DNA of 53,484 nucleotides from Acidobacteriota bacterium (GTDB taxonomy: Bacteria > Pseudomonadota > Alphaproteobacteria > Acetobacterales > Acetobacteraceae): contig CAJCIS010000180.1 in assembly GCA_903970435.1 (NCBI GenBank), positions 1 to 53,484 on the forward strand, written 5' to 3'. The translations under genes were made by a program, and so were the position numbers. Shown in pieces: positions 1 through 53,484 of the stretch. The notes beneath the pieces are model-generated. The model was not told the origin of the DNA. It ran no database searches and saw only the letters and a program-made list of their open reading frames with translations. The first letter of the stretch is position 1; every line of letters starts with the position of its first letter.

Positions 1-331
1 GCCGCATGATCGGAATACCTTCGAGCGGCTCCAGTGCTCTGATCAGCACGCCGGCGCCGATCCCCGGCATCTCACTCGACACGTTCAGCATGTATGACCT
101 GCCATAGGCAAGGTAGACGTAGGCGTGTCCATGATCGAGAAACAGCGACCGATTACGCCGGGTCATCCCCCGGTAGGCGTGGCCTGCGGCATCGCCGACC
201 ACATAGGCCTCCGTCTCAACAATGCGACCGCTGGCGACGCCTTGGGGCAATTTGCGGATCAACACCTTGCCGATAAGATGGCGAGCGAGTGTCACCGTAT
301 CACTCGGCAACTCCGAGCGTGCCAGCGGCAT
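1..331 (-). CDS. DNA-3-methyladenine glycosylase (AAG/MPG family), 3'-truncated by the window edge
   Basis: Base-excision repair enzyme that removes alkylated purines. Reading the minus strand from ATG at 331 gives 110 residues without a stop, running off the window start. The family signature is clear: [12 protein letters not shown] near the N-terminus, then RIVETEAY (the Glu of EAY is the catalytic residue in human AAG and the Tyr intercalates), [11 protein letters not shown], then HAYVYLAYG and NVSSE. The start follows the stop of the NTF2-like gene by 12 bases, so the two are probably cotranscribed. The C-terminal half lies outside the window. The family assignment is secure; the exact start is less so. 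Confidence 0.88.
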
Positions 332-343
332 GGCGGCCCGCTT

Positions 344-724
344 TCAGGGCACCCGCTCGACCCATTGCGCTCGCGAAGGTCCCGGCTCGAACGGGTCGCT
401 GAAATACTGCGTCTCGCGCGCCACTTTCCCATCGAGAAACTCCATGATGCTGACGGTATAAGACGGGCGCCCGTCATAGGTCAGGACATACTCGGTGATC
501 CAAAGATCGCCCGTGCCGATGATCCGCCTTATGGTAAAACGTTTCAGATTCGGTTGCGCGGCGCGAGACGCCCCTATCCTCGACCGTCCGCGGATACGCT
601 CGCCCGATTGAGGATATTCGAGCACCGCGTCCTCCCGGTAAATCTGGTGCTCGCCGGCGAAGTCATTCGCATCCGAGGCGGCCCAGTGATGGTCCAGGGC
701 GGCGCGAATCTCTTGGTCTTTCAT
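344..724 (-). CDS. NTF2-like / SnoaL-like domain protein
   Basis: A 126-residue protein with the composition and pattern of the NTF2/SnoaL fold: an N-terminal helix with ALDHHWAASDANDF, a REDAVLEYPQSGE segment, then a beta-rich C-terminal half (WITEYVLTYDGRPSYTVSIMEF, DGKVARETQYFSDPF). Such proteins act as small enzymes or ligand-binding domains; no substrate can be read from the sequence. The ATG at 724 is 26 bases from an ATH repeat. It ends with TGA 12 bases before the glycosylase start, which suggests a two-gene operon. The fold is likely; the function is unknown. Confidence 0.8.
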   Translation of the reverse strand: MKDQEIRAALDHHWAASDANDFAGEHQIYREDAVLEYPQSGERIRGRSRIGASRAAQPNLKRFTIRRIIGTGDLWITEYVLTYDGRPSYTVSIMEFLDGKVARETQYFSDPFEPGPSRAQWVERVP

Positions 725-750
725 GGCATCTCTCCTGTCATGAAGGCGAA

Positions 751-860
751 GGAAGCAGTTCTTTTTTGAAAAAAAGAACCAAAAAACTTTTATCTGTTAC
801 GGGGCAACGGGCAACAGAGAAGAAGTTTTTTGTTCTATTTTTTCAAAAAAGAACTACTGC
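751..860. repeat. ATH full element (two facing half-units)
   Basis: Half-units at 751-791 (+) and 822-860 (-), joined by a spacer with TCTGTTAC and GCAACAGA. Each half-unit contains its own stem GTTCTTTTTT/AAAAAAAGAAC; together they form a larger inverted repeat. It sits between the NTF2-like gene start and the tolC stop codon, whose last base (871) is 10 bases away. Confidence 0.9.
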
Positions 861-870
861 CTTTGTCCCT

Positions 871-2265
871 TCAAGGCGCCGGCGTCGTCCCGTACCACCG
901 GTCGCGCGTGGCATTATAATGCGCTACCGGATCATACAACCGCACATCCAAACCCAGCGCCTGCGCGCTCAGCCGCCCGGTCACTGCCTGCAATTGCAAA
1001 CTCGCAACGTAGCTGTCGCGTTCCGCCGTTATCTGGTTGACGTCCGCGGCCAGTTGCTCCTGTTGCGCGTTCAGAACCTCCAGCAGGGTGCGCGCGCCCA
1101 CCGATTGCTGCCGTGCGACGCCGCGGGCGGCCACGCTGTTGGCGGCCAGCGAGGTGCGATATTCCGCCACGCGGGTGCGCGCCCCATCCAGCGCTGCCCA
1201 CGCCGTCTGTATTTCCGCGCGCGCCTTGCGCAATACCACATCCACTTGCAGCAGGCTGCGCGCCGCCGCTTCCTTCGCCTGCCGGATTTCGGCTGCCTGC
1301 TCGCCACCCTGATACAACGGAACCGTCAACTGCAACGTCGCCTCGACAAGGTCGTCGCGCTGATGCGGAAACTGCACGTCGGTTTCCTTCACGCGGCCGC
1401 CGTGAAATTCCGCCGACAGGCGCGGCTGCAGGCCGGCGCGGGCGATATCGATCCCCTGGCGCGCCGCTTCCTGCGCCGCGCGCGATTGCACGACATCGAA
1501 ATTGGCGGCAACGAATTTCATCGCGGCGTCGAGCCCCGGCGGCACATCGACCGCGCGTGTCGGCAATGGGGCCGCGCCGGCAGGCTGACCTATTTGCTGC
1601 TCGTAGGCCGCCCGGGAGGCGGCGAGCGACGCCACCGCCTGGGCCGTGCGGGCCCGCTGGTCGGCGAGGCGGGCCCTGGCCTGCGCGACATCCGTTTCGG
1701 TGACAGCGCCGGCCGCCAATTCCTGCTCGCTGGCACGCAATGTTCGCTCCAGCACCGTCTCCTGATGATGGTTCAGTTCCACGATGCGCTGGTCGCGCGC
1801 CACGTCGAGATACGCGGTGGCGGCGGCAAGCAGCACCGCGGCCTCGGTCGCCTGCAGGCCGGCCCGTTCGGCCGCTACCAGCGCCTCCGCCTGGCTGACC
1901 TGTGCGTGCACCTTGCCGCCGGTGTATATCGGCTGCGTCACGGACAGCATGGAATCCTGCGGCACGCGGCGTTCGGGCTGATGCGTCGGGTCCATGCTGT
2001 CCCAGAACGCAGAGACGCCAATGCTTCCGTCGATCGTTACACGCGGGCGCCAGCCGGAGAGCGCTTTGGGGACGCCCTCGTCGGCTTCGCGTAATTGCTG
2101 GCGGGCTGCCAGCAATTGCGGGTTGTAGAGATAGGCTTGCGACAGGGCCGTTTCGAAGGCGCTATCTTCTGCGCGCGCAGAAGGCCGGAAAATAAACCAA
2201 AAAAACAAAAGAAGGAAGTAGTTCTTTTTTGAAAAAGAGAACCAAAAAACTTTTGCCTTTTTCAT
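871..2265 (-). CDS. TolC-family outer membrane efflux protein
   Basis: Outer-membrane channel of a tripartite pump; 464 residues, the usual family length. After a signal peptide ending SARA, the mature part begins EDSAFETALSQAYLYNP, the classic OEP start, followed by two alpha-helical OEP repeats rich in Ala, Gln and Arg (for example residues 110-240 and 300-420). The ATG at 2265 overlaps the MFS stop (ATGA), so translation is coupled. Oddly, residues 4-18 of the signal peptide (KAKVFWFSFSKKNYF) are encoded by an ATH half-unit at 2214-2254; no other good start exists before the mature domain. Last gene of a four-gene efflux operon. Confidence 0.93.
   Translation of the reverse strand: MKKAKVFWFSFSKKNYFLLLFFWFIFRPSARAEDSAFETALSQAYLYNPQLLAARQQLREADEGVPKALSGWRPRVTIDGSIGVSAFWDSMDPTHQPERRVPQDSMLSVTQPIYTGGKVHAQVSQAEALVAAERAGLQATEAAVLLAAATAYLDVARDQRIVELNHHQETVLERTLRASEQELAAGAVTETDVAQARARLADQRARTAQAVASLAASRAAYEQQIGQPAGAAPLPTRAVDVPPGLDAAMKFVAANFDVVQSRAAQEAARQGIDIARAGLQPRLSAEFHGGRVKETDVQFPHQRDDLVEATLQLTVPLYQGGEQAAEIRQAKEAAARSLLQVDVVLRKARAEIQTAWAALDGARTRVAEYRTSLAANSVAARGVARQQSVGARTLLEVLNAQQEQLAADVNQITAERDSYVASLQLQAVTGRLSAQALGLDVRLYDPVAHYNATRDRWYGTTPAP
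2214..2254 (+). repeat. ATH half-unit inside the tolC signal-peptide codons
   Basis: Solo copy with a slightly altered stem (GTTCTTTTTTGAAAAAGAGAAC). The CTTTT end lies 7 bases from the MFS stop codon. On the minus strand it is read in frame as KVFWFSFSKKNYFL within the TolC signal peptide. Confidence 0.92.
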
Positions 2266-3800
2266 GGGCGGGGGGCGCGGAAGAGTTTCGTTTCGTTTAG
2301 CGCCAGCACGATCAGCATGGTGCCCAGCATGATGATGCCGATCCAGCCGAAGGCGTCTTCCACCGCCATCGTTGTTGCCTGCCGGCGGACGGCGCCGGTC
2401 AGGGCGGCAGCCGATGGCACATTTCCGGCGACCAGGTGATCCGCGATGGTATTGGAATGCACCCTTTCACGCACGGCCAGAATGCCGCCGATCACGGCGC
2501 CGCCAACGCTGCCGGCGAGCGTTCGCACCACATTGAACAGCGTGGCGCCGGAAAGCGCATCGGTCAGCTGCAAGGTGGAGGTGGATATCACGATCAGCGG
2601 CACCATGATCAGCGGCTGTCCGCAGGCCTGCAGTATGTGCGATGGCAGAATATCCGCCTTGACCCAATCGCTGTCGGCGAACGTGGCCAGCCGCACACCC
2701 AGCGCCACGATGAGGAGGCCGAGCGCAAGCACGATCCTGGCCTCCAGCACGCGCAACAGGAAAGGCGTTGCGGCGCACACGAACAGTTGCGCCAGCGCCG
2801 CCCAGATCAGAATGTTGCCGACCTGCAATTCGCGGAAGCCGCGCACCTGAATGCCATATTGCGGCAGCAGCAGGCTGGTCCCCAGCGTGGACACCGCGAA
2901 GGCGAAGATCGTCGTCAATCCGCCGGTGAAGTTGCGCCGCAGCAACAGGCGCAGATTGATCAGCGGTGTGTCGTGATACAGCTCCACGGTCACAAACCCG
3001 ACCAGCGTCATCGCCGCCGCGACGAACAGCGACACGATGAACGCCGAGGAGAACCAGTCCAGCCGCTGGCCCTCGTCCAGCGCGGCCGTCAGCAGCGATG
3101 CGAACGCCACCATCAGGAACATGCCCCAATAATCGGCATTTCGAAAAACCTCGGGGCGGGCGGGCTCCACAGGTAATCCGAACAGCACAAGGCCCAGCAC
3201 GACCGGGCCGATCACGCCGCCGACATAGAAGATCGCCTGCCAGTGCACGATGTCGGTCAACACGCCGGCCAATGATTCGGAAATCAGCGGCGTGCTCGCC
3301 GTCACCAGGGCATACAGCGTAAAGCCGTAGATGCGCTGGTGCAACGGTGTGTGCCGCAGCAATATGCCTAGCAACAAGGGTATCAGCGCGCCGCCCCCCA
3401 CGCCTTGCAGGAAGCGCATCGCGACCAGCCACACATACCCCTGGTTCGCCGCCCAAGGGCATAATGCGCCGGCCATGGTGAGCAATATCACCGACACCGC
3501 GACCGCGCGGCGCTGCGAAATGATGCTGGCCAGCCAAGGCGTCATCGGCACCACGGCGATTTCGGCGATATTGTAGGCCGACGAGACCCAGGCAGCCTCG
3601 TCCACGCCGTAACCGATGCCGCCACGCAAATCGGCGAGCGAGAAAGTGGTCAATCGTGTGTCCAGGTTGGAAACGAAGCTGCCGAGCACGGCGCCGAACA
3701 GGCCCAGCGCGAGGCGCATTGTGACGGGCGGCGGCCCTTGCACGCGGCCGTCCGGACCGCGCGGCGGATCGAGATGAAGCGGCGCCAGCCAGTTCTTCAC
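2262..3800 (-). CDS. MFS multidrug efflux transporter, DHA2 (EmrB/QacA) family
   Basis: Inner-membrane proton-drug antiporter of 512 residues with about 14 hydrophobic segments, the DHA2 layout. Visible landmarks are the N-terminal TM1 (LGLFGAVLGSFVSNLDTRL), the AAWVSSAYNIAE motif of DHA2 proteins, and the TM4-5 region MRFLQGVGGGALIPL. It is the third gene of an operon with two adaptors upstream and TolC downstream. The start is GTG at 3800, overlapping the previous stop as GTGA, and the stop overlaps the tolC ATG, so all junctions are translationally coupled. The substrate cannot be inferred. Confidence 0.93.
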   Translation of the reverse strand: MKNWLAPLHLDPPRGPDGRVQGPPPVTMRLALGLFGAVLGSFVSNLDTRLTTFSLADLRGGIGYGVDEAAWVSSAYNIAEIAVVPMTPWLASIISQRRAVAVSVILLTMAGALCPWAANQGYVWLVAMRFLQGVGGGALIPLLLGILLRHTPLHQRIYGFTLYALVTASTPLISESLAGVLTDIVHWQAIFYVGGVIGPVVLGLVLFGLPVEPARPEVFRNADYWGMFLMVAFASLLTAALDEGQRLDWFSSAFIVSLFVAAAMTLVGFVTVELYHDTPLINLRLLLRRNFTGGLTTIFAFAVSTLGTSLLLPQYGIQVRGFRELQVGNILIWAALAQLFVCAATPFLLRVLEARIVLALGLLIVALGVRLATFADSDWVKADILPSHILQACGQPLIMVPLIVISTSTLQLTDALSGATLFNVVRTLAGSVGGAVIGGILAVRERVHSNTIADHLVAGNVPSAAALTGAVRRQATTMAVEDAFGWIGIIMLGTMLIVLALNETKLFRAPRP

Positions 3801-4834
3801 GGAGTCCCCGCGGTGTCTATTTCCACCTCGGCGGAAAGACCCGGCAGCAGGCGCGCGTCGAACGCCGGCCGCGCATCGAGCACGACCTTCACCGGTACGC
3901 GCTGCTCGATTTTGGTGAAACTGCCGGTGGCGCGGTCCGGCGGCAGCAGCGATCCCTCCGCCTGGGTGTCGGGTTCGAGACTGTCCACATGGCCGCTGAA
4001 TACCACGCCTGGAATGGCGTCCACGAACACGCGGGCCGGCTGGCCGGGCCGCATGCGCGTGACCTGCACTTCGCGGTAATTCGCCACCGCCCAGGCGCCC
4101 CGCAAGGGCACCAGACTGATCAGCGCCGTGCCCGGCGCCACATAATCGCCGCGCCGCTCCTGCCGCGCTGTGGTCATGCCGTCGAACGGCGCCACGATGC
4201 GCGTGTATCCCAAATCCACCTCCGCGCGCGCCAGCGCGGCCCGCGCGCCCTCCAGCGACGCGCGCTGCCCGGCCAACTCGGCCTGCAATTCGCCGATGCG
4301 CGCCTGCTCGGCGGCCAACGCGCGGCGCGCGCCGGCCGCGGCAGCCTGACGCTGGCCGTTGGCCGCCACGGCATTCTGCCAGTCGCGCGCAAGAAACGAT
4401 TCCGTGTGCAGCAGAGCAGCCTGGCGCGTGCGTTCCAGGCCGGCCCGCTCGCTTTCCGCATCTGCGGCGGCGACGTTGGCCTGCGCCACGCCGATCTGTG
4501 CCGTCTGCTGCGCAAGTTCGGCTTCCGCCACGGCAACCATGGCCTCGCCTTGCGCGACTTCGGCGCGCGCGCGGCCGACCCGGGCGCGGTAATCACGGTC
4601 GTCGATGGCGTAGAGCAGCGTGCCGCGCCGAACCGCCTGGAAGTCCCGCACCGGCACGTTCACGAGATAGCCGGCCACCCGCGCCTTGAGTTGCGTCGGA
4701 TCGCCATCGAGGGCCGCATCGTTGGTCTGCCGCACGCTGCCGAAGGCGACCAGGGCGTTCCAGTCCACCACGAAGGCGACCGCGCCGAGCAGCAGCAAAG
4801 CGGAAACCACCGCGCGGATGATCGCATTGCGCAT
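3797..4834 (-). CDS. HlyD/EmrA-type membrane fusion protein (second adaptor)
   Basis: Periplasmic adaptor linking the MFS pump to TolC, 345 residues. One N-terminal membrane anchor (IIRAVVSALLLLGAVAFVVD), then a biotinyl-lipoyl-like segment (LKARVAGYLVNVPVRDFQAV), a long Ala/Gln/Arg-rich coiled-coil hairpin (about residues 85-195), the second lipoyl half (YTRIVAPFDGMTTAR) and a beta-barrel domain (AWAVANYREVQVTRMRPGQ). ATG at 4834 forms TGATG with the stop of the first adaptor; a TTG one codon upstream is an alternative. It is a diverged paralogue of the gene before it. One pump with two different adaptors is uncommon. Confidence 0.92.
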   Translation of the reverse strand: MRNAIIRAVVSALLLLGAVAFVVDWNALVAFGSVRQTNDAALDGDPTQLKARVAGYLVNVPVRDFQAVRRGTLLYAIDDRDYRARVGRARAEVAQGEAMVAVAEAELAQQTAQIGVAQANVAAADAESERAGLERTRQAALLHTESFLARDWQNAVAANGQRQAAAAGARRALAAEQARIGELQAELAGQRASLEGARAALARAEVDLGYTRIVAPFDGMTTARQERRGDYVAPGTALISLVPLRGAWAVANYREVQVTRMRPGQPARVFVDAIPGVVFSGHVDSLEPDTQAEGSLLPPDRATGSFTKIEQRVPVKVVLDARPAFDARLLPGLSAEVEIDTAGTP

Positions 4835-5952
4835 CAATGTGCGACGCCGGCGGCTGCGTCGCGGGTCAGCACGGTTGCCACCGCCGACATGCCAGGCCGC
4901 ACCAGGCCGCGCAGCCGGCCGGCGTTGCCGCTATCGTTCCACAAAATCGCAATCCGCACCGTCACGCGGGCGGGCACCTTGGTGAAGTTTCCCGTCGTGT
5001 TGTCGGGCACGATTGCGCTCAGGCGGCCGCCGGTGACCGGCGACATGCCAATCACGCGCCCCGCCAGCACATCGCCGGGAAACGTATCGAGGCGCAGGCG
5101 GGCGGGTTGCCCGATGCGGATATTGGGTATCTGGCGTTCGGTGAAGTTGGCATCCACCCACACCGTATCGAGCGGCGTGACGCCGACCACCCGCGTTCCC
5201 GCCGCCAGCAGGTCGCCGACGCGCACCCGGCGTGCGCCGAGCGTGCCGTCCACCGGCGACACGATCCGGGTCCATCCCAGGTTCAGTTGCGCGAGGTCCA
5301 GGTCGGCCTGGCGGGCCACCACCGCGGCTTGCGCGCCGCGCCGTTGCGCGTCCAGGGTTGCCGCCTGCCGCTCGCGCACCAGGCGTTGCGCGTGCGCCGC
5401 TTGCACGCCGGCGAGGTCGCGTTTCTGGTCGGCGATGGCGGTATCGAGCGCGCGGCGCACGCCGGCATCGGTGTGGATCAGAACTTGCTGGCGCGCGAGT
5501 TCCGGTTGCGTGCTGGAAATCGCGGCGATCGAGCCTTCCTCGCTGCTGCGGGTCTGCGCGATCTGCGCCAGCAACACCGCTTGTTGCGCATCGATGGCGT
5601 CCAGCCGCGCGCGCGCGGCCAGCAAGGCCGCCTGCGCCTGATCGCGTTCGGCGCGATAATCGTCATCCTCGATCGTGGCGATCAGATCGCCGGCATGCAC
5701 AGGCTGATTATCGGCGATCGGCAGGCTCGTCAGATAGCCGGTCACCCGCGCGGCCACGTGGGTGACATCGCCGCCGACATAGGCGTTGTCGGTTTGTGGA
5801 TTTTCCCGGTAGGTAAACCCCTTGTCCAGCGACAGCACGAACACCGCGGCGGCAATGATCACGCCCACGGCGGCGAAGAAAACCAGCATGGGCCGCCAGC
5901 GCCGCGCCGGGGGCGCGGCCGGCGCGGCAGCGAGGGGCGGCGCGTCAGACAC
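4834..5952 (-). CDS. HlyD/EmrA-type membrane fusion protein (first adaptor)
   Basis: Adaptor subunit, 372 residues from the GTG at 5952 (AGGA about nine bases upstream); a TTG at 6009 would add 19 residues. Pro/Ala-rich cytoplasmic N-terminus, one transmembrane anchor (MLVFFAAVGVIIAAAVFVL), the EmrA-like QTDNAYVGGDVTHVAARVTGY segment shortened here to TDNAYVGG, a coiled-coil hairpin, then LGWTRIVSPVDGTLGARRV and WVDANFTERQIPNIRIGQPA, typical of EmrA/HlyD adaptors. First gene of the efflux operon; its stop overlaps the next start. No dedicated regulator is visible beside it. Confidence 0.92.
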   Translation of the reverse strand: MSDAPPLAAAPAAPPARRWRPMLVFFAAVGVIIAAAVFVLSLDKGFTYRENPQTDNAYVGGDVTHVAARVTGYLTSLPIADNQPVHAGDLIATIEDDDYRAERDQAQAALLAARARLDAIDAQQAVLLAQIAQTRSSEEGSIAAISSTQPELARQQVLIHTDAGVRRALDTAIADQKRDLAGVQAAHAQRLVRERQAATLDAQRRGAQAAVVARQADLDLAQLNLGWTRIVSPVDGTLGARRVRVGDLLAAGTRVVGVTPLDTVWVDANFTERQIPNIRIGQPARLRLDTFPGDVLAGRVIGMSPVTGGRLSAIVPDNTTGNFTKVPARVTVRIAILWNDSGNAGRLRGLVRPGMSAVATVLTRDAAAGVAH

Positions 5953-6061
5953 CAAATCCGGTCCTGCGTGAGACGCACATATCAACCGTACGATCTCAAG
6001 GGCGGTCAAGGAGGCGGGCGAGCGTTGTTACGCGTAATGCCGATCGTCCACGTCAACAGAT

Positions 6062-6102
6062 AAAAGTTTTTTAGTTCTTTTTTTCAAAAAAGAACGACTT
6101 CC
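6062..6102 (-). repeat. ATH half-unit
   Basis: Solo copy between the manC-type gene and the efflux operon. Its GGAAG end is 5 bases beyond the stop codon of the minus-strand GDP-mannose gene (stop at 6108-6110). The stem GTTCTTTTTTTC/AAAAAAGAAC is intact, with one change in the flanking TTTTTTAGTTC. Confidence 0.9.
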
Positions 6103-6107
6103 TTCCC

Positions 6108-7571
6108 TTAGGCCCGCCCATAAGTATCCTCAAACCGAACAATATCATCCTCCCCCAGATAAGACCCCACCTGCACCTCGATCAAAGTCAGCGGAATGCG
6201 CCCCGGATTGTAAAGCCGGTGCACCGCCCCGAGCGGCAGGTACACGCTTTCATTCTCGCGCAGGAATATCTCCTCGCTGTCGCGCGTCACCATGGCCGAG
6301 CCCGCGACCACCACCCAGTGCTCCGCGCGATGAAAATGCTTTTGCAATGACAGCTTTTCGCCGGGTTTCACGACGATGCGCTTTACCTGGAAGCGATCGC
6401 CCTCGATCAGGCATTCGTACATGCCCCACGGGCGATACACGCGCTTGTGCGACGTCGCCTCGGGGCGCTTCAGGGCGCGTAGGCGTTCGACCACTTTCTT
6501 GACGTCCTGCGCACAGTCGCGGTGCATGGCCAGCACCGCGTCCTCCGTGGTGACCACCACCACGTCGGTCAGGCCGACGACGGCGGTCAGCATGCCGTCG
6601 CTGCGGGCGTAGCAGCCGGTCGCGTTCTCCAGGACGACGTCGCCGACCGACACATTGCCGTCGCTGTCCTTGGCGCCGAGTTCCCACAGCGCATCCCACG
6701 AGCCGACGTCGCTCCAGCCGAGATCGGCCGGCACCACCGCGGCGCGCGCGGTGCGTTCGGCCACCGCGTAGTCCAGGCTGATGCTGGGGCAGGCCGCAAA
6801 GGCGGCCGGGTCGAGGCGGATAAAATCCAGATCGGTGCTCCGCGCGGCGACGGCGCGCGTGACGGCATCCAGCACGTCGGGCGCGAACTTGCCGAGTTCC
6901 TCGAGCAGCGTGCGCGCGGTGAACACGAACATGCCCGAATTCCACAGATGCTTGCCGTCGGCGACCAGGGAAGCGGCGGTCGCCGCATCGGGCTTTTCCA
7001 GGAAGCGCGCCACGCGGTGGGCGCCCGGTGCCTGGTCCAGCGCGGGGCCGACCTCGATATAGCCGTAGCCGGTTTCGGCGCGCACCGGCTTCATGCCGAA
7101 GGTGACGATCTGGCCGGCGAGCGCTGCCTCCTGCGCCGCGGCCAGGGCCGCGTGCAGCGCTTCCGGCCGGGTGATGGCGGAATCGGCGGCCATCATCCAC
7201 AGGACCGCGTCGGGATCATCCTCTGCCACCAGCAGCGCGGCGGCGGCGATCGCGGGCGCACTGTTGCGGCCGACCGGCTCCAGCACGATGCGGGCGCCCT
7301 TGATGCCGGCGGTGCGCAGTTGCTCGGCGATCAGGAAGCGATGGCCCTCGTTGCACACCACCACGGGGCGGGCGAAGCCGGCACCGGTGGCCCGCAGCGC
7401 GGTCTCCTGCATGAGCGAGTTCTCTGACACCAGGGGCCAGAGCTGCTTGGGAAAGCTTTCGCGTGAAACCGGCCAAAGGCGCGTGCCGGTGCCGCCCGAC
7501 AGGATGACCGGCACCACCAGCCCGGAGGCCTGCCGGGTGGCCTCCGCCGTGAGCAGACTGGCATCATCCAT
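6108..7571 (-). CDS. manC: Bifunctional mannose-1-phosphate guanylyltransferase / mannose-6-phosphate isomerase
   Basis: Makes GDP-mannose for exopolysaccharide or LPS from fructose-6-P and Man-1-P (ManC/AlgA/XanB type). 487 residues from ATG at 7571, which has AAGGA about 10 bases upstream; the longer reading from 7718 lacks support. The N-terminal nucleotidyltransferase domain has LSGGTGTRLWPVSRESFPKQ with the diagnostic GTRLWP and PKQ, and FLEKPD. The C-terminal cupin (type II PMI) has RPWGMYECL, QKHFHRAEHWVVV and NPGRIPLTLIEVQVG. It may supply the XrtA exopolysaccharide locus about 20 kb away, but that link is inferred. The gene stands alone between convergent and divergent neighbours. 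Confidence 0.95.
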   Translation of the reverse strand: MDDASLLTAEATRQASGLVVPVILSGGTGTRLWPVSRESFPKQLWPLVSENSLMQETALRATGAGFARPVVVCNEGHRFLIAEQLRTAGIKGARIVLEPVGRNSAPAIAAAALLVAEDDPDAVLWMMAADSAITRPEALHAALAAAQEAALAGQIVTFGMKPVRAETGYGYIEVGPALDQAPGAHRVARFLEKPDAATAASLVADGKHLWNSGMFVFTARTLLEELGKFAPDVLDAVTRAVAARSTDLDFIRLDPAAFAACPSISLDYAVAERTARAAVVPADLGWSDVGSWDALWELGAKDSDGNVSVGDVVLENATGCYARSDGMLTAVVGLTDVVVVTTEDAVLAMHRDCAQDVKKVVERLRALKRPEATSHKRVYRPWGMYECLIEGDRFQVKRIVVKPGEKLSLQKHFHRAEHWVVVAGSAMVTRDSEEIFLRENESVYLPLGAVHRLYNPGRIPLTLIEVQVGSYLGEDDIVRFEDTYGRA

Positions 7572-7780
7572 GAAAACTGTTCCTTGCTTGTGGCGGTCCG
7601 GCTGGCCGGCCCCACCTGAATGGAGTGCCCGGAACCTGAAGTCTCCGGCCGCGACCGGCTCGAAAGCCTTGCATACAAGCTGCCGGAAACGCCAAAGTCG
7701 GGATGACACGGTTAGCACGGTCCTGGTACCCGCCGGTCAATTGTTACGCGGCACCGCACTAATTTTTGAAAGAATGTTGC

Positions 7781-8977
7781 ATGGGCCACCTCAATGATAT
7801 CGGCAACGCCATTCTCGATGTGGTGCGCGCCGAGGAAGCCGGCCTGATCGCGGTGCGGCGGGACCTGCATGCCCACCCGGAATTATCGTTCCAGGAGGTG
7901 CGCACGGCCGGCGTGGTCGCCGCCGAACTGGCCCGCCTGGGTATTGCCTGCCGCACCGGGGTGGGTGGCACCGGCGTGATCGCGGACATCCAGGGCGGCC
8001 GCCCTGGCATCACCCTGGCCATCCGCGGCGACATGGACGCCCTGCCGATCGAGGAGCGCACCGGCCTGCCGTTCGCCAGCCAGAACAACGGCGTCATGCA
8101 TGCCTGCGGCCATGATGTGCACACCAGCACGCTGCTCGGCGTGGCCGCCATCCTCAAGCGCCTGGCACCGGAAATGTCGGGCACCGTGCGCCTGCTGTTC
8201 CAGCCGGCCGAGGAGGTACTGGGCGGCGCCCGCGCCATGATCGCCGAGGGGGCGCTGGACGGCGTGGACATGGCGCTGGGGTATCACAACCATCCGGACA
8301 TTCCGGTCGGAAGCTTCGGCGCCGTGCAGGGCGCGACCTACGCCGCGTGCGACCGGTTCCGCCTGGTCGTGCGCGGCGTCTCGGGCCACGCCGCCTACCC
8401 GCAGACGACGGTGGACCCGATCGTGGCAGCCGCGCATCTGATCACCGGGTTGCAAACCATCGTGTCGCGCGAAGTGGGCGCGATCGACAGTTGCGTGGTG
8501 ACGATCGGCGCCATCCATGCCGGGACGGTGCACAACATCATTCCCGACAGCTGCGAGCTGCTCGGCACCGTGCGGACCCTCACCGACAGCATCCGCGAGC
8601 GGGCGGAGCAGGCGGTATTTCGCTTCTGCGCCGGGTTGGAGACCAGCTTCCGCACGCCCTGCGACCTCGACTGGAACCCGGGCGTGCCGCCGACGCTGAA
8701 CGCGCCGCATGTGCTGGAAACAAGCGTGGCCGCCATCCGGCGGCAGCTCGGCGATGTGTTCGTGGCCGGCGAGCCCTCGATGGGCGCCGAGGATTTCTCG
8801 CTCATCGCCAGCGCGGTGCCGAGCTTCGTGCTGCGCATCGGCTCCGGGACACCGGGGCGCAGCGATCAACTGCATAATTCGGGGTACCAGCCGGACGAGG
8901 CGTGCATCGCGCTGGGCGCGACAGCCCTGGCGCGGGCGGCGTTGGAATTGATGGCGCGTTATAGCAATCCGCGTTGA
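7781..8977 (+). CDS. M20-family amidohydrolase (HipO/IlvA-amidase type peptidase M20D)
   Basis: Zinc-dependent hydrolase that cleaves amide bonds of N-acyl amino acids (hippurate or IAA-amino-acid hydrolase group). 398 residues from ATG 7781 with GAAAGAA in front; a TTG at 7766 is less likely. Motifs in order: RRDLHAHPELSFQE, RGDMDALPI, the metal site MHACGHDVHTS, QPAEEVLGGA with the catalytic Glu pair, the dimerization-domain RGVSGHAAYP, and late GAEDFS. Transcribed divergently from manC with about 210 bases between starts. Precise substrate unknown. Confidence 0.92.
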   Translation: MGHLNDIGNAILDVVRAEEAGLIAVRRDLHAHPELSFQEVRTAGVVAAELARLGIACRTGVGGTGVIADIQGGRPGITLAIRGDMDALPIEERTGLPFASQNNGVMHACGHDVHTSTLLGVAAILKRLAPEMSGTVRLLFQPAEEVLGGARAMIAEGALDGVDMALGYHNHPDIPVGSFGAVQGATYAACDRFRLVVRGVSGHAAYPQTTVDPIVAAAHLITGLQTIVSREVGAIDSCVVTIGAIHAGTVHNIIPDSCELLGTVRTLTDSIRERAEQAVFRFCAGLETSFRTPCDLDWNPGVPPTLNAPHVLETSVAAIRRQLGDVFVAGEPSMGAEDFSLIASAVPSFVLRIGSGTPGRSDQLHNSGYQPDEACIALGATALARAALELMARYSNPR

Positions 8978-9024
8978 GTTTGACACATCGCAGCACGCAT
9001 TCGCGTGACGGCGTGCCGCCGGCG

Positions 9025-9059
9025 GGGGTCCAGGGGGTGAAACCCCCTGGCCTTCTTCG
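9025..9059 (+). repeat. GCH repeat, partial (single hairpin)
   Basis: Contains the hairpin CCAGGGGGT...ACCCCCTGG (9030-9050) followed by CCTTCTTC, the right end of the GCH family. It lies between the convergent M20 hydrolase and GNAT genes and could act as a bidirectional terminator. Confidence 0.7.
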
Positions 9060-9070
9060 AAGAGTCAGTC

Positions 9071-9523
9071 TCAAATCGCCTTCGACAGCTCCGCCATCTG
9101 GTGCTCGGCGACCAGCGGGTGCGGGCGGTGCTCCCGCACCTGGTAGCCACAATGCTGATAGATCGAAATGGTCTGCTGCAGCAGCACGTTCGCGGCGACG
9201 CGCACTTCGTGCAGGCCGTTGTCGGTCGCGAGCTCCTCGGCATGTTCCAGCAGCTCGCGGCCGTGGCCACGGCCTTGCCAGGCGGGATCGACGGCGGCCA
9301 TCCGCACCGCGAGGTGCCCGTCCGCGGGTTCGGCGAGAAGCACCGCCACCACAGCGCTGGCGTGTTCGCCAACCCAGGCGGCGCCGCGCTGCACCCACTC
9401 GGCTGCGTTCAATGCCACGGCCGGCGGCTGATAGCCGAGGCGCACCTGATCGGGATTGTAGGCTCTTGTGATCACATCTCGGATCGCCGGCAGGTCCCCG
9501 ATCGTCGCTCGCCGAATACGCAT
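9071..9523 (-). CDS. GNAT-family N-acetyltransferase
   Basis: Acetyl-CoA-dependent acetyltransferase of 150 residues. It opens with the usual MRIRRATIGDLPAI, has the acetyl-CoA pyrophosphate-binding motif A (AAVDPAWQGRGHGRELL, the Q/RxxGxG/A core) and a C-terminal ISIYQHCGYQV that forms the last strand-helix pair. No acceptor can be inferred. It is convergent with the M20 hydrolase and divergent from htrA. Confidence 0.88.
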   Translation of the reverse strand: MRIRRATIGDLPAIRDVITRAYNPDQVRLGYQPPAVALNAAEWVQRGAAWVGEHASAVVAVLLAEPADGHLAVRMAAVDPAWQGRGHGRELLEHAEELATDNGLHEVRVAANVLLQQTISIYQHCGYQVREHRPHPLVAEHQMAELSKAI

Positions 9524-9628
9524 ATTCTGAACTTTCCTAATTTCTTTTGTGGCCGCACGGCGCCCGCGCCGCGCGCCACAGATTTGTGGTAAACCCTATC
9601 ATGGACAGGTCGGGTCACGGTGCCGCAA

Positions 9629-9642
9629 GTGCAAACTTGCAC
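9629..9642. promoter_or_regulatory. Operator-like palindrome upstream of htrA
   Basis: Perfect dyad GTGCAA-AC-TTGCAC, 43 bases before the htrA start, with a partly offset outer repeat GCAAG/CTTGC. Its position in the leader suits a regulator-binding site, but no regulator is known and chance cannot be excluded. Confidence 0.25.
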
Positions 9643-9684
9643 GCTTGCCCCGGTTGGCTGCCATGATCACATTGCGGGAAGATC

Positions 9685-11268
9685 ATGAGGATTTTCGACA
9701 ACATGCGCGTTCGTGTCCTGACGGGCTTCCTGTTCGCCACCTTCAGCGCCGTACCGCTTGTTGCCGTGGCCGATCGGCCGGCCGTCGCCCATGCCGCGCC
9801 GGACAGCTTCGCGGATCTGGCGCAGGATGTGATGCCTGCCGTGGTCAATATCAGTTCCACCCAGGCCGCCCGCTCGGAGAGCGACACGCCTGAAATGCCG
9901 TCCTTCCCGCCCGGCTCCCCCTTCGAGCAATTTTTCAAGGATTTCATGAACCGCCATCATGGTGGCAGCGGGGGCGGTGGTGGGGGCAACGGCGACGGCG
10001 GTGACAACGGCGATCAGGACCAGGATCAGGACCAGGACCAGCCGGGCAATGGGCCCGACGCGGCGCCCGATCAGCCCGAACCCCACCCGCACCATCTGCA
10101 GTCGCTCGGGTCGGGGTTCATTATCGACGCGTCAGGTATCGTGGTAACCAACAACCACGTGATCGACGGCGCCGACGAAATCACTGTCACCCTTCAGGAC
10201 AACACCACGCTGAAGGCCACGCTGATCGGGCATGACGATCGGTGGGACCTGGCGGTGCTGAAGGTCAATCCGGACAAGCCGCTGCCGGCCGTGCATTTCG
10301 GCAACAGCGACGCGGCCCGGGTGGGCGACTGGGTGCTGGCGATCGGCAACCCGTTCGGGTTGGGCGGCACGGTGACGGCAGGCATTGTTTCGGCGCGCGG
10401 CCGTGACATTCAGCAGGGCCCGTACGACGATTTCATTCAGACCGACGCGGCGATCAACCGCGGCAATTCCGGCGGCCCGCTGTTCAACATGGCGGGGGAA
10501 GTGATTGGCATTAACACCGCCATCCTGTCGCCCAGCGGCGGGTCGATCGGGCTCGGGTTTTCGATACCCTCCGGCGAGGCGAAGGTAGTGATCGACCAGC
10601 TTCGCCGCTTCGGCCGTGCCAGGCGCGGCTGGCTCGGCGTGCGCATCCAGCAGGTGACGCCCGACATTGCCGAAAGCCTGGGCTTGAAGGGCGGCGATGG
10701 GGCGCTGGTCGCCGGCGTGAATGCCAACGGGCCGGCCGACCGGGCGCACATTCAGAACGGCGATGTGATCCTGACGTTCAACGGCCAGCCGCTGCACGAA
10801 ATGCGCACCTTGCCGCGGGTGGTGGCGGAAACGGCCATCGATGCGAAAGTGCCGGTAGACATCTGGCGCAACGGCAAGCGGCAGACGGTGGACGTGGTCG
10901 TGGCGGAGATGCCCGAGGACGAAAAGCCGGCCGCCATTGTGTCGCATAAGCCGGCCGGGGGCTCTATCGAGCTCGGGTCGCTGGGCATGAAGGTTTCGCC
11001 GATCACCGACGAGCTGCGGCAGAAATTCAAGCTGGACGAGAAGCTGAAGGGCATCGTGGTGACCGAAATCTCCACGTCCGGGACGGCCGCGGACCGCGGG
11101 CTGAAGCCGGGCGATGTCATTGTGGAGGTGCAACAGCAGAGCATCATGATGCCGGCCGACCTGCAGAAGCAGCTGACTGAAGCGCGCGATCAGGGGCGCA
11201 AGAGTGTGTTGCTGCTGGTGCAAGGCAAGGAAGGGATGCGGTGGGTGCCGCTGCCGGTGAAGAAGTAA
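9685..11268 (+). CDS. degP: Periplasmic serine protease Do (DegP/HtrA)
   Basis: Envelope quality-control protease of 527 residues. Signal peptide (VLTGFLFATFSAVPLVAVA) cleaved before about residue 38, trypsin-like domain with His158 (TNNHVI), Asp188 (DLAVLKV) and Ser262 (GNSGGP), then two PDZ domains (about 295-385 and 410-520, including GWLGV and GLKPGDVI). An unusual insert at residues 93-125, in the region of the regulatory LA loop, is low complexity: a glycine run followed by repeated Asp-Gln pairs. RBS GGAAG precedes the ATG at 9685; a second ATG is at 9703. An ATH fragment follows the stop directly. Confidence 0.95.
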   Translation: MRIFDNMRVRVLTGFLFATFSAVPLVAVADRPAVAHAAPDSFADLAQDVMPAVVNISSTQAARSESDTPEMPSFPPGSPFEQFFKDFMNRHHGGSGGGGGGNGDGGDNGDQDQDQDQDQPGNGPDAAPDQPEPHPHHLQSLGSGFIIDASGIVVTNNHVIDGADEITVTLQDNTTLKATLIGHDDRWDLAVLKVNPDKPLPAVHFGNSDAARVGDWVLAIGNPFGLGGTVTAGIVSARGRDIQQGPYDDFIQTDAAINRGNSGGPLFNMAGEVIGINTAILSPSGGSIGLGFSIPSGEAKVVIDQLRRFGRARRGWLGVRIQQVTPDIAESLGLKGGDGALVAGVNANGPADRAHIQNGDVILTFNGQPLHEMRTLPRVVAETAIDAKVPVDIWRNGKRQTVDVVVAEMPEDEKPAAIVSHKPAGGSIELGSLGMKVSPITDELRQKFKLDEKLKGIVVTEISTSGTAADRGLKPGDVIVEVQQQSIMMPADLQKQLTEARDQGRKSVLLLVQGKEGMRWVPLPVKK

Positions 11269-11333
11269 GGAAGCGGTCTTTTTGCAACAGATAAAGGTTT
11301 TTTGTTTCTTTTTTTCAAAAAAGAAATACTTCC
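11269..11333. repeat. ATH full element with a truncated left half
   Basis: The left unit (+) starts directly after the htrA stop but is cut to about 17 bases (GGAAGCGGTCTTTTT); GCAACAGA leads into a complete right unit (-) at 11293-11333, whose GGAAG end is 3 bases from the serB stop. A natural deletion of one hairpin within a pair. Confidence 0.85.
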
Positions 11334-11336
11334 TTC

Positions 11337-12215
11337 CTACTCCTCAACAAACAAATCGCTGGAATATCCCTGCACAAACAGCAAAGCCCGCAAATCCGCA
11401 TAATCGACACGATTTTGTACCAAAGCTGCCACAACCGGCTTCGCCCGATACGCCAAGCCAAGACCCGCCGCTTGCAGCATCGGCAGATCGTTCGCCCCGT
11501 CGCCGACCGCCAAGGTGGCGGTCATGCGAACGCCGCGTAACATTGCCAGTTCCTGCAAGGTGGCGAGCTTGCTGTCGGCGCCCAGCATCGGCTCGGCGAC
11601 AGCGCCGGTCAGCACCGCGCCATCATCCAGAAGGGAATTGGCGCGGTGATGGTCGAAGCCGCAGAGCGTCGCGACGCGGCTGGTGAAATAGGTAAAGCCG
11701 CCGGAGACCAGGGCCGTCATGGCGCCGTGGCGGCGCATGGTGGCGACCAGCGTTTTGGCACCCGGCGCCAGGTGCGTGCGGGCCCAGGCCTGGTCCAGTG
11801 CCGGCAGCGCCAGGCCGCGCAACATGGCGACGCGCGCCCGCAGGGCCTCGCGGAAATCGATTTCACCGTTCATGCTGCGGCGCGTAATGGCGGCGATCTC
11901 CTCCCCGATGCCGGCAATGGCGGCCAGTTCGTCCAGCGTCTCGCCGGTGACAATGGTGCTGTCCATGTCCGCGACCAGCAGGCCGCGGCGGCGGCCGCGG
12001 GTGCGGGTGACCAGCACGTCGATCGCCGCGCCTTCCAGGGCGGCGCGGGCCAGGCCCAAGTCGGGGGGCGCCTGCACCTGGAATCCGGCGGCCTCGCCGG
12101 GCGAGAGCCAGCGGGGGGTGTCGCCGCCGCCAACCGCCGCGCGCACCCGATCGATGGTGGGATTTGTCAGGGTAACAGCGTGCCGCGCCGCGATCAGGGT
12201 CACGATATAACTCAT
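11337..12215 (-). CDS. serB: Phosphoserine phosphatase
   Basis: Last step of serine synthesis: dephosphorylates phosphoserine. 292 residues from the ATG at 12215. HAD-family motifs: DMDSTIVTGETLDELA (nucleophile Asp83 and Asp85), SGGFTYF (motif II Ser), the Lys of ADSKLATL and VGDGANDLPML (metal-binding motif III). The N-terminal 75 residues are an ACT-like regulatory extension as in the longer SerB group. The start codon shares its CATG with miaA on the other strand, so the promoters must lie inside each other's coding region or the transcripts are nearly leaderless. Confidence 0.93.
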   Translation of the reverse strand: MSYIVTLIAARHAVTLTNPTIDRVRAAVGGGDTPRWLSPGEAAGFQVQAPPDLGLARAALEGAAIDVLVTRTRGRRRGLLVADMDSTIVTGETLDELAAIAGIGEEIAAITRRSMNGEIDFREALRARVAMLRGLALPALDQAWARTHLAPGAKTLVATMRRHGAMTALVSGGFTYFTSRVATLCGFDHHRANSLLDDGAVLTGAVAEPMLGADSKLATLQELAMLRGVRMTATLAVGDGANDLPMLQAAGLGLAYRAKPVVAALVQNRVDYADLRALLFVQGYSSDLFVEE

Positions 12216-13230
12216 GGCGCCGCCCATGGCAGCGCCCGCCGGCCCGGGCAACCCCCGCACACCGGATGCGGCCATCCTGGTCGCGGGCCCGACCGCGAGC
12301 GGAAAGTCGGTGCTGGCCATGGAATTGGCGCGCCGCCTGCGCGGCACGGTGATCAACGCGGACGCCATGCAGACCTATCGCGACCTGCGCATTCTCACGG
12401 CGCGGCCGACCGCCGCGGATGAGGCGCAGGTGCCGCATGCGCTGTATGGTTTTCGGCCCGCGCGTGAGCCCGGCAGCGTCGCGGATTGGCGGTTGGCCGC
12501 CCTGGAGGCGATGGCGGCCGCCCACAACGCGGGCCGATTGCCCATCCTGTGCGGCGGCACGGGCCTGTATTTCGAAGCCCTCGCGCAGGGCCTCGCCGTC
12601 ATTCCCGATCCGGGCGCGGCAGCCCGGGCCGAGGCGCGCGCGCTGCTGGCGGAGATTGGCCCGGCCGCGCTGCATGCCCGGCTGACCGCTGAAGATCCGC
12701 GGACCGCGGCCCGCCTGCGCCCCACGGACAGCCAAAGGCTGGCCCGCGCGTGGGAGGTGTGGCGCGGCACCGGCGCCGGCCTGGCAAGCTGGCAGGCCGG
12801 CCCCGCACTGCCGCCGGCGCCCTACCGTTTTTTCGCCATCCTGCTGGCTCCGGCGCGGGCCCAGCTTCGCGCCGCCATCGCGGCACGGTTCCACACCATG
12901 CTCGACGCGGGCGCCTTGGCGGAGGTGCGTGCCCTCGCGGCGCAAAACCTTGATCCCGCCCTGCCGCTCATGCGGGCGCACGGGGTGCCGGAACTGCTCG
13001 CCCATCTCCGCGGCGACATTACGTTGGACGCGGCCGCCGCCCGTGCAATTTCGGCCACGGCCGCTTATACCAAGCGCCAGGCGACATGGTTCGCCCACCA
13101 TGCGCTGGCGCCCTGCAGCCGCACGATAACTTCGCGAATGAGCGCTTCTGAGCAATTACCAGAAACAATACTGGCTGATATGCAACACTTTATACATTTA
13201 TCTGTTGACGCGCGGCGGGCCAAGCCATAA
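12214..13230 (+). CDS. miaA: tRNA dimethylallyltransferase
   Basis: Adds the isopentenyl group to A37 of tRNAs that read UNN codons. 338 residues. P-loop GPTASGKS at 25-32, INADAMQTYRDLRI substrate motif, and CGGTGLYFEALAQGL. The ATG at 12214 overlaps the serB start on the other strand; an ATG at 12226 is an alternative. The C-terminus (after QATWFAHH) is about 30 residues longer than usual and less conserved. An ATH half-unit starts directly after the stop at 13231. Confidence 0.93.
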   Translation: MAPPMAAPAGPGNPRTPDAAILVAGPTASGKSVLAMELARRLRGTVINADAMQTYRDLRILTARPTAADEAQVPHALYGFRPAREPGSVADWRLAALEAMAAAHNAGRLPILCGGTGLYFEALAQGLAVIPDPGAAARAEARALLAEIGPAALHARLTAEDPRTAARLRPTDSQRLARAWEVWRGTGAGLASWQAGPALPPAPYRFFAILLAPARAQLRAAIAARFHTMLDAGALAEVRALAAQNLDPALPLMRAHGVPELLAHLRGDITLDAAAARAISATAAYTKRQATWFAHHALAPCSRTITSRMSASEQLPETILADMQHFIHLSVDARRAKP

Positions 13231-13374
13231 GGAAGCCGTTCTTTTCTGAAGAAAAGAACCAAAAGACTTTTGCGCTTGATGCAATCCCCGACGTAACCGC
13301 CCGGCCCGCCAAATTCCCGCAGGCGCATAGACAAAAGTCTTTTGGTTCTTTTCTTCAGAAAAGAACTACTTTCC
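13231..13374. repeat. ATH full element, covarying variant
   Basis: Half-units at 13231-13271 (+) and 13333-13374 (-), separated by a 61-base GC-richer spacer. Both carry the variant stem GTTCTTTTCT/AGAAAAGAAC and CAAAAG-AC-TTTTG, i.e. paired C and G changes that keep the hairpin. Located between miaA and ilvB, 0 bases from the miaA stop and 32 from the ilvB start. Confidence 0.9.
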
Positions 13375-13406
13375 TGCTATCTCCCCCGCCGAAAACGGAG
13401 CCTCCA

Positions 13407-15188
13407 GTGACGCCCGAAAAAGAGTTGAGCGGCGCCGAATGTTTGCTGCGCGCCCTCAAGGACCAGGGCGTGGAGGTTATCTTCGGCTATCCGGGCGGCG
13501 CCGTGCTGCCGATTTACGACGCGCTGTTCCAGCAGAACGCCATCCGCCATATTCTGGTTCGGCACGAACAGGCCGCGGTGCATGCCGCCGAGGGCTATGC
13601 GCGCAGCACCGGCCGCGTCGGTGTGGTGCTGGTCACCAGCGGTCCCGGCGCCACCAACGCCGTCACCGGGTTGCTCGATGCGCTGATGGACAGCATTCCG
13701 CTCGTCTGCCTCACCGGCCAGGTGCCGACCCACCTGATCGGCAACGACGCTTTTCAGGAAGCCGACACCACCGGCATTACGCGCCCCGCGACCAAGCACA
13801 ATTATCTGGTCAAGCGCGGCGCGGATGTCGCGCGCGTGGTGCATGACGCGTTCTATGTGGCGCGCAGCGGCCGGCCTGGTCCGGTGGTGGTGGATTTACC
13901 CAAGGACATCCTGATCGGGCCGGCGCCTTATGCGCCGCCGTCGCAGGCGCCGCATCGCAGCTACCGCCCGGTCACCGACCCCGATCCGGCCGCCATCGGC
14001 CGCGCCGTGGATGCGCTGCTGACGGCGCGGCGGCCGATTGTCTATGCCGGCGGCGGGGTGATCAATGCCGGGCCGGAAGCCGCTTCGCTGCTGACCGAAT
14101 TCGTCCATCTCACCGGATTTCCGTGCACCAACACGCTGATGGGGTTGGGCGCGTTTCCCGCCTCCGACCCGGCGTTCCTGGGCATGCTGGGCATGCACGG
14201 CACCTACGAGGCGAACCTCGCCATGCACGGGTGCGACGTGATGTTCAATATCGGCGCCCGGTTCGACGACCGGGTGACGGGGCGCCTGAATGCCTTCAGC
14301 CCCGACAGCATCAAGATCCACGCCGACATCGACCCATCCAACATCAACAAGAACGTGGCGGTGGACATACAGATTGTCGGTGACGCGGGCCGCGTGCTGC
14401 GTGCCATGCTGGACGAATGGCGCCGGCGCGCCGCCGCGTCGCATCGCGCGCCGCTGACCGCCTGGTGGCGGCAGATCGATGCGTGGCGCGGCAAGGACAG
14501 TTTGCGCTTTACCCAGAAAATGACCGCCGGCTCGGTGATCAAGCCGCAATACGCCGTTCAGCGGCTGTATGAGATTTGCCGCGCGTCCGGCCGCGACACC
14601 TTCATCACGACCGAGGTCGGCCAGCATCAGATGTGGGCCGCGCAATATTTCAAATTCGAAAAGCCGAACCGCTGGATGACCAGCGGCGGGCTCGGCACCA
14701 TGGGCTATGGGTTGCCCGCGGGCATGGGCGTGCAGGTGGCGCATCCGGATGCGCTGGTGATCGACATCGCCGGCGAGGCCAGCATCCTGATGAACATCCA
14801 GGAAATGGGCACCCTGGCGCAATACCGCCTGCCGGTGAAAATCTTCATTCTGAATAACGAATATATGGGCATGGTGCGGCAGTGGCAGGAATTGCTGCAT
14901 GGCGGCCGCTATTCGGAAAGCTACAGCGCCGCCCTGCCGGATTTCGCCAAGCTTGCCGAAAGCTTCCACGCGACCGGGTTGCGCGCCAAGACCGTCGATG
15001 AACTCGACAATGTCATTGCCCGCATGCTCGCCGTGGAGGGACCGGTGATTGCCGACATTGCCGTGGACCCACGCGAAAACTGCTTTCCGATGATTCCGTC
15101 CGGCGCCGCGCACAACGAAATGATCCTCGGCCCCGAGCATGCCGATCGCGCGGCCGCAGTGACCGACGAAGGGCTCATGCTCGTCTGA
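13407..15188 (+). CDS. ilvB: Acetolactate synthase, large (catalytic) subunit
   Basis: ThDP- and FAD-dependent enzyme starting branched-chain amino acid synthesis. 593 residues from a GTG at 13407 with GGAG nine bases upstream. ThDP N-domain with FGYPGGAVLPIYDAL and catalytic Glu54 in VRHEQAAVHAAEGYAR; central domain RFDDRVTGRL; C-terminal ThDP motif in DIAGEASILMNIQE followed by LNNEYMGMVRQWQELL. The small subunit gene starts 10 bases downstream. No attenuator leader peptide is visible in the short upstream region, which is filled by an ATH element. Confidence 0.97.
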   Translation: MTPEKELSGAECLLRALKDQGVEVIFGYPGGAVLPIYDALFQQNAIRHILVRHEQAAVHAAEGYARSTGRVGVVLVTSGPGATNAVTGLLDALMDSIPLVCLTGQVPTHLIGNDAFQEADTTGITRPATKHNYLVKRGADVARVVHDAFYVARSGRPGPVVVDLPKDILIGPAPYAPPSQAPHRSYRPVTDPDPAAIGRAVDALLTARRPIVYAGGGVINAGPEAASLLTEFVHLTGFPCTNTLMGLGAFPASDPAFLGMLGMHGTYEANLAMHGCDVMFNIGARFDDRVTGRLNAFSPDSIKIHADIDPSNINKNVAVDIQIVGDAGRVLRAMLDEWRRRAAASHRAPLTAWWRQIDAWRGKDSLRFTQKMTAGSVIKPQYAVQRLYEICRASGRDTFITTEVGQHQMWAAQYFKFEKPNRWMTSGGLGTMGYGLPAGMGVQVAHPDALVIDIAGEASILMNIQEMGTLAQYRLPVKIFILNNEYMGMVRQWQELLHGGRYSESYSAALPDFAKLAESFHATGLRAKTVDELDNVIARMLAVEGPVIADIAVDPRENCFPMIPSGAAHNEMILGPEHADRAAAVTDEGLMLV

Positions 15189-15198
15189 TGTCCGTCTG

Positions 15199-15708
15199 AT
15201 GCGTGACCTGCGAAACCGTGCCCACACCATTTCGGTGCTGGTGGATAACGAGTCCGGCGTGCTGGCGCGCGTCATCGGCCTGTTTTCCGGCCGCGGTTAC
15301 AATATCGATAGCCTGACCGTCGCCCAGGTGGACCGCGACAGCCATCTGAGCCGGATCAATATCGTGACCTCCGGTACCGAAATGGTTATCGAACAGATCA
15401 AGGCGCAGCTCGACAGGCTGGTGCCGGTGCACCGGGTGACCGACCTCACCGTGCAAGGGCCTCATGTCGCGCGCGAAATGGCCCTGATAAAGGTGGTCTC
15501 CAGCGGCGAAAACCGGGTCGAGGCATTGCGCATCGCCGAAGCGTTCCGCGCCCGGGTGGTGGATACCAACGTTGGTAGTTTCGTGTTCGAACTGACAGGG
15601 GCGATCGACAAGGTCGATGCGTTCATCGAATTGATGCGGCCGATCGGGCTGGCGGAGGTCTCTCGCACCGGAGTCGCCGCCATTATGCGGGGGGCTGCCA
15701 CGATATAA
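15199..15708 (+). CDS. ilvN: Acetolactate synthase, small (regulatory) subunit
   Basis: Valine-binding regulatory partner of IlvB, 169 residues, the usual length. N-terminal ACT domain (HTISVLVDNESGVLARVIGLF, with the Gly-Tyr-Asn-Ile-Asp-Ser-Leu motif just after) and the C-terminal half beginning MALIKVVSS. The ATG is 10 bases after the ilvB stop, so the two are one operon. An ATH element follows the stop without a gap. Confidence 0.96.
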   Translation: MRDLRNRAHTISVLVDNESGVLARVIGLFSGRGYNIDSLTVAQVDRDSHLSRINIVTSGTEMVIEQIKAQLDRLVPVHRVTDLTVQGPHVAREMALIKVVSSGENRVEALRIAEAFRARVVDTNVGSFVFELTGAIDKVDAFIELMRPIGLAEVSRTGVAAIMRGAATI

Positions 15709-15802
15709 GGGAACGAAGTATTTTTTTAGAAATGAACAAAAGACTTTTGCCCTTAAAGAGTAAAAGTTTTTTGGTTCTTTTTTTCAAAAAAGAACTGCTT
15801 CC
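15709..15802. repeat. ATH full element, left half degenerate
   Basis: Left unit (+) 15709-15747 directly after the ilvN stop has lost several stem bases (TTTTTTTAGAAATGAAC). Right unit (-) 15762-15802 is intact and ends 7 bases from the vapC stop. It separates the convergent ilvN and vapC genes. Confidence 0.85.
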
Positions 15803-15809
15803 TTCGCCC

Positions 15810-16205
15810 TTATTTCCCGACCCAGTTCGCCACCGCCAAATCAGCGATATCGCGAAAATCCGCAACGTTATTGGTAACCAGCGTAGCCATGTTGGAGATG
15901 GCATGGGCGGCAATCATGCGATCGAAATCCCGGCTGCGCACCCAGCCGCATTGGGCGATGATGTGGCCGTAGGCGAGCGCCGCCCGCGCGTCGAACGGCA
16001 GGATCGGAATGGATCCCAAGAGCACGTCCAGGCGCGCGCGGCGTAACCCAGCGGCGGTGTGGTTCTTGATCAGGCCGCGCTGGAGCTCGACCAGGCTGAG
16101 TGCGGACAGCACGACCTGCCCGCTATGGGCGGCCAGTTGATCAAGCACCTGTTCCTCGCCATCACACGCATGTATGGCGATGTTGGTATCGATCAGAAAG
16201 GCCAA
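15810..16205 (-). CDS. vapC: VapC-like PIN-domain ribonuclease toxin
   Basis: 131-residue PIN-domain RNase, the toxin of a type II toxin-antitoxin pair. The acidic active site is complete: Asp6 (LIDTNIAI), Glu40 (LSLVELQRG), Asp95 (SRDFDRMIAA) and Asp116 (NNVADF). The start is TTG at 16205, three bases after the antitoxin stop, so the pair is cotranscribed with the antitoxin first. The target RNA cannot be predicted. Confidence 0.92.
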   Translation of the reverse strand: MAFLIDTNIAIHACDGEEQVLDQLAAHSGQVVLSALSLVELQRGLIKNHTAAGLRRARLDVLLGSIPILPFDARAALAYGHIIAQCGWVRSRDFDRMIAAHAISNMATLVTNNVADFRDIADLAVANWVGK

Positions 16206-16208
16206 AAA

Positions 16209-16445
16209 TTAGTCCCAGTCGCGATCAGGCAACATGATCCGGTCGTGCGCCTCGGCGGCCTCCGGCCTCGGCATCTGACGCAGGCGTTGCACGGCTTGCC
16301 GCAGATCGCCGCGGGCCGGGAATATGGTAATGACGTCACCCGTGCGCGTGATGGTAAGGTCGATCGATGGATCGACATAGGCGAGATCGGCGGGAATGCG
16401 GATGGCCTGGCTATTGCCGGACTTGAAGGCGCGGGTCGTGGCCAT
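16209..16445 (-). CDS. vapB: VapB-like antitoxin (AbrB/MazE-type swapped-hairpin fold)
   Basis: 78-residue antitoxin. The N-terminal DNA-binding part has the AbrB-like pattern TTRAFKSGNSQAIRIPADL; the acidic C-terminus (RPEAAEAHDRIMLPDRDWD) should occlude the VapC active site. ATG at 16445. The operon probably autoregulates through VapB binding to the promoter in the 80-base gap to the propeller gene, as in the family; no operator could be picked out by eye. Confidence 0.9.
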   Translation of the reverse strand: MATTRAFKSGNSQAIRIPADLAYVDPSIDLTITRTGDVITIFPARGDLRQAVQRLRQMPRPEAAEAHDRIMLPDRDWD

Positions 16446-16527
16446 TTGCCGTCTGCCTGTCGATGCGTGCTGCCAGCCTCATATAAGAGGCCGAAAGCCC
16501 AATGTCAACACACGTATATACAAGGCG

Positions 16528-18018
16528 CTACTTGCCCAACGCATAGAGCGTGGCGTCGTTGATGTCGTAGACGGTGCCATCGGGGCCGACGAGGCTGGGC
16601 GTGTAAGCCTCAGGCTGCGGCGCGTTCAGGGCGCGTTTCTGGCCTAGGACGTTGGTTGCGAGTGCCCACCGGTAGAGATTGCCGTCCTCGCTGCTGGCGA
16701 ACACCGATCCGGTGAAGGCGTCCACAACGGCGGCGTTGACGCACCATTCATAAACGCCGCCTTTCGGCGCCTTGTTGGGAGCGAGCAGCGTCTGCACTTC
16801 CTTCATCACCGTCACCGGCGTCTGGCTGTATTCGTCCTGTTGCGTGGCGTTCGGATCGAGGATGGCGAGCTTGTTCATGCCGTCACCATTCCCAAGGCCG
16901 AGATAATTGTTGTATTTCGTCATCAGGAGGTAGGCGCCACTCGCCTTGTAGGTCGCAATGAGGCTGGCCGGGACGAGCGATACGGTATCGTCCCAACCGA
17001 ACGAGCCGGGTGTTTTCAAGGTGGCGAGCGTCGCGTCGTAATGCAGCAGCCAGCCGCGGCCGTTATGCTTGGGATACGGATTCTCCAGGACGCCGTAATA
17101 GACATCACCGTCCGAGCCGATGGTGGGTGAGGCGGACGAGATGTCGTTGATCCAGGCGGGTTGTCCGCTGGCCGGGTCGGTCGCCGCAACCTTGTATTTC
17201 GTGGCCAGGGTAGTGCTGTCGAGGCCCAGCAGGTAGCCCGCGCTGCCGTTGCTGACGGCGATGTAAACCGTGCTGCCGTCGGCGGAAATCGCGGGCGCGC
17301 AATTCATCGCCACCTGGGTGATGCTGTCGTCCCTGGCCGCCGCCGTGGCGCTCACCCACAGACCGGCGCCACCGGCACTGATGCGGGCGACGCCGCTTTG
17401 CAATTTTGCCGGATTGGAGCCTTCCACCACGAAGCCGAAATAGATGTTGCCCGCCGCGTCGCTGGTGATCGGCGTGTCGATCATGACGGTATTGGTCATT
17501 GCCTTGGCGTGGGCGTTGAACACGGAAATGCCATAGAACGCCAGGCGCTTGGCGGTTGCATTCGGCTTGGTGTTCGCCGCCCGCATCAGCACCGTGCCGC
17601 CCGCCGCGGCGATATAGACGTCCCCCTTGGCGGTCAGCCCGGCGGGGAAAGCCGGCGTCCAGTTCGCCAGCGGCACGACATAGTCGGAGGCGAGCATCCA
17701 CAATTTCGCGCCGTTGCTGACAGTATGGGCTTCAAGCCGGAAGTTGCCATCGGCGGTCGTCTTGACCGGCAATAGCAGCAGATCGGCGCCGGTCAGCATC
17801 GGCGAGCCGTAATGAATGGTCAGGTCGTTTTGGTTCTGTTGCGGCGCGAGGTCCACCGGCGTCTGCCAGCGTATGCCTGTCAGTTGCTTGGCGGCTGCGG
17901 GGGCAGGGGCGGTGTGCTGGGCGTTGGCGGCAAAACCGTACCAAGCGGGCGCCTTGCTGGCCCCGTGCGCGGCGCTGGCGGCGGCAAGGAGGATGGCAGA
18001 GACGTAGAGGTGGCGCAT
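16528..18018 (-). CDS. Secreted PQQ-like beta-propeller repeat protein
   Basis: 496 residues with a clean signal peptide (MRHLYVSAILLAAASAAHGA) and then repeated blade motifs of the PQQ/BamB-like type: GDVYIAAAGGT, GNIYFGFVVEG, STVYIAVSNGSAG, GDVYYGVLENP, GSVFASSEDGNLYRW, GTVYDINDATLYAL. Probably periplasmic or secreted; function unknown. There is no obvious PQQ dehydrogenase active site or haem motif. The chosen ATG at 18018 gives the signal peptide; a longer reading back to 18165 passes through an ATH repeat and is rejected. Confidence 0.82.
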   Translation of the reverse strand: MRHLYVSAILLAAASAAHGASKAPAWYGFAANAQHTAPAPAAAKQLTGIRWQTPVDLAPQQNQNDLTIHYGSPMLTGADLLLLPVKTTADGNFRLEAHTVSNGAKLWMLASDYVVPLANWTPAFPAGLTAKGDVYIAAAGGTVLMRAANTKPNATAKRLAFYGISVFNAHAKAMTNTVMIDTPITSDAAGNIYFGFVVEGSNPAKLQSGVARISAGGAGLWVSATAAARDDSITQVAMNCAPAISADGSTVYIAVSNGSAGYLLGLDSTTLATKYKVAATDPASGQPAWINDISSASPTIGSDGDVYYGVLENPYPKHNGRGWLLHYDATLATLKTPGSFGWDDTVSLVPASLIATYKASGAYLLMTKYNNYLGLGNGDGMNKLAILDPNATQQDEYSQTPVTVMKEVQTLLAPNKAPKGGVYEWCVNAAVVDAFTGSVFASSEDGNLYRWALATNVLGQKRALNAPQPEAYTPSLVGPDGTVYDINDATLYALGK

Positions 18019-18045
18019 GGAAATCTCAGTGGAGCAGGCGCAGAA

Positions 18046-18085
18046 GAAGTAGTTCTTTTTTGAAAAAAAGAACCAGAAAACTTTT
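18046..18085 (+). repeat. ATH half-unit
   Basis: Solo copy between the propeller gene start (27 bases from the GGAAG end) and the atpF stop (21 bases from the CTTTT end). Stem intact; CCAGAAAACTTTTG in the tail differs by one base from the usual form. Confidence 0.9.
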
Positions 18086-18106
18086 GATTTTATAAAGGTG
18101 CAGCGC

Positions 18107-18595
18107 CTATGCCGCCCGCAACGCCTTTGGCAGCCCGGCAATCGCGTGATCCACCAGCGCCGCATCGTCCTGCGCGGTGAGCGTGCTCGAAATCACCGCC
18201 CGCGCGGCGACGGCGGCAATCTCTGCCGCGGTCTGGCGCACCTCTGTCACGGCGGCCTTTTCGGCGGCGGAAATGCGGTCCAGCGCCATCCGCTCCCGCC
18301 TTGCCGCCGAGGCCTCGGCCTCGGCATGGGCTGCCTCGGCAATGCGGGCCGCTTCGGCGCGGCCGCGGCTAATGATGTCGCGCGCTTCGTCGAGCGCCGC
18401 CTGGCGCGCGGCCTGGGCATCGCGCAGCATTTTCTCGGCTTCGGCGCGCAGGCTCGACGCCTCGGCCAGTTCGATGCGGATGGACTCGGCCCGACTGTCC
18501 AGCATGCCGGCCAGCGCGCCCCATATTTGCCGGCCGAACAGGCCGAAGAATATCAGGAAGGCGACCAGCACCCAGAATTCAGCATTCATCAGCAT
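18107..18595 (-). CDS. atpF: F0 ATP synthase subunit b
   Basis: Peripheral-stalk subunit, 162 residues: one N-terminal membrane helix (EFWVLVAFLIFFGLFG) and a long charged helix rich in Ala, Glu and Arg that dimerizes with b' and reaches the F1 delta subunit. ATG at 18595 with GGAGAG upstream. Last gene of the F0 operon. Unusually, an ATH half-unit separates it from atpF' upstream. Confidence 0.93.
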   Translation of the reverse strand: MLMNAEFWVLVAFLIFFGLFGRQIWGALAGMLDSRAESIRIELAEASSLRAEAEKMLRDAQAARQAALDEARDIISRGRAEAARIAEAAHAEAEASAARRERMALDRISAAEKAAVTEVRQTAAEIAAVAARAVISSTLTAQDDAALVDHAIAGLPKALRAA

Positions 18596-18621
18596 CGGTC
18601 GCTCTCCGTAGCCAAACAGAT

Positions 18622-18662
18622 AAAAGTTTTTTGGTTCTTTTTTTCAAAAAAGAACGACTTCC
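18622..18662 (-). repeat. ATH half-unit within the F0 ATP synthase operon
   Basis: Intact solo copy between the stop of the b' gene (14 bases away) and the start of the b gene (26 bases). An essential operon reads through it, which argues against a strong terminator function. Confidence 0.92.
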
Positions 18663-18676
18663 TTTTTAACCTTATC

Positions 18677-19291
18677 TTACGCCGCCAACCCGCGTGCGGC
18701 CAGCGCGTCAGCCACCGCGACGCGCACGGCGTGCGCGTCCGCCGGCCGGCCGGCCAGGCGGCCGACCAGCATTTCGGCAGTGTCGGCGGCCGCTTCGCGC
18801 AGCGCCGACATGGCGTCGGCGCGGGCCGCGGCGATCTGCTTTTCGCTGTCGGCGAGCTGCTGGTCGAGCTTGGCGTTCACCTCTTCGGCCTTCACCGCCG
18901 CCACATCCTTGGCCTTCTGCGTGGCGGCCGACAGGGCGGTCTGCGCCTCCGCATACGCCACGCGCCGCGCCTCGTTCAGTTCGGCCACGGCCCGGTCGGC
19001 TTTTTCCTTGGCAATGCGCGCCTGCTCGAGATCACCACCGATGGTCTGTTCGCGGGCCGTGAGCACCGCGGCGACGTGCGGCAGCCCGATCCGCGTGAAG
19101 CTGACATACATGCCGACGAATATGATCGTGCCCCACACAATCTGCGCCACCAGCAGCGGATTGCGGAAGTCGAATTGCGGCATCGAGCCTTCGGCATGCG
19201 CCGGCAGCACCACGCCCACGAGCCCCGCGGTAACGGCGGCACCCCACAAGCCGGCGCGCCCGCTCCTGTCGCGACGGACACCCATTGGCAC
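18677..19291 (-). CDS. atpG: F0 ATP synthase subunit b'
   Basis: Second, diverged b-type stalk subunit found in alphaproteobacteria and phototrophs; 204 residues. An N-terminal hydrophobic stretch ending in AHA (AAVTAGLVGVVLPAHA) looks like a signal or extra segment, then the membrane helix VAQIVWGTIIFVGMYVSF and the long amphipathic stalk helix (LTAREQTIGGDLEQARIAKE...). GTG start at 19291 has GGGAG eight bases upstream; ATG at 19285 is the alternative. Sits 14 bases after atpE. The symbol atpG/atpF2 is used variably for this subunit. Confidence 0.9.
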   Translation of the reverse strand: MPMGVRRDRSGRAGLWGAAVTAGLVGVVLPAHAEGSMPQFDFRNPLLVAQIVWGTIIFVGMYVSFTRIGLPHVAAVLTAREQTIGGDLEQARIAKEKADRAVAELNEARRVAYAEAQTALSAATQKAKDVAAVKAEEVNAKLDQQLADSEKQIAAARADAMSALREAAADTAEMLVGRLAGRPADAHAVRVAVADALAARGLAA

Positions 19292-19305
19292 GGCGCGGCT
19301 CCCGA

Positions 19306-19530
19306 TCAGAGGAACAGGATCATCAACGCAACGGCCAGCGCGAAGATCGCGGTGCCTTCCGACAGCGCGAACCCCAGCAAGCCGAGCGGCCGGACCTGCG
19401 CCTCGGAGGCCGGGTTGCGCGCAATGCTGGAAACCAGCGCCGCGAAAATGGTGCCGATACCGACACCCGCGCCGGCCACGCCGATCATTGCCAGGCCGGC
19501 ACCAAGCTTCGCTGCGTCAACGTGATCCAT
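19306..19530 (-). CDS. atpE: F0 ATP synthase subunit c (proteolipid)
   Basis: 74-residue rotor-ring subunit: two membrane helices (GLAMIGVAGAGVGIGTIFAAL and LLGFALSEGTAIFALAVALM) joined by the polar loop RNPASEAQ (Arg-Asn-Pro). Glu58 in GFALSEGT is the proton carrier. Downstream of atpB and before the b' gene. Confidence 0.96.
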   Translation of the reverse strand: MDHVDAAKLGAGLAMIGVAGAGVGIGTIFAALVSSIARNPASEAQVRPLGLLGFALSEGTAIFALAVALMILFL

Positions 19531-19618
19531 GGGTCTGCTCCTTCAAGCCTAAAGATTATGGGAAACCGGCTGCGCGCGGCGGCGCATCCGAAACGCTATG
19601 ATATCGAGCTGCGCGGCC

Positions 19619-20350
19619 TCAGTGCAGATGCACCGCGTCGTGCAGGTAGATGCAGGTGAGGATCGCGAACACGTAGGCTTGCAGCACCGCCACCAGCAAT
19701 TCGAAACCGATGAGCGGAATGTTGATGCCGAACGGCACCAGCGCGCCGACAAAGCCCACCAGGCCCAGGCTGCCGAGCACCACCGCGAAGGACGCAAATA
19801 CCGCCAGGATCATGTGCCCCGCCATCATGTTGGCGAACAGACGCATCGACAGGCTGACCGGCCGCGACAGGTAGGACACCACCTCGATCATGATGATCAG
19901 CGGCATCAGCGCCAGCGGCGCGCCTTGCGGCGCGAAATAGGTGAAGAAATGCATGCCGTGCTGCCGCAGCCCCACGAAGGTGGCGAGCAGGATGACGAAC
20001 AGCGCCAGCGCGCCGGTTACGGCGATATGGCTGGTGTAGGTGAACATGAAGGGGATCAGGCCGAGCAGATTGCCCATCAGCACGAACACGAAAAGGGTGA
20101 ATATGAACGGAAAGAACCGCCGCCCTTCCGGCCCGATTTGGTCGATCGCCATGTTGTGGACGAATTCGTACAGCATTTCCGCCAGTGCCTGCAGGCGCCC
20201 CGGAACCGTGGCGCGCGGACGCATGCCAAAATAGAGCAGCGCCATCACCAGGCCGCCGCCCAGCACCATCACCAAATTGGCCTGGGTGAAATTGACCGTA
20301 CCAAGCGGGCCGGGCACTGGATGCAGAACGAACTGCTCCAGCGGTTGCAT
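19619..20350 (-). CDS. atpB: F0 ATP synthase subunit a
   Basis: Stator proton channel, 243 residues from ATG at 20350 (MQPLEQFVLHPV, resembling the conserved family start). GTG codons at 20368 and 20401 are alternatives; the latter would overlap the atpI stop by 17 bases. Five or six membrane helices; the essential Arg is in SLSMRLFANMMAGH, and the last helix pair has FELLVAVLQAYVFAILTCIYL. Cotranscribed with atpI and atpE. Confidence 0.94.
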   Translation of the reverse strand: MQPLEQFVLHPVPGPLGTVNFTQANLVMVLGGGLVMALLYFGMRPRATVPGRLQALAEMLYEFVHNMAIDQIGPEGRRFFPFIFTLFVFVLMGNLLGLIPFMFTYTSHIAVTGALALFVILLATFVGLRQHGMHFFTYFAPQGAPLALMPLIIMIEVVSYLSRPVSLSMRLFANMMAGHMILAVFASFAVVLGSLGLVGFVGALVPFGINIPLIGFELLVAVLQAYVFAILTCIYLHDAVHLH

Positions 20351-20384
20351 CTTGAATGTCGTGCCTGCCACGGTCCAACCGTCC

Positions 20385-20720
20385 CTATTCCGCCCGTCCA
20401 CCCTTGCGGCCCGGCACCGTGGGCGTCATCAGGCGCCACACGTTCATCACCCCGGCCGCGCCGCCCAGCAAAATGAAGATGACCAGGAACAACGGCAGGG
20501 TGTGCAGGAGGTGATCCAGCCCGTAGCCGATGGCACCCGCCACGACCTCGGCAGCAACCAACTCCATTCCGGCCCGAAGACCGAAACCCAACCCAGCCGC
20601 GCCACCGTCCGCGCCTTGGGGCGGGGCCTTCTGGCCCTGTCCCTCCTGGCCCGCGCGCTGACGGGCCGTCCGCAGGCGATCCTCGAAGGAAGGGTCCCGC
20701 TGGCCGCCGTTTCCGCTCAT
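20385..20720 (-). CDS. atpI: AtpI/AtpZ-type ATP synthase accessory protein
   Basis: 111-residue protein at the head of the F0 operon. A charged N-terminus (FEDRLRTARQRAGQEGQGQK) precedes two membrane helices (GMELVAAEVVAGAIGYGLD and FLVIFILLGGAAGVMNVWR), the standard layout of alphaproteobacterial AtpI. Thought to help assemble the c-ring or handle Mg2+. ATG at 20720 with the promoter presumably in the preceding 260 bases. Confidence 0.9.
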   Translation of the reverse strand: MSGNGGQRDPSFEDRLRTARQRAGQEGQGQKAPPQGADGGAAGLGFGLRAGMELVAAEVVAGAIGYGLDHLLHTLPLFLVIFILLGGAAGVMNVWRLMTPTVPGRKGGRAE

Positions 20721-20818
20721 CTCCGCTCCCGGTTCAGGCCGGTCCCGGAAGGCCCGCGCTTGCTAGATGCCAGGGTACGGCGAGTCAAGGCTAGGGGCTG
20801 AATAGGGTGGGTCGTTCC

Positions 20819-20989
20819 AGGAGCCTGTTTCAACAGGCGGCCTGACGAGTCGGCTGGCGTGGATTTACGAACACCGGAGCGGAGCGGCCTCCTTGGCCGT
20901 GAGCACCGGAGCGGAGGAAATCCGCGGCCCGCGTGCGGAGCGCGCCTACGCACGACCGGCCGTCAGGGCGCCTCTGGAAATGGGCTCCT
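20819..20989. repeat. Element of about 171 bp with 29-bp imperfect terminal inverted repeats
   Basis: The ends 20819-20847 and 20961-20989 match inversely at 24 of 29 positions, tipped AGGAGCC/GGCTCCT. Inside are a short hairpin GCCTGTT/AACAGGC and two direct copies of CACCGGAGCGGAG. No coding capacity and no clear target duplication. The right tip overlaps the stop codon of the neighbouring proline-rich gene. MITE-like in form; identity unknown. Confidence 0.5.
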
Positions 20990-21413
20990 AGGGGGGCGAC
21001 GGGTGGGCGGGCGGCAAGGGCGGCGGCGTCTGGGTGAGGGGTACCACCACACTCATGCCCGGCACCATGGGCGCGCGCTCGTTGTCGCCGTAATCCGAGC
21101 TCGAATAGGGCAAATAGCCGTTGCCGATGTCCGGGTAATGCAGTTGCAGATTGCCGGGATCGAGCGAAGGCTGGTTCGGCGGCAGCGCCTTCTGCGGCGG
21201 CGTGGCGTCCACGTTGGGCACTGGGGCGGGTGCAAGGGCATCGGGATCGGGCCGCGCCGCAACGGGTACCGGCGAGCGGGCCGGCGAGCGCAGGGCGAGA
21301 TGCGTGCGGTGCCGGACGTGCCTGTGGTGGTGCACCGGCGCCGGTGCCGGCTGGCACCAGGCCGGCGCCGCCACAAGCGTCAGTAAAAGACTGACGGACA
21401 TAAGAAGGCGCAT
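20988..21413 (-). CDS. Secreted proline-rich hypothetical protein
   Basis: 141 residues. A signal peptide (MRLLMSVSLLLTLVAAPAWC) is followed by a His/Arg-rich stretch and then Pro/Asp/Ala-rich low-complexity sequence with YLPYSSSDYGDNERAP and a Pro-rich tail. The Cys after AW could be a lipobox-like position but the consensus is poor. ATG at 21413 has GGGGA nine bases upstream. No family recognised. The stop codon lies in the tip of the 171-bp inverted-repeat element. Confidence 0.62.
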   Translation of the reverse strand: MRLLMSVSLLLTLVAAPAWCQPAPAPVHHHRHVRHRTHLALRSPARSPVPVAARPDPDALAPAPVPNVDATPPQKALPPNQPSLDPGNLQLHYPDIGNGYLPYSSSDYGDNERAPMVPGMSVVVPLTQTPPPLPPAHPSPP

Positions 21414-21489
21414 TGTCGTCATTCCCCGGCGCAACTGGCGGTTAACGCGGACCGCCGGTGTTCGTTGCAACGGTGCATGGGACAAGAAA

Positions 21490-21595
21490 AGAAGCAGTTC
21501 TTTTTTGAAAAAAAGAACCAAAAAACTTTTGTCTATTGCTTGCGCGCAACAGATAAAAGTTTTTTGCTTCTTTTTTTCAAAAAAGAAATACTTTC
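21490..21595. repeat. ATH full element
   Basis: Half-units at 21490-21530 (+) and 21555-21595 (-) with the spacer TCTATTGC...GCAACAGATA. The right unit abuts the stop codon of the carotenoid oxygenase gene with no gap. Confidence 0.92.
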
Positions 21596-23041
21596 TTAAC
21601 TCCCCGGAACAAACATTCCATGAAAACTCAATGGATGACGCTGCTCAAGCTCGATCACCGCGAGCGGCCCATCGCCCAAACACTGTGCATCCAGCACGGC
21701 GAAAGCCGAAGCGGCGCGCTCCGTTTCGAGGAGCTGCACAAGAAGATAACCCTCGTCCTGCCCGCCGCACGGCTTGGCGGCGAACACCGGCTCGCCGGCA
21801 TGGGTGGTTGGTCCGAAGTCGAAACAATCGAGCGTGCCGGTGGCGGTGTCGAACGCGGCCACCGCGGTTTGCCACGCGACGCCGGCGGCGCCACTGCCGC
21901 CATGGGCCATGAAAATGCGCCGATGCGGGGCGCCGGCATGCCTCGGGTCGGCGGAACAGAATTCCACCGCGTCATCGGCCAGCACCTGTGCCTCCAGCCG
22001 GCCGGTCGCCAAGTCGGCCACGTAGCGCCGCAGCAATCCCGGCGCGCCTTGCACGCCGGCATGGCCGCGCATGATGGCCGCCAATTCGGCATTCGGGCCC
22101 AGAAAATGGCCGGCATCGTCGTAGCCGATGAAGTCCACCACCAGCGCGTTGCCCTGCTCGAAGCAATTGGCGATGTGCCAGCACCAGCTCGGCGGCGCCT
22201 CGAACGTTCGCGCCGCGCCGGTCGCCAGATCGATGACCAGCAGCACGTTGCCGAGCGCCGGTTTCCACGACAGGCATTGCGAGAAGCTCGACAGGCCGAG
22301 CAGGAATTTCAGCGGCGCAAAATGCACGGCGTGCAGGATGAAAACCGCGTGGCGCTCGGTGGCGCCGAAATCATGCAGGTAGGTCATGCGCGGAAGCTGC
22401 ACGGTGGGTGTGGCGGTGCGGCTGCCGTCGCGGCCATGACGCACCACGTCGATCTGCATGCCGGCGCGGCCGAGCCGGGTGGAGGCGAACAGCCAATCAC
22501 CGGTGGCGGCAAGGCGGCGGCCATGCGCCTTCATGCCCGCGTCGGATTGCGGCAACCCCAGCGACACGGGCCCCACGGTGGCCAACGTATCGGGATCGAT
22601 TTCAAAGCCGGGCGCGACTTCGTCGAGCGCCATGAGCTTGCCGCCGGCCTGGTAGACGGTGACGCCGGCTTGACCCTGCACGTTCTGGCCCAAATTGGCG
22701 GTCAGGCCCGGCGCGGTGGTGGTCCAGCTCGGCCACAGGAAGCGGCCGGCGGCCGCTTCGGCCTGAAATTTGGGCGTCTGAACGAAGCGGCGGCTATAGG
22801 TGGCGGCGCCGTTGTGGAGTGCCAGGCGCTGGATGATGCCGTCGCCGTCGAGGATCGTGCGCTTGGTGCGGCCGCCCCGGGTGAACTGGCCAGGGCCGTT
22901 GCGGTACAGGACGCCGGACAGGCCGGCGGGCAGGCGGCCGCGGATGCGGGGCGCGTAAGGCGGCAGGTCGCAAGCATCATGACCAAGCGGCGCGAAGGGC
23001 GCATTTGCCGGACCTTGTCGCGGACGCGTACGGACGGACAT
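21596..23041 (-). CDS. Carotenoid oxygenase family protein (RPE65/lignostilbene dioxygenase-like)
   Basis: Non-haem iron dioxygenase cleaving carotenoids or stilbenes across a double bond; 481 residues from ATG at 23041 (GGAG seven bases upstream). All four iron-binding histidines of the seven-bladed propeller are present: His173 (MKAHGRR), His223 (TYLHDFG), His289 (WCWHIANCFE) and His474 (SFHGMFVPG). Early family motif LYRNGPGQF and FDGDG-like ILDGDGIIQRL are also seen. The substrate cannot be read. No carotenoid biosynthesis genes are in the window. Confidence 0.93.
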   Translation of the reverse strand: MSVRTRPRQGPANAPFAPLGHDACDLPPYAPRIRGRLPAGLSGVLYRNGPGQFTRGGRTKRTILDGDGIIQRLALHNGAATYSRRFVQTPKFQAEAAAGRFLWPSWTTTAPGLTANLGQNVQGQAGVTVYQAGGKLMALDEVAPGFEIDPDTLATVGPVSLGLPQSDAGMKAHGRRLAATGDWLFASTRLGRAGMQIDVVRHGRDGSRTATPTVQLPRMTYLHDFGATERHAVFILHAVHFAPLKFLLGLSSFSQCLSWKPALGNVLLVIDLATGAARTFEAPPSWCWHIANCFEQGNALVVDFIGYDDAGHFLGPNAELAAIMRGHAGVQGAPGLLRRYVADLATGRLEAQVLADDAVEFCSADPRHAGAPHRRIFMAHGGSGAAGVAWQTAVAAFDTATGTLDCFDFGPTTHAGEPVFAAKPCGGQDEGYLLVQLLETERAASAFAVLDAQCLGDGPLAVIELEQRHPLSFHGMFVPGS

Positions 23042-23116
23042 CAACGGCTCCAAGCGGACCCAGCCACGGACAGGTCTTTATACCATCCGGCATTGGAGGT
23101 AAGTTCGGAGGTGAAG

Positions 23117-23157
23117 GAAGCCGTTCCTTTTTTGAAAAAAAGCACCAAAAGCTTTTG
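23117..23157 (+). repeat. ATH half-unit with a degraded partner
   Basis: Variant copy (GTTCCTTTTTTGAAAAAAAGCAC). A spacer with TCTGTTGC and a residual ACTTCCTTCC near 23208-23218 suggest a former full element whose right hairpin has been replaced or lost. Confidence 0.8.
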
Positions 23158-23238
23158 TCTGTTGCCGGTGCTGCCGGTTCAATTTTGGAAGACGTGATTG
23201 CCCGCAATACTTCCTTCCTCACCTGACGGGGCTTCCGC

Positions 23239-23550
23239 ATGTATGGCGTAGACCAATGCCGGGTATGCGGCACGGCGATACGTCCGCACGGACGGCGGGT
23301 GCGGGAATTCCAGGAAAAGGCCAACCGCAAGCCTCCCATTCCGGAAGAGGAATGGCGTCGCCGCGGCTATTTGTGCCCGCCCACCCCGCAGCAATTGAAC
23401 CAGTATCCGGCGGGCGGATGTTGCACCGAGTGCGGGCGCAAGGAAATGCGCAAGTTCTTCATGGTGCGCACCCGCCTGGTTCTGACGTTGATTACGCTGG
23501 TCGTCGTCATCGCGTTCGCCCTGTTCGTAGGCAGCTACATGCACCATTAG
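23239..23550 (+). CDS. Small zinc-ribbon-like protein with a C-terminal membrane anchor
   Basis: 103 residues, family not recognised. Two cysteine knuckles, CRVC at 7-10 and CCTEC at 61-65, could bind zinc as a ribbon; a further Cys is at 46. Between them is a basic/acidic stretch (RVREFQEKANRKPPIPEEEW). Residues about 78-97 (RLVLTLITLVVVIAFALFVG) form one membrane helix, so the ribbon probably faces the cytoplasm. ATG at 23239. It is divergent from the carotenoid oxygenase and stands alone. Confidence 0.72.
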   Translation: MYGVDQCRVCGTAIRPHGRRVREFQEKANRKPPIPEEEWRRRGYLCPPTPQQLNQYPAGGCCTECGRKEMRKFFMVRTRLVLTLITLVVVIAFALFVGSYMHH

Positions 23551-23631
23551 AGCATTTTCAGCCTGACCGGAATCGCCCGATGGAGACGCCCAACGTGAGG
23601 CTGATACAAATGCGCGGCAGACAACAACCTG

Positions 23632-23681
23632 GAGCGGCCCGACGGGCATCCGACGATTTTCCAGTCGGGCTGAGGCCGCTC
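23632..23681. terminator. Hairpin downstream of the zinc-ribbon gene
   Basis: Stem GAGCGGC (23632-23638) with GCCGCTC (23675-23681), extended by CCGAC/GTCGG across an internal loop. Between two convergent genes, followed within 10 bases by an ATH unit. No U-run of its own, so terminator activity is a guess. Confidence 0.4.
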
Positions 23682-23690
23682 TAGTAGCGC

Positions 23691-23732
23691 CAAAGTCTTT
23701 TGGTTCTTCTTTTCAAAAGAACGGCTTCTTTC
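23691..23732 (-). repeat. ATH half-unit, shortened stem
   Basis: Copy with a shorter but still paired hairpin (GTTCTTCTTTTCAAAAGAAC). GGAAG end (here GAAAGAAG) 4 bases beyond the stop of the large regulator gene. Confidence 0.85.
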
Positions 23733-23736
23733 CGTC

Positions 23737-26292
23737 TCACGCCGCCAAAAGATCCTGCCGCGCCGCCGCATCCGCCACCTGCTGTGTCCAGGCGCGACCG
23801 GCCGCGTGCAGCGCGTCCAGCCGCCAGGCCGGCAGGCCTGCGCGCAGAATCGCGTCCAGCCGCTCATAGCCCGCCTGCTCCAGCCGCTCGCGGGTTTGGC
23901 CGGACGCGGCGTAGTGCGCGTCGGTAAAGCCCAGCAGCCCCGCCGCCGTCTCCAGCGCGCCGCCCAATGCCAGGGCCAGGGCGAAATGCTCCAGGCACAT
24001 CACGGCCAGATAGTCCTGGCCGACGGCGCGGCTGAGCCGCAGCGCCTCCGTGGCCGCCCGCATGCCGCCGGCGCGATCGCCGTCGTGCAGCCGGTAGCCC
24101 GCCAGATTGCTCAGGATCAGCGCCAGCGTGGCGAGCGCATTGCGGTGCCGGGCCTCCGCCTCCGCTTCAGCGGCATGCCGCAGCGCCCCGGCCACATCTC
24201 CGTCGACGAACAATATTTCCGCCAGGTTCACGCTGCTGGCCAGCATGCCGGTGCTGTCACCCAGGCCACGCCGCATGGCCAGCGCCGATTCGTTCAGCCG
24301 GCGCGCAGCGTCATGGTCGCCGGCGAGGAAATGCACCGAGCCGAGATGCGCCATTGCCGTCGCCAGGTCCTTGTGCGGGGCCAAATGGCGCAGCAGGGCG
24401 ACCGCTTCCTCGGCCATGGCCAGCGCATCCGCGTCCGGCGCGCCGGGCATGGCGCGCGCCATGGCAGTTTGCCGCAACGCCCGGCTGAGGCCGACGGGGT
24501 CGCCGGCCTCGCGAAACAGCGCAATCGCGCGGGCACGTTCAGGCGGGGCCGCCTGCGCGCCCTGGCGCTTGGCCAACGCCGTGTGCAGATACAGGATGGA
24601 CGCGGCGGTTCGCAGATCCGTGGCCGGCGACAGATGCGGTATCGCGGCGTCGGTCCAGCGGCGCAGATCGACGTGCAGCGATTTTTCATCCGCCAGCGCG
24701 CCGGCGCGGGCGACCAGCTCGACGCCGAGCGCCGCATCCCCGGCAGTGAACGCCCAGTCCACCGCGGCGCGGAAATTCTCCGCCTCCACCGCGTAGGCGG
24801 TCACCCAGCGGTCGGTGCCGGTGGTGGGCCATTCCATTTCCGCCAGGCTGAACAGTTCCAGCAGATATTCCGCCATGCGCCGGCGGTGGCCCGTCTCCGC
24901 GGCGGCGGCCAGCTTCTCCGCGGCATATTGCCGCGTGGTTTCCAGCATGCGGTAGCGTGTGGCCGGCCCCGACGTCTCGGCAATCACCAGCGACTTGGCG
25001 ACCAGCCTTGCCAGCAGATCGAACACGCTCTCGGCTGCGATGATGCCGCAGGTACACACCGCCACCGCGCCATCGAGCGTGCAGCCATCGACGAACACCG
25101 ACAACCGCCGCAGCGTGATCTGTTCCGCGTCGGACAGAAGAGAAAAACTCCAGTCGATGGTGGCGAACAGGGTCTGGTGGCGGGGCATGACGGTGCGGCT
25201 GCCGACGTTGAGAAGGCGAAATACGTTCTCCAGCCGAGCGGCGATTTCCACCGGATTGAGCATGCGCAGGCGCGCGGCCACCAGTTCCATGGCGAGCGGC
25301 ATGCCTTCCAGGCGGCGGCAGATGGTGGACACCGCCGGTGCGTCCTGGTCGCTCAGCGTGTAGCTGCCCAGCGCGTCGGCCGCCCTGTCGGCGAACAGTT
25401 GCACTGCCTCGCTGCGCAGCGCGTCCGCGGCGGTCAACACCTGGCCCGCCGGCGGCACCGACAGCGATGGCAGCGGATAGGTGACCTCGCCGGCGACACC
25501 CAACGCCTCCCGGCTGGTGACGAGCATGCGCACGCCGGGGCAATGACGCAGGATGGGCGCGGCCAGCGCGGCGGTGGCAGCCAGCAGATGTTCGGCATTG
25601 TCCAGCAGCAGCAGCATTTTCCGCGCGCGCAGCACGGACACGGCGGCGTCGATTGCCGAACGGTCGGGCAGCATCGGCACGCCCAGCTTCCGGCATAGCG
25701 CCTCGGCGACCAGACCCGGCTCGGTGAGCGGCGCCAGTTCCAGCAGCACGATGCCGTCGGCGAAATTGTCCCATTGTCCCGCCGCGGCCCGCAGGGCCAG
25801 GCGCGTCTTGCCGACGCCCCCCGCGCCCAGGATCGTCACCAGGCCGCGCGACGCGATGCGGGCGGCAATGTCGGACAGTTCCTGCTCGCGGCCGATGAAG
25901 GATGAGGTGTCCGCCGGCATGCCAAGCCGCTCGTGCGGCGGCGGGTCGGGCGGTTCGACAGCGCCCGCAACCGCATGCGCCACCATGTCGGCCACGAAGC
26001 GATAGCCGCGCCCGGGCACCGTCTGGATGTAGCGGCGCCCGTCCGGATCGTTCAGGGCGCGGCGCAAATGGGCCATCTGGGTGGTGAGGTTGTTCTGCGC
26101 CACGATCATGCCCGACCACGCGTCGTTCATGATCTCTTCCTTGGTGGCGATCCGGCCAGCGCGGTTGAGCAAGGCCAGAAGAACATCCATGGCGCGGCTG
26201 CCGAGTTCGACCGGCACGCCGTCGCGGGTGAGTTCGCGCCTGGATTCGTTCAGCGCGTAGTCCCCAAAGCTGAATCGCCTGACGCAGTTCAT
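23737..26292 (-). CDS. Winged-helix / NB-ARC ATPase / TPR transcriptional regulator
   Basis: 851-residue regulator. Residues 5-100 are an OmpR-type winged helix (FSFGDYALNESRRELTRDG, then AHLRRALNDPDGRRYIQTVPGRGYRFV). Residues 130-480 form a STAND-type ATPase with Walker A GAGGVGKT at 156-163 and Walker B LLLLDNAEH, plus VTSREALG. The remaining 370 residues are Ala/Leu-rich helical repeats of TPR type. Proteins of this build switch transcription on binding a small ligand and ATP. No histidine kinase partner is adjacent and the target genes are unknown. ATG at 26292. Confidence 0.9.
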   Translation of the reverse strand: MNCVRRFSFGDYALNESRRELTRDGVPVELGSRAMDVLLALLNRAGRIATKEEIMNDAWSGMIVAQNNLTTQMAHLRRALNDPDGRRYIQTVPGRGYRFVADMVAHAVAGAVEPPDPPPHERLGMPADTSSFIGREQELSDIAARIASRGLVTILGAGGVGKTRLALRAAAGQWDNFADGIVLLELAPLTEPGLVAEALCRKLGVPMLPDRSAIDAAVSVLRARKMLLLLDNAEHLLAATAALAAPILRHCPGVRMLVTSREALGVAGEVTYPLPSLSVPPAGQVLTAADALRSEAVQLFADRAADALGSYTLSDQDAPAVSTICRRLEGMPLAMELVAARLRMLNPVEIAARLENVFRLLNVGSRTVMPRHQTLFATIDWSFSLLSDAEQITLRRLSVFVDGCTLDGAVAVCTCGIIAAESVFDLLARLVAKSLVIAETSGPATRYRMLETTRQYAAEKLAAAAETGHRRRMAEYLLELFSLAEMEWPTTGTDRWVTAYAVEAENFRAAVDWAFTAGDAALGVELVARAGALADEKSLHVDLRRWTDAAIPHLSPATDLRTAASILYLHTALAKRQGAQAAPPERARAIALFREAGDPVGLSRALRQTAMARAMPGAPDADALAMAEEAVALLRHLAPHKDLATAMAHLGSVHFLAGDHDAARRLNESALAMRRGLGDSTGMLASSVNLAEILFVDGDVAGALRHAAEAEAEARHRNALATLALILSNLAGYRLHDGDRAGGMRAATEALRLSRAVGQDYLAVMCLEHFALALALGGALETAAGLLGFTDAHYAASGQTRERLEQAGYERLDAILRAGLPAWRLDALHAAGRAWTQQVADAAARQDLLAA

Positions 26293-26424
26293 GCGCGGAC
26301 CGATATTCTACCTATGCTTGTATCATCGCCCCTTTTCTCGCGTCGACGCAACCGGTGAGTGCGACTTATTTTTGAGACAACGGGCCGAGAGCGCTTCCGC
26401 CGGACTGAATCACGCACCAAAAAG

Positions 26425-26466
26425 CAAAAGTCTTTTGGTTCTTTTCTTCAGAAAAGAAATGCTTCC
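26425..26466 (-). repeat. ATH half-unit, covarying variant
   Basis: Carries the paired-change stem (TTCTTTTCTTCAGAAAAGAA) and CAAAAGTCTTTTGG. It lies 41 bases beyond the GST stop codon, upstream of the large regulator. Confidence 0.9.
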
Positions 26467-26507
26467 TCCTAACCCTTTGCTTTTTTTGCCCATTTCTCGG
26501 AAGGCCG

Positions 26508-27158
26508 CTAAGCCGCGGCTTGGGCGGGCATCTCGGCCGCGGCCAAAGTCGCCTGCCATGACGGCATGCCGGCCAGGTCGGCATACCAGCGTCGTACATT
26601 CTCATAGGGTTCCAGCGGCAGGCGCGAGGCGGCCGCGTGGACAAACGCGGCGCCCAGGCTGAAATCGGCCAGGGTCAGGATGTTGCCGGTCACGTACCGA
26701 TTCTCCCCCAATTGAGCCTCCAGCACACGCAGCGTTCGTTGAAACGGTTCCTCGGCCCGGGCGAGCGCCGACGCATCGGGCTCGCCACCCCGAAAAGCCG
26801 GCTTGACGACGTTTTCGAAAATGAACGGTGTGTAGGCCGGCTCCAGATGCGCCAGGTCCCAGAATTGCCAGCGTATGACATCCAGCCGGGCGCGCTCGCC
26901 GGCCGGCAGCAGGCCGCTTTCCGGCCGCAGCAAGGCGAGATATTGCGCAATAGCATTGGCTTCCCACAGGACGTAATCATCGTGCCGCAAGGTGGGCATG
27001 CGCATGTTGGGATTGAGGCAGGCATAGTCCGGCTGGCGCTGGGCGCCGCCGGGCAGGTCCACCATCCGCAAGGTCCAGTCCAGGCCTAGATGATTGGCCA
27101 CCGCCATGACCTTGAAGGCGCGCGGGCTTGGTGGGAACACAAACAGTTCTACCGTCAT
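26508..27158 (-). CDS. Glutathione S-transferase family protein
   Basis: 216 residues. Thioredoxin-like N-domain (ELFVFPPSPRAFKVMAVANHLG, then NPNMRMPTLRHDDYVLWEANAI, with the cis-Pro before T and the glutathione gamma-Glu-binding E-A-N/S motif) and an all-helical C-domain with ILTLADFSLGAAF (N-capping box). Ser at position 11 is the likely catalytic residue. ATG at 27158; a longer frame back to 27224 comes from the adjacent ATH repeat. Downstream of the GT2-deacetylase gene on the same strand, but no functional link is evident. Confidence 0.92.
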   Translation of the reverse strand: MTVELFVFPPSPRAFKVMAVANHLGLDWTLRMVDLPGGAQRQPDYACLNPNMRMPTLRHDDYVLWEANAIAQYLALLRPESGLLPAGERARLDVIRWQFWDLAHLEPAYTPFIFENVVKPAFRGGEPDASALARAEEPFQRTLRVLEAQLGENRYVTGNILTLADFSLGAAFVHAAASRLPLEPYENVRRWYADLAGMPSWQATLAAAEMPAQAAA

Positions 27159-27192
27159 GGATTTCAACCTCTTCTCCGGGCCCGAGTCAGTA

Positions 27193-27233
27193 AGAAGTAG
27201 TTCTTTTTTGAAAAAAAGAACCAAAAAACTTTT
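27193..27233 (+). repeat. ATH half-unit
   Basis: Intact solo copy between the GT2-deacetylase stop (6 bases from the CTTTT end) and the GST start (34 bases from the GGAAG end). Confidence 0.92.
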
Positions 27234-27239
27234 GCTTTT

Positions 27240-28796
27240 TCAGGGTCTTTGCCGTTCCTCGATATCGAGCAGGTCCCATGGTCTTCCGGGCAGGCCGCCC
27301 AGGTCTTCGAAGAACCAGCGGCATACGGTTTCGATGCGAGACAGTAACGCGGCGCGGTCGGCCTCGGTGCGCACATAGGGCGTGTGCCCTGCGGCCAGCG
27401 ACGGGCTGTGAAAATGCAGCACGAACAGGCGGTGGCCGCGGCGCAGCAATGTTTGCAGCAGCACCACCTGCAAGCGCTCATCGACACCCTCGGGCGTGAG
27501 GGTGAGGCGCTCGAGCAAGGCCGCGCGCACCAGGAAAGCCCGCACATGCAGAAGTGCGGCGGTCTGCGTATCGAGCCAGCCGCGCAACTGCCACCAGCGC
27601 GACAGCGGACCGACGTCGGCGCGGGTCATCGGCACCGACATGAGGTTCAGGCCGGCCACCCGATAGGGAATCGCATTGACCATGCGGAAATCCGGCCCCT
27701 CCCGATCGCGCAGATCGGTCTCCGGCATGAGCGAGAAATCGATCCGCGCGCCGCGCGCCGCGATCAGGGCGGCGGTGTTCGGCCCCAGCCCGTAACGTCC
27801 CGCCTTGTAGAATAGCGGGCGGGCGCCGAAATTCTGCTCGATCGTGGCGAACAGAACGTCCAGCTTGGCGGCTTCGACGGCAGCCGGCAGATTGCCGGGG
27901 AAACTCATGCGCCGCCCGATCGGCGCATGCGCCGGCGCATCCAGCGGCGGATTGGTCCACGGGTGCAGGTGCGCGCCCACCGCGGCCGCGCCACGGTCCA
28001 TCATCGCCCGGATGGCAGCCACGCCCGCCGGCTGCGAGGCAACCGGGTAGTCGATCAGGTAAACCGGACGCAGGCCGTAACGGTCGAAGATCGCCTGCGC
28101 GCTTTCCACATGCCGCAGGGCGCTCACCGCGGTGAGGTCGGACGCGAACGGCTTTTGCCAGTCGAACTCCGCTTCCGTATCGATCACCACATGCAATGTG
28201 GGCGGACGGTCCGCCTCGATATCGGCGGGGATGTAGTCGCGCCCGAACAAAGTGGTGGCGAGCCGCCGCTGCGGCGGCGGCGGCGGGCCGGCGACGCGGG
28301 TGATTGCCAGCTTCGCGGGCAATACGGCAACGTGGCCACGCGGGGTACCCGAACCGTCTGGCAAGACAGCGCCGGCGCGCATGAGCGCCGCGTGCATCAG
28401 CGTCGGGTCTTCCGCCAGCAGGCGGGCGAGCGCTGCCGGATCGCCAGGCAATTCGGGGCCCGCGGTCAGCAACGTCCCATCGAACCGGCTGGTCCGGCAG
28501 ATCGCGAAATCGCTGCCTTGGTCCGCGTCCAGCGCCGCGCGCAGGCGGGCGAGCCAGGTGGGATGCAGCACCATGCCAGCCTGGATCGCCCCCACCACGG
28601 CACCAGCCGGCGCCGATCCGGTTTGCCGCAACACGAAGCGCGGCTCGCCGTACCGGGCGAGCAGGGCGGCCCCATCACCGCCTAACGCGCAAAGCAGTAC
28701 AAAATTCGGATCGGTCTGCCCGAGCAGGCTGTCGAGCGTCAGCTCCAGGTGACGCAGCGGACAGCGCCCGTGCAGCGTTAGCACTGCCGCCTGCAT
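27240..28796 (-). CDS. Fusion of GT2-like glycosyltransferase domain and polysaccharide deacetylase (WalW-like)
   Basis: 518 residues in two parts. Residues 1-180 resemble a GT-A/GT2 glycosyltransferase core: CPLRHLELTLDSLLGQTDPNF, APAGAVVGAIQAGMVLHPTWL. Residues 200-510 are a NodB/WalW-type polysaccharide deacetylase: TLHVVIDTEAEFDW (metal-binding Asp/Glu), GAAAVGAHLHPWTNPPL (His pair), LFYKAGRYGLG and VLHFHSPSL. Predicted cytoplasmic, with no signal peptide. Same strand as the GT4 and PrsT genes, so probably part of the exopolysaccharide locus. The N-terminal GT assignment is weaker than the C-terminal one. Confidence 0.8.
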   Translation of the reverse strand: MQAAVLTLHGRCPLRHLELTLDSLLGQTDPNFVLLCALGGDGAALLARYGEPRFVLRQTGSAPAGAVVGAIQAGMVLHPTWLARLRAALDADQGSDFAICRTSRFDGTLLTAGPELPGDPAALARLLAEDPTLMHAALMRAGAVLPDGSGTPRGHVAVLPAKLAITRVAGPPPPPQRRLATTLFGRDYIPADIEADRPPTLHVVIDTEAEFDWQKPFASDLTAVSALRHVESAQAIFDRYGLRPVYLIDYPVASQPAGVAAIRAMMDRGAAAVGAHLHPWTNPPLDAPAHAPIGRRMSFPGNLPAAVEAAKLDVLFATIEQNFGARPLFYKAGRYGLGPNTAALIAARGARIDFSLMPETDLRDREGPDFRMVNAIPYRVAGLNLMSVPMTRADVGPLSRWWQLRGWLDTQTAALLHVRAFLVRAALLERLTLTPEGVDERLQVVLLQTLLRRGHRLFVLHFHSPSLAAGHTPYVRTEADRAALLSRIETVCRWFFEDLGGLPGRPWDLLDIEERQRP

Positions 28797-28817
28797 TTCG
28801 CCCCCTTGGACGAGGAA

Positions 28818-28919
28818 GGAAGTATTTCTTTTTTGAAAAAAAGAACCAAAAAACTTTTATCTGTAGCGTGCAACAGGCAAAAGTTTTTTGGTTCTTTTTT
28901 TCAGAAAAGAACGGCTTCC
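28818..28919. repeat. ATH full element
   Basis: Half-units at 28818-28858 (+) and 28879-28919 (-) with TCTGTAGC...GCAACAGG spacer. The right unit has one stem A-to-G change (CAGAAAAGAAC), an intermediate that still pairs as G-U. Two bases from the GT4 stop codon. Confidence 0.92.
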
Positions 28920-28921
28920 TT

Positions 28922-30082
28922 TCACCTTGCCGCCAAAACGCGATTGAACAAATCCAGCTGCCCCCGGCTCACCGCATCCCAGCCAAAGCCAGCGGCGTAG
29001 GCGCGGGTGGCATCGCGATCCGGCGGATTGCGATGCAGCGCGCGCACCGCGTCCGCGATTGCCGAGGGCGTGCGGGCGGCCGCGATCAGGCCGGCGGCGC
29101 GGGTTTGCACCGCTTCGTCATTGCCCGGAATGGGGCTGGCGACCACCGGCGTGCCGCACGCCATCGACTCCAGCAGCACGTTGGCAAAGCCCTCCCGCGC
29201 GCTGGACAGCACGCTGATGTCTGCGGCGTTGTATAGCGTGGCCAATTCGGCGTGCGGCCAACTGCCGAGCAGGCGCACACGGTCGCCGACACCTAGCCTC
29301 GCGGCCTGCGCCAGCAACGACGCGCGGGCGGGTCCCTCGCCGGCGATCAGCAGGCGCCAGCCGGGCAATTCGGCGAGGGCCGCGATCGTCAGATCGTGGC
29401 CCTTGCGCGCAATCAGCCCGCCGACCGACAGCAGGGTCGGCCCCTCGAGCCCCAGCGCCTTCCGCGCGGCGGCCCGGTCAGCCGGCGCAAAGGCCGCCAG
29501 GTCCACGCCATTGCGCAGAACGGTGATCCGCGCGGGGGGCACGCCGAGCCGCGACAAGACGTCGCGCAGACCGGCGCTCACCGTAATGATGGCATCGGCC
29601 CGCGCACAGGCCCCGCGGATGAGACGCCGCGGAATGGCGTAATCGGGCCATAGCGTGACGTCCGATCCGCGCGCCGTGAGCACCACCGGCAATCCGAAGC
29701 GGCGGCCGAGCCAGGTGGCGGCCACGCCGTCCGGATACAGGTAGTGCGCATCGATGAGATCGAACCGGTGGCCAGCGCGCAACAATCCGCCCAGCGCCCG
29801 CGCGGCGGCAAGGTACAGCAGGTATGGAGACAGCGACATGCCCACGCGTGGGATGGACATATAGCGCGGGTGCAGGATGTCGACGCCAAACCGTTGCTCG
29901 GCGGCAGGCACCGCGGCGTGCCGCAACTTGGCGCCCAGGAGCGGATAATATGCCACCGGCGCCAGAACGCGCGAAGTCGCCGCGCCCGTGGCAAGCAGGT
30001 GGCGCAGCCGATTCTCGACGAAAATGCCAAGATTGGGCGCGCCCCCATTCGGATAAAGCGTGGTGAACGTCAGCAGCCGCAT
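28922..30082 (-). CDS. Family 4 glycosyltransferase
   Basis: 386-residue GT-B retaining glycosyltransferase. N-domain LTFTTLYPNGGAPNLGIFVENR, a loop with DLIDAHYLYPDGVAA and TARGSDV; C-domain with VLRNGVDLAAF, LLSVGGLIARKGHDL, LLIAGEGP and the EX7E nucleotide-sugar motif in SSAREGFANVLLESMACGTPVVAS. ATG at 30082. Cotranscribed with the PrsT-like gene upstream, so likely to build the exopolysaccharide of the XrtA locus. Confidence 0.93.
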   Translation of the reverse strand: MRLLTFTTLYPNGGAPNLGIFVENRLRHLLATGAATSRVLAPVAYYPLLGAKLRHAAVPAAEQRFGVDILHPRYMSIPRVGMSLSPYLLYLAAARALGGLLRAGHRFDLIDAHYLYPDGVAATWLGRRFGLPVVLTARGSDVTLWPDYAIPRRLIRGACARADAIITVSAGLRDVLSRLGVPPARITVLRNGVDLAAFAPADRAAARKALGLEGPTLLSVGGLIARKGHDLTIAALAELPGWRLLIAGEGPARASLLAQAARLGVGDRVRLLGSWPHAELATLYNAADISVLSSAREGFANVLLESMACGTPVVASPIPGNDEAVQTRAAGLIAAARTPSAIADAVRALHRNPPDRDATRAYAAGFGWDAVSRGQLDLFNRVLAAR

Positions 30083-30085
30083 GAC

Positions 30086-30125
30086 AAAAGTTTTTTGGTT
30101 CTTTTTTTCAAAAAAGAACTGCTTC
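30086..30125 (-). repeat. ATH half-unit between prsT-like and GT4 genes
   Basis: Intact solo copy filling the 44-base gap: one base from the PrsT-like stop and three bases before the GT4 ATG, so it leaves no room for a separate promoter or a canonical RBS. Confidence 0.92.
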
Positions 30126-30126
30126 C

Positions 30127-32904
30127 TTACCTTAACTGAGTCCGAAGCGCCTCAGCCGCCCCCCGCTCATCAAACGCCGCCGGATCGCTCAACGCCCGAT
30201 CCACCGCCGCCCGCGCCTCATCCCGGTGCCCCATCGCCTTCAGCAGAAAGGCGGTGTGATAGAGGATCGCCGGGTCCGGCTGCACCGAAGCTGCCTGCTG
30301 CAACAGGGGCAAGGCCGCCGCGGTCTCGCCTTGCCGCGCCATGATCCACCCCAGCGTATCCTGAGTCGCCGGGCCGGGCGCGATGATGTAGGCGCGCTGC
30401 GCCAGCCGGCGCGCCGCCGCCACGTCGCCCTGTTCGAGCTTGACCCAGGCATCATTGTTCAGCGCCATGACGTTGTTCTGCCGCAGCGCCAGCAACTGGT
30501 CGAGCCAGCGGCCGGCGTCGCCGGTGCGATGCGCGGTCAGGCTCAGCGAGGCCAGCACTTGCAGCGCCGCCGCGTCGCCCGGATGCACGCCGACCCAGGC
30601 GGTCAGCAGCTCGATGGCGGACGCGGGATGGCCCGCGCGGGCCAGGGAAGCCGCCGTATCGATGGCCAGCGTGCCGGACGGCGCCGCGCGGTAGGCGGCC
30701 GCGTACGCCGCCGCCGCGTCCGGCTGGTCGCCGGCGGCGGCGAGCACATCGCCCGCCAGCGGCCAGGCTGCCGGCAGATTGGCCGGGTCGGCGCGCAGGG
30801 AAGCGGCCTTCGCCAGCGCGGCGTCCAAGCCGGACGCGCGCTGCTCGACCGCAACCGAGGCCGCCAGCAGGCGAGGCTCGCCGGGATTGGCCGCCAATGC
30901 GTCCGCCATGACGGCGCGGGCGCTGCCATAGGCGCCTGCGCCCACATACAGCGCGGTCAGGCCGAGCCGCGGGCCGGGATTTCGCGGCTGCGCGTCCGCG
31001 GCCTGCAGAAACAGGCGTTTGGCCTCCTCCGCATCGCCGTTCTGTGCCTGCGCCTCGGCCTGCAGGTCCAGCAGGTTGCTGTCGCCCGCGTCCGTGGCGC
31101 GGTTCGGCGCCCGGTCGAGCAGCGCCACCGCGCGCTGCGGTGCCTTGATGCCCAGATAGAGGCGCGCCAGCGTTTCGGTGAACTGCCGGTCGCCCGGGTC
31201 GGCGGCGTGCGCCGCCTCGGCCAGCGCGAGCGCAAAACTGACGTCACGCGGACCGCGCCACGCGGCAATCGCCAGCGCCAGACCATCGCGGTCGGTGGGA
31301 TGGGCGTGCATCCAGGCGGCCAGACGCCCGCGCGCCGCCACGCTATCGCCGGTCACGCGATCCAGGTTGATCAGGCCGAAGGTGGCGGCGCGGCTTGCCG
31401 GAAACTGCCGCAGCACCGCCGCATAGGCCTGGCGCGCGCCGGCATCATCGAGCGAGGCGGCGGCGATTTGCCCGGTCAGCACGCCGGCCATTTCGGTCTC
31501 CCCGGCCCGGCGCAGACGGGCGGCCACGTCGCGTGCGCCGGCAAAGTCGCCGGCCGCGAGGCAGGACTGGACCAGCGCGCTGGCCGCGGCCGGCTGGTCC
31601 GGCGCCGCGGCGAGTGACAGGCGGAGCGCGTCGGCGCCGGCCACCGTGTCGCCCAGGCCGAGTCGTGCGGCGGCGAGGCGGTTGAGCACATCGATGTCCC
31701 GCGGCGCCAGCGCCGCCGCCAGGGTGAGGTTGCGGGCGGCCTCGGCCCCTGAACCTTGCATGGAAAGCGCCCGCGCCTGCAGGTCCAGCGTATCGGCGTC
31801 GGGCTTGCCGGATTCGATCAAATTGCGCAGCGCCGCCTCGGCGCGGCCGGGGCGGTTGTTCGCCAGTTCGGTCAGGGCCAACAGCTTGGCGGCTTGGGGA
31901 TCGGCCGGGTTGTGCAAGGCGTAAGCGGCTGCGGCTTCCTCCGCCTGCGCGGGCTGGCCGCGCGCCAGCTTGGTGACGGCGAGCAGGTAGGGGCCCAGCT
32001 TCAGGGCGTCGATGGAGGGGGAAATGGCTGCCAGCTGCGTATCGGCGGTGGCGAAATCCTGGTGGCGGACGGCCAGGATGGCGCGCAGGTAGGGCACATC
32101 GATACGGCGCGGCGCGGCGCGGCCCACCGCCTCCAGCAACGCGATGGCCTCCTCGTCGCGATGCAGGACGATCAGGGCGCGGGCCGCCGCCAGCGTGGCA
32201 TCGAGCCGCACCGGCATTTGCGCCATCGCGGCGTGGGCCTGGGTCAGCGCACCGGCGGCGTCGCCTTGCGCCAGTGTGATGTCGGCCCGCAGCAGCAGGG
32301 CCTCCGGCGTGCCGGGATGCCGGGCCAGAACATGCGCAATCGCATCCTGCGCCGCCTGCCACCGGCCGGCGGTGAAATCGACCTGGGCGCTGGCCAGCCC
32401 GGCGGCCGCGTCGTCCGGGTCGCGCCGGACCGCCTCGGCGGCGGCGTCCCGCGCGTTCTGCATCTGGCGCAGCCCGAGATACGCCAGGGCGCGCACCGCG
32501 AGCACCTGCGAGGCCGCGTCCGCGGGCGCGGCGTCGCGCGTGAAGTCGGTCAGCGCCGCATCGAAATGGCGTTGCAGCAGATAGGCGCGGCCGAGCGGCA
32601 CGATGATGGCGCGGGCGTCGTAGCCGCCGTCGCGCGCGACCTGCAGGTTGCGCGCGGCGGATGCCCCGTTGCCTTGCGCCAGATCGACCAGCCCGAGCTG
32701 AAAGCTGGCCTGCGGATTGTGCGGGTGACCCTTGAGGTAGCTGTCGAGATCGAGCTGCGCGGCGCGCAGGTCGCCGCGCGCCAGGCGCACCCGCGCGTCG
32801 CCCAGCAGGTCGGCCGGGTGCAAGGCGACATACACGGCACCGGCCAGGATGGCGGCCGCCACGACGAAGCTGATGGTGCTGGCCCGGCGCATGAAACGGC
32901 GCAT
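30127..32904 (-). CDS. TPR-repeat protein of the XrtA/PEP-CTERM system (PrsT-like)
   Basis: 925 residues with an N-terminal membrane anchor (ISFVVAAAILAGAVYVALHP) followed by about 20 tetratricopeptide repeats to the C-terminus (e.g. ARVRLARGDLRAAQLDLDSYL, NNRPGRAEAALRNLIESG, GETAAALPLLQQAASVQP). The length, the single anchor and the gene neighbourhood match the PrsT protein of exosortase-A loci, which is thought to scaffold polysaccharide export. In that family a lipobox Cys is common; here none is seen, and the anchor looks uncleaved. ATG at 32904, divergent from the tRNA and wza. Confidence 0.85.
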   Translation of the reverse strand: MRRFMRRASTISFVVAAAILAGAVYVALHPADLLGDARVRLARGDLRAAQLDLDSYLKGHPHNPQASFQLGLVDLAQGNGASAARNLQVARDGGYDARAIIVPLGRAYLLQRHFDAALTDFTRDAAPADAASQVLAVRALAYLGLRQMQNARDAAAEAVRRDPDDAAAGLASAQVDFTAGRWQAAQDAIAHVLARHPGTPEALLLRADITLAQGDAAGALTQAHAAMAQMPVRLDATLAAARALIVLHRDEEAIALLEAVGRAAPRRIDVPYLRAILAVRHQDFATADTQLAAISPSIDALKLGPYLLAVTKLARGQPAQAEEAAAAYALHNPADPQAAKLLALTELANNRPGRAEAALRNLIESGKPDADTLDLQARALSMQGSGAEAARNLTLAAALAPRDIDVLNRLAAARLGLGDTVAGADALRLSLAAAPDQPAAASALVQSCLAAGDFAGARDVAARLRRAGETEMAGVLTGQIAAASLDDAGARQAYAAVLRQFPASRAATFGLINLDRVTGDSVAARGRLAAWMHAHPTDRDGLALAIAAWRGPRDVSFALALAEAAHAADPGDRQFTETLARLYLGIKAPQRAVALLDRAPNRATDAGDSNLLDLQAEAQAQNGDAEEAKRLFLQAADAQPRNPGPRLGLTALYVGAGAYGSARAVMADALAANPGEPRLLAASVAVEQRASGLDAALAKAASLRADPANLPAAWPLAGDVLAAAGDQPDAAAAYAAAYRAAPSGTLAIDTAASLARAGHPASAIELLTAWVGVHPGDAAALQVLASLSLTAHRTGDAGRWLDQLLALRQNNVMALNNDAWVKLEQGDVAAARRLAQRAYIIAPGPATQDTLGWIMARQGETAAALPLLQQAASVQPDPAILYHTAFLLKAMGHRDEARAAVDRALSDPAAFDERGAAEALRTQLR

Positions 32905-33180
32905 GAAATCGAGTCCTTTTGGCCGGGATTGGTGTAGAAAGCCCGTGGTCGCGGTGCGTGCCCTTGGGTGAAATCATCCGGGCCCGCGAGAAGGCGGCAA
33001 CCCTACGATGCGGCCGGTTCGCTGGCTGCCCGTTTAGCGGGATTTAACGTGGCCAGTATACCATCCAAAGCGAAAATACGCTTAGAATAGCATGAATATC
33101 GCGAAAAACTTCCTTGCCTGTCAGCGGTCTAGTGTTTAGACGCGACGCTCCTGCATCCATGGCCTCAGGGCCGAAACAAA

Positions 33181-33252
33181 AGGCGTGTAGCTCAGTGGCA
33201 GAGCGCTGCTTTAACCCAGCAGATGCCGGGGGTTCGACTCCTTCCGCGCCTA
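33181..33252 (+). tRNA. tRNA gene with unusual anticodon loop (AAC by position)
   Basis: A complete cloverleaf: acceptor AGGCGTG/CGCGCCT (one G-U), D-arm GCTC/GAGC with AGTGGCA loop, anticodon stem CTGCT/AGCAG, five-base variable loop, T-arm GGGGG/CCTTC (two wobbles) with TTCGACT. The seven-base anticodon loop TTAACCC places AAC at 34-36 (Val, reading GUU), but A34 is rare in bacteria outside tRNA-Arg and C37 is abnormal. CCA is not encoded (ACCG). It may be an atypical or decaying tRNA. Confidence 0.65.
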
Positions 33253-33266
33253 CCGGCCCTGAACCC

Positions 33267-33929
33267 TTGCGCGGGCGAATCCGCGCCGGCGTGACCGGCG
33301 GCGCGTGGCACGGCGTTCTGGCGGCGTGCGTGCTGATGGTGGCGGGCTGCGATTTGGGCGGCCCGTCCGGCCATCCGGCCGCGTCGCCCGGCGACACCTC
33401 CCTCATCCCGGGCGAGACGCAGAGTGAATATGTCATCGGCCCCGGGGACGTATTATCCATTTCGGTTTACGAAGCCCCGCCTTTGTCGGTGAGCGATTTG
33501 CCGGTGCGGCCGGACGGGCGGATTTCGGTGCCGCTGGTGCCCGACATTGTGGCGGCCGGCAAAACGCCGGCGCAGCTCGGCCATGAAATCGAGGGGCGGC
33601 TGAAGAAATACGTCCAGCAGCCGATCGTCACCGTGATGGTGCACACCTTCCAGGGCTCGCCGGAGCGTCAGGTGCGGGTCGTGGGTGCGGCCGCCGAACC
33701 GCAAACAATACCGTATCGCGCCAATTTGACCCTGCTGGACGTGATGATCGCAACCAAGGGATTGACCAAGTTCGCCGCCGGCAACAGCGCGGTCATCGTG
33801 CGCCGCGCGCCCGGCGGCGAGCAGCGGATCCCGGTGCGGCTCTCCGATTTGATGAAAGATGGTGATTTGCACGCCAATGTCGCCATGCGGCCGGGTGATA
33901 CGTTGATCATACCGCAGAGCTGGTTCTAG
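33267..33929 (+). CDS. Polysaccharide export lipoprotein (Wza/EpsE-like)
   Basis: Outer-membrane polysaccharide export protein. N-terminal signal with lipobox VLMVAGC, so the mature protein is lipid-anchored at Cys. The Poly_export domain follows: YVIGPGDVLSISVYE, LPVRPDGRISVPLV, AGKTPAQLGHEIEGRLKKYV, then SLBB-like V-V-G-A...TIPYRANLTLLDVM and PGDTLIIPQSWF. The start is uncertain: TTG at 33267 gives an Arg-rich n-region; GTG at 33291 is the alternative. Only 14 bases after the tRNA. First gene of the plus-strand XrtA polysaccharide operon. Confidence 0.88.
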   Translation: MRGRIRAGVTGGAWHGVLAACVLMVAGCDLGGPSGHPAASPGDTSLIPGETQSEYVIGPGDVLSISVYEAPPLSVSDLPVRPDGRISVPLVPDIVAAGKTPAQLGHEIEGRLKKYVQQPIVTVMVHTFQGSPERQVRVVGAAAEPQTIPYRANLTLLDVMIATKGLTKFAAGNSAVIVRRAPGGEQRIPVRLSDLMKDGDLHANVAMRPGDTLIIPQSWF

Positions 33930-33938
33930 GATCGCACG

Positions 33939-35444
33939 GTGGAAGCGCTCCGAGAACTAGTCGGCCGCTATGGCGCGCTTGCCTGGCGCAGGCGCTGGTG
34001 GGCGATGCTGACCGCGTGGCTGGTGTGCCTCGTCGGCTGGACCGTGGTCGCCACCTTGCCCAACCAGTACGAAGCCAACGCCCGTGTGTTCATCGACGCC
34101 GATGCGTTTCTCACGCCGCTGCTGCGCGGGCTCGCGGTGGAAAGCTCGTTGCAGGACGAACTCGATTTGTTACAGCACATGTTGCTGTCCCGGCCCAATC
34201 TTGAACGGATCATTGCCAAGACGGATTTGCAACTGCAGGCGACGTCGCCGTTCGCCACCGAGCAGCTGGTGGAAAGCCTCGGCCAGCGCATCAAGGTGGT
34301 GGCGCAGACGCGCAACATCTTCTCGATAACGTTGCGCGACAAAAACCGGCAATTGGCGTCCGACGTGGTGCAGGCGATGCTCGCCAGCTTCATCGAGAAC
34401 AATGCCGGCAACAATCGCGAGCAGATCGATCGCGCCAGCAACTTCATCGACGATCAGATTGCGCAATATGAAGGCCAGTTGCGGGACGCCGAGCAGAAGC
34501 GCGCGGCGTTTCGCAAGAAATACATCGACCTGCTGCCGAGCGATGGCGGCGGCGGCAACCGGCTGGAATATGCCCGCGCCGAAGTGCAGACCTTGACGGG
34601 GAAGTTGGAGGACGCGCACACGCGGCGCGCGCTGCTCGTGCGCGAACTGGGCAGTACGGCGCCGACGCTGAGCAGCGAAAGCGGCGGCGGCGGTGGCGGC
34701 GGCAATCCCGAATTGCGCGCCGCCGAAGACCGGCTGAACCAGCTTCGCAGGGTTTATACCGAGGAATATCCCGAGGTCATTACGCAGAAGCGGCTCGTGG
34801 ACCAGCTGCGCCGCGCCGGCAGCGACAGCAGCGGCGACAGCGGTTACCGCACGCGGGTCATTCCGAACCCGGTCTATCAGGATTTCCGCATCCAGCTGGT
34901 GCAGACTGAGAGCGATATCGCCAGTTTGCAGCGTCAGGTTGCGGACGCGCGGGAGGAGCGGGACAGGCTCGAGAAGATCGCCAAGGGCGTGCCGGAACTC
35001 GAGGCGCAGTACACCAACCTCAATCGCGACTACGACGTGGTGCGCAAGAATTACGACGAGCTCGTGTCGCGACGGGAGGGCATGCGGATTTCGGAGGCGG
35101 CGCAGAAGAAGGCCAGCAACATCAAGCTGGTGATCCTCGATCCGCCGACGGTGCCGCGGGTGCCGGTGGCGCCGGACCGGGTGTTGCTGGCCATTGGCGT
35201 GCTGGTGCTGGCGCTGGGTGCGGCCGGCGGCACGATTGCGGCGATGATGGCGCTGGACCAGTCGTTCCACAGCGTGCTGGAATTGCGAACGCTGGGGCTG
35301 CCGGTGATTGGCAGCGTGTCGCTGGCGGCCTTGCAGCCGACTCTGACGGATCGGTTAAAGCAGGTGGGGTTGTTTGGCGGGGTGTTTGCGTTGCTGCTGC
35401 TGGCGTTGGGTGGGGTGATGCTGAGGTTTGGGGGACCGGCCTAG
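33939..35444 (+). CDS. Chain-length determinant / polysaccharide copolymerase (GumC/Wzz, XrtA type)
   Basis: 501-residue inner-membrane protein. Membrane helices at about 23-42 (AMLTAWLVCLVGWTVVATLP) and in the C-terminal part (LLAIGVLVLALGAAGG, GGVFALLLLALGGVM) flank a large periplasmic coiled-coil region with a glycine run near residue 245 and a second helix hairpin. The N-terminal PNQYEANARVFID is the Wzz signature. GTG start nine bases after the wza stop. In XrtA loci this gene lies between the export protein and the tyrosine autokinase, as here. Controls polymer length. Confidence 0.92.
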   Translation: MEALRELVGRYGALAWRRRWWAMLTAWLVCLVGWTVVATLPNQYEANARVFIDADAFLTPLLRGLAVESSLQDELDLLQHMLLSRPNLERIIAKTDLQLQATSPFATEQLVESLGQRIKVVAQTRNIFSITLRDKNRQLASDVVQAMLASFIENNAGNNREQIDRASNFIDDQIAQYEGQLRDAEQKRAAFRKKYIDLLPSDGGGGNRLEYARAEVQTLTGKLEDAHTRRALLVRELGSTAPTLSSESGGGGGGGNPELRAAEDRLNQLRRVYTEEYPEVITQKRLVDQLRRAGSDSSGDSGYRTRVIPNPVYQDFRIQLVQTESDIASLQRQVADAREERDRLEKIAKGVPELEAQYTNLNRDYDVVRKNYDELVSRREGMRISEAAQKKASNIKLVILDPPTVPRVPVAPDRVLLAIGVLVLALGAAGGTIAAMMALDQSFHSVLELRTLGLPVIGSVSLAALQPTLTDRLKQVGLFGGVFALLLLALGGVMLRFGGPA

Positions 35445-35454
35445 TGACTGAACC

Positions 35455-35595
35455 GAAGAAGGCCAGGGGCTCTGCCCCTGGACCAAGCTGGGGACCAGTC
35501 CCCAGGCCCCATGACTTAGTAAGGGAACACACAAAGGGGGTCTGGGGATTTGTCCCCGGCTTGGGTCCAAGGGGCAGAGCCCCCTGGCCTTTTTC
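35455..35595. repeat. GCH full element
   Basis: Nested inverted repeat: left arm 35455-35510, right arm 35540-35595, about 85% complementary, around a 25-30 base AT-richer centre. Each arm holds two hairpins, CCAGGGGC...GCCCCTGG and TGGGGAC...GTCCCCA. Located inside the polysaccharide operon, between the Wzz gene and the kinase. Confidence 0.85.
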
Positions 35596-35599
35596 CTAA

Positions 35600-36415
35600 A
35601 TGGACAGCCCCAGCACCTACGAGCGTCCCACCGCGCTCACCCGTCCCAGCCCGCGCACCGTCGCCCAAATGACGCAAGCCGGCCTCATCGTCGAGGACGA
35701 AGGCCGCACCCGGCTCGGCGACGAATTCCGCATCTGCGCCAGCCGGCTGAACGGCATCATCAAAGCCACGCTGCAATCCGGCGAACGCAACGCCAACACC
35801 GTGCTGATCACCAGCACCAAACCGGCCGAAGGCAAAAGCTTCTCGTCCGTCAACCTGGCCGCCTCGCTCGCGCAAACCGCGGCACGCCCCGTCGTCATCA
35901 TCGATGCCGACCTCAAACCCGGCTGCCTTTCCGAACTGGTCGGCCTGCGCCTGCAGCCCGGCCTGTTCGACTTCGCCGCCGACCCGCAAATCCGCCCGGC
36001 CGACCTGGCCGTCGAAACGCCTGTGCCCGGCCTGTCGATCATTCCCATCGGCGTGCCACCCAGCTTCGCCGACTTCGAACAACGCCGCCGCCCGCTCATG
36101 GAAGTGGTCGACCTGCTCTCCGTTGCCATGCCGGACGCAACCCTGGTGCTGGACGCCGGGCCGCTGCTCTCTACGTCGGACCCCAGCGTGCTGGCACCTT
36201 CCGTCGGGCAGATCGTTATGGTAGTGGAAGCCGGCCGCACCCAGCGGCTGGAGCTCGAAGCGGCCCTCGAATTGATCCGCGGCGCGCACAAGGTTATGCT
36301 GATGCTTAACAAGGTGGCCGGCAGGCAACGTTCCTCGTTCGGCTCCTACAGTTATTATGGCGATTATTACGCGCGGCCCAATGCGCCGCCACCGCAGGCC
36401 AAATCGGCCATTTGA
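35600..36415 (+). CDS. XrtA-associated tyrosine autokinase (BY-kinase)
   Basis: 271-residue cytoplasmic P-loop tyrosine kinase that works with the Wzz protein. Walker A STKPAEGKS (72-80), Walker A' VVIIDADL (98-105), Walker B ATLVLDAGP, and a C-terminal tyrosine cluster (SYSYYGDYY) that is the autophosphorylation site. Phosphorylation cycles of this cluster control assembly and export of the polymer. Start ATG at 35600, only four bases after the GCH element, so no clear RBS is present. Followed seven bases later by the outer-membrane barrel gene. Confidence 0.92.
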   Translation: MDSPSTYERPTALTRPSPRTVAQMTQAGLIVEDEGRTRLGDEFRICASRLNGIIKATLQSGERNANTVLITSTKPAEGKSFSSVNLAASLAQTAARPVVIIDADLKPGCLSELVGLRLQPGLFDFAADPQIRPADLAVETPVPGLSIIPIGVPPSFADFEQRRRPLMEVVDLLSVAMPDATLVLDAGPLLSTSDPSVLAPSVGQIVMVVEAGRTQRLELEAALELIRGAHKVMLMLNKVAGRQRSSFGSYSYYGDYYARPNAPPPQAKSAI

Positions 36416-36421
36416 GGTTTT

Positions 36422-38317
36422 ATGATGCGAGTCCGGGGCGATCGACCAAGCGCCAGCAATCGGCTCCTGGCCTGCACATTTTCCGCGTCGATCGTGGCGC
36501 TCGTGTCAGCCCCGGCCGCCTTCGCCCAACAAGCCGACCCGCCCGGCGATGCCTACTACGCCGATAACGGGCCCGACACCGGAACGGCCTCGCCAGGCCC
36601 GGCGCAACCGGGCGGCGGCCAAACCGGCGACGCCAGCGGACCCGACGTCAATCTCGCACCCCCGCCACCCGCCTTCGCCGATACGGTGCTGCCGACCATG
36701 GGCGTCAACCCGTCCTCGTCCGACATGCGGGCCCAGTTGCTCGATGCGTTCGGCGACACCCAGCAGCCGCCGCACGGCGATCCGATCGGACCCAACTGGC
36801 AAATCATTCCCGTGCTGACCGTGGCCGAGGAATGGACCGACGATGCCGCCCTGGCAGCCGGCTCCGGTCCTTTCATAAATGAGCGCGCCGGTTCCGATTT
36901 TGTGACGCTCATCGAACCGAACGTCACCCTGCTGGGCAATACCGAACGCCTGCAGGTCACCCTCAATTACGCACCGGTCGGCGAGATCTTCGCCGAAAAC
37001 AGCAACTATTCACAATTCCGTCAGAACGCCGCCGGCGACGCGTTGGCGACGCTGGTTCCGGGCTGGCTGTATTTCGATGCGCGCGGCTCGATTTCGCAGC
37101 AGCCGGTGTTCGGCGGCCTCGGCGAATTCAACACGGTTCTGCTGTCGCCCGACGAACGCGAAACCATCGGCACCGCCTCCGTCAGCCCCTATATCGATCA
37201 CACCTTCGGCGGCACAGGTACCCTGCAAGCCGGCGTCGGCTATCTTTATTCCGGTGTCGATGCACCGGACTACCTCAACCAGCCCGGCGTTCTCGTGCCG
37301 CTGGCGACATCCTACGATTACGGCAGTTCCTGGCTCGCCACCAAACGCGCCTTCGCCAGCTTCACCACCGGGCAGGACCTGCAACGCCTGCAGGACCGCA
37401 TCGGTGTCGATGCGAGCTGGTACGACGGGTCCGGCGAACTGGCCGACGGTCACCGCATTCTGGTGACCGACGACGCGAGCTACGCAGTCAACCGCTGGCT
37501 CGCCCTGCTCGGCGAAATCGGCTACGAGAACACCAACTATCCGGAGGCGGGGTTCCGTTACGTAGGCGGCGTCTGGGCCGCCGGCGTGCGGGTGACGCCG
37601 AGCGCCGCCAGCATGCTGGTCGCGGAATACCGTTACGTGGACGGCTTCGGGTCGCCCTACGTGTATGGCTCGTGGCAGGCCACGCCGCATATCCGGATTT
37701 TCGGCGGCTATTCGGAAGGTATCGAAAGCTTCGACCAGGATCAGCAGGCGCAGTTGCTCGCCGGCAATCTGGGCGCCACCGGCGCCGAAGCGTCCGGCCT
37801 GATTGCCGCCCCGCTTCTCGGCAACACAGGCCTGTTCGCCGGCAACCAGGCGCTCAACCGGGTGCGCCGGTTCGATGCGACCGCGACCTATATCGGCGAT
37901 CGTGATTTGATCACGGCCTCGTTCTATTGGGAACGCAGCACGCTGGTCGGTAATCCATACGGCCTGCCAACCAGCATCCTGAATGATCTGGGACCGAATA
38001 ATCCCGAATTGACGGAATTCGGCCTGCTGACCTCCGATACGTCGGTCAACTATGTCGCCGGCGCCGACTGGCGGCATGACCTCACGCCCACCCTGATCAG
38101 CAACCTCTATGTCGGCTACGACCACTCGCGCAACGCCGCCGTCCTGGCGGAAACCTCCTCGGCGATACTGGCCTCCGCCAGCCTGACAAAAGTATTTACC
38201 GACACGCTGAGCGGCGCGCTGACGTACGCGGGCACGTTCTTCATCAACGGGTATGCGATCGACGGGTATAACGAGTCTAGCAATACCGTTACGGTTAGCG
38301 TTACGAAGCGGTTCTAA
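36422..38317 (+). CDS. XrtA/PEP-CTERM-associated outer membrane beta-barrel protein
   Basis: 631 residues with a signal peptide (SIVALVSAPAAFA), a Pro/Gly-rich linker to about residue 120, then about 490 residues of alternating beta-strand sequence (NTERLQVTLNYAPVGEIF, GSISQQPVFGGLGEFNT, ATYIGDRDLITASFYWERS) ending in TVTVSVTKRF, the terminal Phe typical of Bam-inserted barrels. Matches by position and size the outer-membrane protein family found only in exosortase-A loci; probably the polymer exit pore. Family assignment rests mostly on context. Confidence 0.85.
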   Translation: MMRVRGDRPSASNRLLACTFSASIVALVSAPAAFAQQADPPGDAYYADNGPDTGTASPGPAQPGGGQTGDASGPDVNLAPPPPAFADTVLPTMGVNPSSSDMRAQLLDAFGDTQQPPHGDPIGPNWQIIPVLTVAEEWTDDAALAAGSGPFINERAGSDFVTLIEPNVTLLGNTERLQVTLNYAPVGEIFAENSNYSQFRQNAAGDALATLVPGWLYFDARGSISQQPVFGGLGEFNTVLLSPDERETIGTASVSPYIDHTFGGTGTLQAGVGYLYSGVDAPDYLNQPGVLVPLATSYDYGSSWLATKRAFASFTTGQDLQRLQDRIGVDASWYDGSGELADGHRILVTDDASYAVNRWLALLGEIGYENTNYPEAGFRYVGGVWAAGVRVTPSAASMLVAEYRYVDGFGSPYVYGSWQATPHIRIFGGYSEGIESFDQDQQAQLLAGNLGATGAEASGLIAAPLLGNTGLFAGNQALNRVRRFDATATYIGDRDLITASFYWERSTLVGNPYGLPTSILNDLGPNNPELTEFGLLTSDTSVNYVAGADWRHDLTPTLISNLYVGYDHSRNAAVLAETSSAILASASLTKVFTDTLSGALTYAGTFFINGYAIDGYNESSNTVTVSVTKRF

Positions 38318-38326
38318 GAAACAACA

Positions 38327-38367
38327 GGAAGCCGTTCTTTTTTGAAAAAAAGAACCAAAAAACTTTT
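38327..38367 (+). repeat. ATH half-unit
   Basis: Intact solo copy 9 bases after the barrel gene stop and 39 bases before the deacetylase start, inside the plus-strand polysaccharide operon. Confidence 0.92.
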
Positions 38368-38406
38368 GACTTTCTTTAAGTGTCTGTTCGGAAGGTCGTG
38401 ATCCAG

Positions 38407-39276
38407 ATGACCGCCAGCGCGACTTTACGGACAGACACGAACGCCATGACAGTCGATGTTGAGGACTGGTTTCAGGTGCAGGGGTTTGCCGGAACCATTT
38501 CGCGCGGCACGTGGGACGGGCTCGAACGACGTGTCGAGGCCAATACCGACCGGATTCTCGGCATGTTTGCGGACGCCGGCATCTCCGCAACCTTCTTCAC
38601 CCTGGGCTGGGTCGCTGAACGCCATCCGGCCCTCGTAAAACGCATCGTGGCGGCGGGCCATGAACTCGCCAGCCACGGCTATTGGCATCGCCTCGCGCAC
38701 GAACAGACGCCGGCGGATTTTGCCGAGGATGTCGGCAGCGCCCGCAAATTGCTGGAGGATATCGGCGGCGTGTCCGTGGTGGGATACCGCGCACCGACTT
38801 TCTCCATCAACACCCGCAATCCCTGGGCGTTCGATGTGCTGACGGAACAGGGCTACCGTTACAGTTCCAGCATCTACCCGGTGCGCCACGATCTGTACGG
38901 CGTTCCCGGCGCACCGCGCTTTCCGTATCGCCCGAACGGCGTGCTGCTGGAAATACCGATGACAACCGTGCGTGCCGCCGGGCGTAATTTCCCGTGTGCC
39001 GGCGGCGGATATTTTCGCCTGCTGCCGTATGTGGTGTATCGCGCGGCGCTGCAGCGCTTCAATCGCCGCGAGCGCACCGCCGGTATTTTCTACACCCATC
39101 CATGGGAAATCGATGCCGGACAGCCGCGCGTCGCCGCGGCGCCACGCATGGCGAAGTTTCGGCACTACCTGAATTTGAGCCTGATGCCCGCGCGCCTGAC
39201 CCGCTTGTTGCGCGACTTCGCCTGGAACCGCGTCGATCACGTCTTCGCCGAAGCCCTGGCGGGGCGGGATCCATAA
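38407..39276 (+). CDS. XrtA system polysaccharide deacetylase
   Basis: 289 residues, NodB-type carbohydrate esterase. MTVDVEDWFQV carries the catalytic/metal Asp; the His pair is in AGHELASHGYWH; YRAPTFSIN is motif 3 and FYTHPWEID the motif with the catalytic His. The C-terminal portion matches the extra domain found in exosortase-linked deacetylases. ATG at 38407 with GGAAGG 11 bases upstream preferred over GTG at 38380. Predicted to de-N-acetylate the exopolysaccharide. Confidence 0.92.
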   Translation: MTASATLRTDTNAMTVDVEDWFQVQGFAGTISRGTWDGLERRVEANTDRILGMFADAGISATFFTLGWVAERHPALVKRIVAAGHELASHGYWHRLAHEQTPADFAEDVGSARKLLEDIGGVSVVGYRAPTFSINTRNPWAFDVLTEQGYRYSSSIYPVRHDLYGVPGAPRFPYRPNGVLLEIPMTTVRAAGRNFPCAGGGYFRLLPYVVYRAALQRFNRRERTAGIFYTHPWEIDAGQPRVAAAPRMAKFRHYLNLSLMPARLTRLLRDFAWNRVDHVFAEALAGRDP

Positions 39277-39280
39277 GAAT

Positions 39281-39362
39281 GGGGGTCTGCGGCCTCAGGC
39301 CCCAGCGGGGTCCAGGGGCGTCATGCGAATGCGTGCTGCGCACGACGCCCCTGGCCTTCTTC
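39281..39362 (+). repeat. GCH right-half element with extended hairpin
   Basis: GGGGTCTG, GGCCTCAGGCC hairpin, then CCAGGGGCGTC...GACGCCCCTGG with a 21-base insertion in the loop, ending CCTTCTTCC. Lies between the deacetylase and FemAB genes. Confidence 0.75.
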
Positions 39363-39375
39363 CTTTGGCTTCGCC

Positions 39376-40413
39376 ATGAAAATCTATTCGCTACGTGATC
39401 AGGATGAAGCCTGGGACCGCTATGTAAACGCGCACCCGGCCGCCACATTTTTCCACCGCGCGGCCTGGCGCGGCGTGATCGAGCAGGCGTTCGGCCACAG
39501 CACGCATTACCTCGCCGCCGAACAGGATGGCGCAATTGCCGGCGTGCTGCCGCTGGCGCAGGTCAAGACGCGGCTGTTCGGCCATTCGCTTATCAGCCTG
39601 CCGTTCTGCGTCTATGGCGGCCCGCTTGCCGAGGAACCCGCCATTGCCGACGCCCTCGCCGCGCATGCCGCGGAACTTGGCGGCAAGCTGGGCGCGGCGG
39701 CGACCGAATTGCGTTTTCGGGCCGATCCCGGCGCGGCGTACAAGGCGGCCGGTTGGCAGGAACGGGATGGAATTTACGTCACCTTCCGGCGGCCGATCAC
39801 CGGCGATGACGACGCGAACCTCAAGGCCATTCCACGCAAGCAACGGGCGATGGTGCGCAAAGGTATCGATCGCGGGCTGCAATCCCGCGTGGGGCAGGAT
39901 GTGGACGGCCTGTACCGCATTTACGCCGAAAGCGTGCGCAACCTCGGCACACCCGTGTTCGCCCGGCGTTATTTTCGCATCCTGGCGGAAGCGTTCGGCA
40001 ACGAAATGGACGTGGTGACGGTCGCGCATGAAGGCCGCGACGTTGCCGCCGTGATGAATTTCTATTGGCGCGACGAGGTGCTGCCGTATTACGGCGGCGG
40101 CACGCAAGCGGCTCGCACACTGGGCGCCAACGACTTCATGTATTGGTCGGTCATGCGCCACGCGGCGGCGCGCGGGAGCCGCATGTTCGACTTTGGCCGC
40201 AGCAAGGTCGATACTGGCAGCCATGCCTTCAAGAAGAACTGGGGATTTACCCCGGCGCCGCTCTTCTATCGGTTCCACGTGGCGCCCGGTCGGCAGATCC
40301 CGGAGAACAATCCGCTCAATCCGAAATACCGGCTGATGATCGCCGCCTGGAAATGGCTGCCGCTGCCGGTGGCCAACAGGATCGGGCCGTTCCTGGTGCG
40401 CGGCGTCGGATGA
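39376..40413 (+). CDS. FemAB-family XrtA/PEP-CTERM-associated protein
   Basis: 345 residues with two GNAT-like halves of the FemAB/FemX fold. N-terminal part HPAATFFHRAAWRGVIEQAFGH; IPRKQRAMVRKGIDRGL in the centre; C-terminal GANDFMYWSVMRHAAARG and FDFGRSKVDTGSHAFKKNWGF, a signature of the exosortase-linked subgroup. May transfer an aminoacyl or acyl group to the polysaccharide or its anchor. ATG at 39376. Its stop overlaps the exosortase start (ATGA). Confidence 0.92.
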   Translation: MKIYSLRDQDEAWDRYVNAHPAATFFHRAAWRGVIEQAFGHSTHYLAAEQDGAIAGVLPLAQVKTRLFGHSLISLPFCVYGGPLAEEPAIADALAAHAAELGGKLGAAATELRFRADPGAAYKAAGWQERDGIYVTFRRPITGDDDANLKAIPRKQRAMVRKGIDRGLQSRVGQDVDGLYRIYAESVRNLGTPVFARRYFRILAEAFGNEMDVVTVAHEGRDVAAVMNFYWRDEVLPYYGGGTQAARTLGANDFMYWSVMRHAAARGSRMFDFGRSKVDTGSHAFKKNWGFTPAPLFYRFHVAPGRQIPENNPLNPKYRLMIAAWKWLPLPVANRIGPFLVRGVG

Positions 40414-41879
40414 CGGCACCGTTATGGCCGCGCCTTTGGCCGGCCGCGCCCGCTCTGGCGCTCTCCGCCCTGGTGCTGCAATTGCTGTTTCACACCGAAA
40501 TCGGCGCCGCCGTGCGCGTGTGGAACAGTTCCACCGCCTACGGCCATTGTTGGCTGATCCTGCCGATCGCGATTTTCCTCGCCTATGAGCGGCGTGGTCA
40601 GGCAGCCGCCGCCTTGATGGCGCCGCGCGCCGCGCTGTCGTGGCTGGCGCTGCCGCTGGCCGCGATGTGGCTGGTGTCCGACCTGCTGGGCATCATGGAA
40701 GGGCGGCAACTGGCGGTCATCGGCTTTGTCGAAGTGCTGCTGCTGACCGCCCTGGGGCCGCGCCTGTGGGGGGCCCTGGCGGCATCGTTGCTCTATCTGG
40801 TGTTCCTGGTGCCGTTTGGCGCCTTCGTCACGCCTGCACTGCAAGGCTTCACCACCGGCTTCATCTCCCACGGGCTGGACCTGTTCGGCATCGCGCATCG
40901 GGATACCGGCAATACCATCGAAATCGCCGAAGGCGCCTTCTATGTGGCGGAGGCTTGCGCGGGGCTACGTTTCCTGATCGCCAGCATTGCGTTCGGCGTG
41001 CTGTATGCGCTCACCATGTTCACGTCGCCGTGGCGGCGCCTGGCATTCGTCGCCGCCGCCTGCGTGGTGCCCGTGGTGGCCAACGGCATCCGCGCGCTCG
41101 GCATCGTGCTGTTGGGCCATGTGCTCGGCAGCGCGCAGGCCGCCGCGACCGACCATATTCTGTACGGATGGCTCTTCTTCGGCATTGTGATCGCCGCGTT
41201 GGCGGCCTTGGGCATGCCGTTCCGGCAGGACGCGCCGCCGCCGCCCGCACCCGGACCGATCCCGCCCTCCGGCACCGGCATGCGCGCCGCCTATGCGGTT
41301 TGGCCTGTGTTGTTGCTGGCGGCCGCCGGCCCCGCTGTGGCGCTGGCGTTGGAAAGCCGGGCGGCGCCGGCCGGTGCAGCTACCGCAATCCTGCTCACGC
41401 CTCCCGGATGCACAGCGACGTCCACGCAGCCTACCGCCGGGCTCGTGTTACAGGATTTCGCCTGCTTCAGTGCGCGCCTGTCCACGCGCGTGGTGCGGCT
41501 GCCGCGGGGCGCCGATCCCTCCGGCGTGGTGATCACGGCGCAGGCGCAGGCGCATCTGCTGCTGCCGGGGGCGGACCTCGATGTCGGCGCCTTGGATGTG
41601 GCCGGGTCTCCGCCGACGAAATGGGTGCTCCAGCGCGACCTGCACCCCGGGCGCGCCGTGGCAACGCTGCTGTTTATCGACGGAGCGCCGAGTGCCGGCG
41701 GTCTGCGCGCGCGGCTTCTTCTGGCCGGCGACATGCTCGGACGCGGCGGCCCGCCGCCGGTGGTGATTGCCGTGGCCGCCACGCAGGAAGCCGGCGACCC
41801 GGTGCGGGCACTCACCGTTTTTCTGGCCGCGCAAGGCAATCTGGCGGCCAGGGTCGCGGGCGGTACCAAACGTCCATGA
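40410..41879 (+). CDS. xrtA: Exosortase A with C-terminal EpsI-like domain
   Basis: 489 residues. The first 280 are an eight-helix membrane transpeptidase: WNSSTAYGHCWLILP early, catalytic Cys183 in EACAGLRFLIAS, Arg228 in VVANGIRALGI and His249 in TDHILYGW, the conserved Cys-Arg-His set. It should cut PEP-CTERM sorting signals and attach the proteins to an envelope carrier. After a Pro-rich linker, a further membrane helix and residues 300-489 form a periplasmic EpsI-like (DUF3485) domain; its sequence match is weaker. Coupled to femAB by ATGA. No PEP-CTERM substrate is encoded in the window. Confidence 0.93.
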   Translation: MTAPLWPRLWPAAPALALSALVLQLLFHTEIGAAVRVWNSSTAYGHCWLILPIAIFLAYERRGQAAAALMAPRAALSWLALPLAAMWLVSDLLGIMEGRQLAVIGFVEVLLLTALGPRLWGALAASLLYLVFLVPFGAFVTPALQGFTTGFISHGLDLFGIAHRDTGNTIEIAEGAFYVAEACAGLRFLIASIAFGVLYALTMFTSPWRRLAFVAAACVVPVVANGIRALGIVLLGHVLGSAQAAATDHILYGWLFFGIVIAALAALGMPFRQDAPPPPAPGPIPPSGTGMRAAYAVWPVLLLAAAGPAVALALESRAAPAGAATAILLTPPGCTATSTQPTAGLVLQDFACFSARLSTRVVRLPRGADPSGVVITAQAQAHLLLPGADLDVGALDVAGSPPTKWVLQRDLHPGRAVATLLFIDGAPSAGGLRARLLLAGDMLGRGGPPPVVIAVAATQEAGDPVRALTVFLAAQGNLAARVAGGTKRP

Positions 41880-41949
41880 GTTTGCCGGTGGGGGGTGCAG
41901 TTGGGTGAAGCCCCCCGCCCGCTGGAGGCGAAACGCGACGGGCAACCTC

Positions 41950-42495
41950 ATGGGCGGTGGGAATAAAGCCGTGATTCCGGCACCGCCACCCACCTTGCGC
42001 ACGGAGCGCCTTCGCCTCCGGCCGCCCATGCTGGATGACTTCGCGCAGGGCTGCGCGATGTGGGGCGATCCCGCCGTGGTTCGTTATCTCGGCGGCAAAC
42101 CGCATACGGGCGAGGAGGTGTGGTCGCGCCTGTTGCGCTTCATTGGCCACTGGGCCGCGCTCGGCTTTGGCTACTGGGTCGCGGAAACCTTGGCCGACGG
42201 TGCGTTTTGCGGTGTGGTCGGCTTTTCCGACTTCCGCCGCGAAATCGAACCCCGGTTGGACGGATTGCCGGAAATGGGCTGGGTGCTGACCGCATCGTGC
42301 CACGGGCATGGTCTGGCAACCGAGGCAGGCCGCGCGGCGCTTCGCTGGCGGCATCAGGTTCTGCCCCCGGGCGAGACAGTGTGCATTATCGATCCGGAAA
42401 ACGCGGCCTCACTTCGGGTTGCGGCCAAGCTGGGCTTTCAGGAAACCGACCGGACGACTCATAACGATCGGGCGGCGGTGATTTTACGGATTTGA
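41950..42495 (+). CDS. GNAT acetyltransferase, RimJ/RimL type
   Basis: 181 residues. TLRTERLRLRPPMLDDF is the typical RimJ/L opening; GFGYWVAE, GVVGFSDF and EMGWVLTASCHGHGLATEA (acetyl-CoA-binding turn) follow, with NAASLRVAAKLGFQET at the end. May acetylate a small molecule or ribosomal protein N-terminus; unknown. ATG at 41950 chosen; GTG at 41971 is possible. About 70 bases after the exosortase gene, so it might be cotranscribed with it, though it has no known role in that system. Confidence 0.88.
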   Translation: MGGGNKAVIPAPPPTLRTERLRLRPPMLDDFAQGCAMWGDPAVVRYLGGKPHTGEEVWSRLLRFIGHWAALGFGYWVAETLADGAFCGVVGFSDFRREIEPRLDGLPEMGWVLTASCHGHGLATEAGRAALRWRHQVLPPGETVCIIDPENAASLRVAAKLGFQETDRTTHNDRAAVILRI

Positions 42496-42496
42496 G

Positions 42497-42622
42497 AAGA
42501 AAGCCGTTCATTTCTGAAGAAAAGAACCAAAAGACGTTTTACACTGCCCCTGCACATCGGTTCGCGCTCTGGGCGAAACGTCAGGGATGGCATCAAGAGC
42601 AAAAGTCTTTTGGTGGCTTCCT
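42497..42622. repeat. ATH full element with truncated right half
   Basis: Left unit (+) 42497-42540 carries the covarying stem variant with one mismatch (GTTCATTTCTGAAGAAAAGAAC). The right unit (-) 42601-42622 retains only AAAAGTCTTTTGG and CTTCC, having lost its main hairpin. Between convergent GNAT and DUF1150 genes. Confidence 0.8.
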
Positions 42623-42627
42623 TAACC

Positions 42628-42870
42628 TCAATGAACCCGGGCCGGAACCATTTCATGCTGCACGATGGCAGCGCGCGCCACGGCCTCATCATCGGCCACC
42701 GCCATCGGCGTGCCATCCGCGCCGTGGATGGCGAAGGCACGCGCGCCGTTCATCATAACCTGCTTGACATAAGCCATTTGCGAAACGCCCAGGGCTGAAA
42801 ATTGCTCTGCCGAAAGATGCCGAATGTTGACCGCTATCTGCGGCAGTTCCTTGTCAACGGGTTCATTCAT
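42628..42870 (-). CDS. DUF1150 family protein
   Basis: 80-residue protein of the alphaproteobacterial DUF1150 family, recognised by VNIRHLSAEQFSALGVSQMAYVK and YAIHGADG-like FAIHGADGTPMAVADDEAVA. Function unknown, but it is regularly encoded next to Hsp20, as here, suggesting a stress link. ATG at 42870 with GGAG eight bases upstream; a TTG one codon earlier is less likely. Separated from hsp20 by 116 bases. Confidence 0.88.
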   Translation of the reverse strand: MNEPVDKELPQIAVNIRHLSAEQFSALGVSQMAYVKQVMMNGARAFAIHGADGTPMAVADDEAVARAAIVQHEMVPARVH

Positions 42871-42986
42871 CAAAATGCTCCTACACGAATCGCCTGCGCC
42901 AACGATTGCGCTCCTTGCAGCGTGCCTTAATCCCGCCGCCGGGAGTCAGCCTTTAGAGTCACTCTTTTGTTAGCAAATGTTGTGCC

Positions 42987-43433
42987 TCATCCCGCATCTA
43001 CAACCTTCGATACCCGGGAGCGTTCCGGCCTTGCAATTTCGATATGCCGCACCTTCGCCTCCGGCTGCGGCCGGGCCAGGTCGATATTCAGCAACCCGTT
43101 GTCCAACCACGCGCCTTTCACCTCGATCCCCTCGGCCATGACGAAGGCGCGTTGGAACTGCCGCGCCGCGATGCCGCGATGCAGGAATACCCGCCCCTGC
43201 ACGTCATCACTCTGCCTGCCGCGAATGACCAACTGGTTGTCTTCCTGCGTAATTTGCAGGTCGTCCATGGTGAAACCCGCGACAGCCAACGTAATGCGAA
43301 GGCCGGCCGGGCCAGTCTGCTCGATGTTGTACGGCGGGTAGCCGTCCGAAGAATTCTTGCTCGCGCGTTCGAGCATTTGCTCGAGGTGGTCGAACCCCAG
43401 GAAAAGCGGGGACGTGAACACGCGGGTCGTCAT
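42987..43433 (-). CDS. ibpA: Small heat shock protein, Hsp20/alpha-crystallin (IbpA-like)
   Basis: 148-residue holdase chaperone. N-terminal part FTSPLFLGFDHLEQML, YPPYNIEQTG, alpha-crystallin domain with LRITLAVAGFTMDDLQI, GRQSDDVQGRVFLHRGIAARQFQRAF, and AWLDNGLLNIDLARPQPE (the GLL-type motif before the tail). ATG at 43433 with the strong GAGGAGG eight bases upstream. That SD is masked by a ROSE-like hairpin (43442-43460), implying heat control of translation. Confidence 0.95.
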   Translation of the reverse strand: MTTRVFTSPLFLGFDHLEQMLERASKNSSDGYPPYNIEQTGPAGLRITLAVAGFTMDDLQITQEDNQLVIRGRQSDDVQGRVFLHRGIAARQFQRAFVMAEGIEVKGAWLDNGLLNIDLARPQPEAKVRHIEIARPERSRVSKVVDAG

Positions 43434-43441
43434 GCGCGAAG

Positions 43442-43460
43442 CCTCCTCATGTGAGCGAAG
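43442..43460 (-). promoter_or_regulatory. ROSE-like RNA thermometer hairpin over the hsp20 SD
   Basis: In the mRNA, CUUCGCUC pairs with GAGGAGG across an ACAU tetraloop, leaving one bulged G opposite the Shine-Dalgarno. This matches the U(U/C)GCU anti-SD with bulged G that defines ROSE elements of alphaproteobacterial small heat shock genes. Further short hairpins lie upstream (GGGCCCTGCCC region), as in ROSE leaders. Prediction only. Confidence 0.65.
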
Positions 43461-43561
43461 CGCGATGTGGGCAGGGCCCTGACGGCACCCTGTGTGCTGC
43501 ACGATTTCGGCATGTCGGGGGGCGATTGCAAGTAGAATCGCCTGCGCGATACCGCGTAAGC

Positions 43562-43673
43562 ACGTACGTTCAAGCCGGCGCCGGCCCTCACCCCCGCCCG
43601 GCCACCCACTGAAAGTATACTATCGTTGGGTGGCCGGGCGGGGGTGAGGGCCGGCGCCCCCTTGAACGTACGT
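43562..43673. repeat. Large palindrome, 47-bp arms, 18-base loop
   Basis: Arms 43562-43608 and 43627-43673 pair at 45 of 47 positions (mismatches only at 43575-43576 against 43659-43660). The loop contains GTATAC. Ends read ACGTACGTTCAAG; the inner arm is very GC-rich (CCGCCCGGCCACCCA). Lies between the divergent hsp20 and def genes, so it is not a convergent terminator. Nature unknown. Confidence 0.9.
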
Positions 43674-43714
43674 CTTCACGACTACCCTGGCATTTGGCAT
43701 TTCGCTTGGGGTAG

Positions 43715-44263
43715 ATGCAGGCGATGAGTGAAACCGAGGCAGATCCGGCGCTGCTGCCGATCCTGATCGCGCCGCATAAGACATTGAAGACCAAGGCGCG
43801 GCCGGTGGTCGACGCCGATATGGACCGCGTACGCGTGCTGGTGCCGCGCATGTTCGCGGCAATGTACAAGGCGCCCGGCATCGGGCTGGCCGCGCCACAA
43901 GTGGATGTCGCACTCCGGCTGGCGGTGATCGACTTGCAGACCAACGAAGTCCGCAAGCCCTTTGCCATGATCAATCCGGAAATCCTGCGCGTCAGCGAGG
44001 ACTGGGCCACCCGCGAGGAAGGCTGCCTGTCGCTGCCGAACCAATATGCCGATGTGAGCCGGCCCGCCGCGGTGCGGGTGCGCTACATGGATTTGGACGG
44101 CAAGCGCCACGAAGTGGAAGCGGAGGGGTTGCTGTCCGCCTGCCTGCAGCATGAAATCGATCATCTGGATGGCGTGCTGTTCGTCGATCACCTGTCCGCC
44201 CTGAAGCGAAACATGCTGCTGCGGCGGCTGGCCAAGGAACAGAAACAGAAAGCGCTTGCGTGA
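43715..44263 (+). CDS. def: Peptide deformylase
   Basis: Removes the formyl group from nascent proteins; 182 residues. All three metal-site motifs are present: [17 protein letters not shown] (Cys ligand; usual form EGCLSVP) and [12 protein letters not shown] (HExxH). ATG at 43715 or, nine bases later, at 43724. First gene of def-fmt-truA; the stop is 10 bases before the fmt GTG. Confidence 0.95.
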
Positions 44264-44273
44264 GGTTTTTCGC

Positions 44274-45179
44274 GTGAGGTTGGCCTTCATGGGCAGCCCG
44301 GAGTTCGCCGTCCCGGCGCTGCGGGCCCTCCGTGATGCGGGGCACGACATAGTTTGCGTCTACAGCCAGCCACCACGGCCCGCCGGCCGGGGCCACGCGG
44401 TGAAAGCCTCGCCCGTGCAACAGGCGGCCGAAGCCATGAGGCTGAAAATGCGCACCCCGGCGCGGGTGAAACGAGACGTCACCGAACACGCCGCATTCGC
44501 CGCGCTGGACCTGGATGCGGCGGTGGTCGCCGCCTACGGCCTGATTCTGCCGCCGCCGATGCTCGAAGCGCCGCGCCTGGGCTGCCTCAATATCCACGCC
44601 AGCCTGCTGCCGCGCTGGCGCGGCGCTGCCCCGATCCAGGCCGCCATCCTGGCCGGCGACACCGAAAGCGGCATTACCATCATGCGCATGGATGCCGGCC
44701 TCGACACCGGCCCGATGCTGCTGCGCGCGCCCGTGCCGATCGGCGATCGAACGACCACGCCCGAGCTGCACGACGCCCTCGCGGCCCTGGGCGCCCGCCT
44801 GATCGTTGAGGCCCTGGCAGGCAAGCCTTCCCCGGTTCCCCAGCCGGAGCCAGGTGCCACCTATGCGCCCAAGCTGACGAAGGAGGACGGCAAGCTCGAC
44901 TGGCAACGCGATGCCGTCGCGCTGGACCGTCAGGTGCGCGCGCTCAATCCATGGCCCGGCACGTTCGCCATGCTGGGCGCCGAACCGATCAAGATCCTGG
45001 CCGGGTGCCCGGCGGAGGGTCGCGGCGACCCCGGCCGGGTGCTGGGCGCGGATTTCACCGTCGCCTGTGGCCGAGGCGCGTTTCGCGTGACGCGCGCGCA
45101 GCGGCCCGGCCGGCCAGCCATGGAAGGCGCCGCCTTCCTGCGCGGCGTGCCGGATGGGCTGAACCAGACCCTGCAATGA
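44274..45179 (+). CDS. fmt: Methionyl-tRNA formyltransferase
   Basis: Formylates initiator Met-tRNA; 301 residues from GTG at 44274 ([11 protein letters not shown]), with GAGG nine bases upstream. Folate-binding Rossmann domain with [11 protein letters not shown], catalytic motif [17 protein letters not shown] (Asn, His) and [18 protein letters not shown]-terminal OB-like tRNA domain from about residue 205 ([10 protein letters not shown]). Its TGA overlaps the truA ATG. Confidence 0.95.
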
Positions 45180-45958
45180 CCCGCTTCGCGCTGCTGGTGG
45201 AATACGATGGCGCGGGCTTTGTCGGCTGGCAGCGCCAGGCGGACGGGCCGTCCGTGCAGGCCGTCATGGAAACAGCCGCGGCGCATCTGGCGGATGGCCC
45301 GGTCGCCGTCACGGTGGCCGGCCGCACCGACGCCGGCGTGCACGCCATCGGGCAAGTGGCGCACCTCGACCTCGCCCGCGCCATCGACCCCGGTAAATTG
45401 GCGCAGGCGCTGAACTTCCACATGAAACCGCATCGTGTGTGCGTGCTGCGGGCCGCGATCGTGGCCGATGATTGGAACGCCCGGTTTTCCGCCGTGCAGC
45501 GGGGGTATCGTTACGTTATCCTGAACCGCCGCGCGCGTCCGGCGCTGGCGGCGGGCCGCGCCTGGCACGTGCCCCACACGCTAGACGTGGCCGCCATGGC
45601 GGCCGGTGCCCGCCACCTGCTCGGCCGTCACGATTTCTCCAGTTTCCGCGCCGCAAGCTGCCAGGCCAACTCGCCCTGGCGCACGCTGGATCGGCTCGAC
45701 GTGGACCGCGCCGCCGATTGCGTCATCGTCCAGGCAGAGGCGCGCAGTTTTTTGCATCACCAGGTACGCAACATGGTCGGCAGCCTCAAGCTGGTGGGCG
45801 AGGGCTATTGGCCGCCGGAACGAATGCACACGGCGCTAGCCGCCGGCCACCGGAGCGCCGCCGGCCCGACAGCGCCGCCTGAGGGGCTTTTTCTGGTGGA
45901 GGTCAAATACGCGGAGGCGGTGTTCGGCGGGCCGGCGGAAGAAGCAGTTGTTTTTTGA
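45176..45958 (+). CDS. truA: tRNA pseudouridine(38-40) synthase
   Basis: Makes pseudouridine at positions 38-40 of the tRNA anticodon arm; 260 residues. [12 protein letters not shown], catalytic Asp52 in [17 protein letters not shown] and [12 protein letters not shown] are all diagnostic. ATGA overlap with fmt. The last six residues (EEAVVF) and the TGA stop are read from an ATH half-unit that begins at about 45940, so the repeat appears to have replaced the native terminus. Confidence 0.95.
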
Positions 45959-45980
45959 AAAAAAGAACCAAAAAACTTTT
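45940..45980 (+). repeat. ATH half-unit supplying the truA stop codon
   Basis: Solo copy; the TTTTTTGA of its stem contains the in-frame TGA of truA. One stem change (GTTGTTTTTT) slightly weakens pairing. Followed by a GCH hairpin at 45997-46018. Confidence 0.92.
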
Positions 45981-45996
45981 GCTTTTTTGAGGTTGG

Positions 45997-46018
45997 GCCA
46001 GGGGCTGCGCCCCTGGCC
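45997..46018. repeat. GCH single hairpin
   Basis: GGCCAGGGGCTGCGCCCCTGGCC, a perfect stem with a tiny loop, seven bases before the stop of the convergent HAF-like gene. A likely bidirectional terminator between truA and that gene. Confidence 0.75.
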
Positions 46019-46024
46019 TCCGTT

Positions 46025-46891
46025 TTATAGCTTGCCGGTGGCGACGTAGCCGTAGCTCACGCTCTTTGCGGTCTGGTAACGGCCGACCACTGTTTCGCTG
46101 TCGTTAATGCCGTCGCCGATCGTGATCGTTCCTTTCGGATCGTCGAGCGTATAATACTTGTCCTTGACGCTGTCATACACGCCGCAATGATAATTGCCGC
46201 TGGTGTCGATGATGGTGGCCGAAATCTGGCCGTTGTTGTTCATGTGGTGCAGCACCGTCTGCTCATATTTCGGGAACAGAATCTCCGTCCGCTTGCCGCC
46301 CTGCACGAAATAGGAGTGGGTGTAGCCGTCCGACAGCACCGAGGTCAGCGTATAGTCGCCCGCATCGTCGATGCCGAAACCTTCCGTCGTTGTGCCGCCC
46401 TTCACCGTCAGCTTGGTGAACTTGGTGCCGTCGTACAGAAAGCCAAAATATACGCCCTTCTTGTCGATGTAGTAGCCAATGGCGACATTGGAGGCGTTGA
46501 CGCCGTAAACCACGGTATAAACCGACCCCGGCGGCGCGATGTCGCTGAACGTGCCGTTGCTGTAGATGTAGCCATGATCGGCTTCGTTGGCGTCAACGTA
46601 GTCGCCGACAATCGTGCCGGTGCTGCTGATGCCCCAGCATTCGGTACCGTTCACCGCGTTGGGGTCGTTCAGCGGTGTCTTCTTCTTGCCCGTCAGAACA
46701 AAGCAGTTGCGCACATCGCCCAGGGAGGCGAACACGCCGCCCACCGCCGTGCCCTTGGCGTTGATATCGTGCATGGACGTCATCATGCCCTTGCCGTCCG
46801 TGATCGTCGTGAATGTGTATTTTTGCGCGGCGGCATAATGCGCCGGCAGCGCCGCCAGCAGAACGGCGGCCACAAGGCTTGTGCGGTTCAT
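46025..46891 (-). CDS. Secreted HAF-like repeat protein (paralogue 1)
   Basis: 288 residues: signal peptide (SLVAAVLLAALPAHYAAA) then short repeats of the HAF type with alternating Gly-Ile-Asn/Asp...Val-Gly and Gly-Phe/Tyr-Xaa-Tyr motifs (MHDINAKGTAVGGVFA, WGISSTGTIVGDYVDA, GVNASNVAIGYYID, GIDDAGDYTLTSV, GINDSETVVGRYQ). Probably a secreted beta-rich protein. No PEP-CTERM signal at its C-terminus (GYVATGKL). ATG at 46891 with GGGGA upstream. The neighbour is a clear paralogue in the same order of motifs. Confidence 0.8.
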   Translation of the reverse strand: MNRTSLVAAVLLAALPAHYAAAQKYTFTTITDGKGMMTSMHDINAKGTAVGGVFASLGDVRNCFVLTGKKKTPLNDPNAVNGTECWGISSTGTIVGDYVDANEADHGYIYSNGTFSDIAPPGSVYTVVYGVNASNVAIGYYIDKKGVYFGFLYDGTKFTKLTVKGGTTTEGFGIDDAGDYTLTSVLSDGYTHSYFVQGGKRTEILFPKYEQTVLHHMNNNGQISATIIDTSGNYHCGVYDSVKDKYYTLDDPKGTITIGDGINDSETVVGRYQTAKSVSYGYVATGKL

Positions 46892-46995
46892 CGAGAGTCC
46901 CCTTCTTGTTAGTGTGCGCCCAAACACCGAGACGCTATGCCAGCCATTGCCCCCACGCAACCTGCAATCTCGCGCGGGCTCGTTTCATGGCAGGT

Positions 46996-47877
46996 TTAAG
47001 GAAGTGAGCCAGTCGCGACATAGGCGATGCTTGGGCCGGTGGCTTTGGTTTGGTAGCTGCCGGCGAGCGTCTGTGCATCGTTGATGCCGTAGGTGAGTGT
47101 TGCCGTCGCCTTCGGATCGTCGATGATGTAGTAGGCGTCTGCCTCGCTGTCATAGACGCCGCCGTGGTAGAGGCCGTTCTGGTCGATGGTTGTTGCGGCC
47201 ACCTGGCCGACATTATTGATCTGGTGCGCGAACACCTGGGTTTCGTTCGGGAACAGGATTTCGGTTTTGGTCTTGCCGGACACCAGATATGAATGTTCGT
47301 TGCCATCCGCCAGAACCGTATCGATCGTGTAATCGCCGTCATCGTTGATGCCGAATGCCTCGGTATTCTTGCCGCCCTTGATGTTGAGCGTTTTGTAGGT
47401 GGTGCCGTCGAACATGAAGCCATGGCTCTTGCCGGCGGCGTCGAGATAGAAGCCGACCACGGCGTTGCTGTCGTTCACGCCATTGACGATCGTGTGCAGG
47501 CTGCCGGGTGGATTGATGTCGGTGAAGATGCCGTTGACGTCGATGAAGCCGTTATACATGCCGTTGCCGTCGATATAGTCGCCGACGACGCTTCCGGCAT
47601 TGTTGATGCCCCAGCATTCGGTGCCCCCGGCGCCGTTGGGATCGGTCAGCTTCGTTACTGCTTTGCCTTCCAGCACGAAGCAGTTCAGCACATCGCCCTG
47701 CGCCGCGAACGTGCCGCCGACCGCGATATTGCCATTATTGATGGCGGCAAGTGCGGCCTGCTCGCCCTTGGGGAATTTGACCGCTTTGAAAACATAGGTT
47801 TGCGCGCCCGCGGGGTGCATCGCCAGGGCGAGCACGGCGTAAAGGGGTGCGGCTGCGACAAGGTTTTTGGCAATCAT
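46996..47877 (-). CDS. Secreted HAF-like repeat protein (paralogue 2)
   Basis: 293 residues, colinear with the downstream paralogue: shared CFVL, GTECWGI, VVGDYI, INPPGS/IAPPGS, GFMFDGT/GFLYDGT, EILFP and YVATG. Signal peptide LYAVLALAMHPAGA. About 104 bases separate the pair, which points to a tandem duplication. ATG at 47877. Role unknown; no sorting signal seen. Confidence 0.8.
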   Translation of the reverse strand: MIAKNLVAAAPLYAVLALAMHPAGAQTYVFKAVKFPKGEQAALAAINNGNIAVGGTFAAQGDVLNCFVLEGKAVTKLTDPNGAGGTECWGINNAGSVVGDYIDGNGMYNGFIDVNGIFTDINPPGSLHTIVNGVNDSNAVVGFYLDAAGKSHGFMFDGTTYKTLNIKGGKNTEAFGINDDGDYTIDTVLADGNEHSYLVSGKTKTEILFPNETQVFAHQINNVGQVAATTIDQNGLYHGGVYDSEADAYYIIDDPKATATLTYGINDAQTLAGSYQTKATGPSIAYVATGSLP

Positions 47878-47904
47878 TGAACAAATCTCCGGGTGAGAAT
47901 GCGA

Positions 47905-48279
47905 TTAGTAGGCGATGCGGCGTAACAGATACCAGACCAGGACCGGCACCACGAACTCGACGGCGGTCAGCGCCTGGAATAGCGTATTCGGCGGCCCGAC
48001 TTCCACCATGGAAACCACCCGCGCCACGCCGCCGGCGAACAGAAGCCCGGCCAGGAAACGTATGAACTGGGCCCGCCGGTCGATCGCGCGCAGGCACCAC
48101 AGGATGGCAACGCCATACCCCAGGAACAGGGTGGCATAGAAGCGGTCCTCGCTGTCCATCGTCGCGTTCACCGGGACCGATCCCGGAATGGACTTCGGGC
48201 CGAATACGATGTGGGTCAGCGCAATGCCGATCGCGGCAATACCGCCGACGGTCAGAATGAAAATCAGAATTCGCCGCAT
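47905..48279 (-). CDS. DUF4345-like small membrane protein
   Basis: 124 residues with four hydrophobic segments: ILIFILTVGGIAAIGIALTH, FYATLFLGYGVAILWCLRAI, FIRFLAGLLFAGGVARVVSM and ALTAVEFVVPVLVWYLL. The pattern DRFYATLFLGYG...RFLAGLLFAGGVAR fits the DUF4345 family of unknown function. ATG at 48279; longer readings lack support. Upstream of the HAF twins, same strand. Confidence 0.8.
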   Translation of the reverse strand: MRRILIFILTVGGIAAIGIALTHIVFGPKSIPGSVPVNATMDSEDRFYATLFLGYGVAILWCLRAIDRRAQFIRFLAGLLFAGGVARVVSMVEVGPPNTLFQALTAVEFVVPVLVWYLLRRIAY

Positions 48280-48320
48280 CGAGGCTCCCCGCTTTCCGAA
48301 AATGGTAGTCCTGGCCGGCA

Positions 48321-48617
48321 TTATGTCTTCGTGCGCGCTTCCCGCACGTAGGCACGCTCGCCGGTGGCCGGATGATACCAGACCGCCACCACACCGTTCG
48401 CGTCCGTGCTGCGTTCGCCTGTGGCGACCCAATCCGGCCCGGGCGGCCGATCCAGTTCGGCCTTGTAGCGATAGTTTTCGAAATATACGCCGCCGGCCAG
48501 AATGGCGCCCCAAACGACAAGCGGCGCCACGCTGCCGACCCGATGGCCGGTCACCCACAGCCATACCGCGAGCGTCAGCAACGCCAGGCCGGTCCCGAGA
48601 ACCCAGCGCCGCAACAT
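48321..48617 (-). CDS. Hypothetical membrane protein
   Basis: 98 residues. Two adjacent membrane segments (VLGTGLALLTLAVWLWVTG and VAPLVVWGAILAGGVYF) are followed by a soluble tail with the WVATGERSTDANGVVAVWYHPATGERAYVREA arrangement, here notable for a twice-occurring TGER. Similar tails are seen in small alphaproteobacterial envelope proteins; no named family assigned. ATG at 48617, five bases after the YbjQ-like gene stop, so cotranscribed with it. Confidence 0.72.
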   Translation of the reverse strand: MLRRWVLGTGLALLTLAVWLWVTGHRVGSVAPLVVWGAILAGGVYFENYRYKAELDRPPGPDWVATGERSTDANGVVAVWYHPATGERAYVREARTKT

Positions 48618-48622
48618 GTGTC

Positions 48623-48949
48623 CTAGCCGCCCGCCGGCGCCACGATCGCGGCGGTGCCGTAGGCAACGATCTCGCTCATGGTCTGGCCGATTTCGGAGCT
48701 GTCGAAGCGCATCATCAGTACCGCGTTGGCGCCCATGGCGGATGCGTTGCTGACCATGCGGTCGGTGGCATGCCGCCGCGCCTCTTCCAGCATGCTGGTA
48801 TATTCGGTGATTTCGCCGCCGACGATGGAGCGCAAGCCGGCCATGATGTTGCCGCCAATGCCGCGGCTGCGCACCACTACGCCGAACACCTGGCCCAGCG
48901 TTTGTTGCACCTGGTGGCCGGCGATTTGTTCGGTGGTGACGACGATCAT
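48623..48949 (-). CDS. YbjQ/UPF0145 family protein
   Basis: 108 residues matching the YbjQ family: VTTEQIAGHQVQQTLGQVFGVVVRS, SIVGGEITEYTSMLEEAR, RMVSNASAMGANAVLMMRFDS and EIVAYGTAAIV. Pentameric fold of unknown function, sometimes labelled heavy-metal binding without proof. ATG at 48949. First of a short operon with the small membrane protein behind it. Confidence 0.92.
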   Translation of the reverse strand: MIVVTTEQIAGHQVQQTLGQVFGVVVRSRGIGGNIMAGLRSIVGGEITEYTSMLEEARRHATDRMVSNASAMGANAVLMMRFDSSEIGQTMSEIVAYGTAAIVAPAGG

Positions 48950-48978
48950 GCGAGGGCTCCGACAGACAGAGGAAGAAA

Positions 48979-49102
48979 GGAAGTATTTCTTTTTTGAAAA
49001 AAAGAAACAAAAAACTTTTGTTTTGATTCGCCAATTCTTCTTAGCGCCGCTGGGCTCGGCATAATTTTTTTGTTTCTTTTTTTCAAAAAAGAACGGCTTT
49101 CT
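48979..49102. repeat. ATH full element
   Basis: Half-units at 48979-49019 (+) and 49062-49102 (-). The right unit overlaps the TAA stop of aroKB (49102-49104). The spacer is longer and lacks the usual GCAACAGA. Confidence 0.88.
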
Positions 49103-50829
49103 TATTCCGCGCAGCCGGCGTCCCGCAATACAGCCAACACCGCGTCAACCGGCACGTCCCGGCTGGTAAAGGCGTCGCCGATGGCGCGGGCCAGCACAAA
49201 CGCTAGCCTGCCGTCGCGCATCTTCTTGTCGTGCTGCATGTGCGCCAGCAATCCCGACGCCGAAAAGCGCCGGCCAAGCTCATGCAGCGTGGCTGCCATG
49301 CCGCACGCTCCAATGTGCCGGATCACCCGCGCCGCCGTGCCACGCGCGCAAACTTCGAGCTTTTCCGACAGGGCAAACGCCAGCCCCAGACCCAGGGCCA
49401 CCGCCTCGCCATGCAGCAGGCGGCCGTCATAGCCATACTCGGCCTCCAGCGCGTGGGCGAACGTGTGGCCGAGGTTGAGCAGCGCACGCCCGTCGCTGGA
49501 TTTCTCCTCGCGCTCGTCGTCCGTCACGACCGCGGCCTTGAACGCGCACGCGCGGGCCACCGCCTCGGCCTGCAGGGTGGCATCGCCGGCCAGCAGGGCA
49601 GGGGCGTTCGCTTCGCACCAGGCGAAAAAAGCCGCGTCGCCAATCAGGCCGGCCTTGGCGACTTCCGCATACCCGGCCCGGAGCTCGCGCGGCGGCAACG
49701 TGGCCAGCGCCCCGGTGTCGGCCAGCACGCCATGAGGCTGGTGAAAGGCGCCCAGCAGGTTCTTGCCGAATTGCGTGTTGATCCCGGTCTTGCCGCCGAC
49801 GCTGCTATCCACCTGCGCCAGCAACGTCGTGGGGATTTGCACGAACGGCAGCCCGCGCAACGTCGTGGCGGCCACAAAACCGGCCAAGTCGCCGACCACG
49901 CCGCCGCCGAGCGCAATCACCGCCGTCCGCCGCTCCACGCCGATTTCCAGCAACGCGTCGGTCACCTGGCCGAACACCGCCAAACTCTTGCTGCGTTCGC
50001 CCGGTGCCACCACGATCTGGCGGGCATCGAAGCCGGTCTCCGCGAGCCCCGCCATCAGGCCGGATAAATGCAGCGCCGCCACGTTGGAATCGGTGATCAC
50101 CACCACGCGCTTCTGCTGCAGCACCGGCGCCAAGTAGGCGCCCGCGCGCGCGATCAGGCCGGTGCCGATCACCACCTGATACGGGTGCGCGGCCAGCGGC
50201 ACATCCACGCGCAGCGGTGCCCGATAGCCTAACACCGCGTCGGCGACCCGGCCGGTCGTCACGTCCGGACTGTCGTCGCCGCAATCCACCACCACGTCGG
50301 CCTCTGCGTAGAATGGGTGCCGCGCCTGCATCAATTGCGCCAGCACCCGCGCCGGATCGCCCGCGCGCAGCAAGGGCCGGTGATGCCGGCCGGCGGTACG
50401 GCGCAGCAGAATCGGCAACTCGCAGCGCAGCCACACACTGCGCGCGCCGCTTCGAATGGCGGCGCGAGTCTCGGTATCGATGAAGGCGCCGCCGCCGGTG
50501 GCCAGCACGCAGGGCGGCCCGGCGAGCAGGCGGCGGATCACCCGGCGCTCGCCGGCGCGAAAATCGGCCTCGCCAAACCGCTCGAAGAACTCCGCCACCG
50601 TGCAGCGCGCCGCCTGTTCGATTTCATGATCGGCGTCGCGGAAGGGCAGCCCCAGCCGGAGGGCCAGACGGCGCCCGATCGCCGTCTTGCCCGCACCCAT
50701 CAGCCCCACCAGCACAATGGTGGGTCCCGTCCAGAGCGGCACCGGCCCAGCCTGCGAAGCTGCGCCCTGCACGGCATCGCCGGATATCGCGGGATTGGAA
50801 ATAGGCAGCACCTCGGTGTTGCGCGTCAT
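49102..50829 (-). CDS. aroKB: Bifunctional shikimate kinase / 3-dehydroquinate synthase (AroK-AroB fusion)
   Basis: 575 residues carrying two steps of the shikimate pathway. AroK domain (about 35-200): P-loop GLMGAGKT at 42-49, [24 protein letters not shown] (substrate GGG motif), [12 protein letters not shown] (lid). AroB domain (about 205-575): [76 protein letters not shown] and [10 protein letters not shown] (metal-binding His). The two reactions are not consecutive, so no channelling is implied. ATG at 50829. Such fusions are known in Acetobacteraceae. Confidence 0.95.
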
Positions 50830-50886
50830 GGGTGCGAAGGCTAGCACACCCCTTGTGCAGCACAGCAAGAGAACGAGTCGGACCGC

Positions 50887-51030
50887 ATGGGCCGCGTGAT
50901 CATTGTCGGGGCGGGTTTGCTGGTGGGTGTGACGTTGCTCGCCCTGTTGCTGCTCGGTGCGTTTCCGCCGAAAGCCCATCGCGCGCCGGTGGAGCATGTC
51001 ATCCCCAACACCCAGTTCAAGTCGCCGTAG
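50887..51030 (+). CDS. Small membrane protein of 47 residues
   Basis: Reading from ATG at 50887 gives [20 protein letters not shown] and a short tail ending QFKSP with TAG at 51030. One N-terminal membrane helix of about 20 residues and a basic/Pro-rich exterior tail. It lies between the divergent aroKB start and xerD and overlaps the proposed xerD start by 35 bases. No known family. The codon usage is GC-rich like its neighbours; expression is unproven. Confidence 0.55.
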
Positions 51031-51994
51031 AAGCGGTGGCAACTTGAACTTGCCACCCGACCGTCACATCGAGGCGTTTTGCGAAATGCTGGCGGCCGAA
51101 CGCGGCGCCGCGCGTAACACGCTTTTGGCGTACAGCCGCGATCTCGCTGATTTCTCCGGGTTTGCCTTGGCAAGAGGCGAGCGGTCCGCCGCCGCCAGTG
51201 CAGCCACGGTGCAAGCCTACATGGCGAGCCTGGGGGCGGCCGGCCTCGGTGCCTGTAGCGCCGCCCGCCGGCTGAGCTGCCTGCGCCAGTTCTTCCGCTT
51301 CCTGCTGCGTGACGGCGCGCGCGCCGACGATCCCACCGCCCTGCTGGAAACACCCAAACAGCCGCTGCGTCTGCCCAAATTCCTCAACGAGGCGGAGGTC
51401 GAATCGCTGCTGGCCGCCGCGCCAACGCTGCCGGATCGGCACGGCCTTATCGCCGATGCGGGCTTCTCGCTGCTGTATGTAACCGGGCTGCGCGTGTCGG
51501 AACTGCTGAACCTGCCGCGCAGCGCCATGGCCTCACGCGCCGAGCTGCTGAGCATACGCGGCAAAGGCGGCCGCGAGCGGCTGGTGCCGGTGTCCGACCA
51601 GGCGCGCGCCGCCGCGCAGGCGCTGATCGCCGCGAGCCCGGCCAGCAAATACATATTTCCCGGCCGCAATCCGGCGCGCCCGTTGACCCGGCAAGGCTTC
51701 GACAAAATCGTCCGCGATACCGCCATCGCCGCCGGCCTGGACCCGGCGCGCCTGTCGCCCCACGTGCTGCGCCATGCCTTCGCGAGCCACATGCTGGCGC
51801 GCGGCGCGGATCTGCGCAGCCTGCAATTGCTGCTGGGCCATGCCGATATCGCCACCACACAAATATATACGCACGTGCTGCACGAACGCCTGCACGCGCT
51901 GGTGACGGCGCATCATCCGCTGGCAAGAAGAAGGCCAGGGGGCTCTGCCCCCTGGACCCCCGCTAAGGACAAGTCCTTAGAACCTGTTACTTAA
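50996..51994 (+). CDS. xerD: Tyrosine recombinase XerD
   Basis: Chromosome dimer resolution at dif with XerC. 332 residues from the ATG at 50996; TTG codons at 51044/51050 are alternatives starting just after the 47-aa gene. N-terminal SAM-like domain ([23 protein letters not shown]), then catalytic Arg in [10 protein letters not shown], Lys in [39 protein letters not shown] with His and Tyr nucleophile. The true protein probably ended near [12 protein letters not shown]; the last 22 residues (from [10 protein letters not shown]) are read from a GCH repeat. Confidence 0.93.
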
Positions 51995-52137
51995 GGGGAG
52001 TCAGGGTATCTGGAGGGGGCACACGAGCTTTGCGTACGGCACGCGTGCCCCCTCCAGATACCCTGACTTTTCTTAAACAAATGGGGTCTGGGGACTTGTC
52101 CCCAGCGGGGTCCAAGGGCAGAGCCCCTGGCCTTCTT
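51926..52137. repeat. GCH full element with a nested perfect hairpin
   Basis: Outer arms 51926-51980 and about 52083-52137 are inverted copies of the GCH unit (CCAGGGGGC...GCCCCCTGG, then GGAC...GTCC). The centre holds a second palindrome: 24 perfectly paired bases (51999-52022 with 52045-52068), extending to 32 pairs in RNA if three G-U pairs are allowed. The left arm overlaps the 3' end of xerD. Confidence 0.85.
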
Positions 52138-52251
52138 CTTGCCACCCGATGGTGCGCTGCACCTTGATAAGCAGCGATGGCTCCGATATCCGAAGCGGGA
52201 TGTTGGCGGCCTGCGTATCGCGGCGGCCCTGGACCGGGACGTGATCCGAAG

Positions 52252-53484
<1,233 letters not shown>

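Follow-up and report, generated by a model that had tools for sequence, protein, structure and literature searches.

A dispersed palindromic repeat as a probable source of part of the predicted signal peptide of a TolC-family protein

At the start of a TolC-family gene in the window, the 53,484 nt stretch of DNA analysed here, a short palindromic repeat found throughout the host genome is read in frame and encodes about half of the predicted signal peptide. The best explanation, to which we assign a probability of around 80%, is that the unit inserted after the stop codon of the upstream MFS permease gene and was captured as part of the TolC signal peptide. From the sequences we infer that a REP/MITE-like dispersed palindromic unit would have inserted into the operon immediately behind the MFS stop codon and, the TolC start overlapping that stop, would have come to lie after codon 2 of tolC. 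Its reading frame would have been joined to an inherited ARA cleavage region, generating a longer Sec signal peptide, cleaved after Ala32, that may have been retained since signal peptides tolerate sequence change.

The TolC gene (871..2265, minus strand) encodes a 464 aa precursor matching Pfam OEP (174.5 bits) and TIGR01844 (253.6 bits, above the curated cut-off of 225.15). It follows, on the same strand, genes for a DHA2/EmrB-like MFS permease (2262..3800) and two EmrA/HlyD-like adaptors (3797..4837 and 4834..6009, both identified through Pfam and TIGR family matches), and by virtue of this composition the operon looks like one specifying a tripartite efflux pump. The permease matches Pfam MFS_1 but, at 226.3 bits, narrowly misses the TIGR00711 cut-off of 230.2, and is thus termed only 'EmrB-like'. 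The TolC ATG (2265-2263) and the MFS TGA (2264-2262) share a 4 nt ATGA (2262..2265, minus strand), an overlap that the first-pass annotation had identified correctly. Immediately downstream is the repeat unit, AAGGAAG.AGTTCTTTTTTGAAAAAGAGAACCAAAAAACTTTTG (2213..2260, plus strand; nhmmer 56.3 bits, E 2e-15; family D1 in a repeat search), the minus strand of which forms TolC codons 3-18, rather than the codons 4-18 originally proposed for this in-frame 'ATH' unit.

Translated in the tolC frame, the unit gives KVFWFSFSKKNYFL, comprising basic and hydrophobic residues, within a predicted Sec signal peptide of 32 residues (2170..2265, minus strand), MKKAKVFWFSFSKKNYFLLLFFWFIFRPSARA, which precedes a mature sequence beginning EDSAF. 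This prediction is based on the sequence itself, the charge of the n-region, the hydropathy of the h-region and the signal peptides of orthologues; throughout, signal peptides were judged by hydropathy, charge and the AXA motif only. A net charge of +5 ahead of the h-region constitutes the basic n-region of a type I Sec signal. The h-region, YFLLLFFWFIF (2188..2220, minus strand; delimited by sequence, nhmmer and hydropathy), is uncharged and hydrophobic, as in type I Sec signals, its best nine-residue window having a mean KD of 2.91 relative to 1.74-3.23 in homologues. It is succeeded by the c-region RPSARA (2170..2187, minus strand), in which the A-X-A type motif ARA predicts cleavage before E33; the ARA is common to a unit-free orthologue, in which it forms part of VARA. 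The LLLFFWFIF stretch and the SARA cleavage site reported at first pass are therefore present as described, but the hydrophobic core and cleavage region lie mostly outside the repeat: the unit supplies the n-region and, through YFL alone, the first residues of the h-region, while the flank encodes the core LLFFWFIF and RPSARA. Hence the suggestion that the repeat had itself become the signal peptide needs qualifying, as the in-frame unit is required for the charged n-region and yet makes up only about half of the whole. When the T-rich flank was tested as a second, truncated unit, shuffling gave p = 0.0085 over 52 nt and p = 0.10 over the T-rich 30 nt.

The capture depends on translation beginning at the ATG at 2265. 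No in-frame start was found upstream of it in an ORF listing that takes the first ATG, GTG or TTG after a stop, and the sole other start codon within the signal peptide is a TTG at codon 20, from which the product would open with MFFWFIFRPSARA, 13 residues without an n-region; this upholds the initial claim that no alternative start leaves a signal peptide. Deleting the 48 nt unit similarly leaves MNLLFFWFIFRPSARA, 16 residues from which, on assessment of charge and hydropathy, the charged n-region has been lost. It might be argued that the true start is elsewhere, or that a base is missing from a homopolymer, as the assembly is a draft of 293 contigs, the MFS/tolC junction contains T7, T6 and A6 runs, and a Shine-Dalgarno sequence before the ATG is not obvious. 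This is highly improbable: the position of the start is conserved with the orthologue, the frame is unbroken from the ATG via the unit to ARA and the mature protein, stop/start overlaps of this kind fit translational coupling, and the same architecture recurs in independent genes.

A search of 397 genomes of the bacterial family with the MFS protein identified one close operon, in a different genus (genome G066, locus L040; MFS 63% identical). This provides the comparison with an orthologue lacking the repeat that was proposed at the outset: the unit is absent, a GTGA at the corresponding position is shared by the MFS stop and the TolC start, and the TolC begins with a short, ordinary signal peptide of 20 residues, MSRLALSLLIWTCGATVARA, leading into QIEPALDDALSQAYLYNPQ, where the 32 residue window peptide ends RPSARA and leads into EDSAFETALSQAYLYNPQ. 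No unit was present in the signal peptides of about 30 more distant TolC homologues; no close TolC operon was detected in the same genus, or in the other G066-genus species, at the E limits used, and a contig scan for close TolC relatives returned only 28-37% homologues. The combination in L040 of a unit-free junction, the same stop/start overlap and an ordinary signal peptide suggests that the unit replaced or expanded an ancestral signal peptide, the simplest reading being insertion after the start codon of a short ancestral form with its cleavage region kept. The first-pass idea of a repeat inserted at the junction and now coding is supported by this orthologue, although not as a single event, as such captures recur across the genome. 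An alternative outcome is that the insertion damaged tolC, leaving a precursor that fails to be exported and a gene that is in the process of being lost. The signal peptide is indeed unusual, being rich in aromatic residues with two basic clusters, and the presence of other TolC-like genes elsewhere in the genome makes redundancy possible. Nevertheless, such decay appears quite unlikely, as the ORF is uninterrupted and matches TIGR01844 in full, its n-, h- and c-region features are as strong as those of homologues, and several other unit-bearing exported genes are likewise intact.

An nhmmer model built from 16 window copies of the unit matched 28 sites in the window and none in 20 shuffled windows. 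It matched 815 sites in 1.815 Mb of the genome (0.45 per kb), although this sample, 42% of the total, was partly chosen by unit matches; the density was 0.39 per kb in contigs fetched largely regardless of matches. By proportion, the whole 4.29-Mb genome should contain roughly 1,700-1,900 units. The family is also present in 125 of the 397 genomes and 38 of the 102 genera of the bacterial family, which is probably the Acetobacteraceae, given that among named plasmid records the best unit matches are in Pseudoroseomonas. Relative to genes predicted with a home-made caller based on codon usage, 358 of the 450 units in the first 1 Mb are wholly intergenic and 66 touch a gene 3' end, where units probably supply stop codons or C-terminal tails. 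Read by eye, five of the six frames of the unit consensus are open, and two carry an in-frame TTG. The window has other notable repeats: a second dispersed, G+C-rich family (GAAGAAGGCCAGGGGCTCTGCCCCTGG...) with direct and inverted copies at 35455-35595, 51927-52138 and 9014-9058, and, at 43555-43680, a near-perfect long palindrome of two 63 nt arms, 87% complementary, with no spacer. An Rfam scan of the window gave a single match, to a tRNA.

The distribution of units is also what would be expected if the unit acted on transcription or on the mRNA at the 3' end of the MFS gene, for example as a terminator or a processing or stability hairpin, its coding in tolC being tolerated rather than used. 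Units are found in 164 of 228 convergent gaps, 309 of 784 tandem gaps and only 60 of 241 divergent ones, at a median distance of 12 nt from the nearest gene 3' end (64% being within 60 nt), and 112 of 123 close pairs are inverted. However, a terminator search over 700-2500 scored no terminator-like site, and the fold of the tolC start region is weak (z of only -0.8 to -1.7). Moreover, as no plausible signal peptide exists without the unit's residues, their coding use would be needed for export whatever other role the unit may have. A purely regulatory explanation is thus unlikely, and capture as coding sequence is preferred.

Further captures were sought in the same genome by scanning for in-frame units that have a hydrophobic stretch and an AXA motif behind them and no usable later start; the many candidates obtained were then read one by one and annotated. 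In the 1.8 Mb sample, one or two units were found within the predicted signal peptides of about a dozen other exported proteins, HpnM, cytochromes c and a PpiC-type protein among them, and five of these cases have support from orthologues. The HpnM gene (L056), between dxs and hpnI, starts at a -4 overlap with dxs and encodes a predicted signal peptide with two units in frame, ending ...SKTKVFCFFFSKKKYFLPSLILAPTIALA before QSAP; 13 orthologues have no unit in this region, including one of the same genus (L113, 72%). Similarly, a cytochrome c at a -4 overlap (L216) has the unit-bearing signal peptide MKKKQFFFDRKNPKTF...ETKVFCFFFSKKKYVLPLLLLSSSLAYA before ADNGEY, while its same-genus orthologue (L227, 68%) has the unit-free MKITFVAAALVLATPALA before ADSGEY. 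An exported protein of unassigned family (L089) begins MVLFFKKELLLFVCLASPAYA from a TTG inside the unit, and its same-genus orthologue (L157, 78%) has the unit-free MKRWAALAVLLLPLPCLA. In-frame insertion into a conserved gene relative to unit-free orthologues was accordingly found for TolC, HpnM, cytochrome c and L089. The other two cases are a second cytochrome c at a -1 overlap (L191), the orthologue of which (L236) is unit-free with its own signal peptide, and the PpiC-type protein (L205, 9656-9700), which would be translated from a TTG within the unit. In the same-genus orthologue of the latter (L234, 1417-1485; 59%), units are situated just upstream of the ATG opening a normal signal peptide, an arrangement that looks like a stage before capture.

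Weaker candidates, based on family and sequence features only, are L204 (unassigned family, two units, -1 overlap), L196 (glycosidase-like), L223 (FlgA), L062 (outer-membrane efflux lipoprotein), L203 (pectin acetylesterase), L081 (SBP family 5), L191:12083 (RidA-like) and the membrane protein L176; L081, L203, L062 and L191:12083 are ambiguous, requiring TTG or far-upstream starts. As a counter-example, L206 (around 8900-9200, minus strand) has paired units in frame in the N-terminal part of a protein that starts at a GTG (MKRALIDALMGDPGAAVALLDRD...) and does not appear to be exported; these may represent an internal insertion. Several loci were rejected: L177 belongs to the cytosolic BKACE family and has a later Met start, L075, L105, L078, L055 and L079 have usable starts after the unit, L095 has a plausible TTG start after it, and L201 resembles GshB by eye. 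Elsewhere, similar unit-bearing N-termini occur at 2 of 30 loci from other genomes, one being L134, and the same capture can be sought in other species of the bacterial family (genomes G193, G144, G312 and G050), which have hundreds of candidate units.

Stop/start overlaps of -4 or -1 are found at TolC, HpnM, both cytochromes c and L204. Since units tend to lie immediately behind stop codons, one inserting where the next start overlaps the stop will lie inside the next gene. Under a crude criterion, 40 of the 168 genes (24%) downstream of overlapping junctions appear to be exported, whereas all four firm captures with an ATG start and no preferred later start (TolC, HpnM, L216 and L204) do so (0.24^4 ~ 0.003); this bias is suggestive but does not amount to proof, since these captures were found in part through the signal-peptide scan itself. 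All that a signal peptide requires is a succession of basic, hydrophobic and small residues, and so signal peptides may be among the few N-termini able to tolerate such an insert, and the frames of the unit appear to encode suitable peptides by chance. Overall, it seems reasonably probable that this repeat gives rise to captured signal peptides systematically, as a by-product, with units arriving after stops, falling inside the next gene at overlaps and being retained chiefly in exported or membrane proteins, as the frames of the units encode basic-plus-hydrophobic peptides and two of these frames contain a TTG. This would entail a dozen or more signal peptides in one genome that are homologous yet were captured independently, with similar two-unit forms of about 60 residues in HpnM, cytochrome c and L204.

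Repeat-derived signal peptides have been proposed before. In Yersinia, the YPAL/RU-2 element, approximately 168 bp long and not A+T-rich, has been described as contributing to the predicted signal peptide of YPO1552, a single small protein that is putatively exported and was put forward as new (Delihas 2007, PMC2759123; reviewed in PMC2229807). By contrast, the unit described here is about 48 bp and A+T-rich; what is new, as judged from sequence comparison, is its apparent capture by conserved proteins with unit-free orthologues, in recurrent events within one genome. The 105-146 bp Rickettsia palindromic elements (RPE; Ogata 2000) are described as in-frame insertions in conserved protein genes (PMC2229807, PMC10969869); these too are palindromic repeats open in frame, but the descriptions in those two articles do not present them as signal peptides, whereas here it is exported or membrane proteins that carry captured units, at their N-termini. 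REP elements of the GTAG/CGTC super-families are short dispersed palindromes that usually lie 3' of genes and are sometimes found in ORFs (PMC3733652). The unit resembles them in being dispersed, extragenic and 3' of genes, in its preference for convergent and tandem gaps, in its inverted pairs and in sometimes overlapping ORF ends. However, it is A+T-rich and has no fixed terminal GTAG/CGTC tag (window copies having GTAG, GCAG, GCCG or GTCG), and so is not assigned to these super-families.

These observations have a practical consequence for annotation, in that start codons beside such repeats are easily misplaced. They also suggest a reason for the tolerance of insertions at those stop/start overlaps that precede exported genes in operons. 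Signal peptides are degenerate sequences, and new ones can seldom be traced to an origin; here a dispersed repeat has left a readable mark in several that are predicted in a single genome, and orthologues lacking the unit are available for comparison, such that it becomes possible to test directly whether export signals form de novo from non-coding repeats.
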